64,000 nt of DNA from Sipunculus nudus. Taxonomy: Eukaryota; Annelida; Sipuncula; Golfingiida; Sipunculidae. This document shows, one piece after another, positions 1 to 64,000 of the stretch. The position numbers and the translations under genes are program-made. The stretch's first letter is position 1; each line of letters begins with the position of its first letter. Where the stretch lies: positions 75,864,643 through 75,928,642 of the forward strand of contig CM049307.1 of the NCBI GenBank assembly GCA_026874595.1. The letters run 5' to 3'. The notes beneath the pieces were generated by a model. That model was not told the DNA's origin and made no database searches. It saw nothing but the letters and a program-made list of their open reading frames with translations.

Positions 1-59
1 TCACCCAAACTAACAGAACATGCCGATTCTCCTCGCAGCCCAAAGCAAATTTCAACAGT

Positions 60-350
60 TCACCAGGCAATTTGCACCAGGCTAAAACTGTGATCCAAGA
101 TACAGAGAGCAGCAGACACTGGTAACATCAAGGAGACATGATATTGAATAAAGCAGGTAATGGATCCAACATAGGAGATATAAACCAGGACAGGGCACAA
201 CCGATGAATCGCTCGATGGAGCACAGCTCCCAGCATTACGTTGGAAATTATATCGTTGAGAGACACTCCATGAATTCCATTCAATGCCCGCCAGTACTGG
301 AAGAACTTGACAGATGTCCCACACAGAGCCCAGAAAGGACTTGGATTCTC
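60..350 (-). pseudogene. Possible partial exon of a multi-pass membrane protein (unassigned)
   Basis: On the minus strand one frame is open from about 350 to the TGA at 60-62. It reads as hydrophobic protein: LVYISYVGSITCFIQYHV is followed by LMLPVSAALCIL, two likely membrane segments. A GT donor (CTG|GTGAAC) sits just before the stop, so this may be an internal exon. The order G-V-x-L-N, then ISY, then HV-x-L, then D-x-x-x-SL is loosely like PIGQ (GPI-GlcNAc transferase subunit), but spacing differs and I cannot align further exons. Overlapping ORFs in two other frames and a weak acceptor leave open a chance ORF or a decayed copy. Confidence 0.22.
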
Positions 351-519
351 TTGCCACTAGCAAAGCTCTTCGGAATAATGTTATCTCGGTCCAAGTCCTC
401 AGATACTGAAAGGGAACTCTCGGCAATGATTTCTTGTAATCTTTTGGTTCAGCTAGATACAAGGCAGTACCCAATGATGAGAGAAGCGCATATCATCACA
501 TTGTATAAAAAATAAAGGT

Positions 520-3500
520 AACACTTGAGCAATTACAATAATTCCCATGGCATGACATTCCCGCAGTTATAAATTGGTGTCATATGATTCAGCAGAACTG
601 GCAAATTATGGTCGGATTTATGTAGTGCCTTGAATTTGCAGATAACTACGTCTAAATCAGTAAAATACTGGTTTCCTGCAAGGACTGGTGATTTTTTGGA
701 GGCTACTTATCCTCTAAGCAAGTACTATTATCTGCTTTTGGTTAGCCATGATAACAGGACAATACGGCAATGTATTACAAAATAAAAACAATGTTACCAT
801 ATATATTTATTTGATATAGACACATACACCATATATAAGTACTTGTGAATAACCAATAGTTAACAGGAGGCTGTATATGCAGTGCTCAACATGAAACTGA
901 TGTACCACTCATCTGAATAATAAATGACAATTATTACTGACCACAACATTATAAATGCATGCCTGATATGCAGGATAAAAGGTGACCCATAATAATGAAT
1001 TTGTTCAGCTTGAAATTATGACTATTCGTGGAGAGCTATAACTGCAGCAACCACACCAGGTATTAAAAATTTTGACATGACATGAAAATGACATTCTGAA
1101 CTTATGTAAAAATAAAGGCACAAGTGATAAAATATAATACACAGTGGATAGTTACTGCTCCTTATCAATCAAAAACTTTAACATAAATGTATAAATTAGT
1201 TCTTGACTAAAAAAGTTGACCACACAATTAAAGATGAATTAACTTGTTTTATATCTCTAATTTAGCAGTTTCATGTTGGTTTCGGGACCATTAGCTTGAA
1301 ACTTGTTTTAAGTACTATCAAGCTAAATTTCAACACGTCCCATTTTTTTATTTTACATGCATTTTCGTGGCCTTTTGATGTACCATATGCCATGTGACCT
1401 GTAATTATCATTGCTCTAAAGGGGAGGGAGAGGGTTCTGCAATCAAGTCTGTCTATATGTATGTAAGCTTGTCTGTCATTCTGTTAATTGTATGTTTGTA
1501 TGTATGTATGTTTATGCAGACCTGAACATAAACTCAAACTAAAGCACATTTCCATTTGGAAATTATATACAAGGTATGTCTTGGTACTCCCTGAAGATAG
1601 CCTGGAATTAACTGGGTGTAAAACGAATATGCCATTGTAGTACACTGTGGCTTTCCCTGACCATTTGGAAAAAGAAATAATACATTTCTTTGATTAATTT
1701 TAGCCAATGTAACCAGATGTAGCCATAGTTAAAACAAACCTATTAAATGCAAAAGGAGATCACCTAATCCAATTGTCCAGGAGGGCAGTTTGCATGGGCA
1801 TAAATACATCACATATATGAAATTGTAAAAGTATCTAAGCCTAAGTTGGTAGGGTTTATGTTGTCACCTAATATATCTGTGTTCACAAATAATATTTTCA
1901 GAAATTCTCAATGATTTGCAATGATTGTGGTGGATCATTTATATTTTGGGCAGGTTTGTGTTGGTGTATGTTCTCTCAGTGTTTTCTAGTTTTGTATTTG
2001 TTTTATATTTATATCTGATATATCCGACTATAACCCTGTTAACAACTAAATGCACAACTGTACGGCAGGAGGTGCATAACTGGAAACATTAAATCTGACA
2101 AACAGTTGTCCTTAAACTGGTTTTGAATTGACTTGCTATGGGCAATTAAAGCCTGAAAAATAATCACTTTTCAAATACTACTTTGTAAATACTATCACAA
2201 TATTTGCAAGGGAGCTTCAAGTATCACAATATCACTTATTTTAAATAATGGTGGCATAAAAAGCTTTGGCCTCTAGACCAGCAGCCTAAGGAAATAAATG
2301 TTAACAGATTAAATACGAAACAAACAGCAATCTCATTATCATCACAAGGTCAACATTTTGCAATGATGAATTAGATTAAATATTGCACTAGCTTAAATAT
2401 ATTAACCCATCACAGGTAATAATCCTGATAAATACTGATACTACACATACTGAGCCACAGATATGAAAACAATATACAAATCTAAGTAATGAGGGATACC
2501 TTCAGATATGGCTTAAATAGCCTGATCATGCATAACATATCCTACCATGTCTGAATAAATGATGTCATATACACTGTGGTAAATTTTACAGCATCTTCTG
2601 TTAATTAATTGGTGTCAGAACATAAATGATGCAATATTTCAGATAAAACATGCTGGGTGTCACGAGTCATTTTGCTCAGTCCCCATACAGCTATTATCTT
2701 AATGTTGTGCAGGTGAAGAAATATTAAGTGACCTATGGCCAAAGGAACTCAGCTCATGGGCTTCCCAACAGCTGCAGTCCAAGCTGTCTGATAATATTTT
2801 CAAAAGGAATCTGTAGCTCAGCAGTGATAAGGCAGGCCTGTCTGGGGATTTTCTGGCCATATATAAACCAATCAATTACCTACACTGTAAGCCTAAATTT
2901 AATTTTGCAATTTTGATTACTAACCTCATTGTACATAAAGAGTGCTGGGACTAAACGTGTAAGGATTGAATCCATCAGTGAATATGACATTGTAGTCTTA
3001 CTTCAATTGCATACCTGGATCTATTAATATAACATTGGTTTCAATAAATATGCAATGCTGACATGAAATGTAATGCTTACTGAAGATTTTGATCCTATTG
3101 CATGCTGGAACTGTCTCCAAACTTCAGGATCATAAACTATTAATTCTAATGTAAAATAAACAAAATGAAGGTAGAATCTGCTAAAAAAAGGAAGACATTA
3201 TTGAACAAAAAATGTATTTACCGGTAATACAAGACATTTTTGTGAGTATGTAATACGGGCCGTTCCTTAGATTCCTGATTCATGAAAAATTACTAGAATA
3301 TGAATTTGAATAAATCTTTTCATAAAGCTGTCACTGTATTACATCCTGCATCAGTACAATGATTTGGTCACTACAAGTTATGAAAGTTTTATATTTATTC
3401 AAGCAGACTTTATATATATATATACTGTTTATTCTCTTCAGATTCTAAAGTACTGATAGCATCTGCAGTGAACATCTGCATTCAAAGGAATGGTAACCAG

Positions 3501-4635
3501 GATATTAAATATTGTAAAAAATGGATTTATCAAACTGTGAACATTGAAATTTACAAAGATCCCCATGTTACTATGTACCATAATACATATATAATGCAAA
3601 AATGCATATCCTGTTCTATAACAGGGCCATTTCAATTGAATATGCCACTCTCACAGATACCATTCCCTCATTTATTAATACATAAACATATCTTCAAGCA
3701 CCCATGTCATCAATAAACACCTCGCTATGGATCAATAAACTGGTTCACATAACACTAATTTCCATATAATTAAACCTCACCCTCTTCTGTATATAATCCT
3801 ATATATTATCAAATTGGCTTTACTTATTTTGACACTCCAACACCAGTTTTTACTTACATTACAACCTGTAATACTACACTAGTATACTCATGCTCACTAT
3901 GTTTGTACCTGCAGCTTTCAAGCACTGTAGTTGGCTTAGGTAATAAATATATCTATTTAAAATTCAATCCTCCAGGTAAGCATTTTGTTATACCATTTAA
4001 AAACTCTTTTCTATTTTCTTCCCTCCTCCAATTAGCAAATTTTCTACCTATGTCACTTTCTTGTTCCCAAGAGTTAAATATAATTTCATGAAAAATATAC
4101 TATCTGGGTTATAATATCTAGATGGTTGTTCATAGTAAAGATTACCTATACAAATAATGTAATATGTCTATATTACATCATTTAGCAAGCTGCTGTAGAC
4201 AGTCACTCAAGGTTTCCATGCTAATTTCTGGGAATGAATTTTTCCATCCTACCATATACTTAGCTCCATAGCATACTGACCATAATTTCCACCAACCACT
4301 GATTAAACATAATCTTAAAAACTGATTCAATAAAGAATTTGAGAATTTCATTGATCTCAAGAGAACAAAGCATGGGACTTTATTTGAATTCAGATAAAGC
4401 TGCATTGTTCTACAACTGAGCAAATCATATTTCAGTAACAAAAGACAGCAAAATCTCAGCGTTAAATAAGGTATATAAATGCAGGATACTTAAGCAGCTG
4501 CTCTGACCACATTTACAGTTGATAACAGAGGTCCAAGCCTCAGTGAATGTTCTACATGTAGTCACAATAATTCAGCAGAACTGTAGCACCTCCACCTGGG
4601 TAAAAAAACCAGGGAGAGCTTTAACACGAAAACAG
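520..4635. other. Gene-free A/T-rich stretch downstream of CYBC1
   Basis: No convincing coding exon on either strand. The part next to 4635 should be CYBC1 3' UTR: a minus-strand AATAAA at 4379-4384 is a candidate polyadenylation signal about 250 bases after the stop codon. Short TGTA/TATG microsatellite tracts lie near 1456-1515. ORFs here (for example 4178-4441 and 3468-3716) have no recognisable composition or homology and are treated as chance. Confidence 0.5.
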
Positions 4636-5014
4636 TCAGGATGCCTGCTTAGAGGCGCCATCTGGTGCACCTTCTTGTACTAATTCAGCTTTATCAATAT
4701 GTTCGAAATCTTCATCTGATGATGAATCGCTTGGCGGAACTGTCTGATTCTGTACCTCTGTGACTATGGCTGACGTTTCAATTTCCGGAGTTTGTGGTTG
4801 ACTTTCCTGGGCAGCTGTAACCTTATCTGCCTCTGGTGCAGGCTGTTCCACGGTTTTCTCTGATTCTTTTGGTGGTGGTGATGATGTTGATAATTCCTGT
4901 TGTGGTGTTTCCTTCATGATATCATTAGACTCTTTAACCTCTGTAGCTTCTTCATCAGGAGAATCTTTTATGTCTAGGAATTTCTTGATTTTTTCAGCAA
5001 TATATTCATGTTCA
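4636..5014 (-). CDS. CYBC1: CYBC1 terminal coding exon (residues 148-273)
   Basis: Acceptor TTTTTTTTCAG at 5015; TGA stop at 4638-4636. Begins EHEYIAEKIKKFLDIK, the C-terminal helix of the domain (vertebrate ...EAIAKLITSFLEL), then about 105 residues of low-complexity acidic tail with PPPKESEKTVEQPAPEADK and SDSSSDEDFEHID. The tail has no visible fold and is likely cytosolic and disordered. Confidence 0.86.
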
Positions 5015-8000
5015 CTGAAAAAAAAGAGTACAAAGTCTGAAGATCAATTACATAAGGCACAAGTAATCAGACACACTTTTTATGATGGTTCTGGTGTATC
5101 ATAAAATATCTTCTGATCTGCATTTAGTTGCAGCACATGATATTAATCTTTTAATTTGCTCATAATATCATACATTTTGCAAAAACATGTAAGGTATATT
5201 AACATCAAAGTAGTGTTCCTCTTTATTTAAAAGAAGGAAAATAAACTATAAATTTCCTCATGTAGAATATATTCACAAAGCATGAAAAGCCATAATGACA
5301 AGGAAACAAAGGCATGCTCTCACTGTTACTGGTAATTCTACTTCAGAAGTTGAGATCAACCTAACATCTATTATCATTTTAAAACATTCATGCAACTAAA
5401 CTGGAAGAAATTCTATTAGAGTAAAGTTATCCAAATTTTGACATCATGCCAAGCAGTGTATTAACTGATCTGTGTAACATATTTTGTTACAGCATTTTTT
5501 ACACTTTAACAATAAAGTAAAATTAAACAGAAGTCTGTTCACAAATTGACCTGAGATCAAAAGGGCATGACTTTGCAATAGCATACTATTAGCAGATACT
5601 TAATAAGGCCCCCCTCCCAAGGTCACATCCCAAAATGGTCAAATGTACTATTATTTTATCCAAAAAAAAAATACATTCACACAGCATGAATGACAGCAGA
5701 TAACCTTTCATCAGACAGTTTTTTAATACTGTTCAAGTAACACTATCATGTTTCCTGAATAAAGAAGCACAGGCATTTTATAATACCACATATTGAACAA
5801 AACACACATTTGAAATATCTACCCATCAAAAAGTATGGAATTGCTCAGAGCAATGGTTTGAACCAATATCAGAATATTCTACAAACCTTTTGTCATCTAC
5901 AGAAGCAGTCTCTGTTACTCCTAGTGAGTAACCTGGTAGGAAATGCAGCACCACCTGGTGGCCAGATCCTCCATACTTAATGCTCTCCTCTTCCACTGAC
6001 ACCGCAACAACCTCATCAACCTCAGCCGTTACTGGTCATAAATAACAATACAGATAATGTTTAAAACAGTCTTCAGTGTAACAATACTAAATGCTACTGA
6101 CATGTAATCACCTATTAATCCTCAACCATAAATGGTTAGTAAAAAACAGAAGAACAGGGTCACTCACTGGCCAAAATAAATGAAACATGGTAACTGAGTC
6201 AATGTCAACTGCTAGGTCATGGATGTCATAGAGTCACAAAGGCACCTACTGAGTCACAGAGTCACCACCAGAGTCAAAAAGGCACCTACTAAGTCGCAAA
6301 GTCACCAACTGAGTCACAAAGGCACCTGCTGAGTCAAATATTCATCAACAGAGTCACAAAGGCAACAACTAAGTCACAAAGTCTAAAACAGAGTCAGAAA
6401 GTCACCTGCTGAGTCACAAAGTCACCAACAGAGTCACAAAGGCACCTACTGAGTCATAATGTCACTAAATGAGTCACAAAGGCATCTGCTGAGTCAAAAA
6501 AGCACAAACAAAGTCACAAAGGCTCCAACTGAGTCACAAAGGCACCTACTGAGAGACAAAGTCACCCAACTGAATCAGAAAGTCTCAAACTAAGTAAAAA
6601 AGTCACCAACTAAGTCACAAAGTCACCAACAGAGTCACAAAGTCACCGAAAGAGTCAAAAAGGCAGCTAATGAATCACAAAGTCATCAACTGAGTCATAA
6701 AGGCACCTGCTATGTCACAAAGTCACCAACAGAGTCACAAAGGCACCTATTGAGTCACAAAGTCACCAACTGAGTTAGAAAGTCTCCAACTGAGTCACAA
6801 AGGCATCTACTGAGTGACAAAGTCACCAACTGAATCCGAAAGTCTCAAACAAATTAAAAAAGTCACCAACTAAGTCACAAAGTTACCAACAGAGTCACAA
6901 AGTCACCAACAGAGTCACAAAGTCACCGAAAGAGTCAAAAAGGCAGCTAATGAATCACAAAGTCATCAACTGAGTCATAAAGGCACCTGCTATGTCACAA
7001 AGTCACCAACAGAGTCACAAAGGCACCTATTGAGTCACAAAGTCACCAACTGAGTTAGAAAGTCTCCAACTGAGTCACAAAGGCATCTACTGAGTGACAA
7101 AGTCACCAACTGAATCCGAAAGTCTCAAACAAATTAAAAAAGTCACCAACTAAGTCACAAAGTCACCAACAGAGTCACAAAGTCACCAAAAGAGTCAAAA
7201 AGGTAGCTACTGAGTCACAAAGTCATCAACTGAGTCATAAAGGCACCTGCTGAGTCATGAATTCACCAACAGAGTCACAAAGGCAACTACTGGGTCACAA
7301 AGTCACAAACAGAGTCAGAAAGGCACCTGCTAAGTCACAAAGTCACCAACAGAATCACAAAGGCATCTGCTGAGTCACAAAGTCACCAACTATGTCAAAA
7401 AGTCACACAGTCATCTACAGAGTCACAAAGGCACCAACTGAGTCACAATGTCACCAACAGATTCACAAAAAGATACCTAGAAAAAAGGCACTCACGACCA
7501 TTTTCAAGCTATTTTTAAAACCAAATATTTCTTTGTATTAATCATTCATACAAAAAAGCTACTATAAAAGGGCAAAAAAAGCAAAACTATACACCAAGTA
7601 TTAGCATTTAATTTCTAGAAAGCTTAGAATCTTGATACTCACCAACTTGATGGGTCTTAGGGTCTGTGAAGAATTTTTGGATGAGACTAACTTTCTTGAT
7701 GGAAATTTTGCCCTCCTTTTTATCAATGACACACTCCTATAAACAAGACAGACATGAATTAAATTAAAGAAACTCAACATGCATATATCTACAATTTAAA
7801 AATTTTTTATTCACCATATGTTTCCTTACAATTAGGCCACACCATACAACTGACTGTTCAACACAAGAACCAAGTCATCAGTGTTACCACTAATAACCGC
7901 AAATTTTGGCTCAATTTTCTCCAACAAAATCATTATGTGTTAATAAATGATTTTCATTCATAAAGAGATAAATGAAAATGGATTGAACTTTGTGTTGTTC

Positions 8001-9659
8001 ATATGCCACATTTCAAGTACTAAAATCATTTTTTTTAAATCCTGCAAAGTGGCCACATTTCAAACATTTTGTCTGAACCAAAATATTTGAAAGGAGAAAA
8101 AAAGGAACAAAATTGTTTGCTAGATCCTGAGTCTGAAGATTTTTTTTTCTATGTGTGGCCTAACTGATATTACTGTAATATTCTACTGCTAGCCATCCTT
8201 AATAACTATCTGCACATCTCCAGCTTACCTCCCAGTCCTCCATACATGTTAGTCCTAAGAACACAGCTCCACTCACATAGGCAATCTTCCATAACAAGTA
8301 ATCTGTACAAACACAACAATATATATTATTACACAATATATAATTATTCAGGAATCTGAACATCATATACAAAAGGAGGTGTAAAATCAATGATTTAGAC
8401 CAGCAATGCCACAGTGCTATAGAATATTAATGATTTAAAGGATAGAGCTATTAATGGATGAGAATGAAATTTCATTTTGGCTTATCTGAAAGTCATATCA
8501 TTTTTAAATTCCTTATTTTCAAAGGATGACTAGTAATTTACCAATACATAAACATCACTTTAAAATTGACTCTTTGAGTTCACATAAATTTAAGGCAAAA
8601 AGATCAAGCCAAGCCTTATTTACAAAGCTGAGAATATAAGAAATGATAAAATCACCTACTATCTGACCAATCGTTAATGACTAGTGACATTGCTCTAACT
8701 TCACAGTATAGGCCTCCTATTTTTAATGAACAGCAATAAGTTATGAAATCTTATCTCAAAGATGAATTTTCAATCACAAATGGTCTGTCTTTTGACCATT
8801 TTGTCACGTTTCATGGTAACTGACACTAACTGGTCAATAGGGGTTTTATACAAAAATTTCCATGATGACAAGAGTTTCAGTATGCATTACCATTATTCTT
8901 CTTATTCAAAGAAACTTGGGACACAACTGCTATAGTTATCATATTTGTGTGTAAATGATTTTGTGTAAAAGCAGTTTCTGACAATAAGTGTTCAATGTTT
9001 TTTTAACTCAAGGGTTGAAAAAGGTAGGTCACTGTGAGATCTAACTGGACCTGTCCAGATGTAAACTTAAGGAGTTTTTAGCACAAATGATTATGAAATA
9101 TGCCCTAGTAACAGAGTAATGTCAAAGGTGCTAAACTCTCCCACAACATGCAGGGATATAGGTCAGTATGACCTAATTTATAGTTTGCAGGACAGTGACA
9201 AAGTGTGATTGCAGACATATAAATGACTGATAGACACCTCAGCTAAAATTAGTTACCTGCACTGTAGTAGGCAGCCCCAAGACCAAGTGATACCAAACCT
9301 GTAATACACAAAAGGTATCAAAAATAGTCATTTTGCACAGACTTTGATAAATCTTTGTAATAGAAAATATATTTTGAGTATAATGATCAGAGATGCTGAT
9401 ACTGTAAACCAGTGAGCCTGTGATACCCATGGATCAGTTACTGAAAGTAAATCAATGAAAGTACAGTTTCTGCATATATTAATACACACAGTCATGTTAT
9501 AACTATTATCACTTGTGAGAGTGGATTTTGAAAACAGATAATATAGCATTTCAGAGCAAAGAATGGCTTACCAACCACAACTGCCCATGCTCTAACACTG
9601 GGTTCTCTCACCAGGTGTAGCCGGTCATCGTTTTCTTCTTTTACATTGATGTATGTCAT
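4636..9659 (-). CDS. CYBC1: Cytochrome b-245 chaperone 1 (Eros) homologue, six coding exons
   Basis: The family member in vertebrates is an ER membrane protein needed for stable expression of the NOX2 gp91phox-p22phox heterodimer, hence for the phagocyte oxidative burst. Coding exons (minus): 9659-9572, 9298-9257, 8302-8229, 7736-7643, 6031-5887, 5014-4636; every junction is GT/AG and the frame stays open for 822 nt (273 residues plus TGA). Residues about 24-43 (AWAVVVGLVSLGLGAAYYSA) and 48-62 are the paired membrane segments. The block YYSADYLLWKIAYVSG...MEDWE lines up with vertebrate YYSGDSLGWKLFYVTG...LEDWE. The PH-like middle has the family motif SVEEE followed by KYGG. Vertebrate proteins are about 187 residues; the extra length is an acidic, Pro/Ser/Glu-rich tail (residues about 165-273, SDSSSDEDFEHIDKAEL). 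Start chosen: first ATG, eight bases after an acceptor AG, so at least one upstream 5' UTR exon is expected. Confidence 0.92.
5887..6031 (-). CDS. CYBC1: CYBC1 coding exon 5 (residues 100-148)
   Basis: Acceptor ATGACCAG, donor AAAAG|GTTTGT. Encodes VVAVSVEEESIKYGGSGHQV then VLHFLPGYSLGVT, the core of the PH-like domain; the SVEEE and KY-G motifs are the clearest family match in this half. Confidence 0.88.
6190..7470 (+). repeat. GAGTCACAAAG-type satellite, ~20-bp period, in CYBC1 intron 4
   Basis: About 64 copies of a 20-bp unit close to GAGTCACAAAGTCACCAACA, often alternating with GAGTCACAAAGGCACCTACT. A higher-order unit is plain: 6621-6880 recurs almost base for base 280 bp further on (for example AGTCACCGAAAGAGTC at 6641 and 6921, and AAGTCTCAAACAAATTAAAA at 6840 and 7120). 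An earlier, more diverged version of the same block sits 260 bp before. The array fills the intron between exons 4 and 5. Confidence 0.93.
7643..7736 (-). CDS. CYBC1: CYBC1 coding exon 4 (residues 69-100)
   Basis: Acceptor TTTATAG, donor GTTG|GTGAGT. Encodes ECVIDKKEGKISIKKVSLIQ and KFFTDPKTHQ, matching the vertebrate segment where a DKSTGKVVLK-type strand opens the PH-like domain. Confidence 0.86.
8229..8302 (-). CDS. CYBC1: CYBC1 coding exon 3 (residues 44-68)
   Basis: Acceptor TTGTACAG, donor GGGAG|GTAAGC. Encodes DYLLWKIAYVSGAVFLGL then TCMEDWE: membrane segment 2 and the conserved hydrophobic-x-EDWE motif. Ends in phase 0. Confidence 0.9.
9257..9298 (-). CDS. CYBC1: CYBC1 coding exon 2 (residues 30-43)
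   Basis: 42-bp exon between acceptor TATTACAG and donor GCAG|GTAACT. Encodes GLVSLGLGAAYYSA, the end of membrane segment 1 and the family-typical AAYYS. Confidence 0.88.
9572..9659 (-). CDS. CYBC1: CYBC1 coding exon 1 (residues 1-29)
   Basis: Starts at ATG (9659-9657) and encodes MTYINVKEENDDRLHLVREP then the first membrane segment. Donor G|GTAAGC at 9571. Upstream of the ATG, an acceptor TTTTGTAG ends at 9668, so the exon continues as 5' UTR to 9667 and is spliced to a distant leader exon. Contributes 29 codons plus one base. Confidence 0.88.
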
Positions 9660-9739
9660 TCTCCTATCTACAAAATATCACAAAATACATGTGTTAAAGA
9701 ATAAAGCAAACATATTCTTTCACAAGAGTAATGTCAAAA

Positions 9740-10990
9740 GTGCTAAACTGCATTCCATAGCATGAAGTAATACAGGTCAGCAAGACCTCCTGTTAAGTTT
9801 CCAAGAAGACCTCATGAAAACCCTTCTAGACACAAAAATGGTTGTTTCCAGACTAAACGGTTATGGTTAGGGCCTTGCTTATGAATATAAGCAGTAAGAT
9901 GAATGGACAATGGACAAAGCAGCTCAGTACAGCTGGAAGCAAGCTGAGCTTGAAATATAGGCTATTGTACCTTTGCCAATTGGCCTCCAAGCCTGTGTCA
10001 GGCTGGAAACTTCAGGCTTTGTTCTTTTGCAACAATCCCTCGGCAACAAAGGTTCTATCACAGATTACTAATATGGATTAAACTAGAAATCTGCATAAGC
10101 CTCTGCCATAGGGGGGTTGGTGGGATGCTTGCATTCATTTATTTGGCCAATATTCTCAGGTTCACTCGAGCATCAGTGACTCTACATTTGTGAATATTAA
10201 TTGATTAAGTTCCCCAATCCAGATCATGTACTGGATTCACACCAAAATCTGATTCTTCACTGACCCATTCACAAATTGCCCTGAACATTTCAAGAGATTT
10301 CTTTCATGATTGCATGAATCATGTTGTGAATAAACACACACATAAGCATGAACAAGGATGAATGCATACCCTCCTAGCAGAGGCAATAACCCTACACAGA
10401 TTTCTTGGGATTTAGATGTGTTGTTTGGTGCACGAGGCACTGTGTGGCAGTTTCTGTGCACTGGATATCTGATTCATTTATGTACATCTTACCCTGGGCA
10501 ATCACTATCACAATGTAACCTGCCACTGTTAATCACATTGATTGATTTTTTTTCTGGCATGTAGTTGTAGACACAGATAATAAGACCACATGGGTTTGAA
10601 GAGTGACATGTATTAGATAAAAAGAATGCAGGGATATACCAGATGCATCACCAGCTAATTAGCTGGTGATTTTCTCTTAAACAGTGGTGTATGATTACTA
10701 CCAGCTGTTGCAGTGATTAAAGGCTGTTCTAAGACTGCATGACTCATTTGACTTATTTCAGCCCTGCATGCATGCATTGTGGCTGTAGACCAGTCCAGCA
10801 ACAACTAGAATCATTTTCTCTGAATGGCAGTCAGCAGAGCACATATCTCTGTCAAAGCAACTTAGCAGTCCCACTGGATACACCCCTATATCAATATTTT
10901 TTTAAAGATAAGGCAGCACTTCCTATTCAATGAGAATACATGTATCCATATGATAAGAATGATATATTATTATTTCTTCTGGATTGCAGA
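9740..10990. other. CYBC1 5' intron, no gene seen
   Basis: Non-coding. 10205-10395 carries a copy of the dispersed family described at 14265-14601. 9726-9800 and 9115-9190 share a short diverged repeat beginning GAGTAATGTCAAA. Confidence 0.45.
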
Positions 10991-10999
10991 TTTTATATG

Positions 11000-11168
11000 C
11001 AGGAGTTAGGAACAATCCAGAAGTTATACCCTGTTGTTAAGACATTATAGTTAATCTACAGAGATGTCACTATTTTGCCACTGAGGCAGCAGCAGGGTTT
11101 GAACAGAGGACCTTTGGGCCCGAAGTCCAATGCCTTAACAACTAGGCTACATCCGATCCCTTGTGCCA
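11000..11168 (-). repeat. tRNA-derived SINE
   Basis: On the minus strand the sequence reads as a tRNA-like pol III head: box A TAGCCTAGTTG (11149-11139), then GGCATTGGACTTCGGGCCC, then box B TGTTCAAACCC (11106-11096). The spacing of about 43 bp between boxes fits a tRNA-type internal promoter. A non-tRNA body follows toward 11000; I cannot place the 3' tail. The head lacks full cloverleaf pairing, so it is a retroposon and not a working tRNA gene. Confidence 0.72.
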
Positions 11169-11169
11169 A

Positions 11170-12975
11170 AATTTAATGGGTTCCCCTGGGCAATCTCTCA
11201 CCCCTACTTAATATTTGGTGGAAGTTAGTTTCAGCAATGTTTGTTTAATCCTGTAATCAAACAACTAGCATACAAACAAACAACACAGGTGAAAACATAA
11301 CCTCCTTGGAACAGGTATGAACACAGCTTCATAAATACTCTACTTTTTTGCTAATGCATGTTGCTGCCTTCAGGACCATTTTCTGTTATTGTAACAACTG
11401 GCTACTCTGTCAGTAGTTTAATGTTGCTCTCTCACAGATTCTTTTATGTTACTGAGTGACTATCTTTAGCTTCTGCTGGGAAAACAGCTATTTATTGAGA
11501 CCTATGGTGTGAAGCAACAGGCCATTTCTTCAGTACTTATGGGTGTTTTGTATACATACTAGAACATTACTGAATGACTGGTCTCAGCTGCTGTTGGAGC
11601 AACTGGCAATTTCTTCAGAACCTATGACGTGCAGCCATCATTTACTTCTTCAGAACTTTCATGCTTCTTATGTGGATGCTGTTGTCTACCTGAGCAGTCT
11701 ATCAACAGACTGCTTAAGCCTCTCCTAACAACTGGTGCTAGTTTGTAGTGAAGTAACATGTAGGTTTTTCCTAACTGCCTTCATTTAGCAGTGTTCAGCA
11801 ATAAAAACATGGCTCTAAACCAGATACAAAGAACCTGAGGGTTTTCAGGGGCTGGTGTGAATGGGAAAACACTTGAGCAGATTCCATTTTAAAGGTTTTA
11901 CTCACTTTGTATTATAAAGCTTTTCAACGCAGGCAATTAATACACTGGAGACTACCTGTATGGCAATCAATTATTTGAAATATTATTATTGAGTTTGGCT
12001 TCAAAGAGTAATATTACATTAAAGAGGATGCATTTATTGTAATTTCAATAACTATTTCTGCTGATTATTGTATGCCATTCAAACTTCTGTGTGTAAAGTT
12101 TCTGGCACACTCTGGCACATTATACAAGGACAGATACACAGTCATATACTATACATAAACTGCCATTTCACAGTCATGCTACTTGAGGTTACTGAACACA
12201 GATTTAGTGCTTACATGCCACATGCTGAATACCTTTTGTTAAAGCAATACATAGGTCAGCAAAATGAACATTACATTCATCTAATAGTACAAAATGATTT
12301 ATGATTCAAAACTACAGTAAACACTGTGGTTTACAATTATTCCTGGAAAAACCTGCCTCTCATGTTTTTATCAAATATATTAAGCCCATAAATCCATCCC
12401 GGATATGAGGCCATCATAAACATATATTGATGGCTCTGATTAAATGTCACATTATGCACAGCTGTCTTTCACTTTGTGCAGCCTGGTGAGGGAGGACATT
12501 CACTCTGAATGGTACTGGGTCACCCAATTATATCATCAACACTGGTTGATGTGTATGAACAAAACATATTAAGATTATTAATATTTTAAAGTTCTGTAGT
12601 AATTCCATTTAAATCTGGCAAGTCTATGGTTATAAATGTCAAGTAATGCTAGGAGGTACATTAAACTGAAGTACTATGGAGGTTAACATATTAATGCTTT
12701 ATTTGATATTTCTATGTGTGCCAACCCTGAAGAGGATTAGTTTTGATGTGCATGCCACTATGGTATAAAAGAATATACATCTATATATGTGTTAGTATAA
12801 CACAGCAGAGGACTATCCTGACCTTAATTAAAAACTCTACAGACTGCATGGAAAAATATATACTAACTTATATATAAAACCTGACAGGGAGTGATATCAC
12901 ACTGAATAAACATTACTGAAAATTCAATTGCTGAAATGCCTACTATTTGGAAGGGTTCAACAAAATATAAGGATC
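11170..12975. other. Non-coding intronic stretch
   Basis: I see no exon, structured element or strong repeat here. Some low-complexity A/T runs only. Confidence 0.4.
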
Positions 12976-12983
12976 AATAGATA

Positions 12984-14123
12984 CAGGGTATGAATTAGGC
13001 TAACAAATTTACATGCTCCAGGTGCACTTGAAACAAAACCTACATGCACCTTAAGATTTCAACATGCACCTTATAATACTAGTGAGAAAATTTGCTTGTT
13101 AAGGAGTTTCTGTTGCTCAAAGAATAAAAATGCTAATTCAGGCCAAATAAAATAAAAGGTATGGTTCTCAGGCACCATCCATGTCAATATGAAACCCCTG
13201 AATCCAAAATTTTTATTTTGATTTTCAATAGAAACTTACCAATTTTGAGCTCCAGCTGCTCGGACATTTCTTTCAAGAAGATAAAATCATACAATTTTGA
13301 TAAAATTTCCTATGTTATGTAGTGCTTTTACTTGTTTAGCAAAATAAATATGTTATTATCATGCTCTTCCCTTATCATTTGACATTCTTATCGAAACATA
13401 CCAAAAAAAATAAAAAATAAAAAAAACGCCCGCCCGCATTGATTTCTGAAAAAAAGTGCCTGAGATCCAAACCTTATTTTTTTTGCCTTATGAATCTGTG
13501 ATGTTTATGCATAGTGAAAAAAAAACAAGCAAATTTGTGGAATTAATGTCCCCAGCTTTGGGCTCTTGTTGTCTTTCATGCTTGGTAAGCAACCAAAATT
13601 CTGACATGTGGAGAAATCTTGAGGGCACATGAAGATCCACAATGACATGTGGAGACATCTGAAGGTGACCATAAACACTAAAACACATTAAGAAATTGGG
13701 CAAAAATGCACCATGACATGTAAGGACATCTGCAAGTGAACATAAAAACTAAAACACATTGAGAAATTGGACAAAAATTTGATAATTCTATTTTTGAGCT
13801 GGAGAGATTAATTTTTCAGACAGACACTCCAAAACCAATCCCATCAAAGGTATGCAAGAGAGCAATCACTGACCCAAATTTGAATGAAATCAGATAAAAT
13901 TGAAAAAGTTATCGCACAGAAACTAAAAACCTGACGGACGGACAGACAGAGGGACAGACAGACAAACCGCATCCGCGGAATGGGTGACCATAAGATACTG
14001 CAACAACATTTTTTTCATTGGTTTATAATACCTGCATAGAGTGCACCCTCGGTACGATTTCTACCTGCACAAAAGAAAATGTACATGCAAAATGCACGTG
14101 TGCACCCTCTATTTAACACCCTG
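12984..14123. mobile_element. Non-autonomous hAT-like DNA transposon with 7-8 bp TSD
   Basis: The left end reads CAGGGTATGAATTAG; the right end, reverse-complemented, reads CAGGGTGTTAAATAG. ATAGATA is present directly outside both ends (12977-12983 and 14124-14130), a target-site duplication of hAT size. GTGCACC/GGTGCAC subterminal motifs occur near both ends. No transposase is visible. The interior contains a second dispersed repeat (13490-13985) ending in a GACGGACGGACAGACAGA tract. Confidence 0.72.
13490..13985 (+). repeat. Dispersed repeat B with GACATGTGGAGACATCT core
   Basis: Contains two or three tandem units beginning GACATGTGGAGACATCT plus a GACGGACGGACAGACAGA tail. A second copy at 39355-39765 is inverted in its flanks (CAGACACTCCAAAACC here, GGTTTTGGAGTGTCTG there), but its tandem core reads in the same direction as here. 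Confidence 0.75.
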
Positions 14124-14264
14124 ATAGATATTTTAAACCACACTAACACCTCATGATGACTACTGACACTTAGCCTTCAGTTCTGTAGAGGACACAAAGA
14201 ATATAATATTTTATTGTTAACTGTCTGTCTTTACTGGTGAGGTTCCTCTCGAGTCTGGAAGCCT

Positions 14265-14601
14265 TTTTTGCCTCTGCAAGAGGGTATGTGTTCATTTCTG
14301 TTTGTAGGTATGTTTGTGTGTGTGTGTATGTTTGAGTGTTTGTGCACAACATAATGCAATCATACATGAACAGAATCTTATGAAATCTTCAGGGCATTTC
14401 AGGAAAGAACCAATGAAGAAGCAATTAGATTTTGGTGCGGATCCTGCACATGACCTGGATTCAGGAATGTCATCAAGGAATATTCACAAATAATTTAATG
14501 AACAGTCACTTATGCATGAATTAACCTGGGAATATAGGTTGAATAAGTGAATGAAAATTAGGTTTGGGAGAATGGCAGAGGCTTGCATTCCTCAGAATGC
14601 A
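14265..14601 (-). repeat. Dispersed repeat A (one of four copies)
   Basis: Family marked by TGCCTCTGC..GAGGGTATG, a GTGTGTGTGT patch, GATCC-GCACATGACCTGGATTCAGGAATGTCATCA-like blocks and AATATTCACAAA, ending GGCTTGCATTCCTCAGAATG. Other copies: 10205-10395 and 53655-53945 (opposite orientation) and 31010-31370 (same orientation). No coding capacity. Confidence 0.7.
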
Positions 14602-15307
14602 GATTTCTAGTATTATATCCGTTATCACTTAACAAAGTCTGCATTGATGACTCACTGATGACAACCTGTATGCTTCTGGGATAGATCTGCTGAAAATCCT
14701 TTTTGGTTACATGGCACTGAGCAAGGATATGGCTGGATTTCATGAGCTGAAAGCCTCATCTCAAGGAAAGTACATGTTGGAGATATATTTTGCATTGGCC
14801 TCCGTGAAACTTGGATGAGGGATTTTATGGTTAACTTATATGTTTGTCTGAGCTCTTGCTTCTTTTAATCTTATTTCAAATGTTCACTTATTATACATAT
14901 TAACCAGACCTGACATGCACTAGGTGTATAGAAATAATTAATTCATAAATATCTACAGGTTCAAAGGCCTGTTCTTGTATTGATTGACTACCCACGTACT
15001 ATGTGGTTAGTAGGCTGCAGTTTACATGAAGAGGAATTTAACCCTGTGCCAAGTGAAAGCTAGCTCCTTGTTTTGGTCAATTATGTGTGTGTGGGTTTGT
15101 GTTGAAAAGATATAAGGAGAATGTTTCATCAATTTAAATGAAATGTAACCCGTTTTGAAGATGAATATATCAGGGTGGATAAATTTTGATGATTTCCTGC
15201 TAAAATAACCCTAGAATGGGCCTTTTACCATTTTGGCAGCATTTTCTACCCCTATGAGTTGTAACTTATAAGAATTGTCCATACAGCCATCTATAAGGAG
15301 CGACTTG

Positions 15308-15779
15308 CAGTGTTCAAAATACTGGGTGCCTAGGTGCACAGATGCACCAAAAATCAGTTTTGTGCACCCAATGTATCATTGCAAGGTGCACAGTGTGCAC
15401 CTGAGGCCGGTAACTAGGACAGATCTGCAGAACCGTTAGGCACATGCACATCTGAGCTGTGACAGTCAAGATGATCAAACAAGGATATATAACCACTAAA
15501 ACATGATGTCACACTTGACACGGCATGTATTAAAATCCAGTGATCAAAGCTTTTCTTTAGATGGATATTATTCTATGTTCCATTCTGACCAGGTTTAAGC
15601 CCTTAGCTTATTTTTTACTGCTCTGAAATATGTGTATAAATTATAATATAGCTGTAATAAAAATAACTGTAATAACATTAATTAATATTTTTGTGCACCT
15701 TGAAATTACTTTGTGCACCCAGTTGTATAAGCTGAGGTGCACAGGTGTACCTTACCATAAAAAAGTATTTTGTACACTG
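15308..15779. mobile_element. Short hAT-like MITE with GTGCAC-rich subterminal repeats
   Basis: Ends are inverted: CAGTGTTCAAAATACT on the left and CAGTGTACAAAATACT on the right (reverse complement). GGTGCAC motifs cluster inside each end. The element is 472 bp and has no ORF. I do not see a clean target duplication. Confidence 0.62.
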
Positions 15780-16448
15780 GACTCGTAATTTGACATCAGT
15801 CTGAGCGAAATGATGTCACTCTGGTGATTATGCTGCGCACATTGGTAAAGATCTATCAGCCAACAAAATAAGTGTTCATTCTTGCATATATGTGATTCAT
15901 GGCTACAGGATCAAAATAAAATACAGAGTTTGTGTTTAAAGAGACTTTAAATTATTAACTATAAAGTATTTATATATCACGCGCTCCCCCAATCTTAATC
16001 AATTGGGACCAAAGAACTTGTTGTCACTGTTTAATAACTTCATGGCTGGATCACAGGTAAGCACAGAAAGAAGGTGGCCCTTGGTACCAGTGAATGGCCC
16101 TGGCCTTCTCATGGACAAAGAAATCCCTAATTCACTATGGTATAAAACCTTTTATATTAAAATCATATTATGGTCATCTAGATTGCCTTCACAGTGTAAC
16201 TGATTTTTCCTTGTTTATTACCCTAACTACATCTCAGTCAAAATTTCATCAAAATATATTCATAACTTTTTTTATTAAAGTAGCTGACAGAGAAACCAAG
16301 TAACAGTAAATCCAATGCAAGCTGTTTTCTAATAATCTGCTGGCTGCTTAGTGTAGGCGTTGGCAAAATTTTACACAATAGATTCAAGATGTGCAGCGCA
16401 GATATTTTAAATGTGAGGCACCAAAATTGTGCTGCTTATAACCAACTA

Positions 16449-17712
16449 CAGTCTAACCTCTTTCATTTGCCCCTTGTTCATCCATCAACCTCTCATATCT
16501 CCAACAAATGACAAAGTCCCGATTTCCTTACTACTTATTTACCTTGTTCATTTGCCAGCCTTGCTATCTGCCATCGGCCAGGTGCTTTTTTACCAAATTG
16601 TGCCACATTCCCTTGATAATACGCCAACTTCCTCATTCCAGCTTAAGACAAGTCTGATATATTTCGACAAGCCGGGGTGTTATCGCTTGGGCTCAGCTGA
16701 CCTGGCAGCATCTGTGTTAACAACATGTCACGCCTCACTGCTTATGGATCAAATACCCGGTGCAACTAATTAATTAATGACTTAACACGCTTGAGTTATT
16801 TTTGGACTGCTCGCATCAGCTGAGTGACCGGTGTTGAATTCACACCTAGAGTTGTTTGGATATGATATGATAGATATGATATAATATTTAATGAGGCAAA
16901 ACAGATGAGTAGTTTAGAGCAATTAACAGGGGTACGAGGTCAAGCGGCGTATACATATCATACAGACAACAGCAAACCTAGGCTAGGGGGACTGTCCATA
17001 GTGAAGCAGTTCGCTGGACGATAGTGCCTAGGATTCTGTCAGCAGTGCCACCATCAGCAATTGTTGGAAACACACAGGATTTATACCCAGGGGTGACCAG
17101 CCAAATGAAACAGATCAGCATGGTGGTCCAGAAGCAAACAGTATCCTTCCTCTTCTACAACAAGTGACAAATTGCCTCGGGATTGACCACAGTGCACACA
17201 AGTCTCATCAGGAATGCATCAATGCAGATCAGAATGAAGTATATATAGTATATACTTTTGAGCGATCAAGATATTGTGGGAGTGACAGATTATAATGATA
17301 TAGCCTGTCTGACCTATGTACCTGAGAAAATAGATCCCCACTTCTGCACACATCCGCCAAAGTCCGTCAGGCCATGAAAACCGTCTTATGATATTTCGAG
17401 AGCTCCAACCACAGAAAATAGTCCAATATTTACACATTTTACAGAATGGACAAAAAAATAACAGCTCCTCAGTCACAAGGTTGCAAACAATGCTGCATTA
17501 CGGAATTCTTTAAGGCACACTTGGATGAAAGTGAAACTGCACCAGGAGAATATTATATTTTTACGGGATATATTATACATGTATATCTTTGTGCTAGACC
17601 AGATTTTAGCTACCCTGCACATCTCATTTGGACCCCTCGATCAACCGCCACCCTCGCTTACCGCGAAAAACTCCCCCAGTCCCAAGGTTGGCGAATGAAA
17701 GAGGTTAGACTG
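16449..17712. mobile_element. Tigger/pogo-type DNA transposon, internally decayed
   Basis: Perfectly inverted ends CAGTCTAACCTCTTTCATT at the left and AATGAAAGAGGTTAGACTG at the right, each flanked by TA (16447-16448 and 17713-17714), as expected for pogo/Tigger elements. Inner inverted parts carry CCGCCACCCTCGCTTACCGC-type sequence. A relative lies at 41048-42165. Coding remnants are too broken here to read. Confidence 0.85.
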
Positions 17713-17719
17713 TAAATGA

Positions 17720-19535
17720 TTTGAGTATTTAAGCATGACATAACTGGCTTGTTCTATTACAAGTTCAAAATTCCATGGCCTTGTAATTATAGACAATCAA
17801 TAAAAGTCTATATAGCTGCATGATGCTGTTACATCATGAATGACACCCTGAGACCAACCCACCCCCTGAAATATTTGACAATGATGAAAGTCTAGTACAT
17901 GCTGTCATACAATTTGGCATATTTTTGGATGTGAAGCTAGTCTACTGCCACCACTGGTTACCTATTCGGAACACCTCGGCCGAATCTGTTGGCTTCTAAC
18001 ATCAATTGTACACAGCAGGCCACCATGGAAAGTATTTCTGCAAGGAAAGGTCAAGGCCAGGTCAACTGCAGCCTTTTGTGCTTTTCTAAGATCAAAACAA
18101 AGTATTTTGTGTACATGAACTGCCAATCCTCAACAGATTTTACCTTTAAAGCTATACAACAACACTGATCCAAGAAACAGAGGAGAAAATCCCAGGTATA
18201 CTGATTAGAACCGCACAAGGATACAGTCCACACCACGAAATCCACCACCAGAGGGCGATATATATGGCATTTGTGGTATACTAAACTTTCTAGTAAAATT
18301 AATATCCGAATGAAACTTTCAATTCATTCATGGGCTCCATTTCAAAGACGGCTGACTAATCTGCTACACCTGCTGTGTCGAAAGTCTCAAAGTCCCAGAC
18401 CCTGATGCACTGATAATATTTGATGTTTAGCTACATATCAAGCCATACACATTACTATGGCATATCAATGTGATCTTTGTGTAACTGATCTTTTCTCAGA
18501 CGAGTCAGCAGAAATGGCAACCCAGTGGATTTACAGTGAACTACACCATAATTGGTGGTGTATAATTAGGCCATAGATCCATCCGAGACTAGAACCTAAA
18601 AGCTTTAGCCTGGCTGTTTAGAATGTGTGATACCAAGTTCATGTGTGTGAACTCAGCTGTGTATTGCTGATTTAGCCAGTCTATTTCTGGAGATGATGCC
18701 AGTCTATGGTGCTCCATAATATAATGACCACAGTGTGAGCTAGACCATACATCAAGCTTTGATCAGCTGTTGGGAACCACCCACAGAACACTTCACAGAT
18801 GCATGCATATACCCTAGCCTTGACACTGTGTCAAGCCATAAGGTGACCCAGATTCCTATATCTGTAAACAGTTACCAGATTAGTGTGTCACTCAAGGGCA
18901 CAATAAACTCAATCTTAATCATGTGTGTTGGTAAACAAGCCAGGGTTATGAGTGCATGTTTGCCTTAAACTGTACTGATAAACAATTTTCCAGTATACAC
19001 TGATTTTTAAGTCACTAATGACATTATAACTCAGGTATACAGATAAAGGAAGGATTTGGAAATAATCCAGTAGCACTGTCATTAAAGTCCACTTCTGTGG
19101 CCAGGTTAAAATGTGACTATTTGTCTCAGCAATTTCTGTATTTGAACCTATGAACCTCAAACCAATGACCCTTGGTTTCAGTTGCAACCAAATACCCTGA
19201 CCTGAAATATCTTAAGGTTTGTCTCATGATACACTTTTTCCTTTCAATTTCTTCACAAACTGCATGTACTAAAATTACATTTTAAATGAAAATAAAACCA
19301 AGAAAATGATTCCTGATGCAACATACAACCAGATTAAATATGAAATGGTAAAAAAGTGTAGCTTTTTTTAAATAAAGAATGATGCTACTTGCAACCTTAA
19401 AGTTTGATTATCATTCACAGCTGAATGGATTCCCAGCTGTTCACAATGCTATATAATAGAACAAATCTTTGTTAAAAAGTGTAAAAAAGTGTAAATAGTC
19501 TTTGATCCTTAAATTTGATCTTTAAGAATAAAGAT
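17720..19535. other. Non-coding intronic stretch
   Basis: No exon or clear repeat found. ORFs of 65-90 codons on both strands have no family resemblance. Confidence 0.4.
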
Positions 19536-19539
19536 AACT

Positions 19540-20721
19540 AGAATACGGGTAGTCGACAAGCGACTACGTGTATCCGCCAAAATCAGAGAAGGACGGGTGA
19601 AGTGAGGCATGGATTGAGTGGCAAGGGGATATAGAGTTACATATGTAAAATATTAGTATTGGATCTCTGCCACATAAACATGATTGTAGGTGGCGCCACC
19701 TGTTATTTGAACGAGAAACTATCCAAGATATATACACATGCAAAATTTCAAGTGGAAAAGTCAAACCACTGCAGAGATATGAGTGATTTTATCCCACAGC
19801 AGACAAACAGATGGACACTGTGCAAACATGGTTGCAGGTGGCGCCACCTTTTGTTGTGTATGTTATAAAGCTATCCCAGGGCTACATTTGTGTAAAAATT
19901 TTTTCCGGATCGGTCAAACAGTTCCCGAGATATGAGCTTGGATGTCTGCAGCGTTAACATGAATGTAGGTGGCGCCACCTGTCATAAAATCAAGGAAGCT
20001 ATCTAGGATGTATACGCATGCGGAATTTTAGGTGAATTAGTCAAACCATTGCAGAGATATGAGTGATTTTAACCCCAGGCAGATGAACAAATGGACACCG
20101 TGCAAACATGGTTGCAGGTGGCGCCACCTTTTGTTGTGTATGTTATAAAGCTATCCCAGGGCTACATTTGTGTAAATTTTTTTTCTGGATCGGTCAAACG
20201 GTTCCCGAGATATATGGGTTTATGTGTGGAGCGTTAACGTGAATGTAGGTGGCGCCACCTGTCATAAAATTGAGAAAGCTATCTAGGATGTATATGCATG
20301 CCAAATTTTAGGTGAATTAGTCAAACCACTGCAGAGATATGTGATTTTAACCCCAGGCAGATGAACAGATGGACACTGTGCAAACATGGTTGCAGGTGGC
20401 GCCACCTTTTGTTGTGTATGTTATAAAGCTATCCCAGGGCTACATTTGTGTAAAAAAATTTTCCGGATCGGTCAAACGGTTCCCGAGATATATGGGTTTA
20501 TGTGTGTAAACAGACGCACAAACGGACGCTGGGCAGAGACGAAAGGTCAGAGGTCAAGGTCACTTGGTTAGGCACCAGTTCACATGTGACCCGATAATTT
20601 GTGTAAGTTTCGGAAAAATCTGTCCAGTAGTCTCAGAGGAGTTCTCCGGAAACGAACGCGGCGGCGGCGGAACCCGGTCAAAAACATAGTATCCGCAAAA
20701 CTTCGTTTTGGCGGATACAAT
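19540..20721. mobile_element. Pearl/Helentron-like non-autonomous element with tandem core
   Basis: Begins AGAATACGGGTAG followed by a hairpin (TAGTCG-ACAAG-CGACTA) and ends TTTTGGCGGATACAAT. Short inverted termini TGTATCCGCCAAAA / TTTTGGCGGATACA are visible. The core is three units of about 279 bp, each holding two copies of the perfect 14-bp palindrome AGGTGGCGCCACCT (19688, 19836, 19967, 20116, 20247, 20394). A second copy is at 46454-47352, which fixes both ends. A hairpin near one end plus a tandem core recalls bivalve pearl-type elements; that assignment is inference. Confidence 0.75.
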
Positions 20722-20724
20722 AAG

Positions 20725-23100
20725 TAACTGACAATAGTAATAGAAGCCTTTAGACATTTTTGGATTCCCCTCATTTTCTACAGTAGATGATTTGGGAGAA
20801 TGAAGTGTAGAGATTTTGGGAGCAGACATTATGGGGAGGCCCCAGTGTTTTGTATTGACAGGTTAGATCTGCTCATTACTGGACAAATAAATAAGCAATC
20901 TGCTCAACAGTCAGTAAATTCTCAAACAGTGTATGCCTCTGCTTATCTATATTAAATTGAAGTGATTAGTCAATTTAATTCAATGTATAATTACGCAGCT
21001 TTAGGCTCACCCTACTGTATACAAAACACCCCTAGAGTGTATATACTCTAGATTAGATGACCTTAAATACTTGACTAAAGACTTTTCAAACTACACACAA
21101 ACCACATTCCACCCCTTGGACTGTGTTCATCTATTTTTGTTCAAATAAAACTACCATACTGAGCCCTACAGACACACCACAGTCGCTTTCTCAGACACCA
21201 AAAGGGTTTGTTTGCACATCCCTTACATATTAAATTTTGTAAAAACAATCCCCCTGATTTGTACTGACATGAAAGGCCAAAATATCATATGAAAATAAAA
21301 AATTACATGTATGTTGTGACTGTATTTTTTTCCCTGGGAAAACAAGGGACCCATGGGTCACGGCGCTCAGCTGATCGTGATTGGACTATAAATGTTTCTC
21401 CACTGTGATACTATATCGAGTCGATAAAGCTTATGAATATCATGTACATGTTGGGCTATTATAAAGGAATGTAATGTAATATGTGAGTAAATGATAAATG
21501 AAATTACCTGACTGATGGATTAATAGAGTCAAATAAAGTGGTTTATTTTTTATTTATTTAGGAGGGGTTGAAAATTGTGATATATTTGAGCAAATATGAA
21601 TGCAATGACAGCAGTAATAAGCAGTAGTAGAATGATGATAAGGCTATTTGTTGAAGGATCTAAAGTGTATGGTAGTCTGCAAGCGTTCAATTTGACAGAT
21701 ATGATGTTATGATTAACTATGCTGAAGAAAGTGATTTATGAATATGTGACTGTATGACACAATATCTCTTTAGTCTTGACAAGGTACATTATTGTGATGC
21801 CCACTATGTCTACATATTACACAATATTGACATAATTTCTGGCATGTACATAGGTACCTATGGACGAATAGTTATAAAAAATATTAAAGTATGAATATAT
21901 CTGATTCATCTTGTTCTTGCTTACTATGGCTAACTTTGGGATGGGGTTCGGAGAAGGGAAAAGTGAGGGCAGCACGAAGGTGGATGTAGAAATATTCTAT
22001 TGTAATGTTTTTCATTTATATAAGAATATGAAAAGCTAAGAGGAAAGGGGCCCTCCTACTTGGTTATAGTAAAGTTCTAAATATATGATTGCAAACTAAT
22101 ACTCTGACAAGACTGTCATGAAGAAAAACAGTAAAAGTTTTGAGATACTGTGTTGCATACAAAAATTTACAGATGGACAGGCAAGTGGACAGAATGGACT
22201 AATACCTTTATTTCACTTTCAAGAGAATAATGCATTTAAGTTTATATATAATCCTATTTTTTTAAGCAGATCCACTTTTTCCATTAAGAAGTTTTTATCT
22301 AAATCATTTTTTTATTTACAGGTTTATAAATTTTTAATTAAAAAACCTGAAAATATAAGTTAAAATATTAAATTTGTTGCAAAAGTTGCAATCATTATAT
22401 ATACAGAGTAAAAAACATTGGGTCATATTATGCATACACATATATTTTATTATTTTTAAATCATAAATGTTTTAACTGATTTTAAAAGAAAATAATGCCA
22501 CAACATGGCATCTACAAGAATATTCCTTTAATCAGTATTAAAAAGTTTTGCACATTGGAGTTTTCAGGACATGCTTAATTTTATTCATTAAAATAAAATA
22601 AAAGTAAATTTGATAAAATAAAACATCTTTTCAAATAAAGTATACACACAGTTGGTTGAATGAGGGACAAACAATATCATTGTGCTTATTACTATCCCAG
22701 TTTTAATTAATTACTGGAATTAGTAGTCAATTACACACCTGGTGAAGTTTTTACTCTTCTGAAGTAAGGAATTACTTATCTCATGAACATCCACATTTTC
22801 ACAGCAATACAACCCCTTATGGACACAATTAAATGTACACTTTAATCATTGTAACCCTGGTGGTTCAATACAAAATCTAAAATGTAGCATGTCCAAGAAT
22901 AAAATAAAATACAGAAAAATTATAACATTCATCTAGTTTATGCACCAGCTGGGGGGATGAATGCAGGGCAGAGGGGAAGCCTGCTAGTAGTGGCCAAGCT
23001 TGGCCAAGGTAAGCTGCCTGGGGTGGGTTACATAATGCAAGTGAAGGCTGTACTACTAGGTGGGCTAGATGTAAACAACACTTGACATGGTGTATGAAAA
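20725..23100. other. Non-coding intronic stretch
   Basis: Very A/T-rich with T/A homopolymer runs; no exon or element recognised. Confidence 0.4.
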
Positions 23101-23109
23101 CATGAATAG

Positions 23110-24480
23110 AAGCTATTCATTCCAATCAATTTCTTTTGAAAGTTCAGATTTTAAAAGATTTAATCCTTATGCATATAAGCTGGGAAAATTAAATCAACAG
23201 TGCCAAAGTTGGACAAAATTTAAGGTATTGATTTTTTATTTATGCTAATAACTTGAAAAATTTGCAAAATTCAGATCTAAATTTGGGTAAACAATTGAAT
23301 CTTGATTAAATAAAGTTATATTTCTGAAAAAAAGTCTCTAGGTTCAGCAATTCTCATGTTAGGTGAGTAAATATATTTCCTGATTTTTTTAAAAACTGCA
23401 TTATGTTTTGGCCCATAACTTCAAAACAATACCCAATACTGACCTAATTTTTGGTATGTTCATAGAAAATGTATAAAAGAATGTGAATACTAAATACGAT
23501 CAAAAACAGATCAGTGGTTTTGATATTAGGCAGCCTTGAAGTGTAACAATGGCTTTTTTTTATGGAAAACAGAGTTTTTTTTCCTTAATATCTCGAAGGA
23601 ACAAAGTCCTAATGACCCAGTTTTCGGTATGGTAGGAGATTTTGGGGACATCTAAAATTATGTCAACAGCCTGGGGAGCATAGAGATGTGCACTGAATGA
23701 CCTACAGTCATCAAAGTGGACTGCTTGACAATGTAAGGGAATACAACAAGAGCCTCCAAAATAATTCAATAACTAGCCTAATTTTGCAGCTTTTATTTTC
23801 AAATTTCAGATTTTAACAGATTATATCCTTATGTATACATGGTGTGAAAATTAAATCCACAGTACTTACAGGAAAAAAACGTGCCATGGCCAAAGTTGGG
23901 CAAAATTTCAGGTACCAATTTTATATTTTTGCCAATATTTAAAAAAATTTAACAGATTTAATTTTTGGTATACAATTAAATTTTGATTAATTAAAGTTGT
24001 ATTACTGGAAAAAAAGTCCCTACCTTTAACACTTTTGGTCTTAAGTGACCAAATATCTTCCTGATTTTTTTACAAAGTCCATTATGTTTGGGCCCATAAC
24101 TTTTTTAAATTATATAATACTGACTTAATATCTGGCATGTACATAGGAACTATATAGAGGAATATTTATGGTAAATATGAAGAAAACCAGATGAGTGGTT
24201 TTTATATTAGGCAGTCCTGAAGTGTGAAAATAGATTTCTAATAAAAAATTGAGGTTTTTTCCTTAATATCTCAAAGGAACAAAGTCCTATTGACCCAATT
24301 TTTGGCATGGTAGGAGATTATGGGGACATCTAACATTATGCCAAAATTAAGATTCGTAGGTCCAACGGTGTCGAAACGTGCCAGTCTTACGGACGGACAT
24401 CCAGACGGACGGACGGACAGACAGACGGACGGACGACGAACAATGGACCATGACTACAGCTCAGATGACTTATAGTCAGC
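23110..24480. repeat. Two-unit direct repeat with GACGGACGGACAGACA tail
   Basis: Two diverged units of about 650 bp run head to tail (about 23130-23770 and 23797-24360). Each has TTTTAA(A/C)AGATT..ATCCTTATG near its start, then TTCCTGATTTTTTT, and AACAAAGTCCTA-TGACCCA near its end. The block closes with ACGGACATCCAGACGGACGG tracts and CTCAGATGACTTATAGTCAG, an invertebrate interspersed-repeat signature. Confidence 0.7.
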
Positions 24481-24489
24481 TGAGCTAAA

Positions 24490-27265
24490 AATGGTGAGAA
24501 GAAAGTATTTCTTTCCTTCTGGGAACAAAATATTTCTTCCCTTGCCTTTCTCTCCCTCAGGGAAGGTTGTGCAAACCCTGAATGAGGATGCAAGGATCAT
24601 TCTGTTTCCTGTTGGGTAACTTTAAACTAATACTGATTTCAATGAAATTTTTTTGGAGTGATTCTTGATCAATTTAATTAAATTGTATATGTGGTTTGAA
24701 TTATATTCCGCACTAGCTGAGGTAGGTGTTCTCAAGGGAAACATTTACCAGTTTTATTTACAAAGAAGTCCCGTGCCTGATTAACAAATGCCACTCTCAG
24801 GAGGAAATTATTGTAAAAAACCCAGTGACATTGCACTTTAAGACCATATGTAAATGACTGTTCAAATATTGTTAACATAGGAATTTAATCAAATAAAACT
24901 TCCATGTGCCATTTCATCCTGCAGTTAAACTAGGGCAGAAACAATATCACTTAACATGAACTTCTCATATCTAATCTACACTGCCCATGCAGGGTTTTGA
25001 ATCACTTCTTATCCATATGCCTCTTTATCAGCTGAATGACATACGGATAGTATAACAAATTCAAAACCTTTTACTTTATTCACCTAAACACCTCATAAGC
25101 TCAAATATACAGGACTTAGTATTAAACCATTCTGGTACATACAGTTTCTTGTGTAAACAAATTTTAAGCTTCAACATACAGGAAAACCAGAACATTAAGT
25201 TAAATTGATGCACGAGTATTTTAAAGATTATACAACCCTATCTCTCCAATGGGCTTACCCACCAGAAGCCCATACATACAGAATCATTTTCTGTATATCC
25301 AGCTCATGCATATATCTTTCATTAGCTCATCCACTGTTATGAAATCTGTCCTTGTGTGTGTATGGCAATAATTTACACTATCTTTACATGGAGAGATGAG
25401 ACTAAAGACTACCATATTTAATACAACCTAATCAGATACTGTGGAAAAGTTTAACTTTTAGACTAAGATACTGAAATACAAAACATAATTTATCACAGCC
25501 AGCCATAGATACTGCTGCACAGGTTTCAACTGAGAAAACAGAATATTTACCACAGCACTGTTATGGACACTATGGATTGGATGGTATAAAATACTGTATT
25601 ACACATACCTCAAGGCTTTCAAAGAGCATAAAATTATGTCACTAAATCAAGCTCAGTGGCACAAGGGGTAAATTTGCATAAAAAGTCTATCAAAGCTTAA
25701 AATACACATGTACTCAGCACATAAAGCAGTCTGCCACAGCCTGAATGACAGCCTGCTGTCAGTGCTCATGAGCTGAAAACAAAAGTGAAGGGCATGTGCA
25801 TATGTTTCTGCCTGTCTGACACACTACATTGTAACTTCTTCCGAGTCAACCTATATTTAGATGACAAATGTTCTAAATCTGTGGCTAGAATTAGATTAAA
25901 GATAAAAATATAAAGATGTGCAAAGGGCAGACTGTTTATCAACAGCAGGAATATGATATGAACTATTTACACCAAGCACAGACATATCATAAACACCTTA
26001 GTGCTTGCAAATCATGAATATATAAATTCTGGTTAACAAAGACCCAGTATCGTAAATAAATGTGTCATCATAAATCACAAGTGCCCGTAACAGTAAACAA
26101 TGCAAAGATTATGGACCAGCTGGAGAATGGATGAAAATAGTAAATGTTTCTTTTTTAACTGCACATTCCCTTACTACAGATTAAAAAGTTTCTCCAACAT
26201 AGGTGGAGGCAGAACATAATAATTATGCAAAGTATACAGAATATTTCAGGTTTTCAGTATATATAGTACATTTCAGTAATTTATATAGTTGAATATTTGA
26301 AATATACATGTCTTCTTGGATAATATATGTCTCTAATGTAATGATGCTTAGGCTATAATATACTGTATACATATAACAGGTGCATTTTCTGGATGCCAAC
26401 AAGTACTAAAGTCAAGCCACACAAAGGGGTTACCCCCCTCATATAAAAGCCAACCCAAAACTGTGCAAGGTAAGACAAAATCCCATGGCCTACCCTCATC
26501 CAATGTCTACAAATTTACTGCCACATACAGGAGCACAATAATAGGTTATTTTGTTCTGACACATAATCAAATGTATCTGATAGATAACAGGTGTTAAAAT
26601 GCCTTATCTGTTGAAGCACGATTTGTCAGAAATGTTACCTTCAGTGTTCCTTATGGCTGGAGAACAGCTAGTGAATAAAAATTGATCATTAATCTATACA
26701 TCTCTTAGTCTCATTCTTACATCCAGTACTATAAATTAAAACAAATGTTTACTGTTATATTATATTTAAGCAGTAAAATAAAAATATTTATGTTTAATGT
26801 TGTGAAATAATTAAGCAAGTTAACACTATGCCTCCAAAATGTAAATATTACATGCATATTTTATATTTTTATAAATACAAATAAAAGTGTTGCAGATTAT
26901 AAGGGTTTTTGTCCTGCTGGGCACTATAAGGAGAGGGCTTTTGTCGAGAGGTGTTGTCTATATGTGCTCTTGTCTGAGTGGTCTTTTGCCTGTTACCCAT
27001 ATTAATATTATTATCCCCATTCTTCACTTTAATGTAAATCCAACTATAAATAACAGTCTTTATGATTGATGATTGTATGGAACTCAAATCACGTCATCAT
27101 ACCATGACTAAAATTTGATCAGGCCCTCCATGCCTGTATTATAATACCAGATATACATAGTACACAACTTATCGGTCATACTCATATATATACAACAGAC
27201 TTAGGGATCACATTTCAAACACAGATGGGGCATTACATGCAGAATTACAATGTACCTGGCATACA
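24490..27265. other. Non-coding intronic stretch
   Basis: No exon or mobile element recognised on either strand. Confidence 0.4.
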
Positions 27266-27270
27266 TCATG

Positions 27271-27481
27271 TATATGTTGGAGCCCAGATCCAAATCAAGT
27301 CAAGTTTAGAACTAACCTAGTCCAGATCATGATTGGGATCTGGACCAAGCCAATTCAAAACTGGACTAGTCAGGATTGTGATTAGAATCTGGACTAGGCC
27401 AAATCAAAATCCTCCTCAATTTAATTCTGGTCTAGGCTGATTCAAAACTGGACTAGATTTAGATCTGGGCTCCAACATATA
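27271..27481. mobile_element. 211-bp MITE with perfect 20-bp inverted termini
   Basis: Left end TATATGTTGGAGCCCAGATC (27271-27290) is the exact reverse complement of the right end (27462-27481). The interior is built of repeated ATCTGGACTAG/CTAGTCCAGAT-like words on both strands, so the whole element can fold. TA-type ends suggest a Tc1/mariner-like helper, which is inference. Confidence 0.82.
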
Positions 27482-27484
27482 ATG

Positions 27485-29456
27485 ATATATTCATTGTAGG
27501 AACCAAATGTTGGCACATTTTATATAGAAATTAGAAATGACCAGGGGAGTATAATAAGATTCTCAAGTGTGAAGCAGATATGTGTGTATTTAAAGATTCC
27601 TGTATGGTACTGGTAGCTGTAGGTATATAGATTTTGTATTTATAAGTGGAAATACAGTTAAACTGTGATATCTGATTTAAGAAGAATCTACCAGAAACCA
27701 CTTTTTTTCATTCAGCAAAGTGTTTCTGATCTTAATATTACTATTAATATTACTCTAATATTACTGTACCCATAACCTAGTATAGAGCCAAGACAAGTTA
27801 AAGTCATTGACCATATATGTAAACAGTATAGGCAATATCAAGTTAAAAAAGATGGATTTATTGTTTTTTTATACAAAGGGTTACTTTGTCACAAAAACAA
27901 TTTAGTTACAATTAACAGAATACTTTTTTTATTCAAATTCTTAAACAGTATATAAATAAACACACCTATTGCTGCTTCATGGTTAGCAGAATTTCAAATG
28001 AATTATGTTTAACAAAAATAATTAAAAGCCTAGGCTCTTATTAGAGGGCAGACTGCACTGGTTGGACCTGCTCTTGTTCAGACAGTGGGTCATGCATGCT
28101 TACACTTGTGACAGCCAACTCTAAACCCTACTCTAGTATTACACAAGGTTTATACCAACATGGCAAGATATGTTCACAGAAATTTACCGAATTGTTACAA
28201 GAAAATTATAGTAATCTATTAAATCTAACAAAATCAACATGATCAATTTTCACAATATCCACACAGCTATAACATACACATAATGATAGCTCTTTCCTCC
28301 TGACCCACTCTTTGTTTTTATTCTGTCAATTGCATTTACGATATAGCTTTGTCAAATTCTTTTTTATATTGACAGCTGGGGTACAAGTTAAAAATGGACT
28401 ACATAATTTAACCATAAAAATTTTCCAACTGACATATACAAATGCACTGTGATACTTCTTGAAGGCAATATCTGTTTAACAGACTCTGGGGCAAAAAGAG
28501 CATATATGAGGACAATAAATATTTATAATTTATTAATCACTGTTTATTTAGATATGTGAATTCTGCAAACTTCAGGAAGGATACAATTTGTTGGCATTCT
28601 TGGATAGGTGCTCATGAACAGGAAAAAGTTTACTCCAATTTAAGTTATTCACAAATTAGGGAACATAACTGAGACCTTGCTCTTTACAAAGAAAAGGAAT
28701 TATCAAAATTTTGTATTGCTATCATGCCAAGGTAAATGATCAAGTATTTCAGTATGGGCATAACACTGTTCTATGTACATAGTTTCCACCTACTAATCCC
28801 CATTAGGGCTGTTTATATAGATCTGTGATCGAAAGACTGATATTTCTCATGTAGAATAAAAACACCTTTTACTTTACTATATATGTAGAATACTATCATT
28901 TATACAAAAAAGGATGTTGTCTTGTAAAATCAAAAGAAAGGTTACAATACAAATGTCCAGCGAGTTTTGACCTTTCAGATTATGGCAAGTTTGAGCAGTT
29001 TGCAGTGGGTCCAGCAGATCCCAATTGATAATTCCATATTTACATGTTACCAAAAATGAAATGCCTTCTGTCAGAGTATAGAAATATAAAAACTACTGAT
29101 ATACTTTGGTCCTTGTAGCACCCTTATTCAACCTACAAACATAAAATCCAAAGAAATTCTTTGTCTAAGTCTGATTTATTGATTAATCTCTCTATGTTTA
29201 CTGGACAGATCATGACAACATGTTATAGAACATACAGATCATGTAAAGTATGGACTCATAGTACATTTATTCTACTAGTATGTTTTGTTAACTAAGTATA
29301 TCAATAGCAGAAAAATCCATGAATAGTTTTATGGTTTTGATAAATAAGTTTTCTCTTATCATACCTCAAAACCAGACAAATATATACACCTGTTCTTAAA
29401 ACAAATATTCCAGTATATTAAATTCATAACAAGGTGACTTCAGAAAAAAATACAAA

Positions 29457-29506
<50 letters not shown>

Positions 29507-29990
29507 AAACTGATTCTATTTCTATGACTGTTGAATTTGACACAGAATTATAAGATTATCCAAAAAAATGCTTTCAAAATGTGAAATTTGTATATGAAAA
29601 TCTAAAGTAAAGATCTATGAACTTTAATTTTTCCTGTACAATAAACATTTAAAACTAAAATGGGATCCTACGCTATAGTAACTGTAAACTCGATATCAAC
29701 ACTGACAACATATATGCATTTGGTAATTGCAAATGTGGTTTCAGGAACCACAAATATGTCCCCCTAAGGTTCATTCATCCCGGAAAACAATACCTGTAAG
29801 GGGAGGAAGAAAGAGGACTTGGAGTTCCGGATATCATAGGACCTGTCATATCAAATTAAAAGCGGCTCATCAAAGCAGACGACAGTAGCTCAAAAGACCT
29901 GTGGCCATTGACAGAATGGACTGAATACTCAGACCTTGCAGTTGGTGGCAAACAAGTTAAAAATGACTGAAGCAGCAAGCGAATTTAACA
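27485..29990. other. Non-coding stretch with (TA)n
   Basis: A pure TA dinucleotide tract fills 29464-29500. Nothing else recognised. Confidence 0.45.
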
Positions 29991-30022
29991 CTGAATATGT
30001 GCAATGTGAGTTGTTTACTTAC

Positions 30023-30172
30023 AGTAGGCCAACCCTGTGACAGTATTGCGTCGGACTGGGACCGTATTTATTTACAAAATGTGTTGATAATATGGTCTCG
30101 CTCTGCACCTGTCACTGTTTTTGTCGGGTCATCTGAGGTCACCCTCACATCGCCTGATTGGTCAATGACGTA
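30023..30172 (-). promoter_or_regulatory. Candidate CYBC1 promoter and untranslated first exon
   Basis: On the minus strand a CRE-like TACGTCA (30172-30166) is followed directly by a CCAAT box (ACCAAT, about 30162-30157), then about 130 bp of relatively G+C-rich unique sequence, then a consensus donor CTACT|GTAAGT (GT at 30022-30021). This is the arrangement expected for the leader exon that the acceptor at 9668 requires, and the surroundings are much more A/T-rich. No transcript evidence is available; the link to CYBC1 is by position and splice-site logic. Confidence 0.38.
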
Positions 30173-30408
30173 TATTTGTCATATACAGTAATAGTTATTC
30201 AATCACCTGGGTGTCTTTTTAATGCACATATATGTCTGTACACATGAATGTTTGTATATACGGCACAGACATATGAATTATATATAAACCTAAACGTAAA
30301 CACATGTCAAACATACCTCCAAAAAAACATATTGAAAAAATGGTTTGTAGTGTTTGACCAAAAAAGACATCGTCCAAAACGTGAACGTCTTATGTCAGAC
30401 GTTGGAGA

Positions 30409-30436
30409 CTCTCTCTCTCTCTCTCTCTCTCTCTCT
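30409..30436. repeat. (CT)n microsatellite
   Basis: Uninterrupted CT dinucleotides next to the proposed promoter zone. Confidence 0.9.
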
Positions 30437-31009
30437 ACACGCGCGTTATGTGACCATATTAAGTTAAATGCATGCATATCAAAGAAAATAACACATTATA
30501 CACTGCACGCATTCTAAATCTCATTCATTCAACCGCTGCTTTGTATAGCAAGTTTCTTCGGGTTTCGACAAGGGTGGCACATTGTGCATCCCATTCGAAG
30601 TTTAAACCCGTGACACCCCGCTCTCGATGGTCTGATTCCTGGCCCTGTGCCAGAACCAGTGTAATCAGACCGACGAGATGATTGAATATACATACAGTAT
30701 TTAAAAAAATCTGATTTACCCCTGATTCAAGTCAGGCTTCAAAAAGAGACTTTTTAAATAAAAAAAACTCACTTATATAATTACCAAAGAAAATTTTAAT
30801 TTATATTTACATTGAAAGTGTTGGCTTTCTTTTGTCTCTAACTACCTGCCCCACTTACTACTAAAATTGATTGACATTATGCACCACAATATGGAGAAAA
30901 TTTGTGATAAGTAAAGAAAAACTTTATCAGTAGATATTATTTTATTCAGAAGAATTTATTAAAGTTCATAATTCCACTTAATGAGAAACACCTGCTTTAT
31001 TTTTAATCC

Positions 31010-31370
31010 CCACCTGGAGGGTATGCTTTCATTACCGTTCGCGTTTAGTGTTTTGGTGTATTTGTTCACATTATAACTCACGCAATCAATAATGGAATCC
31101 CATGCAACTTTCAGGGCATTCCGGGAATGGGTCAGTGATGAATCGATTAGATTTAGGTGCAGATCCAGCTCATGATCCGGATTCAGAAACGTCATCAAAG
31201 AATATTCACAAATGTATATATAGTCACTTATGCACGAATTAACCTGGCCGAATAAGTGAATGCAAACACAGTTTTTGGAGCATCCCAAAATAGAGACCCC
31301 CCCCCGCTCCAAAAAAAACAACACACACACACACATGCATGATGGGGGCTTGCATTCCTTAGAATGCAGA
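31010..31370 (-). repeat. Dispersed repeat A copy
   Basis: Same family and orientation as 14265-14601, with GGGCATTCCGGGAATGGGTC, GATCCGGATTCAGAAACGTC, AATATTCACAAA and the terminal GGCTTGCATTCCTTAGAATG. A C-tract and an ACACACAC tract lie inside. Confidence 0.7.
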
Positions 31371-31374
31371 TGTC

Positions 31375-32165
31375 CAGTTCTCTTTTTTTTCAAATCTTAT
31401 TTAATTTAGTTAAATGTTGTGCTGCATATTTGACAAAACGTTTTGACTATAAAGTTAGTTAAATTTTAACAATATTATAGATATAAGTGGTCGGAATTCG
31501 TTGTAAAATTACGTTAGATGTTTGAAAGAATGCAAACGCTATATGATCGATTATTAATCGATTATTTTATGTTATAATTATAGAACTATACATAAAATGT
31601 TGACCAAGTGAATTCAGTGTCTTATTAATCATGTTTAAAGTCTGAGGTAATTGCCGAGTTCGCCGCACGAGGCTCAGTTAAAATGAAGTTCGTTACTTTT
31701 TGTCCCGTTTTCTTATTTCTCTGACTAGATTAGAATATTTTCTTTTAAGTTAAGAAGTTACAGATCGAGGGTTTTTTTGCATGAACATACTTAATCGTTT
31801 GTTATAGATTATCTAAATATTCATTAAATTTAATCGATTGTAAAAGAAAACGACCAGTCATAGAATAGATCGATTGATTGGTACACCAATAATTAATAAA
31901 TATGCACGTAAACCTAGTCTTATTTGGCCCTGTGCCTCAGTATCGGATAACAAAAGAAGAATCCGGAGCCGTGCACAGAATTCACTTAATATCTATTCAA
32001 AAAGACGAAAACAAAACATTGCTAATTTGCTAGCAAGCAGACAATCTCTTTAATACTTGTTCGCTTCTATAATTCGGCAGGGACAAACAATTGCCCCATC
32101 TGGGAAAGCACAGATAATATTAAAAAAAAAGGTTTATTTTGGTGATCATAATGGTAGACCACCAT
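31375..32165. other. Non-coding stretch between the divergent genes
   Basis: ATCGATTATTAATCGATT-type palindromes around 31545-31565; otherwise nothing recognised. Confidence 0.4.
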
Positions 32166-32167
32166 CA

Positions 32168-32638
32168 TTTAAAGGTGCCCAATCACCTACTTTTTGAAAA
32201 GAGATTTATGTGATTTCTGGCTTTCTCTGTGTACATTTTAATGATCTAAGGGTTATTTTGGTCGTGAAAAGTTCTTATAAGGCCTCTGTGAAGAATGTGT
32301 GAATTTGTTTATCAGCAACATGTTTGTAAACACAGCAATGTTGACAAACAGAAAAACATGTGACCTAAGGTGGTAGGTTGCATATATGCGGAGGTAGAAA
32401 GGTCACTTGTTGCAAAACGCCATTTGCAAAGCTCTGGCTTATTTGAATTGCTGTTAGATGCCCTTGTTGAATTTGATTTGATTATTTTGGCGGGTGCCTG
32501 CATATTATAAACACATTGATATAGACAAACCAAGCAGGCTGTGTGTGGTGATATCCACGTTTTCTGGCCTATTTTTATAAAAGCTCCAAGGGATTTTTTT
32601 AGTTTATTACGTCACATAGGTGATTGGGCCCCTTTAAA
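32168..32638. mobile_element. 471-bp MITE with 22-bp inverted termini
   Basis: Left TTTAAAGGTGCCCAATCACC and right (reverse complement) TTTAAAGGGGCCCAATCACC differ at one base. No ORF of note inside. It sits about 100 bp upstream of the proposed HEXD promoter. Confidence 0.78.
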
Positions 32639-32739
32639 GGAATGTTCTTTGAACGTTAATAACTTTAAAACTAGATTATTCCATCAAAATTCGTTCATAA
32701 CTTTTGAATAACGTTGAGAAACCAGCCAGCCAACAAACG

Positions 32740-32930
32740 GCGCCAGGAACATGACGTACGCAGTCCATGGCCGCAGTTGTCAAAGCGCATCATGCCATAT
32801 CCGACATCCAGCCTCGGACGTCCAGCTTTTGACCCTACAGATCAAATGTAAACAAGTTGACATTAGTTCGCTGTCATATTGGCGCAGACCAAAACATCGG
32901 ACTTTGAACACAACATTTCCGGTCTTGCTG
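32740..32930 (+). promoter_or_regulatory. Candidate HEXD promoter and untranslated first exon
   Basis: An unusually CpG-rich patch for this window (GGCGCC, TGACGTACGC, GGCGCAGACC) ends in an ETS-like ACATTTCCGG and a consensus donor TTGCT|GTGAGT (GT at 32930). The HEXD start-codon exon opens with an acceptor (GTTGCAG at 38602), so an upstream leader exon must exist, and this is the best-looking site between 30 kb and that exon. The assignment rests on position and motifs only. Confidence 0.35.
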
Positions 32931-33112
32931 TGAGTGACAGGTTGTACGCCCATCGCAGATATATAGAGGTATATCGGATTTTACCGAGAGCGGTGGTTAT
33001 TTGGTTTTAATTATTTCTAGTATAGAGGGAAGAGGTGACCTATAGGGTCGTGGTAGGCGATAATACAAGTTTTAAGCAACATTGATATTGATGATAGGGG
33101 AACACTGGCATT

Positions 33113-35266
33113 AAATAAAACTCGGAAGTCGGAAGCCTTCGGAAGTCGGAAGCCGTTATATTTTTTATTATAATTTTAAAAATAACGAACAAATCGACAA
33201 GTTTTTGTGTTAAAACGGAAGATATAGACACCCTTTTTCATACCAGAAAGTTTCAAAGATATATATTAACACATATGAAAATTAAAGCATAATTAATGCG
33301 TCGGAAGCCTCTCGGAAGTCATTCTGAAGTGACAGATGGTGCTCAAAATGCATAAAACTCGGAAGTCAAGCCACATTATACCAACCGACAACGACACAAA
33401 AAGGGTCTTGCATCAACCCAAATATTAATTTAGGTAATATTTATATATGTATTTGAACAAAATCAAAATGTATATAAATAACAAAATAATATATAAATTG
33501 ATATTGAAATGTAAAATATGAATATAAAATACTATAATAAAAAATAAAAAACCCATTATAATACAAAACGGTATTCTCTATTTTTTTCATTGAACAAATA
33601 CAAACATGATGCAAAATATAATTACATAATAACAAGTATATTAAAATGTATACACAATGTGTTAAATAACATATATAGATGACGATATAATTATATATTC
33701 ATTAATTCAACAGCGATATAATTTGATATTAAATTATATTATATGATAAAATATCATATATTATAAAAATACAATGTAATCAATATTCCTAAATTAGGTA
33801 AGACAAAGTTATATAAGTCAATATAAATTAATATATGAAATTAATATGAGTATTAATATATCCATTCATTTATGTGATAATTTATCCCCTCCACCTAGCG
33901 AGTTATTCTAACAAATAAAATGGATAACAAATGGCAGAAAAGATTTTAGGTGGCGATTCCTCCTATTAGTTTGTAACTGATTACAATTTATGTAATATTT
34001 CATTACGTTACCTTAAAGGCACACGCGTTTCCTTGTCCTTATTGCCTGATCTTTAGTTAGCATAAACATTTTATGAAGCTGTTCTTAAAATGTTTCCAAA
34101 AAGAATGTGGCTTTAAAGTGTAAAATTAAAAAAAAAGTTCTATGGAATCATATAATAATGTAATATCCTTCCTACATAAATTATTTTAAGCTAAAATTAA
34201 AATATAAAGATACTGTTATAATTTATATCAATGTTTTTGCAACATCACATGCCTTTTTTTTAAATCTTTCATAGTTATATGTAGTTTTACATATTTTTAA
34301 ATTTTCGAAATATTTTGGAAGTGTTTTTATAATGTTTTCTGCAAATTGTCTGTGCAATGTTCTAAAAATGTTTCCTGATACGTTGGGTGATTAGTATTCA
34401 GCAAGCCTTGGAGAGTTATATGCGTTCCATATAAAGCATCCTAATGCATGGATAAAATTTAGTTTCATTTATATTGTATATAGCACCCTAATGGATAAAA
34501 TAAATTAGTTTTATTATTACAAAACTGAATGGACTTTTCTTACGGTTTTACCAGCTTCTGCAAGGCTGCGACAGTTTGATACTTTTTTACATTAATATAA
34601 AAATTTATGTATTTTATCAAATATTTGAATAGTATTATATATGTAAAATTATTATAATACAAATAAATATTAAGTTATACTTATTTTTTTATATGATATA
34701 ATATTCTATTCTAAAAGAATTATTACACCATTTTGATAAAATTACGAAATTTAAAATGCTTTTATATTTTATTTATAAAAAATAACATTCCATATTAAAA
34801 TATTACGTCACGAGATGATATATAATGTATTACATTTGAATGTATATTTCAACATTTATTTTTTTTTTATATTTTATATATCATTATGTTTAATTAGTAA
34901 TATACATTATGATTTTATCCAAATACATAAATATCACTTTAATCAAAATCTGGAATTATGCAAGACTTTTTCTGTGTCATTGTCGGTTGGTGCTATGGTC
35001 TTGACTTCCGAGTTCTATGCATTTTGAGCATCATCTGACACCTCAGGATGACTTCCGAGAGGCTTCCGACGCATTAAAAATGCTTTAATTTTCATATATG
35101 GGAATATACGTTTGTGCAACTTCCTGGTTTTGCAAAGGGGGTCTATATCTTACATTTTAACACGAAAAAGTGTTTGTATGATCGTTATTTTTAACATTAT
35201 ACTAAAAATTAAAACGGCTTCCGACTTCCGAAGGCTTCCGACTTCCGACTTCCGAGTTTTATTTAT
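33113..35266. mobile_element. Foldback element with ~310-bp terminal inverted repeats
   Basis: Left arm 33113-33420 and right arm 34951-35266 are inverted copies, roughly 80 percent alike. Both start AATAAAACTCGGAAGTCGG, carry clustered CGGAAGT/CTTCGGAAG words, share GCGTCGGAAGCCTCTCGGAA, and finish near CCAACCGACAA-GACACA. Between them is a 1.5-kb loop of nearly pure A/T with no transposase. It lies just inside the inferred first HEXD intron. Confidence 0.8.
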
Positions 35267-35761
35267 TGCCGGGAACACTTCTTATCAAGGGGAAATAGAA
35301 TGGTCATCCACCTCCCCCACCATGCCCATGGCTTTTGTTTTGTTTCCTAATGTCAAAAGAATTGGAGCTACTACAGAATACCTTGCACAATTTTGAGGCC
35401 GTTCAAAAAAAGTGAAAAAGTAATTATATTCTACTCCAACACCCCTGGCCATTGACCTAATTATTTGTGATATTTCTTTCAAATTTGCTTGTTCACAACT
35501 ACAAATTCACATTCAGAGATAATGTGGCAATTTATGATCATTTGAGTAAGTATGAAATGAACATATTTACTTTTCAAAGCCGGGCCAGTGGCAGTGTTGA
35601 AAGAGCTAGTCTTCTTTTATCCAGGGCAGCTGTGTATGTGACATAACAAATGTAAAGCCTACAAATACCATTGTGATGTCATCTCTGTATATTGTCAAAT
35701 ATGTAGTTCAAGATGGTCAACTCTGGCAATCATAGATATGTGTAATGCAGGGTATCTGCTT

Positions 35762-37328
35762 CAGAGTTGGGTCCAAAAGTACTTGTACTCTAAGTACTTA
35801 TACTCATGAGTACTATTTAGAATACTCAATACTTGTACTTGAGTACTTTCTTCAAAATACCCTAAGTACTCATACTAGTACTAGAGTTATATGTAAGTAC
35901 TCATAAAAAACAAGTACCTTTATAATTACTATTGAGTACTTCTGTATATGCACAACTAACCATAAAATTATATATATTATCACACAAATGATACATGCAT
36001 AAATACATCAAAATTAAGGAAACATTTAAAGGTAAGTGCTCTCTGTGGTTAACATGGTTTTTGGGTAAAAAACAAACACGAATTTCATGCACATAGCATT
36101 GACACAAGATTGGCAAACCATAGGGGATCACCCAGTTGCTCACCCATTCAAAAGCTGAGAAATGAGAGCCCAAGACTAAAATGGATGTGTGTATTGGAGC
36201 CCTGGCATGAGGCATATAAGATGAAACCCTCATCCAAATTAGTGTTGTACACTCAATCGTAGGTGTTAGGTATGCATGACTATTGGGTTGTTGGTGCCAG
36301 AGAGATACCTAACATGAAGATGAAATGTCTAATCACTGCTGGCTGGACAGTTATAATAGACTTCATCAGGGTAATTCCCATTACAAGTTCTTCCATAATC
36401 CTGCTGATGATATATGCCCTCTGCCCCCTCAGCCTTGTTACTTAATTGTAAGATAATGTGTGAAACTTACTCCTGGTACACCCAGTCACTCCATAGCCAG
36501 TGGCTCAAGCTCTTATTTACTCTCTCATCTATCACATTTTTTCTCTCTCTCAACTACTGGTATAAGGGATGAATTAGGATAAGGGACTCATAAGAGATCA
36601 TTACCGTCATACACATTGAATATATCAGCTTACTACATGTGGGCTTGCTTTATAGAATAATCATTTTTAAATAAAGCTTTTTTAAACATTACCTGTCAGT
36701 GATGAGATGATATTTAAACTGATTATAAATTTAATTAGACAATATTAAGAATGTAATTTGATTATATTTGTTATTGCAGAACTTAACTGTGACAACTTAT
36801 CACTTGATTTTCATTGTATGTGTAATCACAGGGGTGCTATCAATCGAATATTCACAGGGGAATCTATATTTCAGCTATTATTTATTAAAATATAAGCATG
36901 GGTGAATGATTGTTTTTTTAATTATTACAATGTCTAGCCAAAAAAATTATTTATTATTCTTATCAACAATTTCTTGCATTTTTTATTTATAATCAATCTC
37001 ACAATTATTATCAGATTGTTCAAAATTATTATTTTTATCTAAAAGTGAAATAACTCTTATGGCTTGTAATTTTTCTATTACATGTAAAAGAAGCAAATTG
37101 AGTTGACATTTCATAAGCTTCACCCTTTATAATATTATTATGACACCAAACAGATCTAGAAGACACTGATTTATTTTCACTCCACATCTTAGATTTAAGT
37201 GCTGAAAGTACTCATTAAAGAACTCATGAGAACATTTGGAGTACTCAGTAATCATACTCATATACTGTCATAAAAATGGCAAAAATACTTGTACTCAAGT
37301 ACTTTCATTGTACTCGGACACAACTCTC
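35762..37328. mobile_element. Non-autonomous hAT transposon with 8-bp target duplication
   Basis: Ends are CAGAGTTGGGTCC on the left and, reverse-complemented, GAGAGTTGTGTCC on the right; both are followed by AGTACTTGTACTC-type subterminal repeats (35780-35920 and 37200-37320). The flanks ATCTGCTT (35754-35761) and ATCTACTT (37329-37336) are an 8-bp target duplication with one mismatch, diagnostic of hAT. No intact transposase in the 1.57 kb. Confidence 0.85.
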
Positions 37329-38309
37329 ATCTACTTAGTTGTATTTCATTTTGAATTGATTTGTTTGAACTCATGCTAGGGAGAGGATTATTTTGCTGTT
37401 CGTCACATAGGTTGGATTTGCCTCTTGAGTTAAATGAAGGTCAAATTTAGTGCATTTATAAATATTATCACTTAATATCCAGGTGGAAATGGGCACTGGA
37501 ATGGAGTAAATTCTTTATCCTCACAAAAAATGATGTTTCAGCTAGATTTGCAATAATAAGTTATTGCATAATGGCAGAATTTAAATTATTTAAAAGTATT
37601 AAATAATCACTTCCTCAGCTTGACATTAACTATTAAAAGTACTTGCCCAACTGCCCTTCATGAATTTTTACATACCCTACAAAAATCATTGATTGTATTT
37701 AGGAACACAAACATACTTTTTCAGGCCTTTGGATAAAGGTTTATGTTGGACCCACTTGTCCAGTCTGGCAAGTAGGAGGTGCCTTCATATCCCCCCCCCC
37801 CCCCAACTATTTTCTGGAACTTTCACTTGCCCCGGGCAAGCAGTTAACTGTTCATGTCAAGCCCTGTCCCTGTGTCTTCATGAAAAATATAGGCCTGGCA
37901 TATATACTCAGTTGCCTTCAGTGGTTAAAATGATTGATATACAAAGTTAAGCTGAGAGTTCAGGGATATAATATGCATTTTCTTCACTTCTTCATTTACT
38001 CCCCACTAGCGTTCTTTGTACATACTAGACAAATATCTACATGGGGCATGTGGGCAACCCTGTTATCCTTTGTTGGTTGCCTTTGTGCTGATAGTGCCAC
38101 AGTGAATTTTCTAGCTGGAGGTCCAGCTAGCCTACTCTACTCAACTTCAAAGGCAACAAGGATGAATGCTTGGTAATTATCTCTGCCTGAGAGATGTAAA
38201 TGCCCTGACAGGATTGACAGCTTTGTACATGCAATTAACATAAGCCTTGTGTCCATTTTCAGTAACAGACATGTACCTGGAGTACCTTCTACCAGGTACA
38301 GGTACTTTA

Positions 38310-38540
38310 TATCTAGGTACAGGTACAAGGTTCTTCCTACTCATGACAGCCAGGTACAGGTACAAGGTACTTCCTACTCATGACAGCCAGGTACAGGTAC
38401 AAGGTTCTTCCTACTCATGACAGCCAGGTACAGGTACAAGGTACTTCCTACTCATGACAGCCAGGTACAGGTACAAGGTACTTCCTACTCATGACAGCCA
38501 TGTACAGGTACCCGATCTGAATTGTGTACCTAGGTACAGG
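38310..38540 (+). repeat. 37-bp minisatellite in the HEXD 5' intron
   Basis: About six units of AGGTACAGGTACAAGGT-CTTCCTACTCATGACAGCC at 37-bp spacing (38315, 38352, ...). It ends about 60 bp before the start-codon exon. Confidence 0.92.
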
Positions 38541-38602
38541 TACAAGAACCTGGCCCCTATCCTGGTATAATGAGGTTGAATTGTACCTTGTTTATGTTGC
38601 AG

Positions 38603-38651
38603 GTCCCTGAACTCAGGTGATGTCGATCCAAATGGCCAACAACCAGATGAG
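38603..38651 (+). CDS. HEXD: HEXD start exon (5' UTR 38603-38619, residues 1-11)
   Basis: Acceptor TGTTGCAG at 38602 proves an upstream untranslated exon. TGA in frame at 38608-38610, then ATG at 38620: [10 protein letters not shown] plus the first two bases of Arg11. Donor AG|GTCAGG. Human starts with a similarly short leader ending in [11 protein letters not shown]. Confidence 0.82.
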
Positions 38652-41600
38652 GTCAGGTCATGTTTATATCAAATAAATTTAAGTATCTCATTTTGGTTAT
38701 TTAAAAAAAACACCTGAAAGACATTAACATGGATAACATGGTCACAAGCCCATCAATGCAAGTTCTAGTTGTACATAAAACACACATACTATAGTAGAAT
38801 ATTTGTCTAATTTGCAATGATAAATGAAATACCCTTGGATTTGATATCAGTCTGCAGTACAGTTAAATAAAAGAATAACCATTAAAATTGTAAGATTACT
38901 ATAAGATCTTCATATGAGATAATGTATTAAAATGCATGAATATGATAATATGACAGTAAATATCACCAGATGGTTAGGTGATATATTTGTAAGGTAAAAT
39001 GATAAGTTTACATCCTCTTTTTGAACACTAAGGTGCTTTTCTTTATTTCTGAACTTCTAAAGTGGTTCTAGTGCTTACTTGAATTTTTTGTCAATTTTAT
39101 TTCAGACTTGTCCATCTTGACCTTAAGGGTGCACCACCTAAACTGTCCTACTATGGAGAGGTAAAGGATTAATTTCTTTGTAATTATTTCATAATTGTAG
39201 GAATAGTAGGGACATTTTCAGCAAGGCTACCTTTCAATACATGCAGACTTTTGTCTCTGTGGGACCTGCTCCGTGCACATGGAGAGCCCCTTTCCATATG
39301 TCTGGATTTCCATTGGATGAACCATTTATTGTCCCTCACTTCCTTGGAAGGAACAGGGGACATTAATTTGGGTTTGTCTGTCTGGTTGTCTATCTGTCTG
39401 TCCCTCTGTCTGTCTGTGAGGTTTTTGTTTCTGTGCATAACTTTCCTAAATTTTATCCAGTTCATTCAAATTTCGGTCGCTGATTGCTCTCGTGCATACC
39501 TAGGTTTGATTTGGTTTTGGAGTGTCTGTCTGTAAATTTGTTCTCACCAGCTCAAAACAAAATTATCAAATTTTGGTCCTATTTCACAACCAAAATTATG
39601 ACATGTGGAGACATCTTCAGGGTACCATGAAAACTAAAACAGAGCCATTATGACATGTGGAGACATCTTCAGGCCAACATAAAAACTGAAACACATTGAT
39701 AAGGCAAGCATGAAATACAACAAGAGGCAAAAGTGGAGGATGTAAATTCCACGAATTAGCTTGTTTTGGTTAACACATGTATTAATAATCATAATTTCTT
39801 AAAATTTAGTGTGATATCTTATTCATTGTTCAGTTCAAACATTTATTCTAGCAAGGCTAGGCTTGAGGCTGATTATAATATAGTATCTCACCAGCCAGGC
39901 TTGCATGGTGATTATATCCTGCTACACTTTACCTGGAGTTGGCTTCCGGGCCGTTTCTTGATAAAAAATTGTCATATATTCTTTTTATTCATCCTTAAAG
40001 CACTTTCAGCTCTTTTATCTTTTATAAAGACAAGGGTTCATACCAGCAACAAGCCCCTGCAGAAATCCAACAGTGCTGGAGTTAAAAAATCTGCCTGTGG
40101 GGCTGGCACCGGCCCATATGGGAAGGGGGAAAATAATATTAGACCAGTTGAATTTTTTTCTGTGTGGGACTCATGTGGGGACCCGCGTGTATGGAAAGGC
40201 ACCTTGACAGTTTAAGTAAGGAGAAACTTGAATGATTACAGATGTTATGATAATTTAGATATAAGAGATTAAGTCTTATCTTATTAAATAAGCAATATGT
40301 GAAAAACATGTTAATATTTGGTAATGTTTAGAACATTTTTATCCTTAAATCTTAATTGACAAAAATATTGAATTAAAGTTTATGATGCAGTAAAACCCAG
40401 GTACTGAAGCAGTGATTTATTATAATTTGAGTGATGACTTTTTTGGGGGAAAGCATGCAATGCTGTAACAAATATCCATTTTGAATTTGCCAGCTTTCAT
40501 GACCATATTTAGTCATGGAGGTAGGCAGGCATAGACAATATATATGTAGTTTAATAGTTTACTGTTACCAGTGAAACAAAGACAATCTGTGGTAAGATAT
40601 TGTGTAATTTCTGCCATAAGATCTTCCCACTGCTCAAGAAGTGGGGAGCGACAGGCCTTCTGATTGAGTATGAAGATATGTTTCCTTACTGGGGTGAACT
40701 GAAGGAGCTGGCAGCACCAAACGCTTACAGGTCAGTAAAGCACAACACTAAATGCTTACAGGTCAGTACAGCACAACACTATAAATGCTTATAGGTCAGT
40801 ACAGCGCAACACCAAATGTTGACATGTCAGTCCAACACAACACCAAATGTTTACAGGTCAGTACAACACAACACCAAATGCTTACACATCAGTTCAAGGC
40901 ACCACCAAATGCTTAGAGGTCAGTCCAACACAACACCAAATGTTTACAGATCAGTACAACACAACACCAAATGCTTACATGTCAGTTCAAGGCAACACCA
41001 AATGCTTACAGGTCAGAACAGCAAAACATCAACACTTATAACATATACAGTCTAACCTCTTTCATTCGCCCCTTGATTATCCGCCAACCTCACCCACAGC
41101 CAACAAATGACAAAGTCCCCATTTCCTTACTACTTATTTACCTGGTTCATTTGCCAGCCTCGCTTTCCACCATCTGCCAGGTTATACCCCAATTAGCCAC
41201 ATTCCCTTGATCATATGCCAACTTCATGACTCCAACTTAAGACAAGTCGGGAATATTTCATCAAGCCAGTGTGTTATCTCTTGGGCTCAGCTGACCTGGC
41301 TGCCTCTGTGTTTATGACATGTCACGCCTCACTGCTTATGGATTATGTACAGGGAGCCACTGATTATGACTTACCATAATTAGTTGTTTGGGGACAGCTG
41401 TCATCAGCCGTGTGACCGGTGCTGATGTTACACCTAGATAGACAACAGCGAACCTATTGTGATTGTCGTCAGTGACGCAGTTTGCTGGACAAAGGGTGCC
41501 TGGGATTCTGTAAGCACCACCATCAGCAATTGTTAGAAACACACAGGCGATATACCCAGTGGTGACCAGCCAAATGAAACAGACGGTCCAGAAGTAATGA

Positions 41601-43169
41601 ATATCCTTCCGCTTCTACGAGTGACAGATAGCCTCAGGATTGACCACAGTGCACATAGGTCTCCTCAGGAATTCGTATATGCTGACCAGAACATCGGAAA
41701 AGCACAGCCTTTGAGCGATCAAGATATTGTGGAAACAGCGACAGGCAGCGATGATACAGCCAGTCTGACCTGTGAACCTGAGGAAATAATTCCCTGACCT
41801 CCGCTGACATCTGCCAGGCCATAAAGACCATCTTGCCATATTTTTGAGAGCTCCAACTACAGCGACAAGTTCAATATTGACGCATTTTACTGGACGGCTT
41901 AAAGAACAACAGCTCTTCAATCACAAGCTGGTAAACAATGCTCCATTACAGAACTCTTTGGGGACAGGCTTGGATGAAAATGAAACAGCACAAGGAAGAC
42001 CATGGAGAATTTTATATTTTGACCGGCTATGACCAAGTCTAATAAATGCATGGCTCGATTTAAGCTACCCTGCCCATCCCATTTGGACCCCTGATCAACC
42101 GCCACCCTCGCTTACCACTAAAATCCCCCCGGTTCCAAGGTTGGTGATTGAAAAAGGTTAGACTGTATACTGTATATATATATATACAGTAAAACCCCGC
42201 TAATGTGACCGCCTGCGGGACCAGGCAAAATGGTCGTGTTTGCGGGGTGGTCGTGTAAGCGGGATGCTTGTACATTAGTCTGCCAATATTAACGCAAGCG
42301 AAATTATGGGAATTTTAAGTAACTGTGAAGTGGCTGTCCCTGTTTAATTTAAGATTTAATATATAAAGAAAAATAAATAACAAACATATATATGAATATG
42401 ATTCAAAAGTTCTATTCAAGTAGAAATAAAACACACAAATGAAACAAATATTGGCATTGAAGTCATTCTTACTGCATTGGTCTGAACACGAAGATGATCT
42501 GATGTCGAACATGTAGTGAGAACAGAATAATCACATCAAACATTAAGTGTTATTTATATGGTTCCTGCTTGATCATTGAAATGTGATTTCTCACAGTTTT
42601 ACTTTACTCACCTGAATATATGCGTGTGGTGTCAGTTGTGTTTGCCTAACTACTTTTTTATTAGTTTGTTAAATGTTAATCTAACAGCCGTACTCAACAA
42701 ACAAGGTAACGGACCATAGAGTCCAATATCTATTGATGTGTTAGGTTGGGCGGCATTATAAACAAGCCTAACTATGGCTGGGCAGATGATTGTCCAGTAA
42801 TTAATCACGAGCTAATATCTAAGTCCAAGCTGGTCGGTGAGCGTGTCACCTGCTCAACGGGCCGTGGTCGTCACGGGCCAGTGGTCCTGATACGGCTAAA
42901 TAATTACGGGGTATTATCTAAGTCCAAGCTGGGCAGTGAGCGTGTCATCTGCTCAACGGGCCGCGGTCGTCAATGTCCAGTGGTCGTGATACAGGGGGCT
43001 AATCTGAAGGTCGGGACCAAAAAAAGGTGGTCGTTGGTCGTGATAGCGGGGTGGTCGTGTTACTGAAGTTTTTTTTATATGATAATTAATAATAGTCAAT
43101 TCTGGGACCAAGAAAAGTGGTCCTGTTAGCGGGGTGGTCGTGTTAACGGGATGGTCGTCATGCGGGATT

Positions 43170-43225
<56 letters not shown>

Positions 43226-46200
43226 AGCACAAAATCTCACTGTTGTGTCTTTAAGCAATTTTATGCAAAATTTCTATCACCACACAAATAAAAAAAGTAC
43301 ATTGACACTGTACCATTGATTGTCATTTTATCCACCTTGATGTGATTTATTCTTTCAGCCCTGACGAGATCCAGGAACTGTTACAGCTCGCCGCTGCTCA
43401 TGACTTCATTGTGATACCACTAGTCCAGACTTTTGGCCATTTTGAGGTGCAGTAATCTATTTTTACTCAATAAGAAATGGTCTCAATCAGATGATTCATA
43501 TAAATGTAGAAAAATGTAGATATAACATGGCAAGAATATTGTGTTCACCATTCTACCAGGTTTGGTTTCTACTCAAAATGAACCTCTTTGAGTTAGGCAG
43601 TGTGGGATGGCCTGGACTACTTGTCTCAACTGTCAATCTTGAAATCAAAATCTTTAAACTTTAAAGGAAACACCTCATGATTCTATTTCACATGTGTATC
43701 ATACAAAATATTACTTTTTCATGGAAGTCCTTTTACAAAAAATGTTTATGGAATTTGTTTTAAAACAATTCTTATCCAACATATTTGAATGGATTATATT
43801 ACCCTGTCCACTCTTGTTTATACCTGTGCAGCTGGTGAAGAGTCAAACACTTATGAGTTTGTTTCTGTGCAGTGTGCATAGTGTTTGAAGATATATTTGT
43901 ATTCACATTAATTTCTTGAAAATTTTTTTCGTCAGATATTTTGCCTGTGTAAAGTTTTATATTTTCATCTTAAATTACAAAAGTTTGTTCATGTATAAAT
44001 GACATCTCCTTTTTGTCTGAACCTTGTTTAAAATTCCACCTTGTCATGATCAGCCTTAATCCATAATTTCTTGTATGTATTTTTGTTTTTATGAAAAATT
44101 CATAACAATGAGAATGATCAATTTGTCACATTTGGCAATGCAGAAGAAAAGGTGCTTACATCATAATGTTGCATCATTGTGGTGATTTTTAGTTTGTATT
44201 GAAACATGAGAAGTTCCACAGCTTGAGAGAAGTACCTGATTACCCCCTCACCCTTTGTCCAATGAACCCAGGTAAGCCCCCATCAGATATATTTGTAGTC
44301 AGTCCACCTAGAGATACATACTAAAATTTTGTATCAGTTTCTAAATATTTTAGCATTTTTTTGAGTAAATTACTAAAGCAATATGCTGTAATAATAATGT
44401 GATATTTATCTTGTCAATATCCAATCAACATATGAACCATGTGAATGTTCATTCCTTTAATTGTTATCATTAACAATTTTGTCCAAGGGTTTAAGTCCAC
44501 ATTAGTTTTCTTAGCATATACTTGAGAAAAAAAATTAGTAGAAAAGAAAAAAGAAAAACCTTCAGGTCGATTGACCCCAAGGTTGATATGGAAATAAATA
44601 GAAAAAAAACCCTCCTACCCCCATAAGCCTCTATTCCTGATCTTCAGAGGCTTTTGTAATGAATTGCAAACTGAAGTTGTGAATGTATAAACATGTTCAA
44701 ATATCTTTGGAGAGAAGTTTTTGAACACCAATAAATCCATGTTCCTCAGTTCATCTTTGCATTTGATACTTTTATATCTATAATGACCTTGACCTGCCTC
44801 ATCTACAGATTCGCTGATTGTGGTCCAGAAGATGATCGACCAAGTGATGGAGCTACATCCTGGCATTCAGTGGTTCCACATTGGAGCAGACGAGGTCAGT
44901 TGTTGTACGATGTCTAAATCATTTTATTAATATTTTAATATAATTTGCATACAGCTTAGTGGTTTGGGTGGCCTACATTTTAATCAGAGGTCCAGGTTTT
45001 AAACTGGTCCTTAGGTGAGGGTCAAATTATTCACCGAAAAGGACTGAAGAGCTCTGAAAAAAGACTAAAAATCACCAAGATTATGACTAACATCTACTTA
45101 AAATGGTCTTAAATAGTCAGTTTGATTGAATCTTGTACAAATCAGCTTGCAAAAATGTGGAAACAGAGATTGTCAACATAACCCAAATACTGACAACTGT
45201 GATCGGGCTCGTGGTCATTTTGTATGTGAAGAGGCCAACAGGTGTCAGCAGTGCATACAGGCACTAGATGATGCAAGTGACGCTTGATAATGGTGGTGAT
45301 AGTTGGCAGATTAATTTTACAATTATGAAAATATTTATACCAAATGTGACAAAATATTTTCTTTAAGACCACTAATAAGCAGAAAAAGTTGAGAATAATG
45401 GAGCATTTCCGGTGATTTTTTGTCCTTTTCGGTTATTAATCTGACTGCATAGGTGACAATTTGTATAAAATCTTATAGTGAAGGTGCTAAACTGGTACTT
45501 CACAAAACTGCCTGTATAAAAAATTTATATGTAAATATATATTTAAGATATATGAGGAAATTAATATGGATACCTCTACAATAAAAAAACTTATGTTTAA
45601 AACTGGGTTATCTTAATATGGTATGCTTAAATTACATAATTTAAAAAATAATGGTATTATGGTGACACTGGTGTGTTGAAGGAGATATTAATTTGACATT
45701 AAGTATTGTTTACTTAATTCTTATATGTTTAAGTTTAAATCTACATAAAGGATAAATGATTTGCCTGATATAACATAATGTTTTGTCAAAATTGTAATGC
45801 TCATGTATGCATTTGTATACATTAAATATGGGTAATATTATACCCAGAAACCTCAGTGCATGCATTCACACAATACCTCAATTTCAGGTCTTCCATATTG
45901 GAGTGTGTAAAAAATGTCAAAAACAAATAGAAGTTTACGGAAGTAGCAAACCCTCCATGTTTTTTGAGCATATCACAAAAGTCTTACAACATATCAAAAC
46001 CCGACATCCAGACAAGCAGGCCATCATGTGGGATGACATGTTCAGAGACCTTGACCTAAATACAATAAAAGGTGAGCCTAGCAAATTTTGGCTACTGTTT
46101 GTCCATTTAGCCATTGCTTTTCCATTTGGTCAGTATTGTTCCATTTGGCCATGTTATTCATATTGGTGAAAGTGGGCCCATTTGGCCAATGTTGGTTCAT

Positions 46201-49200
46201 TCGGTCAAAGTTGGTCCATCTGGTCAAGATTGGCCTGTTTGGCCGATTTTGGTCAATGTTGGTCCATTTGCCCCATGTTGGTATATTTGTCTTGTGTAAT
46301 TTTTCTCATATTTGTTTGTGAATCTTTGCATGGTTGGAAGCCTAGTATTACCAAACAGAATATGTTATTGTTCCTGTCCTGTGAAGTGCTGTTTATCCAA
46401 ATATTGCGTATCTGAAAAATCATTCTTCTAAAATTGAAAACTGAACAGAAACAAGAATACGGGTAGTTGACAAGCGACTACGTGTATCCACTGAAATCAG
46501 ATTGGGAGGGGTGAAGTGAGGCATGGATTGAGTGCCAAGGGGAAATAGAGGTGTGTTGCATTTTAGCATAGATGTCTGCAGCTGCAATGTGTATGTAGGT
46601 GGTGCCACCTGCCAAAAATCCAGAAAGCTATCCAAGTTGTATACATATGCAAAATTTTAGGCATATAAGTCAAACCACTACTTGTATATGAGTGGTTTTA
46701 TCCCACGGCAGACAAACAGAAGGACACTTTGCAAAATTGGTTGCAGGTGGCGCCACCAATTTTGTGTATGATTTAGAGCTATGTGAGATCTATACACATG
46801 CAAAATTTCAGGGGGATTTGTCAAACCAGTCTTACGATATACCCCTGTATGTCTGCAGCCTGAATGGTAATGTAGGTTGCGCTACCTGCCAAAAAAACGA
46901 GAAAGCTATTCAGGATGTATACACATGCAAAATTTCAGACAGATAAGTCCAACCAGTGCAGAGATATGAGTGATTTTATCCCAGACCATCAGCAGATGAA
47001 CAGATGGACGCTGTGCAAAAATGGTTGCAGGTGGCGCCACCATTTTTAGTGTCGAAGCTATCCAAGGGCTACATTTGTGCAAACTTTTTAGCTTGGTTGG
47101 TCAAACAGTTCCGAAGATATGTGGAATAATGTGTTAAAACAGACACACAGACTGACGCACTGGAGAGAGGAAAGATCAGAGGTCACCCCAAAATATTTTG
47201 GCACCAGTTCACATGTGACCCAATAATGGTGTAAAGTTTTGGAAAAATCTGTCCAGTGGTCTCAGGGTTCTATTCCAGAAACGAACAAGGCGATGGCAGC
47301 TGAACCCGGTAAAAAAAATAGTATCTGCAAAACTTTGTTTTAGCGGATACAATTATCATCATTTATTAAATGAAAGTTGTTACATTTTTTATTTGATATT
47401 TGAATTATATGTCTTTACCTGTTGGAAAGAACAGGTATTATTTACTTCCAGTCCAGTTTCATTAGTACATTGCTCACAAAATTCATTCCCCTATGTAAAC
47501 AATATAATATAGAGTAATCATAATGTATACAGAGTTTTGCCTAAGGAAAAATAGAAACACTGACCTTCATTATTACTGGCGATTCAACAAATATTTTCTT
47601 TAAAAAAATCGACTTACCGGTATGTCCTAGTATCAAAGGAAAACCCTCCAGCTGACCCAAATGGAATCTGCCCCTAATGTAAATTACACTGGCCAGTATA
47701 CCGTAGTGCAATCATAAAATAAAAAAATAAAGCATGCCAAATGCTATTAAAAATGTACCAGTGTTACCTGTCTTAAAACCACCTGTCTACTCAGACCTCC
47801 TGTCTTTTTAGACCACCTCTCTATTAAGACCACCTGTCTATTAAGACAAACCACTGGTGAACGGAAAGCATTTACATTAGTTATAATGGACCTGTCTAAA
47901 ACACCACCTATGAATAAGACCTCTTTTGGCAAGTCTAAGTTTTGGTGGTCTCATAACACTGGTTTCACTCTACTCAAACATGAATCAAAACAGGCATTAC
48001 TCTATTATACAGTTTCATAGGAAATTATGAAAACAAACTTTTCTACATTCTGTGAATAAGACATAAGAAGATCTTCTTTGTCAGTGCTTATTAAACTTTT
48101 AGATGGATTGTATTTGTAAATTGTCATCAATTTACATCATAATCAAATGTTTTTCTACTAATCATATCATATCACGTTATCAGTTTTATTTAAGTGGCAT
48201 TCATAATGAGATACATATACATTTTCCTACAAAGTTACTGCATGTTTCTCTCTCTCTACAGATTCAGGTATCAAGGATTTAGTAGAACCAATGGTGTGGT
48301 ATTACCAGAAGACTTTCTATTTACCTGAGGGTAAGTATATCATCATTGTGTGTGTAGTAACACCAGTTTTTAGCTCAGCTGACTTTCAGTCATGCTGGGC
48401 TATAGCGATGGGTCTTTGTCTGTCGTCCTCATGCTGTCCGTCCGGCCATTAGCAGGGCACAAATCGTAACCGTAGGGGCTAGGGCCATGAACCCTATGCA
48501 GTCTTAGAGGTTCTAAAAAGATCTCCTTGCAGACCTGAAATTAGGTCACTGCGACCTATATTCTTGAAGTTATGGGGTGTGTTTGCACCCCCAGAAATAA
48601 TTCTTTTAGCCAAAATTTTCATCCCAAACCTTCCATCTTTCACATACAGCTCACCTACCAACAGGGGAAGAACCATAATTATTTTGAGGTCACAAGGTCA
48701 AAGATCAAGGTCACAGAACCAACTTCTTTGAAAAGCCTTAGGATGCATTTTAAGCCAAACCTTTCATCCCAATTCTTTGATCTTTAACATATAGCGCACC
48801 TACTAAGTGGCAGAAGAATCCTCTAGATGTTGAAGTCACAAGGTCAAAGGTCAGGGTCACAGGATCCACTTCTTTGAAAAGGTTGTGGACACATTTCAAG
48901 CTAGACCTTTCATTCCAAACCTTTCAGCACTGATATCGCTTCTCTGCCAACATGGGGAAAAGACCTGTTGATTTTGAGGTCAAAGGTCAAGTTCACAGCA
49001 CCCTCTTCTTGCGTGGAGTCATTTTCAGGCAAACTTTTCAATCTATACTTTCCATCTGTCATATATGGCTTACCTACCAATAGGGGAAGAAGCCTATTGA
49101 TGTTGAGTTCGAAAGGTCAAAGCTCAAGGTCTTAATATTGTTCTAAATGCTTGTGAACATATTTCAAGTGAAACTGTTCAACCCAAACCTTCAGTCTTTC

Positions 49201-52200
49201 ACATATGCCACATCTATGCATCACTGAATGTGATTCAAACTTCATATTTATGGGTCTTTTTGCATGAAGAAATAACTAATTGATTTTGAGGTCAGCTGGT
49301 CAGGAGGTTAAAGGTTGCAGGTCTAAGTTATTCACTCATTGGTTGCCAAGTAATTACACCCGGCCAGATGTAATTGGTTAGTAGTTACCCATCATTTAGA
49401 AAGAATCCAGTTGATATGTGGGCAAAAGGCCAAGGTCATAGGTCAGGTCAACTTATTTTGTAGACCATCTCTATTTTTCTTGTATATATAAGCTTGCACT
49501 CCAGCTGGTACATCTCACCGTGTGGCTGTAATTGTGAGTGACACTGGTGACATATGACTCCCTTTTGTATCAGGCTATTAAGTGATAAGACTGAGTGATA
49601 AGTACCTCGTTACTGCATAACAAAACACTGTTGTTGGAATAGTTCAGCAAGGCATTAACACTATGAGAGTATAGTATTAAGGTTTAGCTACTGATTTATA
49701 AGATGATGGGAACATTTTGCAGTTTATTTTATGGAATCATGGCAATAAACTTAGTTTCCTAGATATCTGAATATTTTTATATAAATCACCACATATAAAA
49801 GCAAGTGTTTGTTCTCATAATATGTGGATGTGTACTTGATTTAGGATGGCTTTATTTTATTACAAGACTTTTAGTCATGCTTTCTGCATTTCTTTTCTTT
49901 CAGGTTTTGCAGTTTACCAACCCTGCTGACCCCATTGAAAAGCAGAGTGATAATAAAAAATATTGGACCTACACTTTTACATTTGCATACCTATAAATCT
50001 GATATGAGCGCCTGAACATGCCTTTTGAATTGTTTTGGACATTCATTACTGTAACATCATTTGCAGAATTTGCCCCAAGTTTGGTCTCTTATTGGAGGAT
50101 GTGTGATATCAAATGTCAGACTTGTCAGAAATCCATTATGTCTGCCAGTTAGCCACCTTAGAAATCCTTTTTCAGTGCAGTTTCAGTAATTTTCCTGCAA
50201 TTTTTGGTCCGATTTAGAGAATGGTTGGTGTCTGATTTCAGACCCGTCAGAAGTCCAAAATTGCCACCAGGCAACCATCTTTAAATTCCTTTTGATCATA
50301 TTATCTCAAGAACTGTTAAAGTGAAGGCAGTCGGACTTATATTAATGTAATCTTGCAAAGGATTGGGTCAAATATTTCTTAATAAATATTATCATCATAT
50401 ATGAAAGTGCAGTACAGTTGGCTTGTATTGAATAAAAATTCATACAGAAGCACCTGTTTCTCAAAAATTCTTGCATGGATTTCCTTGATTTTTTGCTAAA
50501 TATTTCGATCTTATATTTGCCCTTTGTGGTGTTCCTTTTGAGACTGACAGGTATCAAGTAAGCTATGGGAATAGTTCTGGATACCTTAACAATCATACAT
50601 TTTCCTCAGACCATCAATTCACTGTGTTTTAACCAGACATAGGTGATATATATTTCTGTTGTCGTAGAAAATTTCAACAAATTGGCAAATCGGTTCTTCA
50701 AAATTTGACTGCTGACTGGTGGAGTCACCTGTATTTTTTTTAAGTTTACACATTTTTCTCTATTTTTGAAATATATATAAATGCAGACACAATCTTGGCC
50801 TGTTGGTTAATCTGTTTGATGCTTCAGTTGAATGGGTATATACTACCATTCAGATGATAAAATTTCCTTTTGCGAATCTCTTTCCAGTCAGCTGAGCGTC
50901 ATGACCCCTGGGTCACATGTTTGATGTGAGGTTATGCTGTATAATGTATTAATATATTAATATTTAGATCTGTGGGACAAGTACAGCAAGGTGTTTGATG
51001 GGGTATGGGCAGCGACAGCATTTAAAGGTGCCACTGGTCCCTGTATGTACATCACTGATGCAGCGTACCATCTAGAGAACCATCGAGGCTGGATACACCT
51101 AATGCAGCACCACTACAAGAAATTCAAGCACTTCAGAGGCTACTGCCTGACAGGCTGGCAAAGGTAACACACACAGACACATGAACACATAAACAGGGCA
51201 CTATATAGGCAATTGATAGGGCCTGCCTTGAGTTGTGGGTCCATTCTGATAGAAAACTGCACTGTATCCTGATGTTACAATATCACTATATTGAGGCAGC
51301 AATGTTAACATTAGATAGAAGAGAGGAAGTAACACAAAAAAATAAGTGTGAAATTTAAAACGAAGGTGTTAACCCCATCTCTGGCAACCACCACCATTCC
51401 CTGTGCCTGAAATGACTTGGCTGTCAGTCACATAAGGAAGATAGCTTGTATGCAGTCAGTAATTAAAAAAAATGCATGGAGATTTACCATTACACTGAGT
51501 TATGGTGGAGTCTATTTTACTGCACAGAGAAGGTGTCATTGGAAAGTACAAAGAACATATTTAATGATTGATCAGAGTACCTGTACACTAAGTGACAGCT
51601 GACTTGCAGGCCTTGAGACATTTTTCAGAATTATGGAAATATATTTGTTTCTGTACCAATATTTTTTAGTGTGATTTTATGTATGACAAATTATTCCACT
51701 CTGACATATCTGCAGACTTATGTTAGAGAGGAAAATTCTTGTTACGTTTTAACTTGTGTCAGCATGTGTTTATGCATTTCCTGAATTTTTTTTATATTAT
51801 TCACAATTAACTAAGGAAGCAAAGATATATTTTGTCAATATAAAAGTCAACTCACAGTAAAAATCACCATTCCTCTGCCAAAATGTTTTTATTTTAAATG
51901 CTACATAGAGCTTTAGCCATGGATCATCCCTATGAAAAAAAAACAGCATAAACCTCTGACCTCTGTTGACAGGTATGACCATTACTCTGTCCTGTGTGAG
52001 CTGCTGCCAGTTGGTTTTCCATCACTCGGATTATGTCTTCTTACACTCAAAACAGGTAACATATATCCTCGTTAATGTACTTCTTCTCAGAGATTGTTTG
52101 TTATTTTTACCATGTATTCTTAAAGGAGCCTATTCTGATATTTGACATCGATTCACTAAAGATAATACCTTGAACCTTTTATAAAACTAGAACAGATAAT

Positions 52201-55200
52201 GCCAATCTCATCACACACAGACTGTTCATTTTGTTTAAATCCATGTATTTATGTCATGTGGGGGACCACTAAAATATTTGAAATACAATCAACAGGGTCA
52301 CCTGGCAGCAAGTCATATGCACTAAAGTTTTGCAAAGGGCATTTTGCAACTACTGACCTTTAAAATTTTACACAAATGCAACCAGCCGCCTTGGGTTACC
52401 TGTTTTTATACACCCATCATATGACGGGCGTATTATGGTATACCTACCGGATGTTCATCTGTCTGTCTGTCAGTCATGCCTTCCGTCCATTTACTTTCAG
52501 TGTTGCCCAATAATTTAAGGGGGCTTTCGTGGATTTTCACAAAACTCACCTTAACTACTCACCAACAGATTATCTCGAGCAAGTTCCATTATGGGCTACA
52601 TCCATGCATATTTAATAAGGTCACGGGTCACACAGCCCCTGTGAAGTGTCGCTGCCATTACTTATAAAGAATATGAAGGATTCTGATAAAACTCATCAGA
52701 TATGTTAATCAATAGAATATCTCACCTAAGTTCGATTTCCAGCAAAATCAATGCATATATAATCAGGTCAGAGGTTACCGCACTTTGGAGGCACCTTTGT
52801 GACTTACCAAAACTCTTATGGATTTTCATGAAACTCATACATATTTACCAATAGAGTTACTCTTCAGAATTACCATCTCATCGAAATTCATGCATATTTA
52901 ATGAGGTCAGAGGTCACCAGATACACGACGGGCTTATTATGCACATTTACAGTGCTCTCATTTCCATTTGTCAACATTGCTGTGATGACAAACGGCTTGT
53001 TCATAAGCAAACTTATACATCCAACACAGAGCCATTATAAGAACTTTCTGAAAATGAATTACCTAAAGTGCATTAATACTCACACAGAGTAAGCAAGAAA
53101 TTACATAAATTCTATATAAAATTTAGGTGAATAGCTGGCTTTAAATGTTATAAGTTCAGGATTCATTTCCATATTACTTTACATCACAAAACTCTTGTCA
53201 ATTTTCATTGTTTTCATATGTTGTAAGTTCCACTATTGATATCATCATCTATATATTAAACATTCTGGAGTAATGTCCACATTACCTTATATTACAAGTT
53301 ACAGGTTATTTTCCATATTATCATTTATTCATTTACATACGGGTTCTTGATTAATGTCCCTGTTCTCATGTATTACATGATCTTGGTTAATATCTGATAT
53401 TTCTTATATTACAATTTCTGGATTATTGTCCATATTTTCATACAGTACTTGATTTCCTGGTCTTAATTAATTTCCTCTTTCTGATGTATTTCCAGTTCAA
53501 GATCAATTTTTATATTTTCATATATTATAATTGATAGATTTATTTCCATATTTTTAGGGTCTTTCACAGAAGAGGTTCACAAAACTGTATCCATAGATCT
53601 TGGCTTCTCAGAACCACTGCCATTAAACCCCTTTCAGAGGTAAGTTTTTATGTGGTGAAGGTACACATGCAATATGGCCCATAATCCCATGTTCATTCAT
53701 GCATAAATGATATAATTTTTTGTGAATATTCCTTGATAAGAATCCTGAATCCAGGTCATGCGCTAGATCTACACCAAAATCTGATCGATTCTTCCTTGGC
53801 CCATTCCTGAAATGCCTTGAAAATTTCCTGAGATTACATTCATAACTTCTTGAGTAATATTGTGGACAAACACACACATAATTGGGGATGAATTCACAAA
53901 GGGGGATAAAGACATACCCTCCTGGCAGAGGCAAATACAACCTGTAGAGGCATGTGCCAACAAGCATGTCTTAGCATTCACACATTTTAAAATATAATAT
54001 CCAAATATCTAAGCAAATTGGTATATAAAATAACACATATGCAAACACATTTTATTAGCATAAACATTTCTAAGTTTACAAATTTTCCATATGTGGATTA
54101 TTCATCAGGTGTATACATATTTGTTCTTTTTTAGTGTGGGTATCATTCCACTCTTATTTTTAGCGTGGGGACCATATACTGATATTTCTAATTTTCAGTG
54201 TTTCTATCAACCCTTATTGGTATATATTTTTTTCAAATATTTCATTGTTGGGTCAGCTTTTGTATTTATATTTCTTCTTTTTCACTGGATGAATAATTTT
54301 TCCCTTCTCCAGGGGAGACGTGTAGTTTTATTACGTAAACATAATTGTGAGCTGTTTCTGTATTAATGAGAATTTTCTCTGTTAAAGTTTATATGCCAGA
54401 GTAAGCCAACCGAAAATTTTCCCTTATTGGGCCTATTATCGCCCAAACCCGCCTTGTTCCCATGTATCTAGGTCACACTTCCGTTTCCTGTACTCACTTT
54501 TTTCTTCTGGCGTCCGCCATGATGGATGTATAATCACGCTCTGCACGATTCGTCCACTGTTTTGGTTTGTACAGTCGGGTTTGCCAACTGAATTGTAAGT
54601 AGTGATTCTTTTTCCCTTCCCATCATGGAGACCCCTCTTATTGGCTACTTGTGGTTAATTAATCCCCACTTGGGATTCTCACCCCACTTGTTTCACCTGC
54701 TGTTCCCACAATGGCCGGGACCCTGCTGATTCCTACTACTTTTGTCAGACATGATCGTCTGACAAATGGGCCATGTTCAATGCATGGTCCCATTCCCCGG
54801 TTGTTGGGCTACCTCCACGCAGGAGACGCAACCAGACGGTCCTAAGTTTCGTCGGCTACAGCCTCGGACTTCCCCGGCGTCGGCGTCTGGTTTCTAATTG
54901 AATCCAGCCGCCCTTCAATCGCCTTCCTACACACCGCTGGTGTGTATGGACTTCACCATTAATACGGTTGAACTTTAAGGGGAACATCACGCCGCCGTCT
55001 CGGGGTCGATCTCCACCACTACCGGGGCCCCGGTACCGCCGGGGTCCACTCAGGTGTGGTCCCCCGGCACCCTCTGGACCTCCCAAGGGTACTGGGAGTC
55101 ATGTTTTGATCGTTTGATCCCTTTTCCGGATCATCCGGCCGTTCCTTAGGTGCCCATGTGTCTTGAGTCCGGGCTGGTACAACTGTTCGCGGTTGGGAAA

Positions 55201-58200
55201 ACCTTATTTTCTTCATCCGCCCTGCTAACTGACTGTCCACTGTCAGATTAAGAGGGGCTAGGCCGTCCGGCGGCGGGGATCGTGAATGATTTACACTGGC
55301 CTCCTCGCCGTCTCAACGGATCCGACCACACTAAATGATATCTGGCAAGCGTCAGCCCTTGACTGTGCTGAACGCCAGCAAGTTAATTGGTGTATTGTAG
55401 AAATTGTATTTTACTGTGCCTCTCGGCCTGTATCCATTCATTACGTACCTTGTAACCCGAACTCCTCCAGTCACCCTGCAACTGTTCTACCCTCAGCCTT
55501 ACACCGATCCGATCAAACTCTCGTCTTTTGCTGGTTCCAAAACCGCACGGACAGGGGCGCCCGATTATCCATTTCAAGCGCCTCTATTTGGTCATTAACT
55601 CGCCGCCCTTTCGCATGTTCACTATTCATGCGGTTCTCCTCATTATCAGTCGGAGGGATTGGGTGTTCAAAATTTGCCTTAAGGTTGCTTATTGTCACGT
55701 TCCGTTCCATCCGTCGTCCCTACCGTTTCTTAGATACGCCTCCCGGAACCGTATGTATATATTACGTGCCCTTCCGTTCGGGATCAATGTGGGCCCTGGA
55801 TTTTTACGCTGCGGGGACTAGCGAAGTCGTCCACACGGTCACTTATTACCTCCGCTCCCAGGGCCTATCTGTGCTCCCTTACCTAGACGATTGGCTTGTC
55901 CATGCGGCCGATCGCTCTCTCTTACTGGCGCACCGCTCCCGGGTTCTCGATTACTCCGGAACCTTGGCTTTCTTGTCTATACAGTGAAGTCCCAGCTCAC
56001 TCCCACCCAGTCCTTCCAGTTTCTGGGTGTGACTCTTGAGTTTGCGTCAGGGACTGCGTCTCTACCGCGCGCATTTGCTCTCAAGCTCAGGACGCCGATT
56101 CGTTTCTTTCTTGCGTCTTGCTGTATCGCTTCTCGTGGCGCTGCCTCTCTTCACGGCACTCTCATCTGGGCCACCAATTTTGTTCCTTTTGGTCGATTTT
56201 ATCTTCGTCCAGTTCAGTCTCTCCTGAGCGCTCCGGGCCTTCTCCATCTCCATTCGGTTCGTCCCGTATCAACGTACGTGGTGGACCCTTCACCCCTGAC
56301 TGGACCTTTCCTTTCTCCTTCCAGCAGTTCCTTTCTCTCAGGGGATCGATTGTATGGTGTTTACTGACACATCTCTACTCAATTGGGGTGCCCATATGGC
56401 TGATCTCCACGCCTAGGGCGTCTGGTCTCCGTCGGCACGCCTCCTTCATATCAATACTTTGTGCCGTCCGTCGCGCGATCTCCCATTGGTCCCCGCCGCT
56501 TCCTATGCCGTCACATACTCGTCATGACCGACCCCTCCACGGTGGTGGCATATGTAAACAGGCGGGGCGGTACTCAGTCTCCCTCACTGATGCAGGAGAC
56601 CTACCTCTTGTTCGATCTCTGTATCACGCTCCGGGACTCGCTCCATGCGTCTTATCTTCCGGGCGTATTGAACTTTCTCACAGACGCCCTTTCACGTCGC
56701 CCCACGTCTCCACCTCCACCCGTCGTCCTTCCACTCTCCGTCCTACAGTGTCTCTTCCCTCGACTGGGGTGTCCGGATATCGATCTCTTTGCTTTCCCTC
56801 CCCCCAGTCCTCGTTCCTACCGGGACCCGTCTACTTCGCCCTCGCGACCGTCTAACTGACCTCCCGCCACACGTTTGGTCTCACCGGTTCTCTCCGCGTT
56901 TCCGGTGCCCTGTCTCATCTGCCGTATCCTCTTCCGTCTGTCCTGTACGGACCAGACTGATCTCCTCCTCATCCTCCCATTCCTCCTGCGACTCCCTGGT
57001 TTCCCCTGTGGCGCTCGCTTTTCTCATGACCCCCCCTTCTTCTAACGCTCCCGATCGATCTCCTGTCCTTCCCACATGCCCATCGTCCAATTCGGTCATG
57101 CCATCTGTGCGCCTGCGTACTCTCATTGGTCATCTCCAGGATAAGGACCTTTCAGGTCTGGCTGCTCTCCTTGCCTTGGCTCCACGTCGCCGTTCTTCGG
57201 ACCTCATCTATGACTCCCGGTGACGTCTCTTCACCGATTGGGTGTCTGACTCTGGAATCTCCTTTAGATCCGTCAATTGCGGCGATTTTGGAATTCTTCG
57301 GTTATTTCCTACGGGATGAACGTTTATCCTAACCGTCTCTTCGTGGCTATCGTGCCGCCCTGCTATCGGTACTCCGTCCATGGGGTCACGATCGTGTCCT
57401 CCGTCATCCGTTGGTGACGGTTTTATCATGGGGGTACATGGCCACGCTTCTCGTCCTCGCTACGTCACTACTTCCTGGCATCTGGACGTTGTCTTCCTTC
57501 ACCTCCACAGGCTTCGTACGGCGCATCTTCTACCTTTGTCTTGGTAAATGGTTTCCCCCTTGCTATTGCATCTGCTGGTCGCCGCTCTGAGCTTTATGCC
57601 CTAGTGGGCGACTCGCCATTTACACAACATTGTGGCTGAAGATGCTTCGGCCACCTTACCTTTCCCTCCGGAATTTATAAGCAGACCCGTCATTTGATGA
57701 TCCTCTGTTAACCTGGCCCGTTCCGGCCCTCCCTCAAGGACAGTACCGTTCAGGGCTCACATTTGCCCTGTTCATGCTTTACGTTACTCTCTTCAAGCTA
57801 CTCATTCTGAAAAAGAGGGGGGGGGGGGGCGCAAGAAGTTGTTTATTTGTGTATAAACTTTAATAGAGAAAATTCTCATTAATACAGAAAAGCTCACAAC
57901 AGTTTATGACCCGTCATTCGATGATCCTCCGTTAACCTGGCCCGTTCCGGCCCTCCCTCAAGGACAGTACCGTTCCGGGCTCACTATTGCCCTGTTCGTG
58001 CTTTACATTACTCTCTTCAAGCTACTCATTCTAAAAAAGAGGGGGGGGGGGCGCAAGAAGTTATTTATTTCAACGAACATCACCATTTCAAACAAAGAAA
58101 TTAGCCCTATCACTATTAGTGCATGGCTAAAAACTACCATTATCTCAGCATATGAATCAGCTTCTCCATCAACCTTAGACCAGCTTCACGTCAAAGCTCA

Positions 58201-61166
58201 TGACATCAGGGCCCTTTCTACATCATTGGGCCATTTATAGTGGATATCCCCAAACCAACTGGTCAAGAAGGCTATTGGGAGTTGCCTTCTACATTCACCT
58301 GCTTATATCTCAAGGATGTCCAATTACAAGCTTCGGGCCTTTAATTCTTGGGCCCTGTGAGTATGCGAGTGCGGTCCTACAATTCTCCAGTCCGTCTTGC
58401 CTCCTGCATCTGTTCCGGCAACGACGTCTTCGGCTGCTCCATCACTGCTGTGATGTTCTCCTCATTCCATCGTTCCAGGTAGGTATCCCCTCCCCAAGGT
58501 TTATCTGTTATATTCTCATTAATACAGAAACAGCTCACAATTATGTTTACATAATAAACCCCCCCCCCCCCCCCCCATTCCCTCCCTGTGAATGGTGGTT
58601 TTGTTAGTAAACTGTTGTGAGCTTTTCTGTATTACAAACAACGCTCCCTCCCAGTCCACTTCGTTCTGCCATCCAAAAAAGTGATTACAGGAAACGGAAG
58701 TGTGACCTGGATACACGGGAACGAGGCGGGATTGGGCGATATGGGCCCAATAAGGGAAAATTTTCGGTTGGCTTACTCTGGCGTATAAACTTTAATAGAG
58801 AAAATTCTCATTAATACAGAAAAGCTCACAACAGTTTACTAACAAAACCACCATTCACAGGGAGGGAATGGGGGGGTTTTCATTATGTCTCCCCCCTCCA
58901 CAGGAGACGTTTTCATTGCCATCTTCTGTCATCGTTGGTCAGTTGTCTTCTGTAGGATATCTTGTGAAAGCGATAACTTATGAAGGGCTGCATATTTTCC
59001 ACCAAAATTTGAAACACTCATTGTTTATCCCAAAATCTTGGAGGAGGTAAAAACCCTGTGACCTTGACCTTCACCTTAAAGGTCAAATCTGCTAAAGTGT
59101 GAAATTTTTGTGAACCTCATAACTTTTGAAGTTTTTATCCTTTTGTCCTGAAATTTGGTGCACCAATTGTTCCTGGCAAGTTTTTGGAAGAGTTTGAAAT
59201 CCAGTGACCTTGACCAGAAACTTCAAGGTCAAAACAGCCAAATTAAAGTTATTGTCTTATGAACACAATAACTTTTGAAGGGCTGCATGTTATCCTCCAA
59301 AATTTGAAACAACAATTGTTCCTACCAAGATCTCTGATAAGTTTGAAACCCAGTGACCTTGACCATGTCTTCAAGGTCAAATCAACCGAATTATAGTTAT
59401 TGTTTGGTGTACACCATAACTCGTGAAGGGCTCTTGTGAACACAATAACTTTTGAAGGGCTGCATATTTTCTTATAAATCTGAAACGTTCATTGTTCCTA
59501 CCAAAACCTTGTTGAAGAACAAAATCCAGTGACCTTAACCTTGATCTTCAAGGTCAAGTTTATGCAATTCTAGGATAATTGTCACCCCCATAACTTTGGA
59601 AGTACTGAAGAATTTTACTTCAAATATGACACACCAGTACTTTCGGCCAAAATCTCATCAGAGTCTGAAAAACAGTTACCTTGACCAGGATCTTCAAGGT
59701 CAAATCTGTTGAAATCTAGAATCATTGTTTTTAGATAGTGCATATTTTACCCCTAATGTTTTGGGATAGCCCATAGGGGGGAGACATATATCTGTTTTTG
59801 CACTGCAAAAACAAAGCCATTCTAGTTTTACCTTGTTTTCAGTGGGGATTATTCCTTTTATTGCATTTCTTGCCTCCAGTGTGGAGATCATATATTGTAT
59901 GATTTATATTCCTTGTTTTGTATGGGGATCATTCCTTTGAATGTATTTCATGTTTTCCAGTGTTGGGAACTAGGGATCATACCTTGTATTTATATTCCTA
60001 GTTTTCTGTGAGGATCATTCCTTTGAATGAATCTCATGTTTTTCAGTGTGGGGATCATCCCTCAGTGCTCATTCCCTGGTGACCAGGTGTACATAGGAGC
60101 CCAGGTTTTACTTTGTACAAAGGCAGATTACAAGCTATTCCTGAAAAATGAAAGGTAAGAAAAAAGTACACCAAACAGTAAAATGAGTAATGATGTCATT
60201 AGGCAGGTTTTTTTTACCCAGACTTTTTTTCACAGTAAAATACAAATAGTGTAAACATTTTAATTTATAGAAGTGTCTACATATAGAAAAATAAGGGTTG
60301 TATATTGAAAAAAATGTGTGTTTTTCAGCAGGTGTGCAAAATTGTTCTTAATTGCTACAATATTTATATGTCAGGCACCACAGTATTCATGCATGGCCTT
60401 GTTTATAAAAAAAAATCACCGATTAAACAATACCTCACAATCTCAGTATACCCACATGTGATGATACATACCTTCCAAATTATGAATTTTTATTCAGTGC
60501 ATAACCCTTATTTCAGTGCCCTGTTGACTATTATATTCCTATGTTTTCCTATATTTTCCTATTGAAAAAGTTTCTTGTATAATTTCCTATATTTTCCAGC
60601 ATTAGACTGTGATCTCCTATATTTTCCTATATGTTTGTATTGCTATTCTGTGTTTCTGATGTTACTGTTATTATTAAATATTTTTGTTATGTAGACCTAA
60701 TAGTATTGAAAACACAGTTGTGCTGTGAAAATTCATATATTTTCCTTAAATTATTCAATGAAACTTCCTGTAATCTCCCTCCTTTTTGTCTTAACTTTTC
60801 CTATAAAATTCCAATATTTCTTTAAGCGTTGGAGCTCTGTTTAGTTTTAATATATAAATATTGTCCTCTATGACACTAATATAAATGTAAATAATATAAG
60901 TATATTCCTGTGTAAAAAAATCCTAGATTAGGGCTAACTCACTTAATGGCATCATTATATATATATTTATATATTTGAAAAAATTCTTTTATGGTTTAGT
61001 GTTATTCTTTGATTATAAAGTTTTTGCTTTGTTTAAATTAAACCTGACCCAGATCCTTTATTTCTTTCATTTTTTCCAGATTAGGAGGATGGATGACAGA
61101 TTATCATATCAAACATAACTACACAAACCCAGCCCACGTCAAGCACTTCCTACCACAAGGCAAACA
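38603..61166 (+). CDS. HEXD: Hexosaminidase D (GH20), thirteen coding exons, 3' end outside window
   Basis: Hexosaminidase D is a nucleocytoplasmic beta-N-acetylhexosaminidase of glycoside hydrolase family 20, with a preference for galactosaminides in mammals. Coding exons: 38620-38651, 39106-39160, 40621-40730, 43359-43446, 44193-44271, 44809-44894, 45888-46071, 48262-48330, 50968-51163, 51973-52055, 53558-53639, 60047-60154, 61080-61166, all GT/AG, 1259 nt in one frame. Landmarks: [12 protein letters not shown] (residues 12-23), [12 protein letters not shown] (41-52), [10 protein letters not shown], the catalytic Asp-Glu pair in HIGADE (D149-E150), [22 protein letters not shown] (247-259), [18 protein letters not shown]. 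An in-frame TGA precedes the first ATG (38620); a second ATG (38632) is possible. Human HEXD runs about 60 residues further; the rest should lie past 64000, unless translation stops at the TGA at 61168-61170. Confidence 0.94.
39106..39160 (+). CDS. HEXD: HEXD coding exon 2
   Basis: Acceptor TTTATTTCAG, donor GAGAG|GTAAAG. Encodes [19 protein letters not shown], first strand of the GH20 barrel. Confidence 0.92.
39355..39765 (-). repeat. Dispersed repeat B, second copy
   Basis: Inverted relative to 13490-13985 (GTCTGTCTGTCCCTCTGTC tract, GGTTTTGGAGTGTCTG, GGAATTTACATCC), but the internal GACATGTGGAGACATCT pair reads in the same direction as at 13.6 kb. Confidence 0.72.
40621..40730 (+). CDS. 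HEXD: HEXD coding exon 3
   Basis: Acceptor TGCCATAAG, donor TACAG|GTCAGT. Encodes [20 protein letters not shown] then [16 protein letters not shown]. Its last 20 bases and donor seed the minisatellite that follows. Confidence 0.93.
40711..41035 (+). repeat. 31-bp minisatellite seeded from HEXD exon 3 donor
   Basis: Ten donor-like words occur at 40731 (the real donor), 40762, 40795, 40826, 40857, 40888, 40919, 40950, 40981 and 41012: spacing 31 bp, once 33. Each is preceded by AAATG(C/T)TTACA, a copy of the exon end CAAACGCTTACAG. Eight keep GT; two have changed to AT (40888, 40950). The array begins inside coding sequence and runs into the intron until the Tigger element at 41048. Confidence 0.95.
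41048..42165 (+). mobile_element. Tigger/pogo-type transposon with transposase C-terminal remnant
   Basis: Same terminal sequence as 16449-17712 (CAGTCTAACCTCTTTCATT), with TA at both outer edges (41046-41047, 42166-42167). A plus-strand frame around 41655-41797 reads [17 protein letters not shown], the acidic segment after DE-x-D-IVE typical of Tigger transposase tails, then a frameshifted [15 protein letters not shown]. The catalytic domain is missing, so the copy cannot move itself. Located in HEXD intron 3. Confidence 0.85.
42187..43175. mobile_element. Second pogo-like element, different family
   Basis: Left end CAGTAAAACCCCGCTAATG; right end reverse-complemented AGTGAAATCCCGCATGACG; TA on both sides. 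Many GGTCGTGTTAGCGGG-like words inside each end. A 100-bp internal segment with CTCAACGGGCCG..GGTCGTCA is duplicated (about 42815-42900 and 42910-42995). It starts only 22 bp after the preceding Tigger copy, in a TATATA tract. Confidence 0.75.
43174..43222. repeat. (TA)n microsatellite
   Basis: About 24 TA dinucleotides at the right border of the pogo-like element. Confidence 0.92.
43359..43446 (+). CDS. HEXD: HEXD coding exon 4
   Basis: Acceptor TTCTTTCAG, donor TTGAG|GTGCAG. Encodes [17 protein letters not shown] then [13 protein letters not shown]. Confidence 0.94.
44193..44271 (+). CDS. HEXD: HEXD coding exon 5
   Basis: Acceptor GATTTTTAG, donor CCCAG|GTAAGC. Encodes [20 protein letters not shown] and LCPMNP. 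Confidence 0.92.
44809..44894 (+). CDS. HEXD: HEXD coding exon 6 with catalytic Asp-Glu
   Basis: Acceptor ATCTACAG, donor CGAG|GTCAGT. Encodes [19 protein letters not shown] and [10 protein letters not shown]; the DE pair is the GH20 polarising Asp and acid/base Glu. Confidence 0.94.
45888..46071 (+). CDS. HEXD: HEXD coding exon 7
   Basis: Acceptor AATTTCAG, donor AAAAG|GTGAGC. Encodes [36 protein letters not shown] and [22 protein letters not shown] is the conserved barrel strand. Confidence 0.92.
46085..46290 (+). repeat. 19-20 bp minisatellite just after HEXD exon 7
   Basis: About ten degenerate units close to TTTGGTCAATGTTGGTCCA (variants TTTGGCC, TCGGTCAAAG). It starts about 15 bp after the exon 7 donor, but its unit does not resemble the exon end. 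Confidence 0.85.
46454..47352. mobile_element. Pearl/Helentron-like element, second copy
   Basis: Shares AGAATACGGGTAG-T-GACAAGCGACTACGTGTATCC at the start and GCGGATACAAT at the end with 19540-20721. It carries four diverged forms of the AGGTGGCGCCACCT palindrome (near 46596, 46745, 46871, 47030). Located in HEXD intron 7. Confidence 0.78.
47755..47972. mobile_element. Short MITE with ACCAGTGTTA ends
   Basis: ACCAGTGTTA at 47757 is inverted at the right (TAACACTGGT, 47954-47963). CCACCTGTCTATTAAGAC-like words repeat inside. The exact borders are uncertain. Confidence 0.6.
48262..48330 (+). CDS. HEXD: HEXD coding exon 8
   Basis: Acceptor CTCTCTACAG, donor GAGG|GTAAGT. Encodes [20 protein letters not shown] then LPE. 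Confidence 0.9.
48370..49330 (+). repeat. AAGGTCA-rich tandem repeat element, ~150-bp units
   Basis: Starts TTTAGCTCAGCTGACTTTCA and a GTCTGTCGTCCTCATGCTG stretch, then about five units of 150-160 bp holding CCTACCAA-AGGGGAAGAA, TTGAGGTCA-AAGGTCAAAG and CATTTCAAGC-AACCTTTCA. This is a style common in mollusc genomes. In HEXD intron 8. Confidence 0.75.
49335..50960. other. HEXD intron 8, remainder
   Basis: A diverged two-unit repeat around 50060-50300 (ATTTCAGAC-CGTCAGAA-TCCA words). ORF 49805-49996 has no recognisable product. Confidence 0.4.
50968..51163 (+). CDS. HEXD: HEXD coding exon 9
   Basis: Acceptor TATTTAG, donor AAAG|GTAACA. Encodes [20 protein letters not shown] and GYCLTGWQ; highly similar to the human [13 protein letters not shown] segment. 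Confidence 0.94.
51973..52055 (+). CDS. HEXD: HEXD coding exon 10
   Basis: Acceptor GTTGACAG, donor AACAG|GTAACA. Encodes [19 protein letters not shown] then LCLLTLKT, end of the catalytic barrel. Confidence 0.93.
52395..52945 (+). repeat. Interspersed repeat with CATATGACGGGCG head
   Basis: Opens TACACCCATCATATGACGGG, then CTGTCTGTCTGTCAGTC, followed by two or three loose units each with TGCATATTTAAT-AGGTCA. No coding capacity. In HEXD intron 10. Confidence 0.6.
53558..53639 (+). CDS. HEXD: HEXD coding exon 11
   Basis: Acceptor ATTTTTAG, donor CAGAG|GTAAGT. Encodes [20 protein letters not shown] then LPLNPFQR (human counterpart GGFDEDVKAKVENLLG). Confidence 0.88.
53655..53945 (+). repeat. 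Dispersed repeat A, fourth copy
   Basis: TTGTGAATATTCCTTGAT, CTGAATCCAGGTCATG, CAAACACACACATAATTGG and ATACCCTCCTGGCAGAGGCA match the family in reverse orientation to 14265-14601. Confidence 0.7.
54130..54230 (+). repeat. Left remnant of splice-acceptor-like repeats
   Basis: Three degenerate units at 54131 (TTTTTTAGTGTGGGTATCAT), 54161 (TTTTTAGCGTGGGGACCATA) and 54193 (TTTTCAGTGTTTCTATCA). They resemble the exon 12 acceptor TTTTTCAG|TGTGGGGATCAT and lie left of the DIRS element. Confidence 0.6.
55528..56330 (+). pseudogene. DIRS reverse transcriptase, frameshifted
   Basis: Motifs in order: [18 protein letters not shown] (55528 on), [15 protein letters not shown] (about 55760), [15 protein letters not shown] with the YLDD active-site form typical of DIRS (about 55875), and [15 protein letters not shown] (about 56010). 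These sit in three different frames, so at least two frameshifts separate them. Part of the DIRS element. Confidence 0.85.
56340..56860 (+). pseudogene. DIRS RNase H domain, frameshifted
   Basis: [20 protein letters not shown] start in one frame near 56360, then in another frame [20 protein letters not shown] and [16 protein letters not shown], the usual DIRS RNase H blocks. The frame changes near 56460. Confidence 0.82.
57195..58330 (+). pseudogene. DIRS tyrosine recombinase, broken by duplication and stops
   Basis: N-terminal [17 protein letters not shown] at 57210, a GYR-ALLS...[13 protein letters not shown] stretch, [14 protein letters not shown] at about 57570 (first catalytic Arg region) and [14 protein letters not shown] at about 58185 (the H-x-x-R box). 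The two catalytic boxes are split by a duplicated 150-bp segment and ITR fragment. I cannot identify the catalytic tyrosine with confidence. Confidence 0.78.
57690..58060 (+). repeat. Internal direct duplication in the DIRS element
   Basis: About 57690-57842 and 57908-58060 are nearly identical (both GATGATCCTC-GTTAACCTGG through CTACTCATTCT-AAAAAGAGG plus a G-tract). Between them is a 70-bp piece of the right ITR (AATTCTCATTAATACAGAAA). Confidence 0.85.
58510..58634. repeat. DIRS internal complementary region
   Basis: 58511-58551 complements the outer left ITR (TTATGTTTACATAATAAA against TTTTATTACGTAAACATAA). After a 17-C tract, 58567-58634 complements the outer right end (CCCTCCCTGTGAATGGTGG against 58855-58872). 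With 58813-58882 it can form a 70-bp-arm hairpin. Confidence 0.85.
58885..59787. mobile_element. Non-autonomous element with 13-bp TIRs and AAGGTCAA tandem core
   Basis: ATGTCTCCCCCCT at 58885-58897 is exactly inverted at 59775-59787. The core has about five units of 130-150 bp with CCAGTGACCTTGACC, TTCAAGGTCAAA and CATAACTTTTGAAG. Its left end lies eight bases past the DIRS right end. Confidence 0.78.
59838..60060 (+). repeat. ~40-bp degenerate repeats copying the HEXD exon 12 acceptor
   Basis: Units start at about 59838, 59878, 59916, 59955, 60002 and 60042. Each has a T-rich tract followed by (C)AGTGTGGGGATCAT-like sequence, then CCTTTGAATG-ATTTCATG. The last unit is the real acceptor plus the first bases of exon 12. 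Confidence 0.8.
60047..60154 (+). CDS. HEXD: HEXD coding exon 12
   Basis: Acceptor GTTTTTCAG, donor AAAG|GTAAGA. Encodes [20 protein letters not shown] then [15 protein letters not shown]. Its acceptor region is echoed by upstream degenerate copies. Confidence 0.86.
60155..61079. other. HEXD intron 12
   Basis: T-rich with TATATTTTCCTA repeats around 60535-60630; no exon seen. Confidence 0.5.
61080..61166 (+). CDS. HEXD: HEXD coding exon 13
   Basis: Acceptor TTTTTCCAG, donor AAACA|GTGAGT. Encodes [20 protein letters not shown] then KHFLPQGK, matching human GW..YH followed by HPVMVQH. Without splicing it would stop at TGA 61168-61170. The exon end seeds the terminal minisatellite. Confidence 0.85.
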
Positions 61167-64000
61167 GTGAGTCACAACATAACCACACAAACCCCACCCA
61201 CATCAAGCACTTCCTACCACAAGGCAAACAGTGAGTCACTCAACATAACCAAACAAACCCCACCCACTTCAAGCACTTCCTACCACAAGGTAAACAGTTA
61301 GTCACTCAAGATAACTACACAAACCCCACCCACTTCAAACACTTCCTACCACAAGGCAAACAGTAAGTCACTCAAGATAACTACACAAACCCGGCACAAT
61401 TCAAACACTTCCTACCACAAGGGAAACAGTGAGTCACTCAACATAACCAAACAAACCCCACCCACTTCAAACACTTCCTACAACAAGGTAAACAGTAAGT
61501 CACTCAAGATAACTACACAAACCCGGCACAATTCAAACAGTTCCTACCACAAGGCAAACAGTGAGTCACTCAACATAACCAAACAAACCCCACCCACTTC
61601 AAACACTTCCTACCACAAGGTTAACAGTAAGTCACTCAAGATAACTACACAAACCCGGCACAATTCAAACAGTTCCTACCACAAGGTTAACAGTAAGTCA
61701 CTCAAGATAACTACATAAACCCGGCACAATTCAAACAATTCCTACCACAAGGTAAACAGTAAGTCACTCAAGATAACTACACAAACCCGGCACAATTCAA
61801 ACACTTCCTACCACAAGGTTAACAGTAAGTCACTCAAGATAACTACACAAACCCGGCACAATTCAAACAGTTCCTACCACAAGGTTAACAGTAAGTCACT
61901 CAAGATAACTGCACAAACCCGGCACAATTCAAACACTTCCTACCACAAGGCAAACAGTAAGTCACTCAAGATAACTGCACAAACCCGGCACAATTCAAAC
62001 AGTTCCTACCACAAGGCAAACAGTAAGTCACTCAAGATAACTGCACAAACCCGGCACAATTCAAACACTTCCTACCACAAGGCAAACAGTCACTCAAGAT
62101 AACTACACAAACCCAGCCCACATCAAGCACTTCCTACCACAAGGCAAACAGTGAGTCACTCAACATAACCAAACAAACCCCACCCACTTCAAGCACTTCC
62201 TACCACAAGGTAAACAGTTAGTCACTCAAGATAACAACACAAACCCCACCCACTTCAAACACTTCCTACCACAAGGCAAACAGTAAGTCACTCAAGATAA
62301 CTACACAAACCCAGCACAATTCAAACACTTCCTACCACAAGGCAAACAGTGAGTCACTCAACATAACCAAACAAACCCCACCCACTTCAAACACTTCCTA
62401 CCACAAGGTAAACAGTAAGTCACTCAAGATAACTACACAAACCCGGCACAATTCAAACACTTCCTACCACAAGGTTAACAGTAAGTCACTCAAGATAACT
62501 ACACAAACCCGGCACAATTCAAACAATTCCTACCACAAGGTAAACAGTAAGTCACTCAAGATAACTACACAAACCCGGCACAATTCAAACACTTCCTACC
62601 ACAAGGTTAACAGTAAGTCACTCAAGATAACTACACAAACCCAGCACAATTCAAACAGTTCCTACCATAAGGTTAACAGTAGGTCACTCAAGATAACTGC
62701 ACAAACCCGGCACAATTCAAACACTTCCTACCACAAGGCAAACAGTAAGTCACTCAAGATAACTGCACAAACCCGGCACAATTCAAACAGTTCCTACCAC
62801 AAGGCAAACAGTAAGTCACTCAAGATAACTGCACAAACCCGGCACAATTCAAACACTTCCTACCACAAGGCAAACAGTCACTCAAGATAACTACACAAAC
62901 CCGGCACAATACAAACAGTTCCTACCACAAGGTTAACAGTAAGTCACTCAAGATAACTGCACACACCCGGCACAATTCAAACACTTCCTACCACAAGGCA
63001 AACAGTCCCTCAAGATAACTACACAAACCCGGCACAATTCAAACAGTTCCTGCCACAAGGCAAACAGTAAGTCACTCAAGATAACTGCACAAACCCGGCA
63101 CAATTCAAACACTTCCTACCACAAGGCAAACAGTCACTCAAGATAACTACACAAACCCGGCACAATTCAAACAGTTCCTACCACGAGGTTAACAGCAAGT
63201 CAGTCAATATAACTACATGCACCTTGCCTACTTAAACACTTCCTACCACAAGGTTAACAGTAAGTCACTCAAGATAACTACACAAATCCCGCACAATTCA
63301 AACAGTTCCTACCACAAGTTTAACAGTAAGTCACTCAAGATAACTACACAAACCCGGCACAATTCAAACACTTCCTACCACAAGGCAAACAGTCACTCAA
63401 GATAACTACACAAACCCGGCACAATTCAAACACTTCCTACCACGAGGTTAACAGCAAGTCAATCAATATAACTACATGCACCTTGCCTACTTAAACACTT
63501 CCTACCACAAGGTTAACAGTAAGTCACTCAAGATAACTACACAAATCCTGCACAATTCAAACAGTTCCTACCACAAGGTTAACAGTAAGTCACTCAAGAT
63601 AACTACACAAACCTGGCACAATTCAAACAATTCCTACCACAAGGTTATCAGTAAATCACTCAAGATAACTACACAGACCCTGCCCACTTCAAACATTTCC
63701 TAACACAAAACAAACAGTGAGTCACTCAAGATAACTACATAAACTCCACCCATGTCAAACACTTCCTACCACAAGGCAAGCAGTAAGTCACTCAAGATAA
63801 CTACACAAACCCCACCAATGTAAAACCCTTCCTACTCCATGACAAACTGTAAATCACTCAACATAACTACACAAACCCCACCAATGTAAAACCCTTCCTA
63901 CTCCATGACAAACTGTAAATCACTCAACATAACACAAACCCCACCAATGTAAAACCCTTCCTACTCCATGACAAACTGTAAATCACTCAACATTACACAA
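61110..64000 (+). repeat. 66-bp minisatellite seeded from HEXD exon 13 end and donor
   Basis: More than 40 units. The first is the exon itself (ACACAAACCCAGCCCACGTC through CTACCACAAGGCAAACA) plus donor GTGAGTCAC. Donor words follow at 61231, 61297, 61363, 61429 and on, mostly GTAAGT, GTGAGT or GTTAGT. Some units lack the donor through a 4-bp loss (CAGTCACTC, for example near 62088). A higher-order period of about 920 bp is visible (61231 and 62151 onward). The array reaches the window edge, with the last units shorter and more diverged. Confidence 0.96.

Follow-up and report, generated by a model that had tools for sequence, protein, structure and literature searches.

In lancelets, arrays of splice sites were reportedly given the name mirages more than two decades ago. 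In the published descriptions they are minisatellite-like tandem duplications of exon/intron boundaries in Adh3, globin genes, troponin C and PGBD5, with units of 10-160 bp, many of which contain splice signals, with the real exon as a terminal copy, and with reports of both length instability and undisturbed splicing (PMC3087553, PMC3902484). An array in the HEXD gene of Sipunculus nudus, described here from a window of 64,000 nucleotides (the whole stretch of DNA that was analysed), resembles these mirages in that the tandem repeat crosses the exon-intron boundary, the authentic boundary forms one terminal copy and many, but not all, units retain splice signals. It differs from them in its size, 47 copies over 3.1 kb, and in belonging to a 1.43-Gb genome where limited searches gave 15 donor-edge cases.

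In humans, the effect of the VNTR in CBS is said to have been studied by Lievers in 2001. This 31-bp VNTR is located at exon 13-intron 13 (PMC1395315) and its name, c.1444_1467+7(16_21), denotes 24 exon and 7 intron nucleotides in 16-21 copies (PMC2630376); its unit consists of exon edge and donor as in HEXD, whereas it is human, polymorphic, genotyped in people and shorter in unit. A 25-bp VNTR adjoining exon 18 of human ABCA7 begins at the donor and supplies a GT with each unit, and for this array retention of one unit in RNA (2 +/- 1%) and a correlation of longer arrays with more exon 19 skipping and lower expression are described (PMC5954066). Unlike in HEXD, the ABCA7 array as described there starts at the donor and its unit is without coding exon sequence; since this boundary VNTR alters splicing, the harmlessness of the HEXD array cannot be assumed. 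Minisatellites at exon-intron boundaries are also described as internal tandem repeats in human segmental-duplication genes, where they alter splicing or make introns, but these cases are recent paralogs with an average unit of 30 bp in 4 copies (PMC2812944). The HEXD array belongs to a known type, and it is the recurrence of such arrays across the genome that was less expected.

The exon bearing the array, numbered 13 in the earlier note, is the penultimate coding exon of HEXD (Table 1). When compared by tblastn with human HEXD, the exon alone gave a weak match (8/23 identical, E=0.37), so that its assignment to HEXD rests on collinearity and phase: it is collinear with human residues 392-414 and the next exon resumes at residue 419 with matching phase. 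The partner phase-2 acceptor (CAG/A) is situated before position 66849 in extended coordinates, past the end of the window, and the last HEXD exon, 5.7 kb downstream of the phase-2 donor at 61167, has 73 codons to the stop. The joined HEXD exons contain a GH20 domain (E=3e-13). Collinearity and phase, together with the resumption of the gene in the last exon, mark the exon as a native part of the HEXD coding region.

Tandem Repeats Finder, run with the downstream DNA attached, revealed 47.0 copies of a 66-bp unit at 61115-64189, which ends 189 bp beyond the window; within the window alone it gave a period of 66 and 44.0 copies at 61115-63990. Wrap-around parsing resolved 47 units that are near-complete, of which the first is exonic and the other 46 are intronic, which bears out the claim of an earlier note on this DNA that the exon end and its donor have been amplified more than 40 times. 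The unit consists of the last ~52 nt of the exon together with the GTGAGT donor, the first unit being the exon end followed by GTGAGTCAC, and in an alignment of the exon with a later copy 51 of 55 nt are identical. Among the intronic copies 29 contain GTRAGT, 5 have lost the donor through a 4-bp deletion, 5 contain TGTAAAT and 7 show other changes.

Table 1. Features of the HEXD locus, in window positions (a slash marks the exon-intron junction)
Feature	Position	Strand	Basis
HEXD exon that seeds the second array from its end (...GCACCAAACGCTTACAG/GTCAGT)	40621..40730	+	tblastn with human HEXD (59% identity) and donor; acceptor end placed by inspection
Second donor-edge minisatellite, same gene, unrelated unit, 31 bp x ~10	40715..41032	+	Tandem Repeats Finder, parse
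Penultimate HEXD coding exon, ends in phase 2 (...HFLPQGK CA/)	61080..61166	+	Collinearity with human HEXD, phase
66-bp minisatellite with exon end and donor as copy 1	61115..64000, on to 64189 outside the window	+	Tandem Repeats Finder, wrap-around parse
Authentic 5' splice site GTGAGT (ACA/GTGAGT)	61167..61172	+	Phase and homology fit to downstream acceptor
In-frame TGA, reached at once on intron retention or decoy donor use	61168..61170	+	Translation
Example of a 62-bp unit, donor removed by 4-bp deletion	62037..62098	+	Unit table
Internal copy with 2 changes from the exon copy, heading the duplicated block	62099..62164	+	Distance table
Further 62-bp donor-deleted units	starts 62825, 62953, 63081, 63340	+	Unit table
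Distal subfamily, degenerate TGTAAAT replacing the donor	63797..64000	+	Unit table

A search of the whole 1.43-Gb genome with the 66-bp unit placed all 14 reported matches in C2:75925752-75928831, and no other locus appeared among them; the word search skips very common words, so that match counts are lower bounds. The earlier note had proposed that the unit, if a pre-existing satellite had captured the exon, should turn up at many unrelated loci, and the matches at one locus instead support the exon edge as the seed: as the unit was found at HEXD only, the HEXD exon most likely seeded the array. A dispersed satellite as the source of the 66-bp unit is not supported by these lower-bound counts. 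A phage collection searched with the same unit gave no match, as expected. A COX1 search of the genome gave 11 matches: 10 are in long open frames, of which the two that were read (C60, C123) look bacterial, and one is a 51-residue fragment on C5; a scan with the bacterial protein gave nothing close (best 58%).

The most probable reading, to which we assign a probability of about 0.8, is that the HEXD array is a mirage-type minisatellite that arose by duplication of the exon end and donor and was amplified on the intron side. It may have started as a tandem duplication, the mechanism of which we infer, across the 3' end of the coding exon, the donor and some 12-14 nt of the intron; the duplicate on the intron side, under no coding constraint, would then have been multiplied, through slippage or unequal exchange, in a process that also duplicated a block of roughly a dozen units, while the exon copy persists as a hard left edge because it is coding. 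Splicing probably still occurs mostly at the first donor. If a later donor were used leakily, the reading frame would meet a TGA directly behind Gln, at least ~60 nt upstream of the junction so formed, and the outcome would be a protein without the last exon or removal of the transcript by nonsense-mediated decay.

When comparing the copies, the distance from the exon copy was found to rise with position (Spearman 0.63), and the view that the copies nearest the exon are the most exon-like therefore holds as a trend, but the copy at 62099, with 2 changes, is closer than the adjacent copy at 61179 with 5. Simple outward growth from the junction is not borne out, given this copy and a duplicated block: when units 12 apart are paired, 7 of the 35 pairs differ by no more than 1 change. 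Examined for the concerted evolution described for mirages, which affects the interior and leaves out the boundary units (PMC3087553), the array showed this block duplication and divergent distal units, but exon-like states in its interior as well.

The array is not alone in HEXD, as a second one spans the donor edge of another exon of the gene (Table 1). Limited searches further revealed 13 open-frame exons elsewhere with the same donor-edge anatomy, both HEXD arrays being included in the total of 15. Neither the second array, nor the recurrence, nor the published name of the type was part of the earlier note. Since similar arrays recur, they are probably caused by some property of the genome rather than of HEXD.

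Why boundaries are hit is the concern of the strongest alternative, which is compatible with a mirage-type explanation and which we consider possible though not favoured: arrays would arise anywhere, some of them over exon ends where donor duplication is harmless, with no boundary-directed process. The genome is indeed rich in minisatellites, with eight arrays (units of 20-70 bp, at least 3 copies) in 113.7 kb, and if all 1373 pattern matches are taken as exons the 6 donor-edge arrays observed are only weakly surprising against 1.9 to 3.9 expected (P 0.014 to 0.19). However, most of these matches are probably background, the reversed control giving 1193, and if the true exons number 180 to 350, the expected count falls to 0.25 to 1.0 arrays (P <= 6e-4); in addition, both arrays in the HEXD span adjoin donors and, given one, the probability of any other among the seven doing so is 0.033. 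Donor edges thus look over-represented relative to random placement, with an uncertain denominator, and this would, if real, exceed what plain random slippage explains. The 6 donor-edge arrays compare with a single clear case at an acceptor edge (L075) and another array that adjoins an acceptor (L076); with p 0.06 to 0.14 a bias of donors over acceptors is not claimed. A still more tentative proposal, and on balance an unlikely one, is that exon-intron boundaries in this genome, above all donors, are hotspots of minisatellite birth through a process aimed at boundaries, such as breakage in the course of co-transcriptional splicing, that creates and renews decoy splice sites in many genes; as part of it, ~2-3% of one tested donor kind would carry an exon-edge-seeded array, several-fold above random placement.

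Introner-type mobile introns are related introns that share sequence across many genes. Capture of the boundary by an older satellite, inserted there and bringing exon end and donor with it, could explain why the two 31-bp units, one at the HEXD exon and one at an RNase H-like exon of C1, agree at 25 of 31 consensus bases, the strongest resemblance among the 14 unit consensi. It is nevertheless improbable: all other pairs of units have lower scores, the exon ends belong in frame to different proteins and the genome search, with its lower-bound counts, reported no second locus for the 66-bp unit. The introner-style comparison covered the 14 unit consensi and the 3.3-kb RNase H locus (L015), which outside its array showed no match in the HEXD intron bearing the 31-bp array.

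An equally small chance is given to retention for function, in which dozens of U1 sites would hold U1 snRNP against premature polyadenylation, or decoy splicing and decay would tune HEXD output. Of the 46 intronic copies 29 have an intact donor core, as do most copies in several of the other arrays, and the ABCA7 boundary VNTR, as described, is able to change splicing and expression. The description of most copies as having a consensus-grade donor is accurate for this GTRAGT core, but only on the intron side, as the authentic site is without G at -1 and A at -2. On a weight matrix it scores 2.8, lower than 8 of the 10 other HEXD donors, and it pairs with U1 at -5.4 kcal/mol, the range for those ten being -5.4 to -11.0. 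Selection on donor function, which the earlier note had considered, is not supported because the donor columns of the 66-bp array are no more conserved than the remainder (p=0.87; p=0.63 if the deletion class is left out); in a comparison of 14 arrays, 6 show lower, 1 equal and 7 higher variability at the donor (p=0.35), and a deletion that removes the donor has spread to five copies. In a post hoc comparison, on which no conclusion is based, CA follows GTRAGT in 5/16 arrays and in 5/65 background sites (p=0.006).

A coding array, translatable as a 22-residue repeat in an alternative frame open for up to 222 aa (longest stretch 62222-62890), was rejected as next to impossible because the exon frame ends at once at TGA and units of 62, 64 and 65 bp shift the frame, the open frame being expected from a unit (3x22) divisible by three without stops in that frame.

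Read as a mirage-type minisatellite, the HEXD array is of interest as arrays spanning a boundary test how the spliceosome chooses one among dozens of donors that are almost identical; such arrays have also been proposed as a way in which new introns arise (PMC3087553). If donors were hotspots of array birth, decoy splice sites across many genes would constitute a lasting source of introns and alternative exons that are new. A genome with many arrays edged inside coding exons could extend the few lancelet and human cases to a sample big enough for statistical treatment, which would address whether donors are hotspots, whether arrays are better tolerated at donors than at acceptors and how distant a decoy must be in order to be ignored.

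The HEXD gene was mapped in the assembly (1.43 Gb, 153 contigs; the window is C2:75864643-75928642) with a human HEXD protein as query; the resulting exon map lacks three or more exons (the first, another near 49.9 kb and a third before 61080). From 39106 onward the exons are collinear with this query and, when joined, match glycosyl hydrolase family 20 (E=3e-13). The exon at 61080-61166 shows weak similarity to residues 392-414 (8/23 identical), and the next exon, starting at 66849 (extended coordinates, the window numbering carried on past 64000), corresponds to residues 419-467 (E=9e-6). Since the flanking residues align collinearly and the donor at 61167 and the acceptor of the next exon are both in phase 2, the exon 61080-61166, its end and the donor 61167 are parts of HEXD. 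The intervening intron is 5682 bp and the last exon has 73 codons, with a stop at 67068 (extended coordinates).

This intron opens with a 66-bp minisatellite starting inside the coding exon, and the window ends within it (see table). As the earlier note had claimed, most copies retain the donor; GTRAGT is intact in 29/46 intronic copies, the others having lost it by a 4-bp deletion (5/46), carrying TGTAAAT (5/46) or showing other changes (7/46). That the copies nearest the exon are the most exon-like holds as a trend with distance (Spearman 0.63) but not copy by copy, the copy at 62099 (2 changes) being closer to the exon than the adjacent one (5 changes). Among units 12 apart, 7 of 35 pairs differ by at most one change, a mark of block duplication.

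Donor-edge arrays and the probable seed exon of the second HEXD array, with the acceptor-side loci fetched from the genome
Feature	Position	Period	Copies
66-bp minisatellite	61115 (inside coding exon) to 64189 (189 bp beyond window)	66 bp	47
Second HEXD donor-edge array	40715-41032	31 bp	~10
HEXD exon probably seeding second array, end GCACCAAACGCTTACAG|GTCAGT (repeated edge)	40621-40730		
L075, acceptor-edge array		36 bp	2.4
L076, array adjoining acceptor		42 bp	3

Capture of the exon by a pre-existing satellite would predict copies elsewhere; when searching with the first 291 bp of the array, 14 genome matches were obtained, all inside the array itself. Because the search omits very common words and its match counts are lower bounds, this is strong evidence against a moderate satellite family and no evidence against one of extreme abundance. 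The suggestion that the donor may be under selection found no backing, the donor columns being no more conserved than others (p=0.87; p=0.63 with the deletion class left out). The same comparison was made across 15 arrays, of which 14 had enough copies (L072 was dropped), excluding the first three near-complete copies of each; the donor varied less than the remainder of the unit in 6 arrays, as much in 1 and more in 7 (Wilcoxon p=0.35).

The authentic donor (ACA|GTGAGT) is complete on the intron side and poor on the exon side, and is outscored by 8 of the 10 other HEXD donors tested. With a weight matrix it scores 2.8, barely higher than the array copies (2.8 or 2.5), and some copies additionally contain AAG|GTAAAC, which pairs better with U1 (-6.8 versus -5.4 at the authentic site). 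Across the donor the frame of the exon continues as CAG TGA, and thus any later donor would give one product, a HEXD that ends at this Gln without the part encoded by the last exon. The TGA would lie ~60 nt or more upstream of the new junction, which by the 50-55 nt rule for nonsense-mediated decay would make decoy-spliced transcripts decay targets.

A second, 31-bp array begins at another HEXD donor. Repeated edges were found at 2/11 donors versus 0/12 acceptors among the HEXD boundaries located (the query for donor 61167 was set one base early). Arrays of this size class number 8 in 113.7 kb and both of those within the HEXD span begin at donors; given the first, the probability under uniform placement that any of the other seven falls at a donor is 0.033. 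Other repeats in the region include two similar period-280 arrays, at 19677-20506 and at 64632-66024 (extended coordinates), the latter downstream of the 66-bp array in the same intron, and a 20-bp minisatellite, GAGTCACAAAGTCACCAACT, with 61.5 copies at 6231-7469. A further HEXD intron holds a ~4.5-kb element (54312-58876) with long open frames and inverted arms (54355-54436 / 58741-58822, 82 nt, 96% complementary), which we take to be DIRS-like; two of its frames gave no Pfam match at E 0.1.

Among the reported matches, the 31-bp array has one other locus, C1:41519488-41520379 (30 copies, ~72% identical), which begins within the donor-side end of an exon resembling RNase H (Pfam RT_RNaseH, E=1e-4, short of the curated cut-off). 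The consensus units agree at 25/31 bases though the exons are unrelated, which may reflect either kinship or convergence. Three consecutive CAGGTNAGT donors gave 2264 matches in the whole genome versus 545 with the reversed pattern, and the loci examined were the first among the matches listed. The first (C1:1774968-1793163, period 53, matches across ~18 kb) has its start where an open frame ends, ...YIPISYEQMY(R)|, a frame that we presume to be CACUL1-like and that had no Pfam match; the second, with no demonstrable exon edge, is close to an exon of condensin type (Pfam Cnd2, E=3e-9). Among the matches listed for the exon-shaped patterns described next was also a 30-bp family (C13:15640225-15649890; look-alikes at C4:62536139, C4:62671437 and C17:53639015) whose listed units have an acceptor-like TTTCAG or TTACAG directly abutting GTGAGT (AG|GT), as in an exon of zero length or a recursive splice site.

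An exon-shaped pattern (TTTCAG, 90-120 nt, AGGTRAGT, 20-50 nt, AGGTRAGT) gave 54 matches versus 13 in the reversed control, grouped by eye into 19 loci; the 9 exon-like ones were fetched and the remaining 10, resembling TTTCAG-containing arrays, were left. All 9 contained tandem donor arrays, and in seven (L052-L058) the end of an open-frame exon lies inside the repeat, in L052 by just 8 nt; in L059 the array begins at the donor only and L060 has no open frame. With 60-90 nt the pattern gave 54 matches versus 28 reversed, forming by our grouping 23 loci (3 already seen, 12 fetched, 8 left). Of those fetched, four showed exon-edge arrays (L061, L067, L068, L072), five arrays without a convincing exon (L064, L065, L066, L070, L071) and three a second donor without an array (L062, L063, L069). 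Together with the two HEXD arrays, the RNase H-like exon and the 53-bp array this makes 15 cases, in which 8 to 55 exon nt are matched by later copies, their coding status resting on open frames and by-eye resemblance save where a family match is cited. Apart from the HEXD and RNase H cases, the search itself required intact donors, so that donor retention in the arrays it yielded is no independent evidence. In a post hoc count, CA followed the GTRAGT-type donor in 5/16 donor arrays and 5/65 background sites. Separately, long open frames with cytochrome oxidase matches occur on contigs C60-C62, C66, C72, C74, C75, C89 and C123 of the assembly (G000), and because those on C60 and C123 look bacterial when read, bacterial contigs are probably present.

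The single-donor pattern gave 1373 matches versus 1193 reversed, corresponding by difference to about 180 true exons, or about 350 should one in four be coding, the share suggested by a by-eye look at about 100 listed matches. In six of the array loci (L052-L056, L058) the first donor falls in the range of this pattern, while random placement, with array density taken from the 113.7 kb alone (the finding itself included), predicts 0.25 to 1.0 for 180-350 exons (P 6e-4 or less) and 1.9 to 3.9 if all 1373 are exons (P 0.014 to 0.19), making enrichment of donor-edge arrays probable rather than shown. A control pattern for acceptors yielded 4 matches versus 10 reversed, two of the 4 being the acceptor-side loci in the table; the other two, unfetched, showed no repeat by eye.

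Lancelet mirages are described (PMC3087553, PMC3902484) as tandem duplications of exon/intron boundaries of both types, length-unstable, leaving normal splicing undisturbed in reported cases and proposed as an intron source. The HEXD array shares two anatomical features with them and is filed by anatomy as mirage-type. The literature searched showed no such array in HEXD and no genome-wide survey of boundary arrays beyond a human one, which reports boundary repeats in segmental duplications (PMC2812944). CBS and ABCA7 are human boundary arrays; in ABCA7, greater length is associated with increased exon skipping and reduced expression, a caution against presuming that the HEXD array has no effect. 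The 66-bp array is a well-observed, real feature of an already known kind, its own mechanism most likely neutral, and its value is as a way into a genome with recurring boundary arrays.
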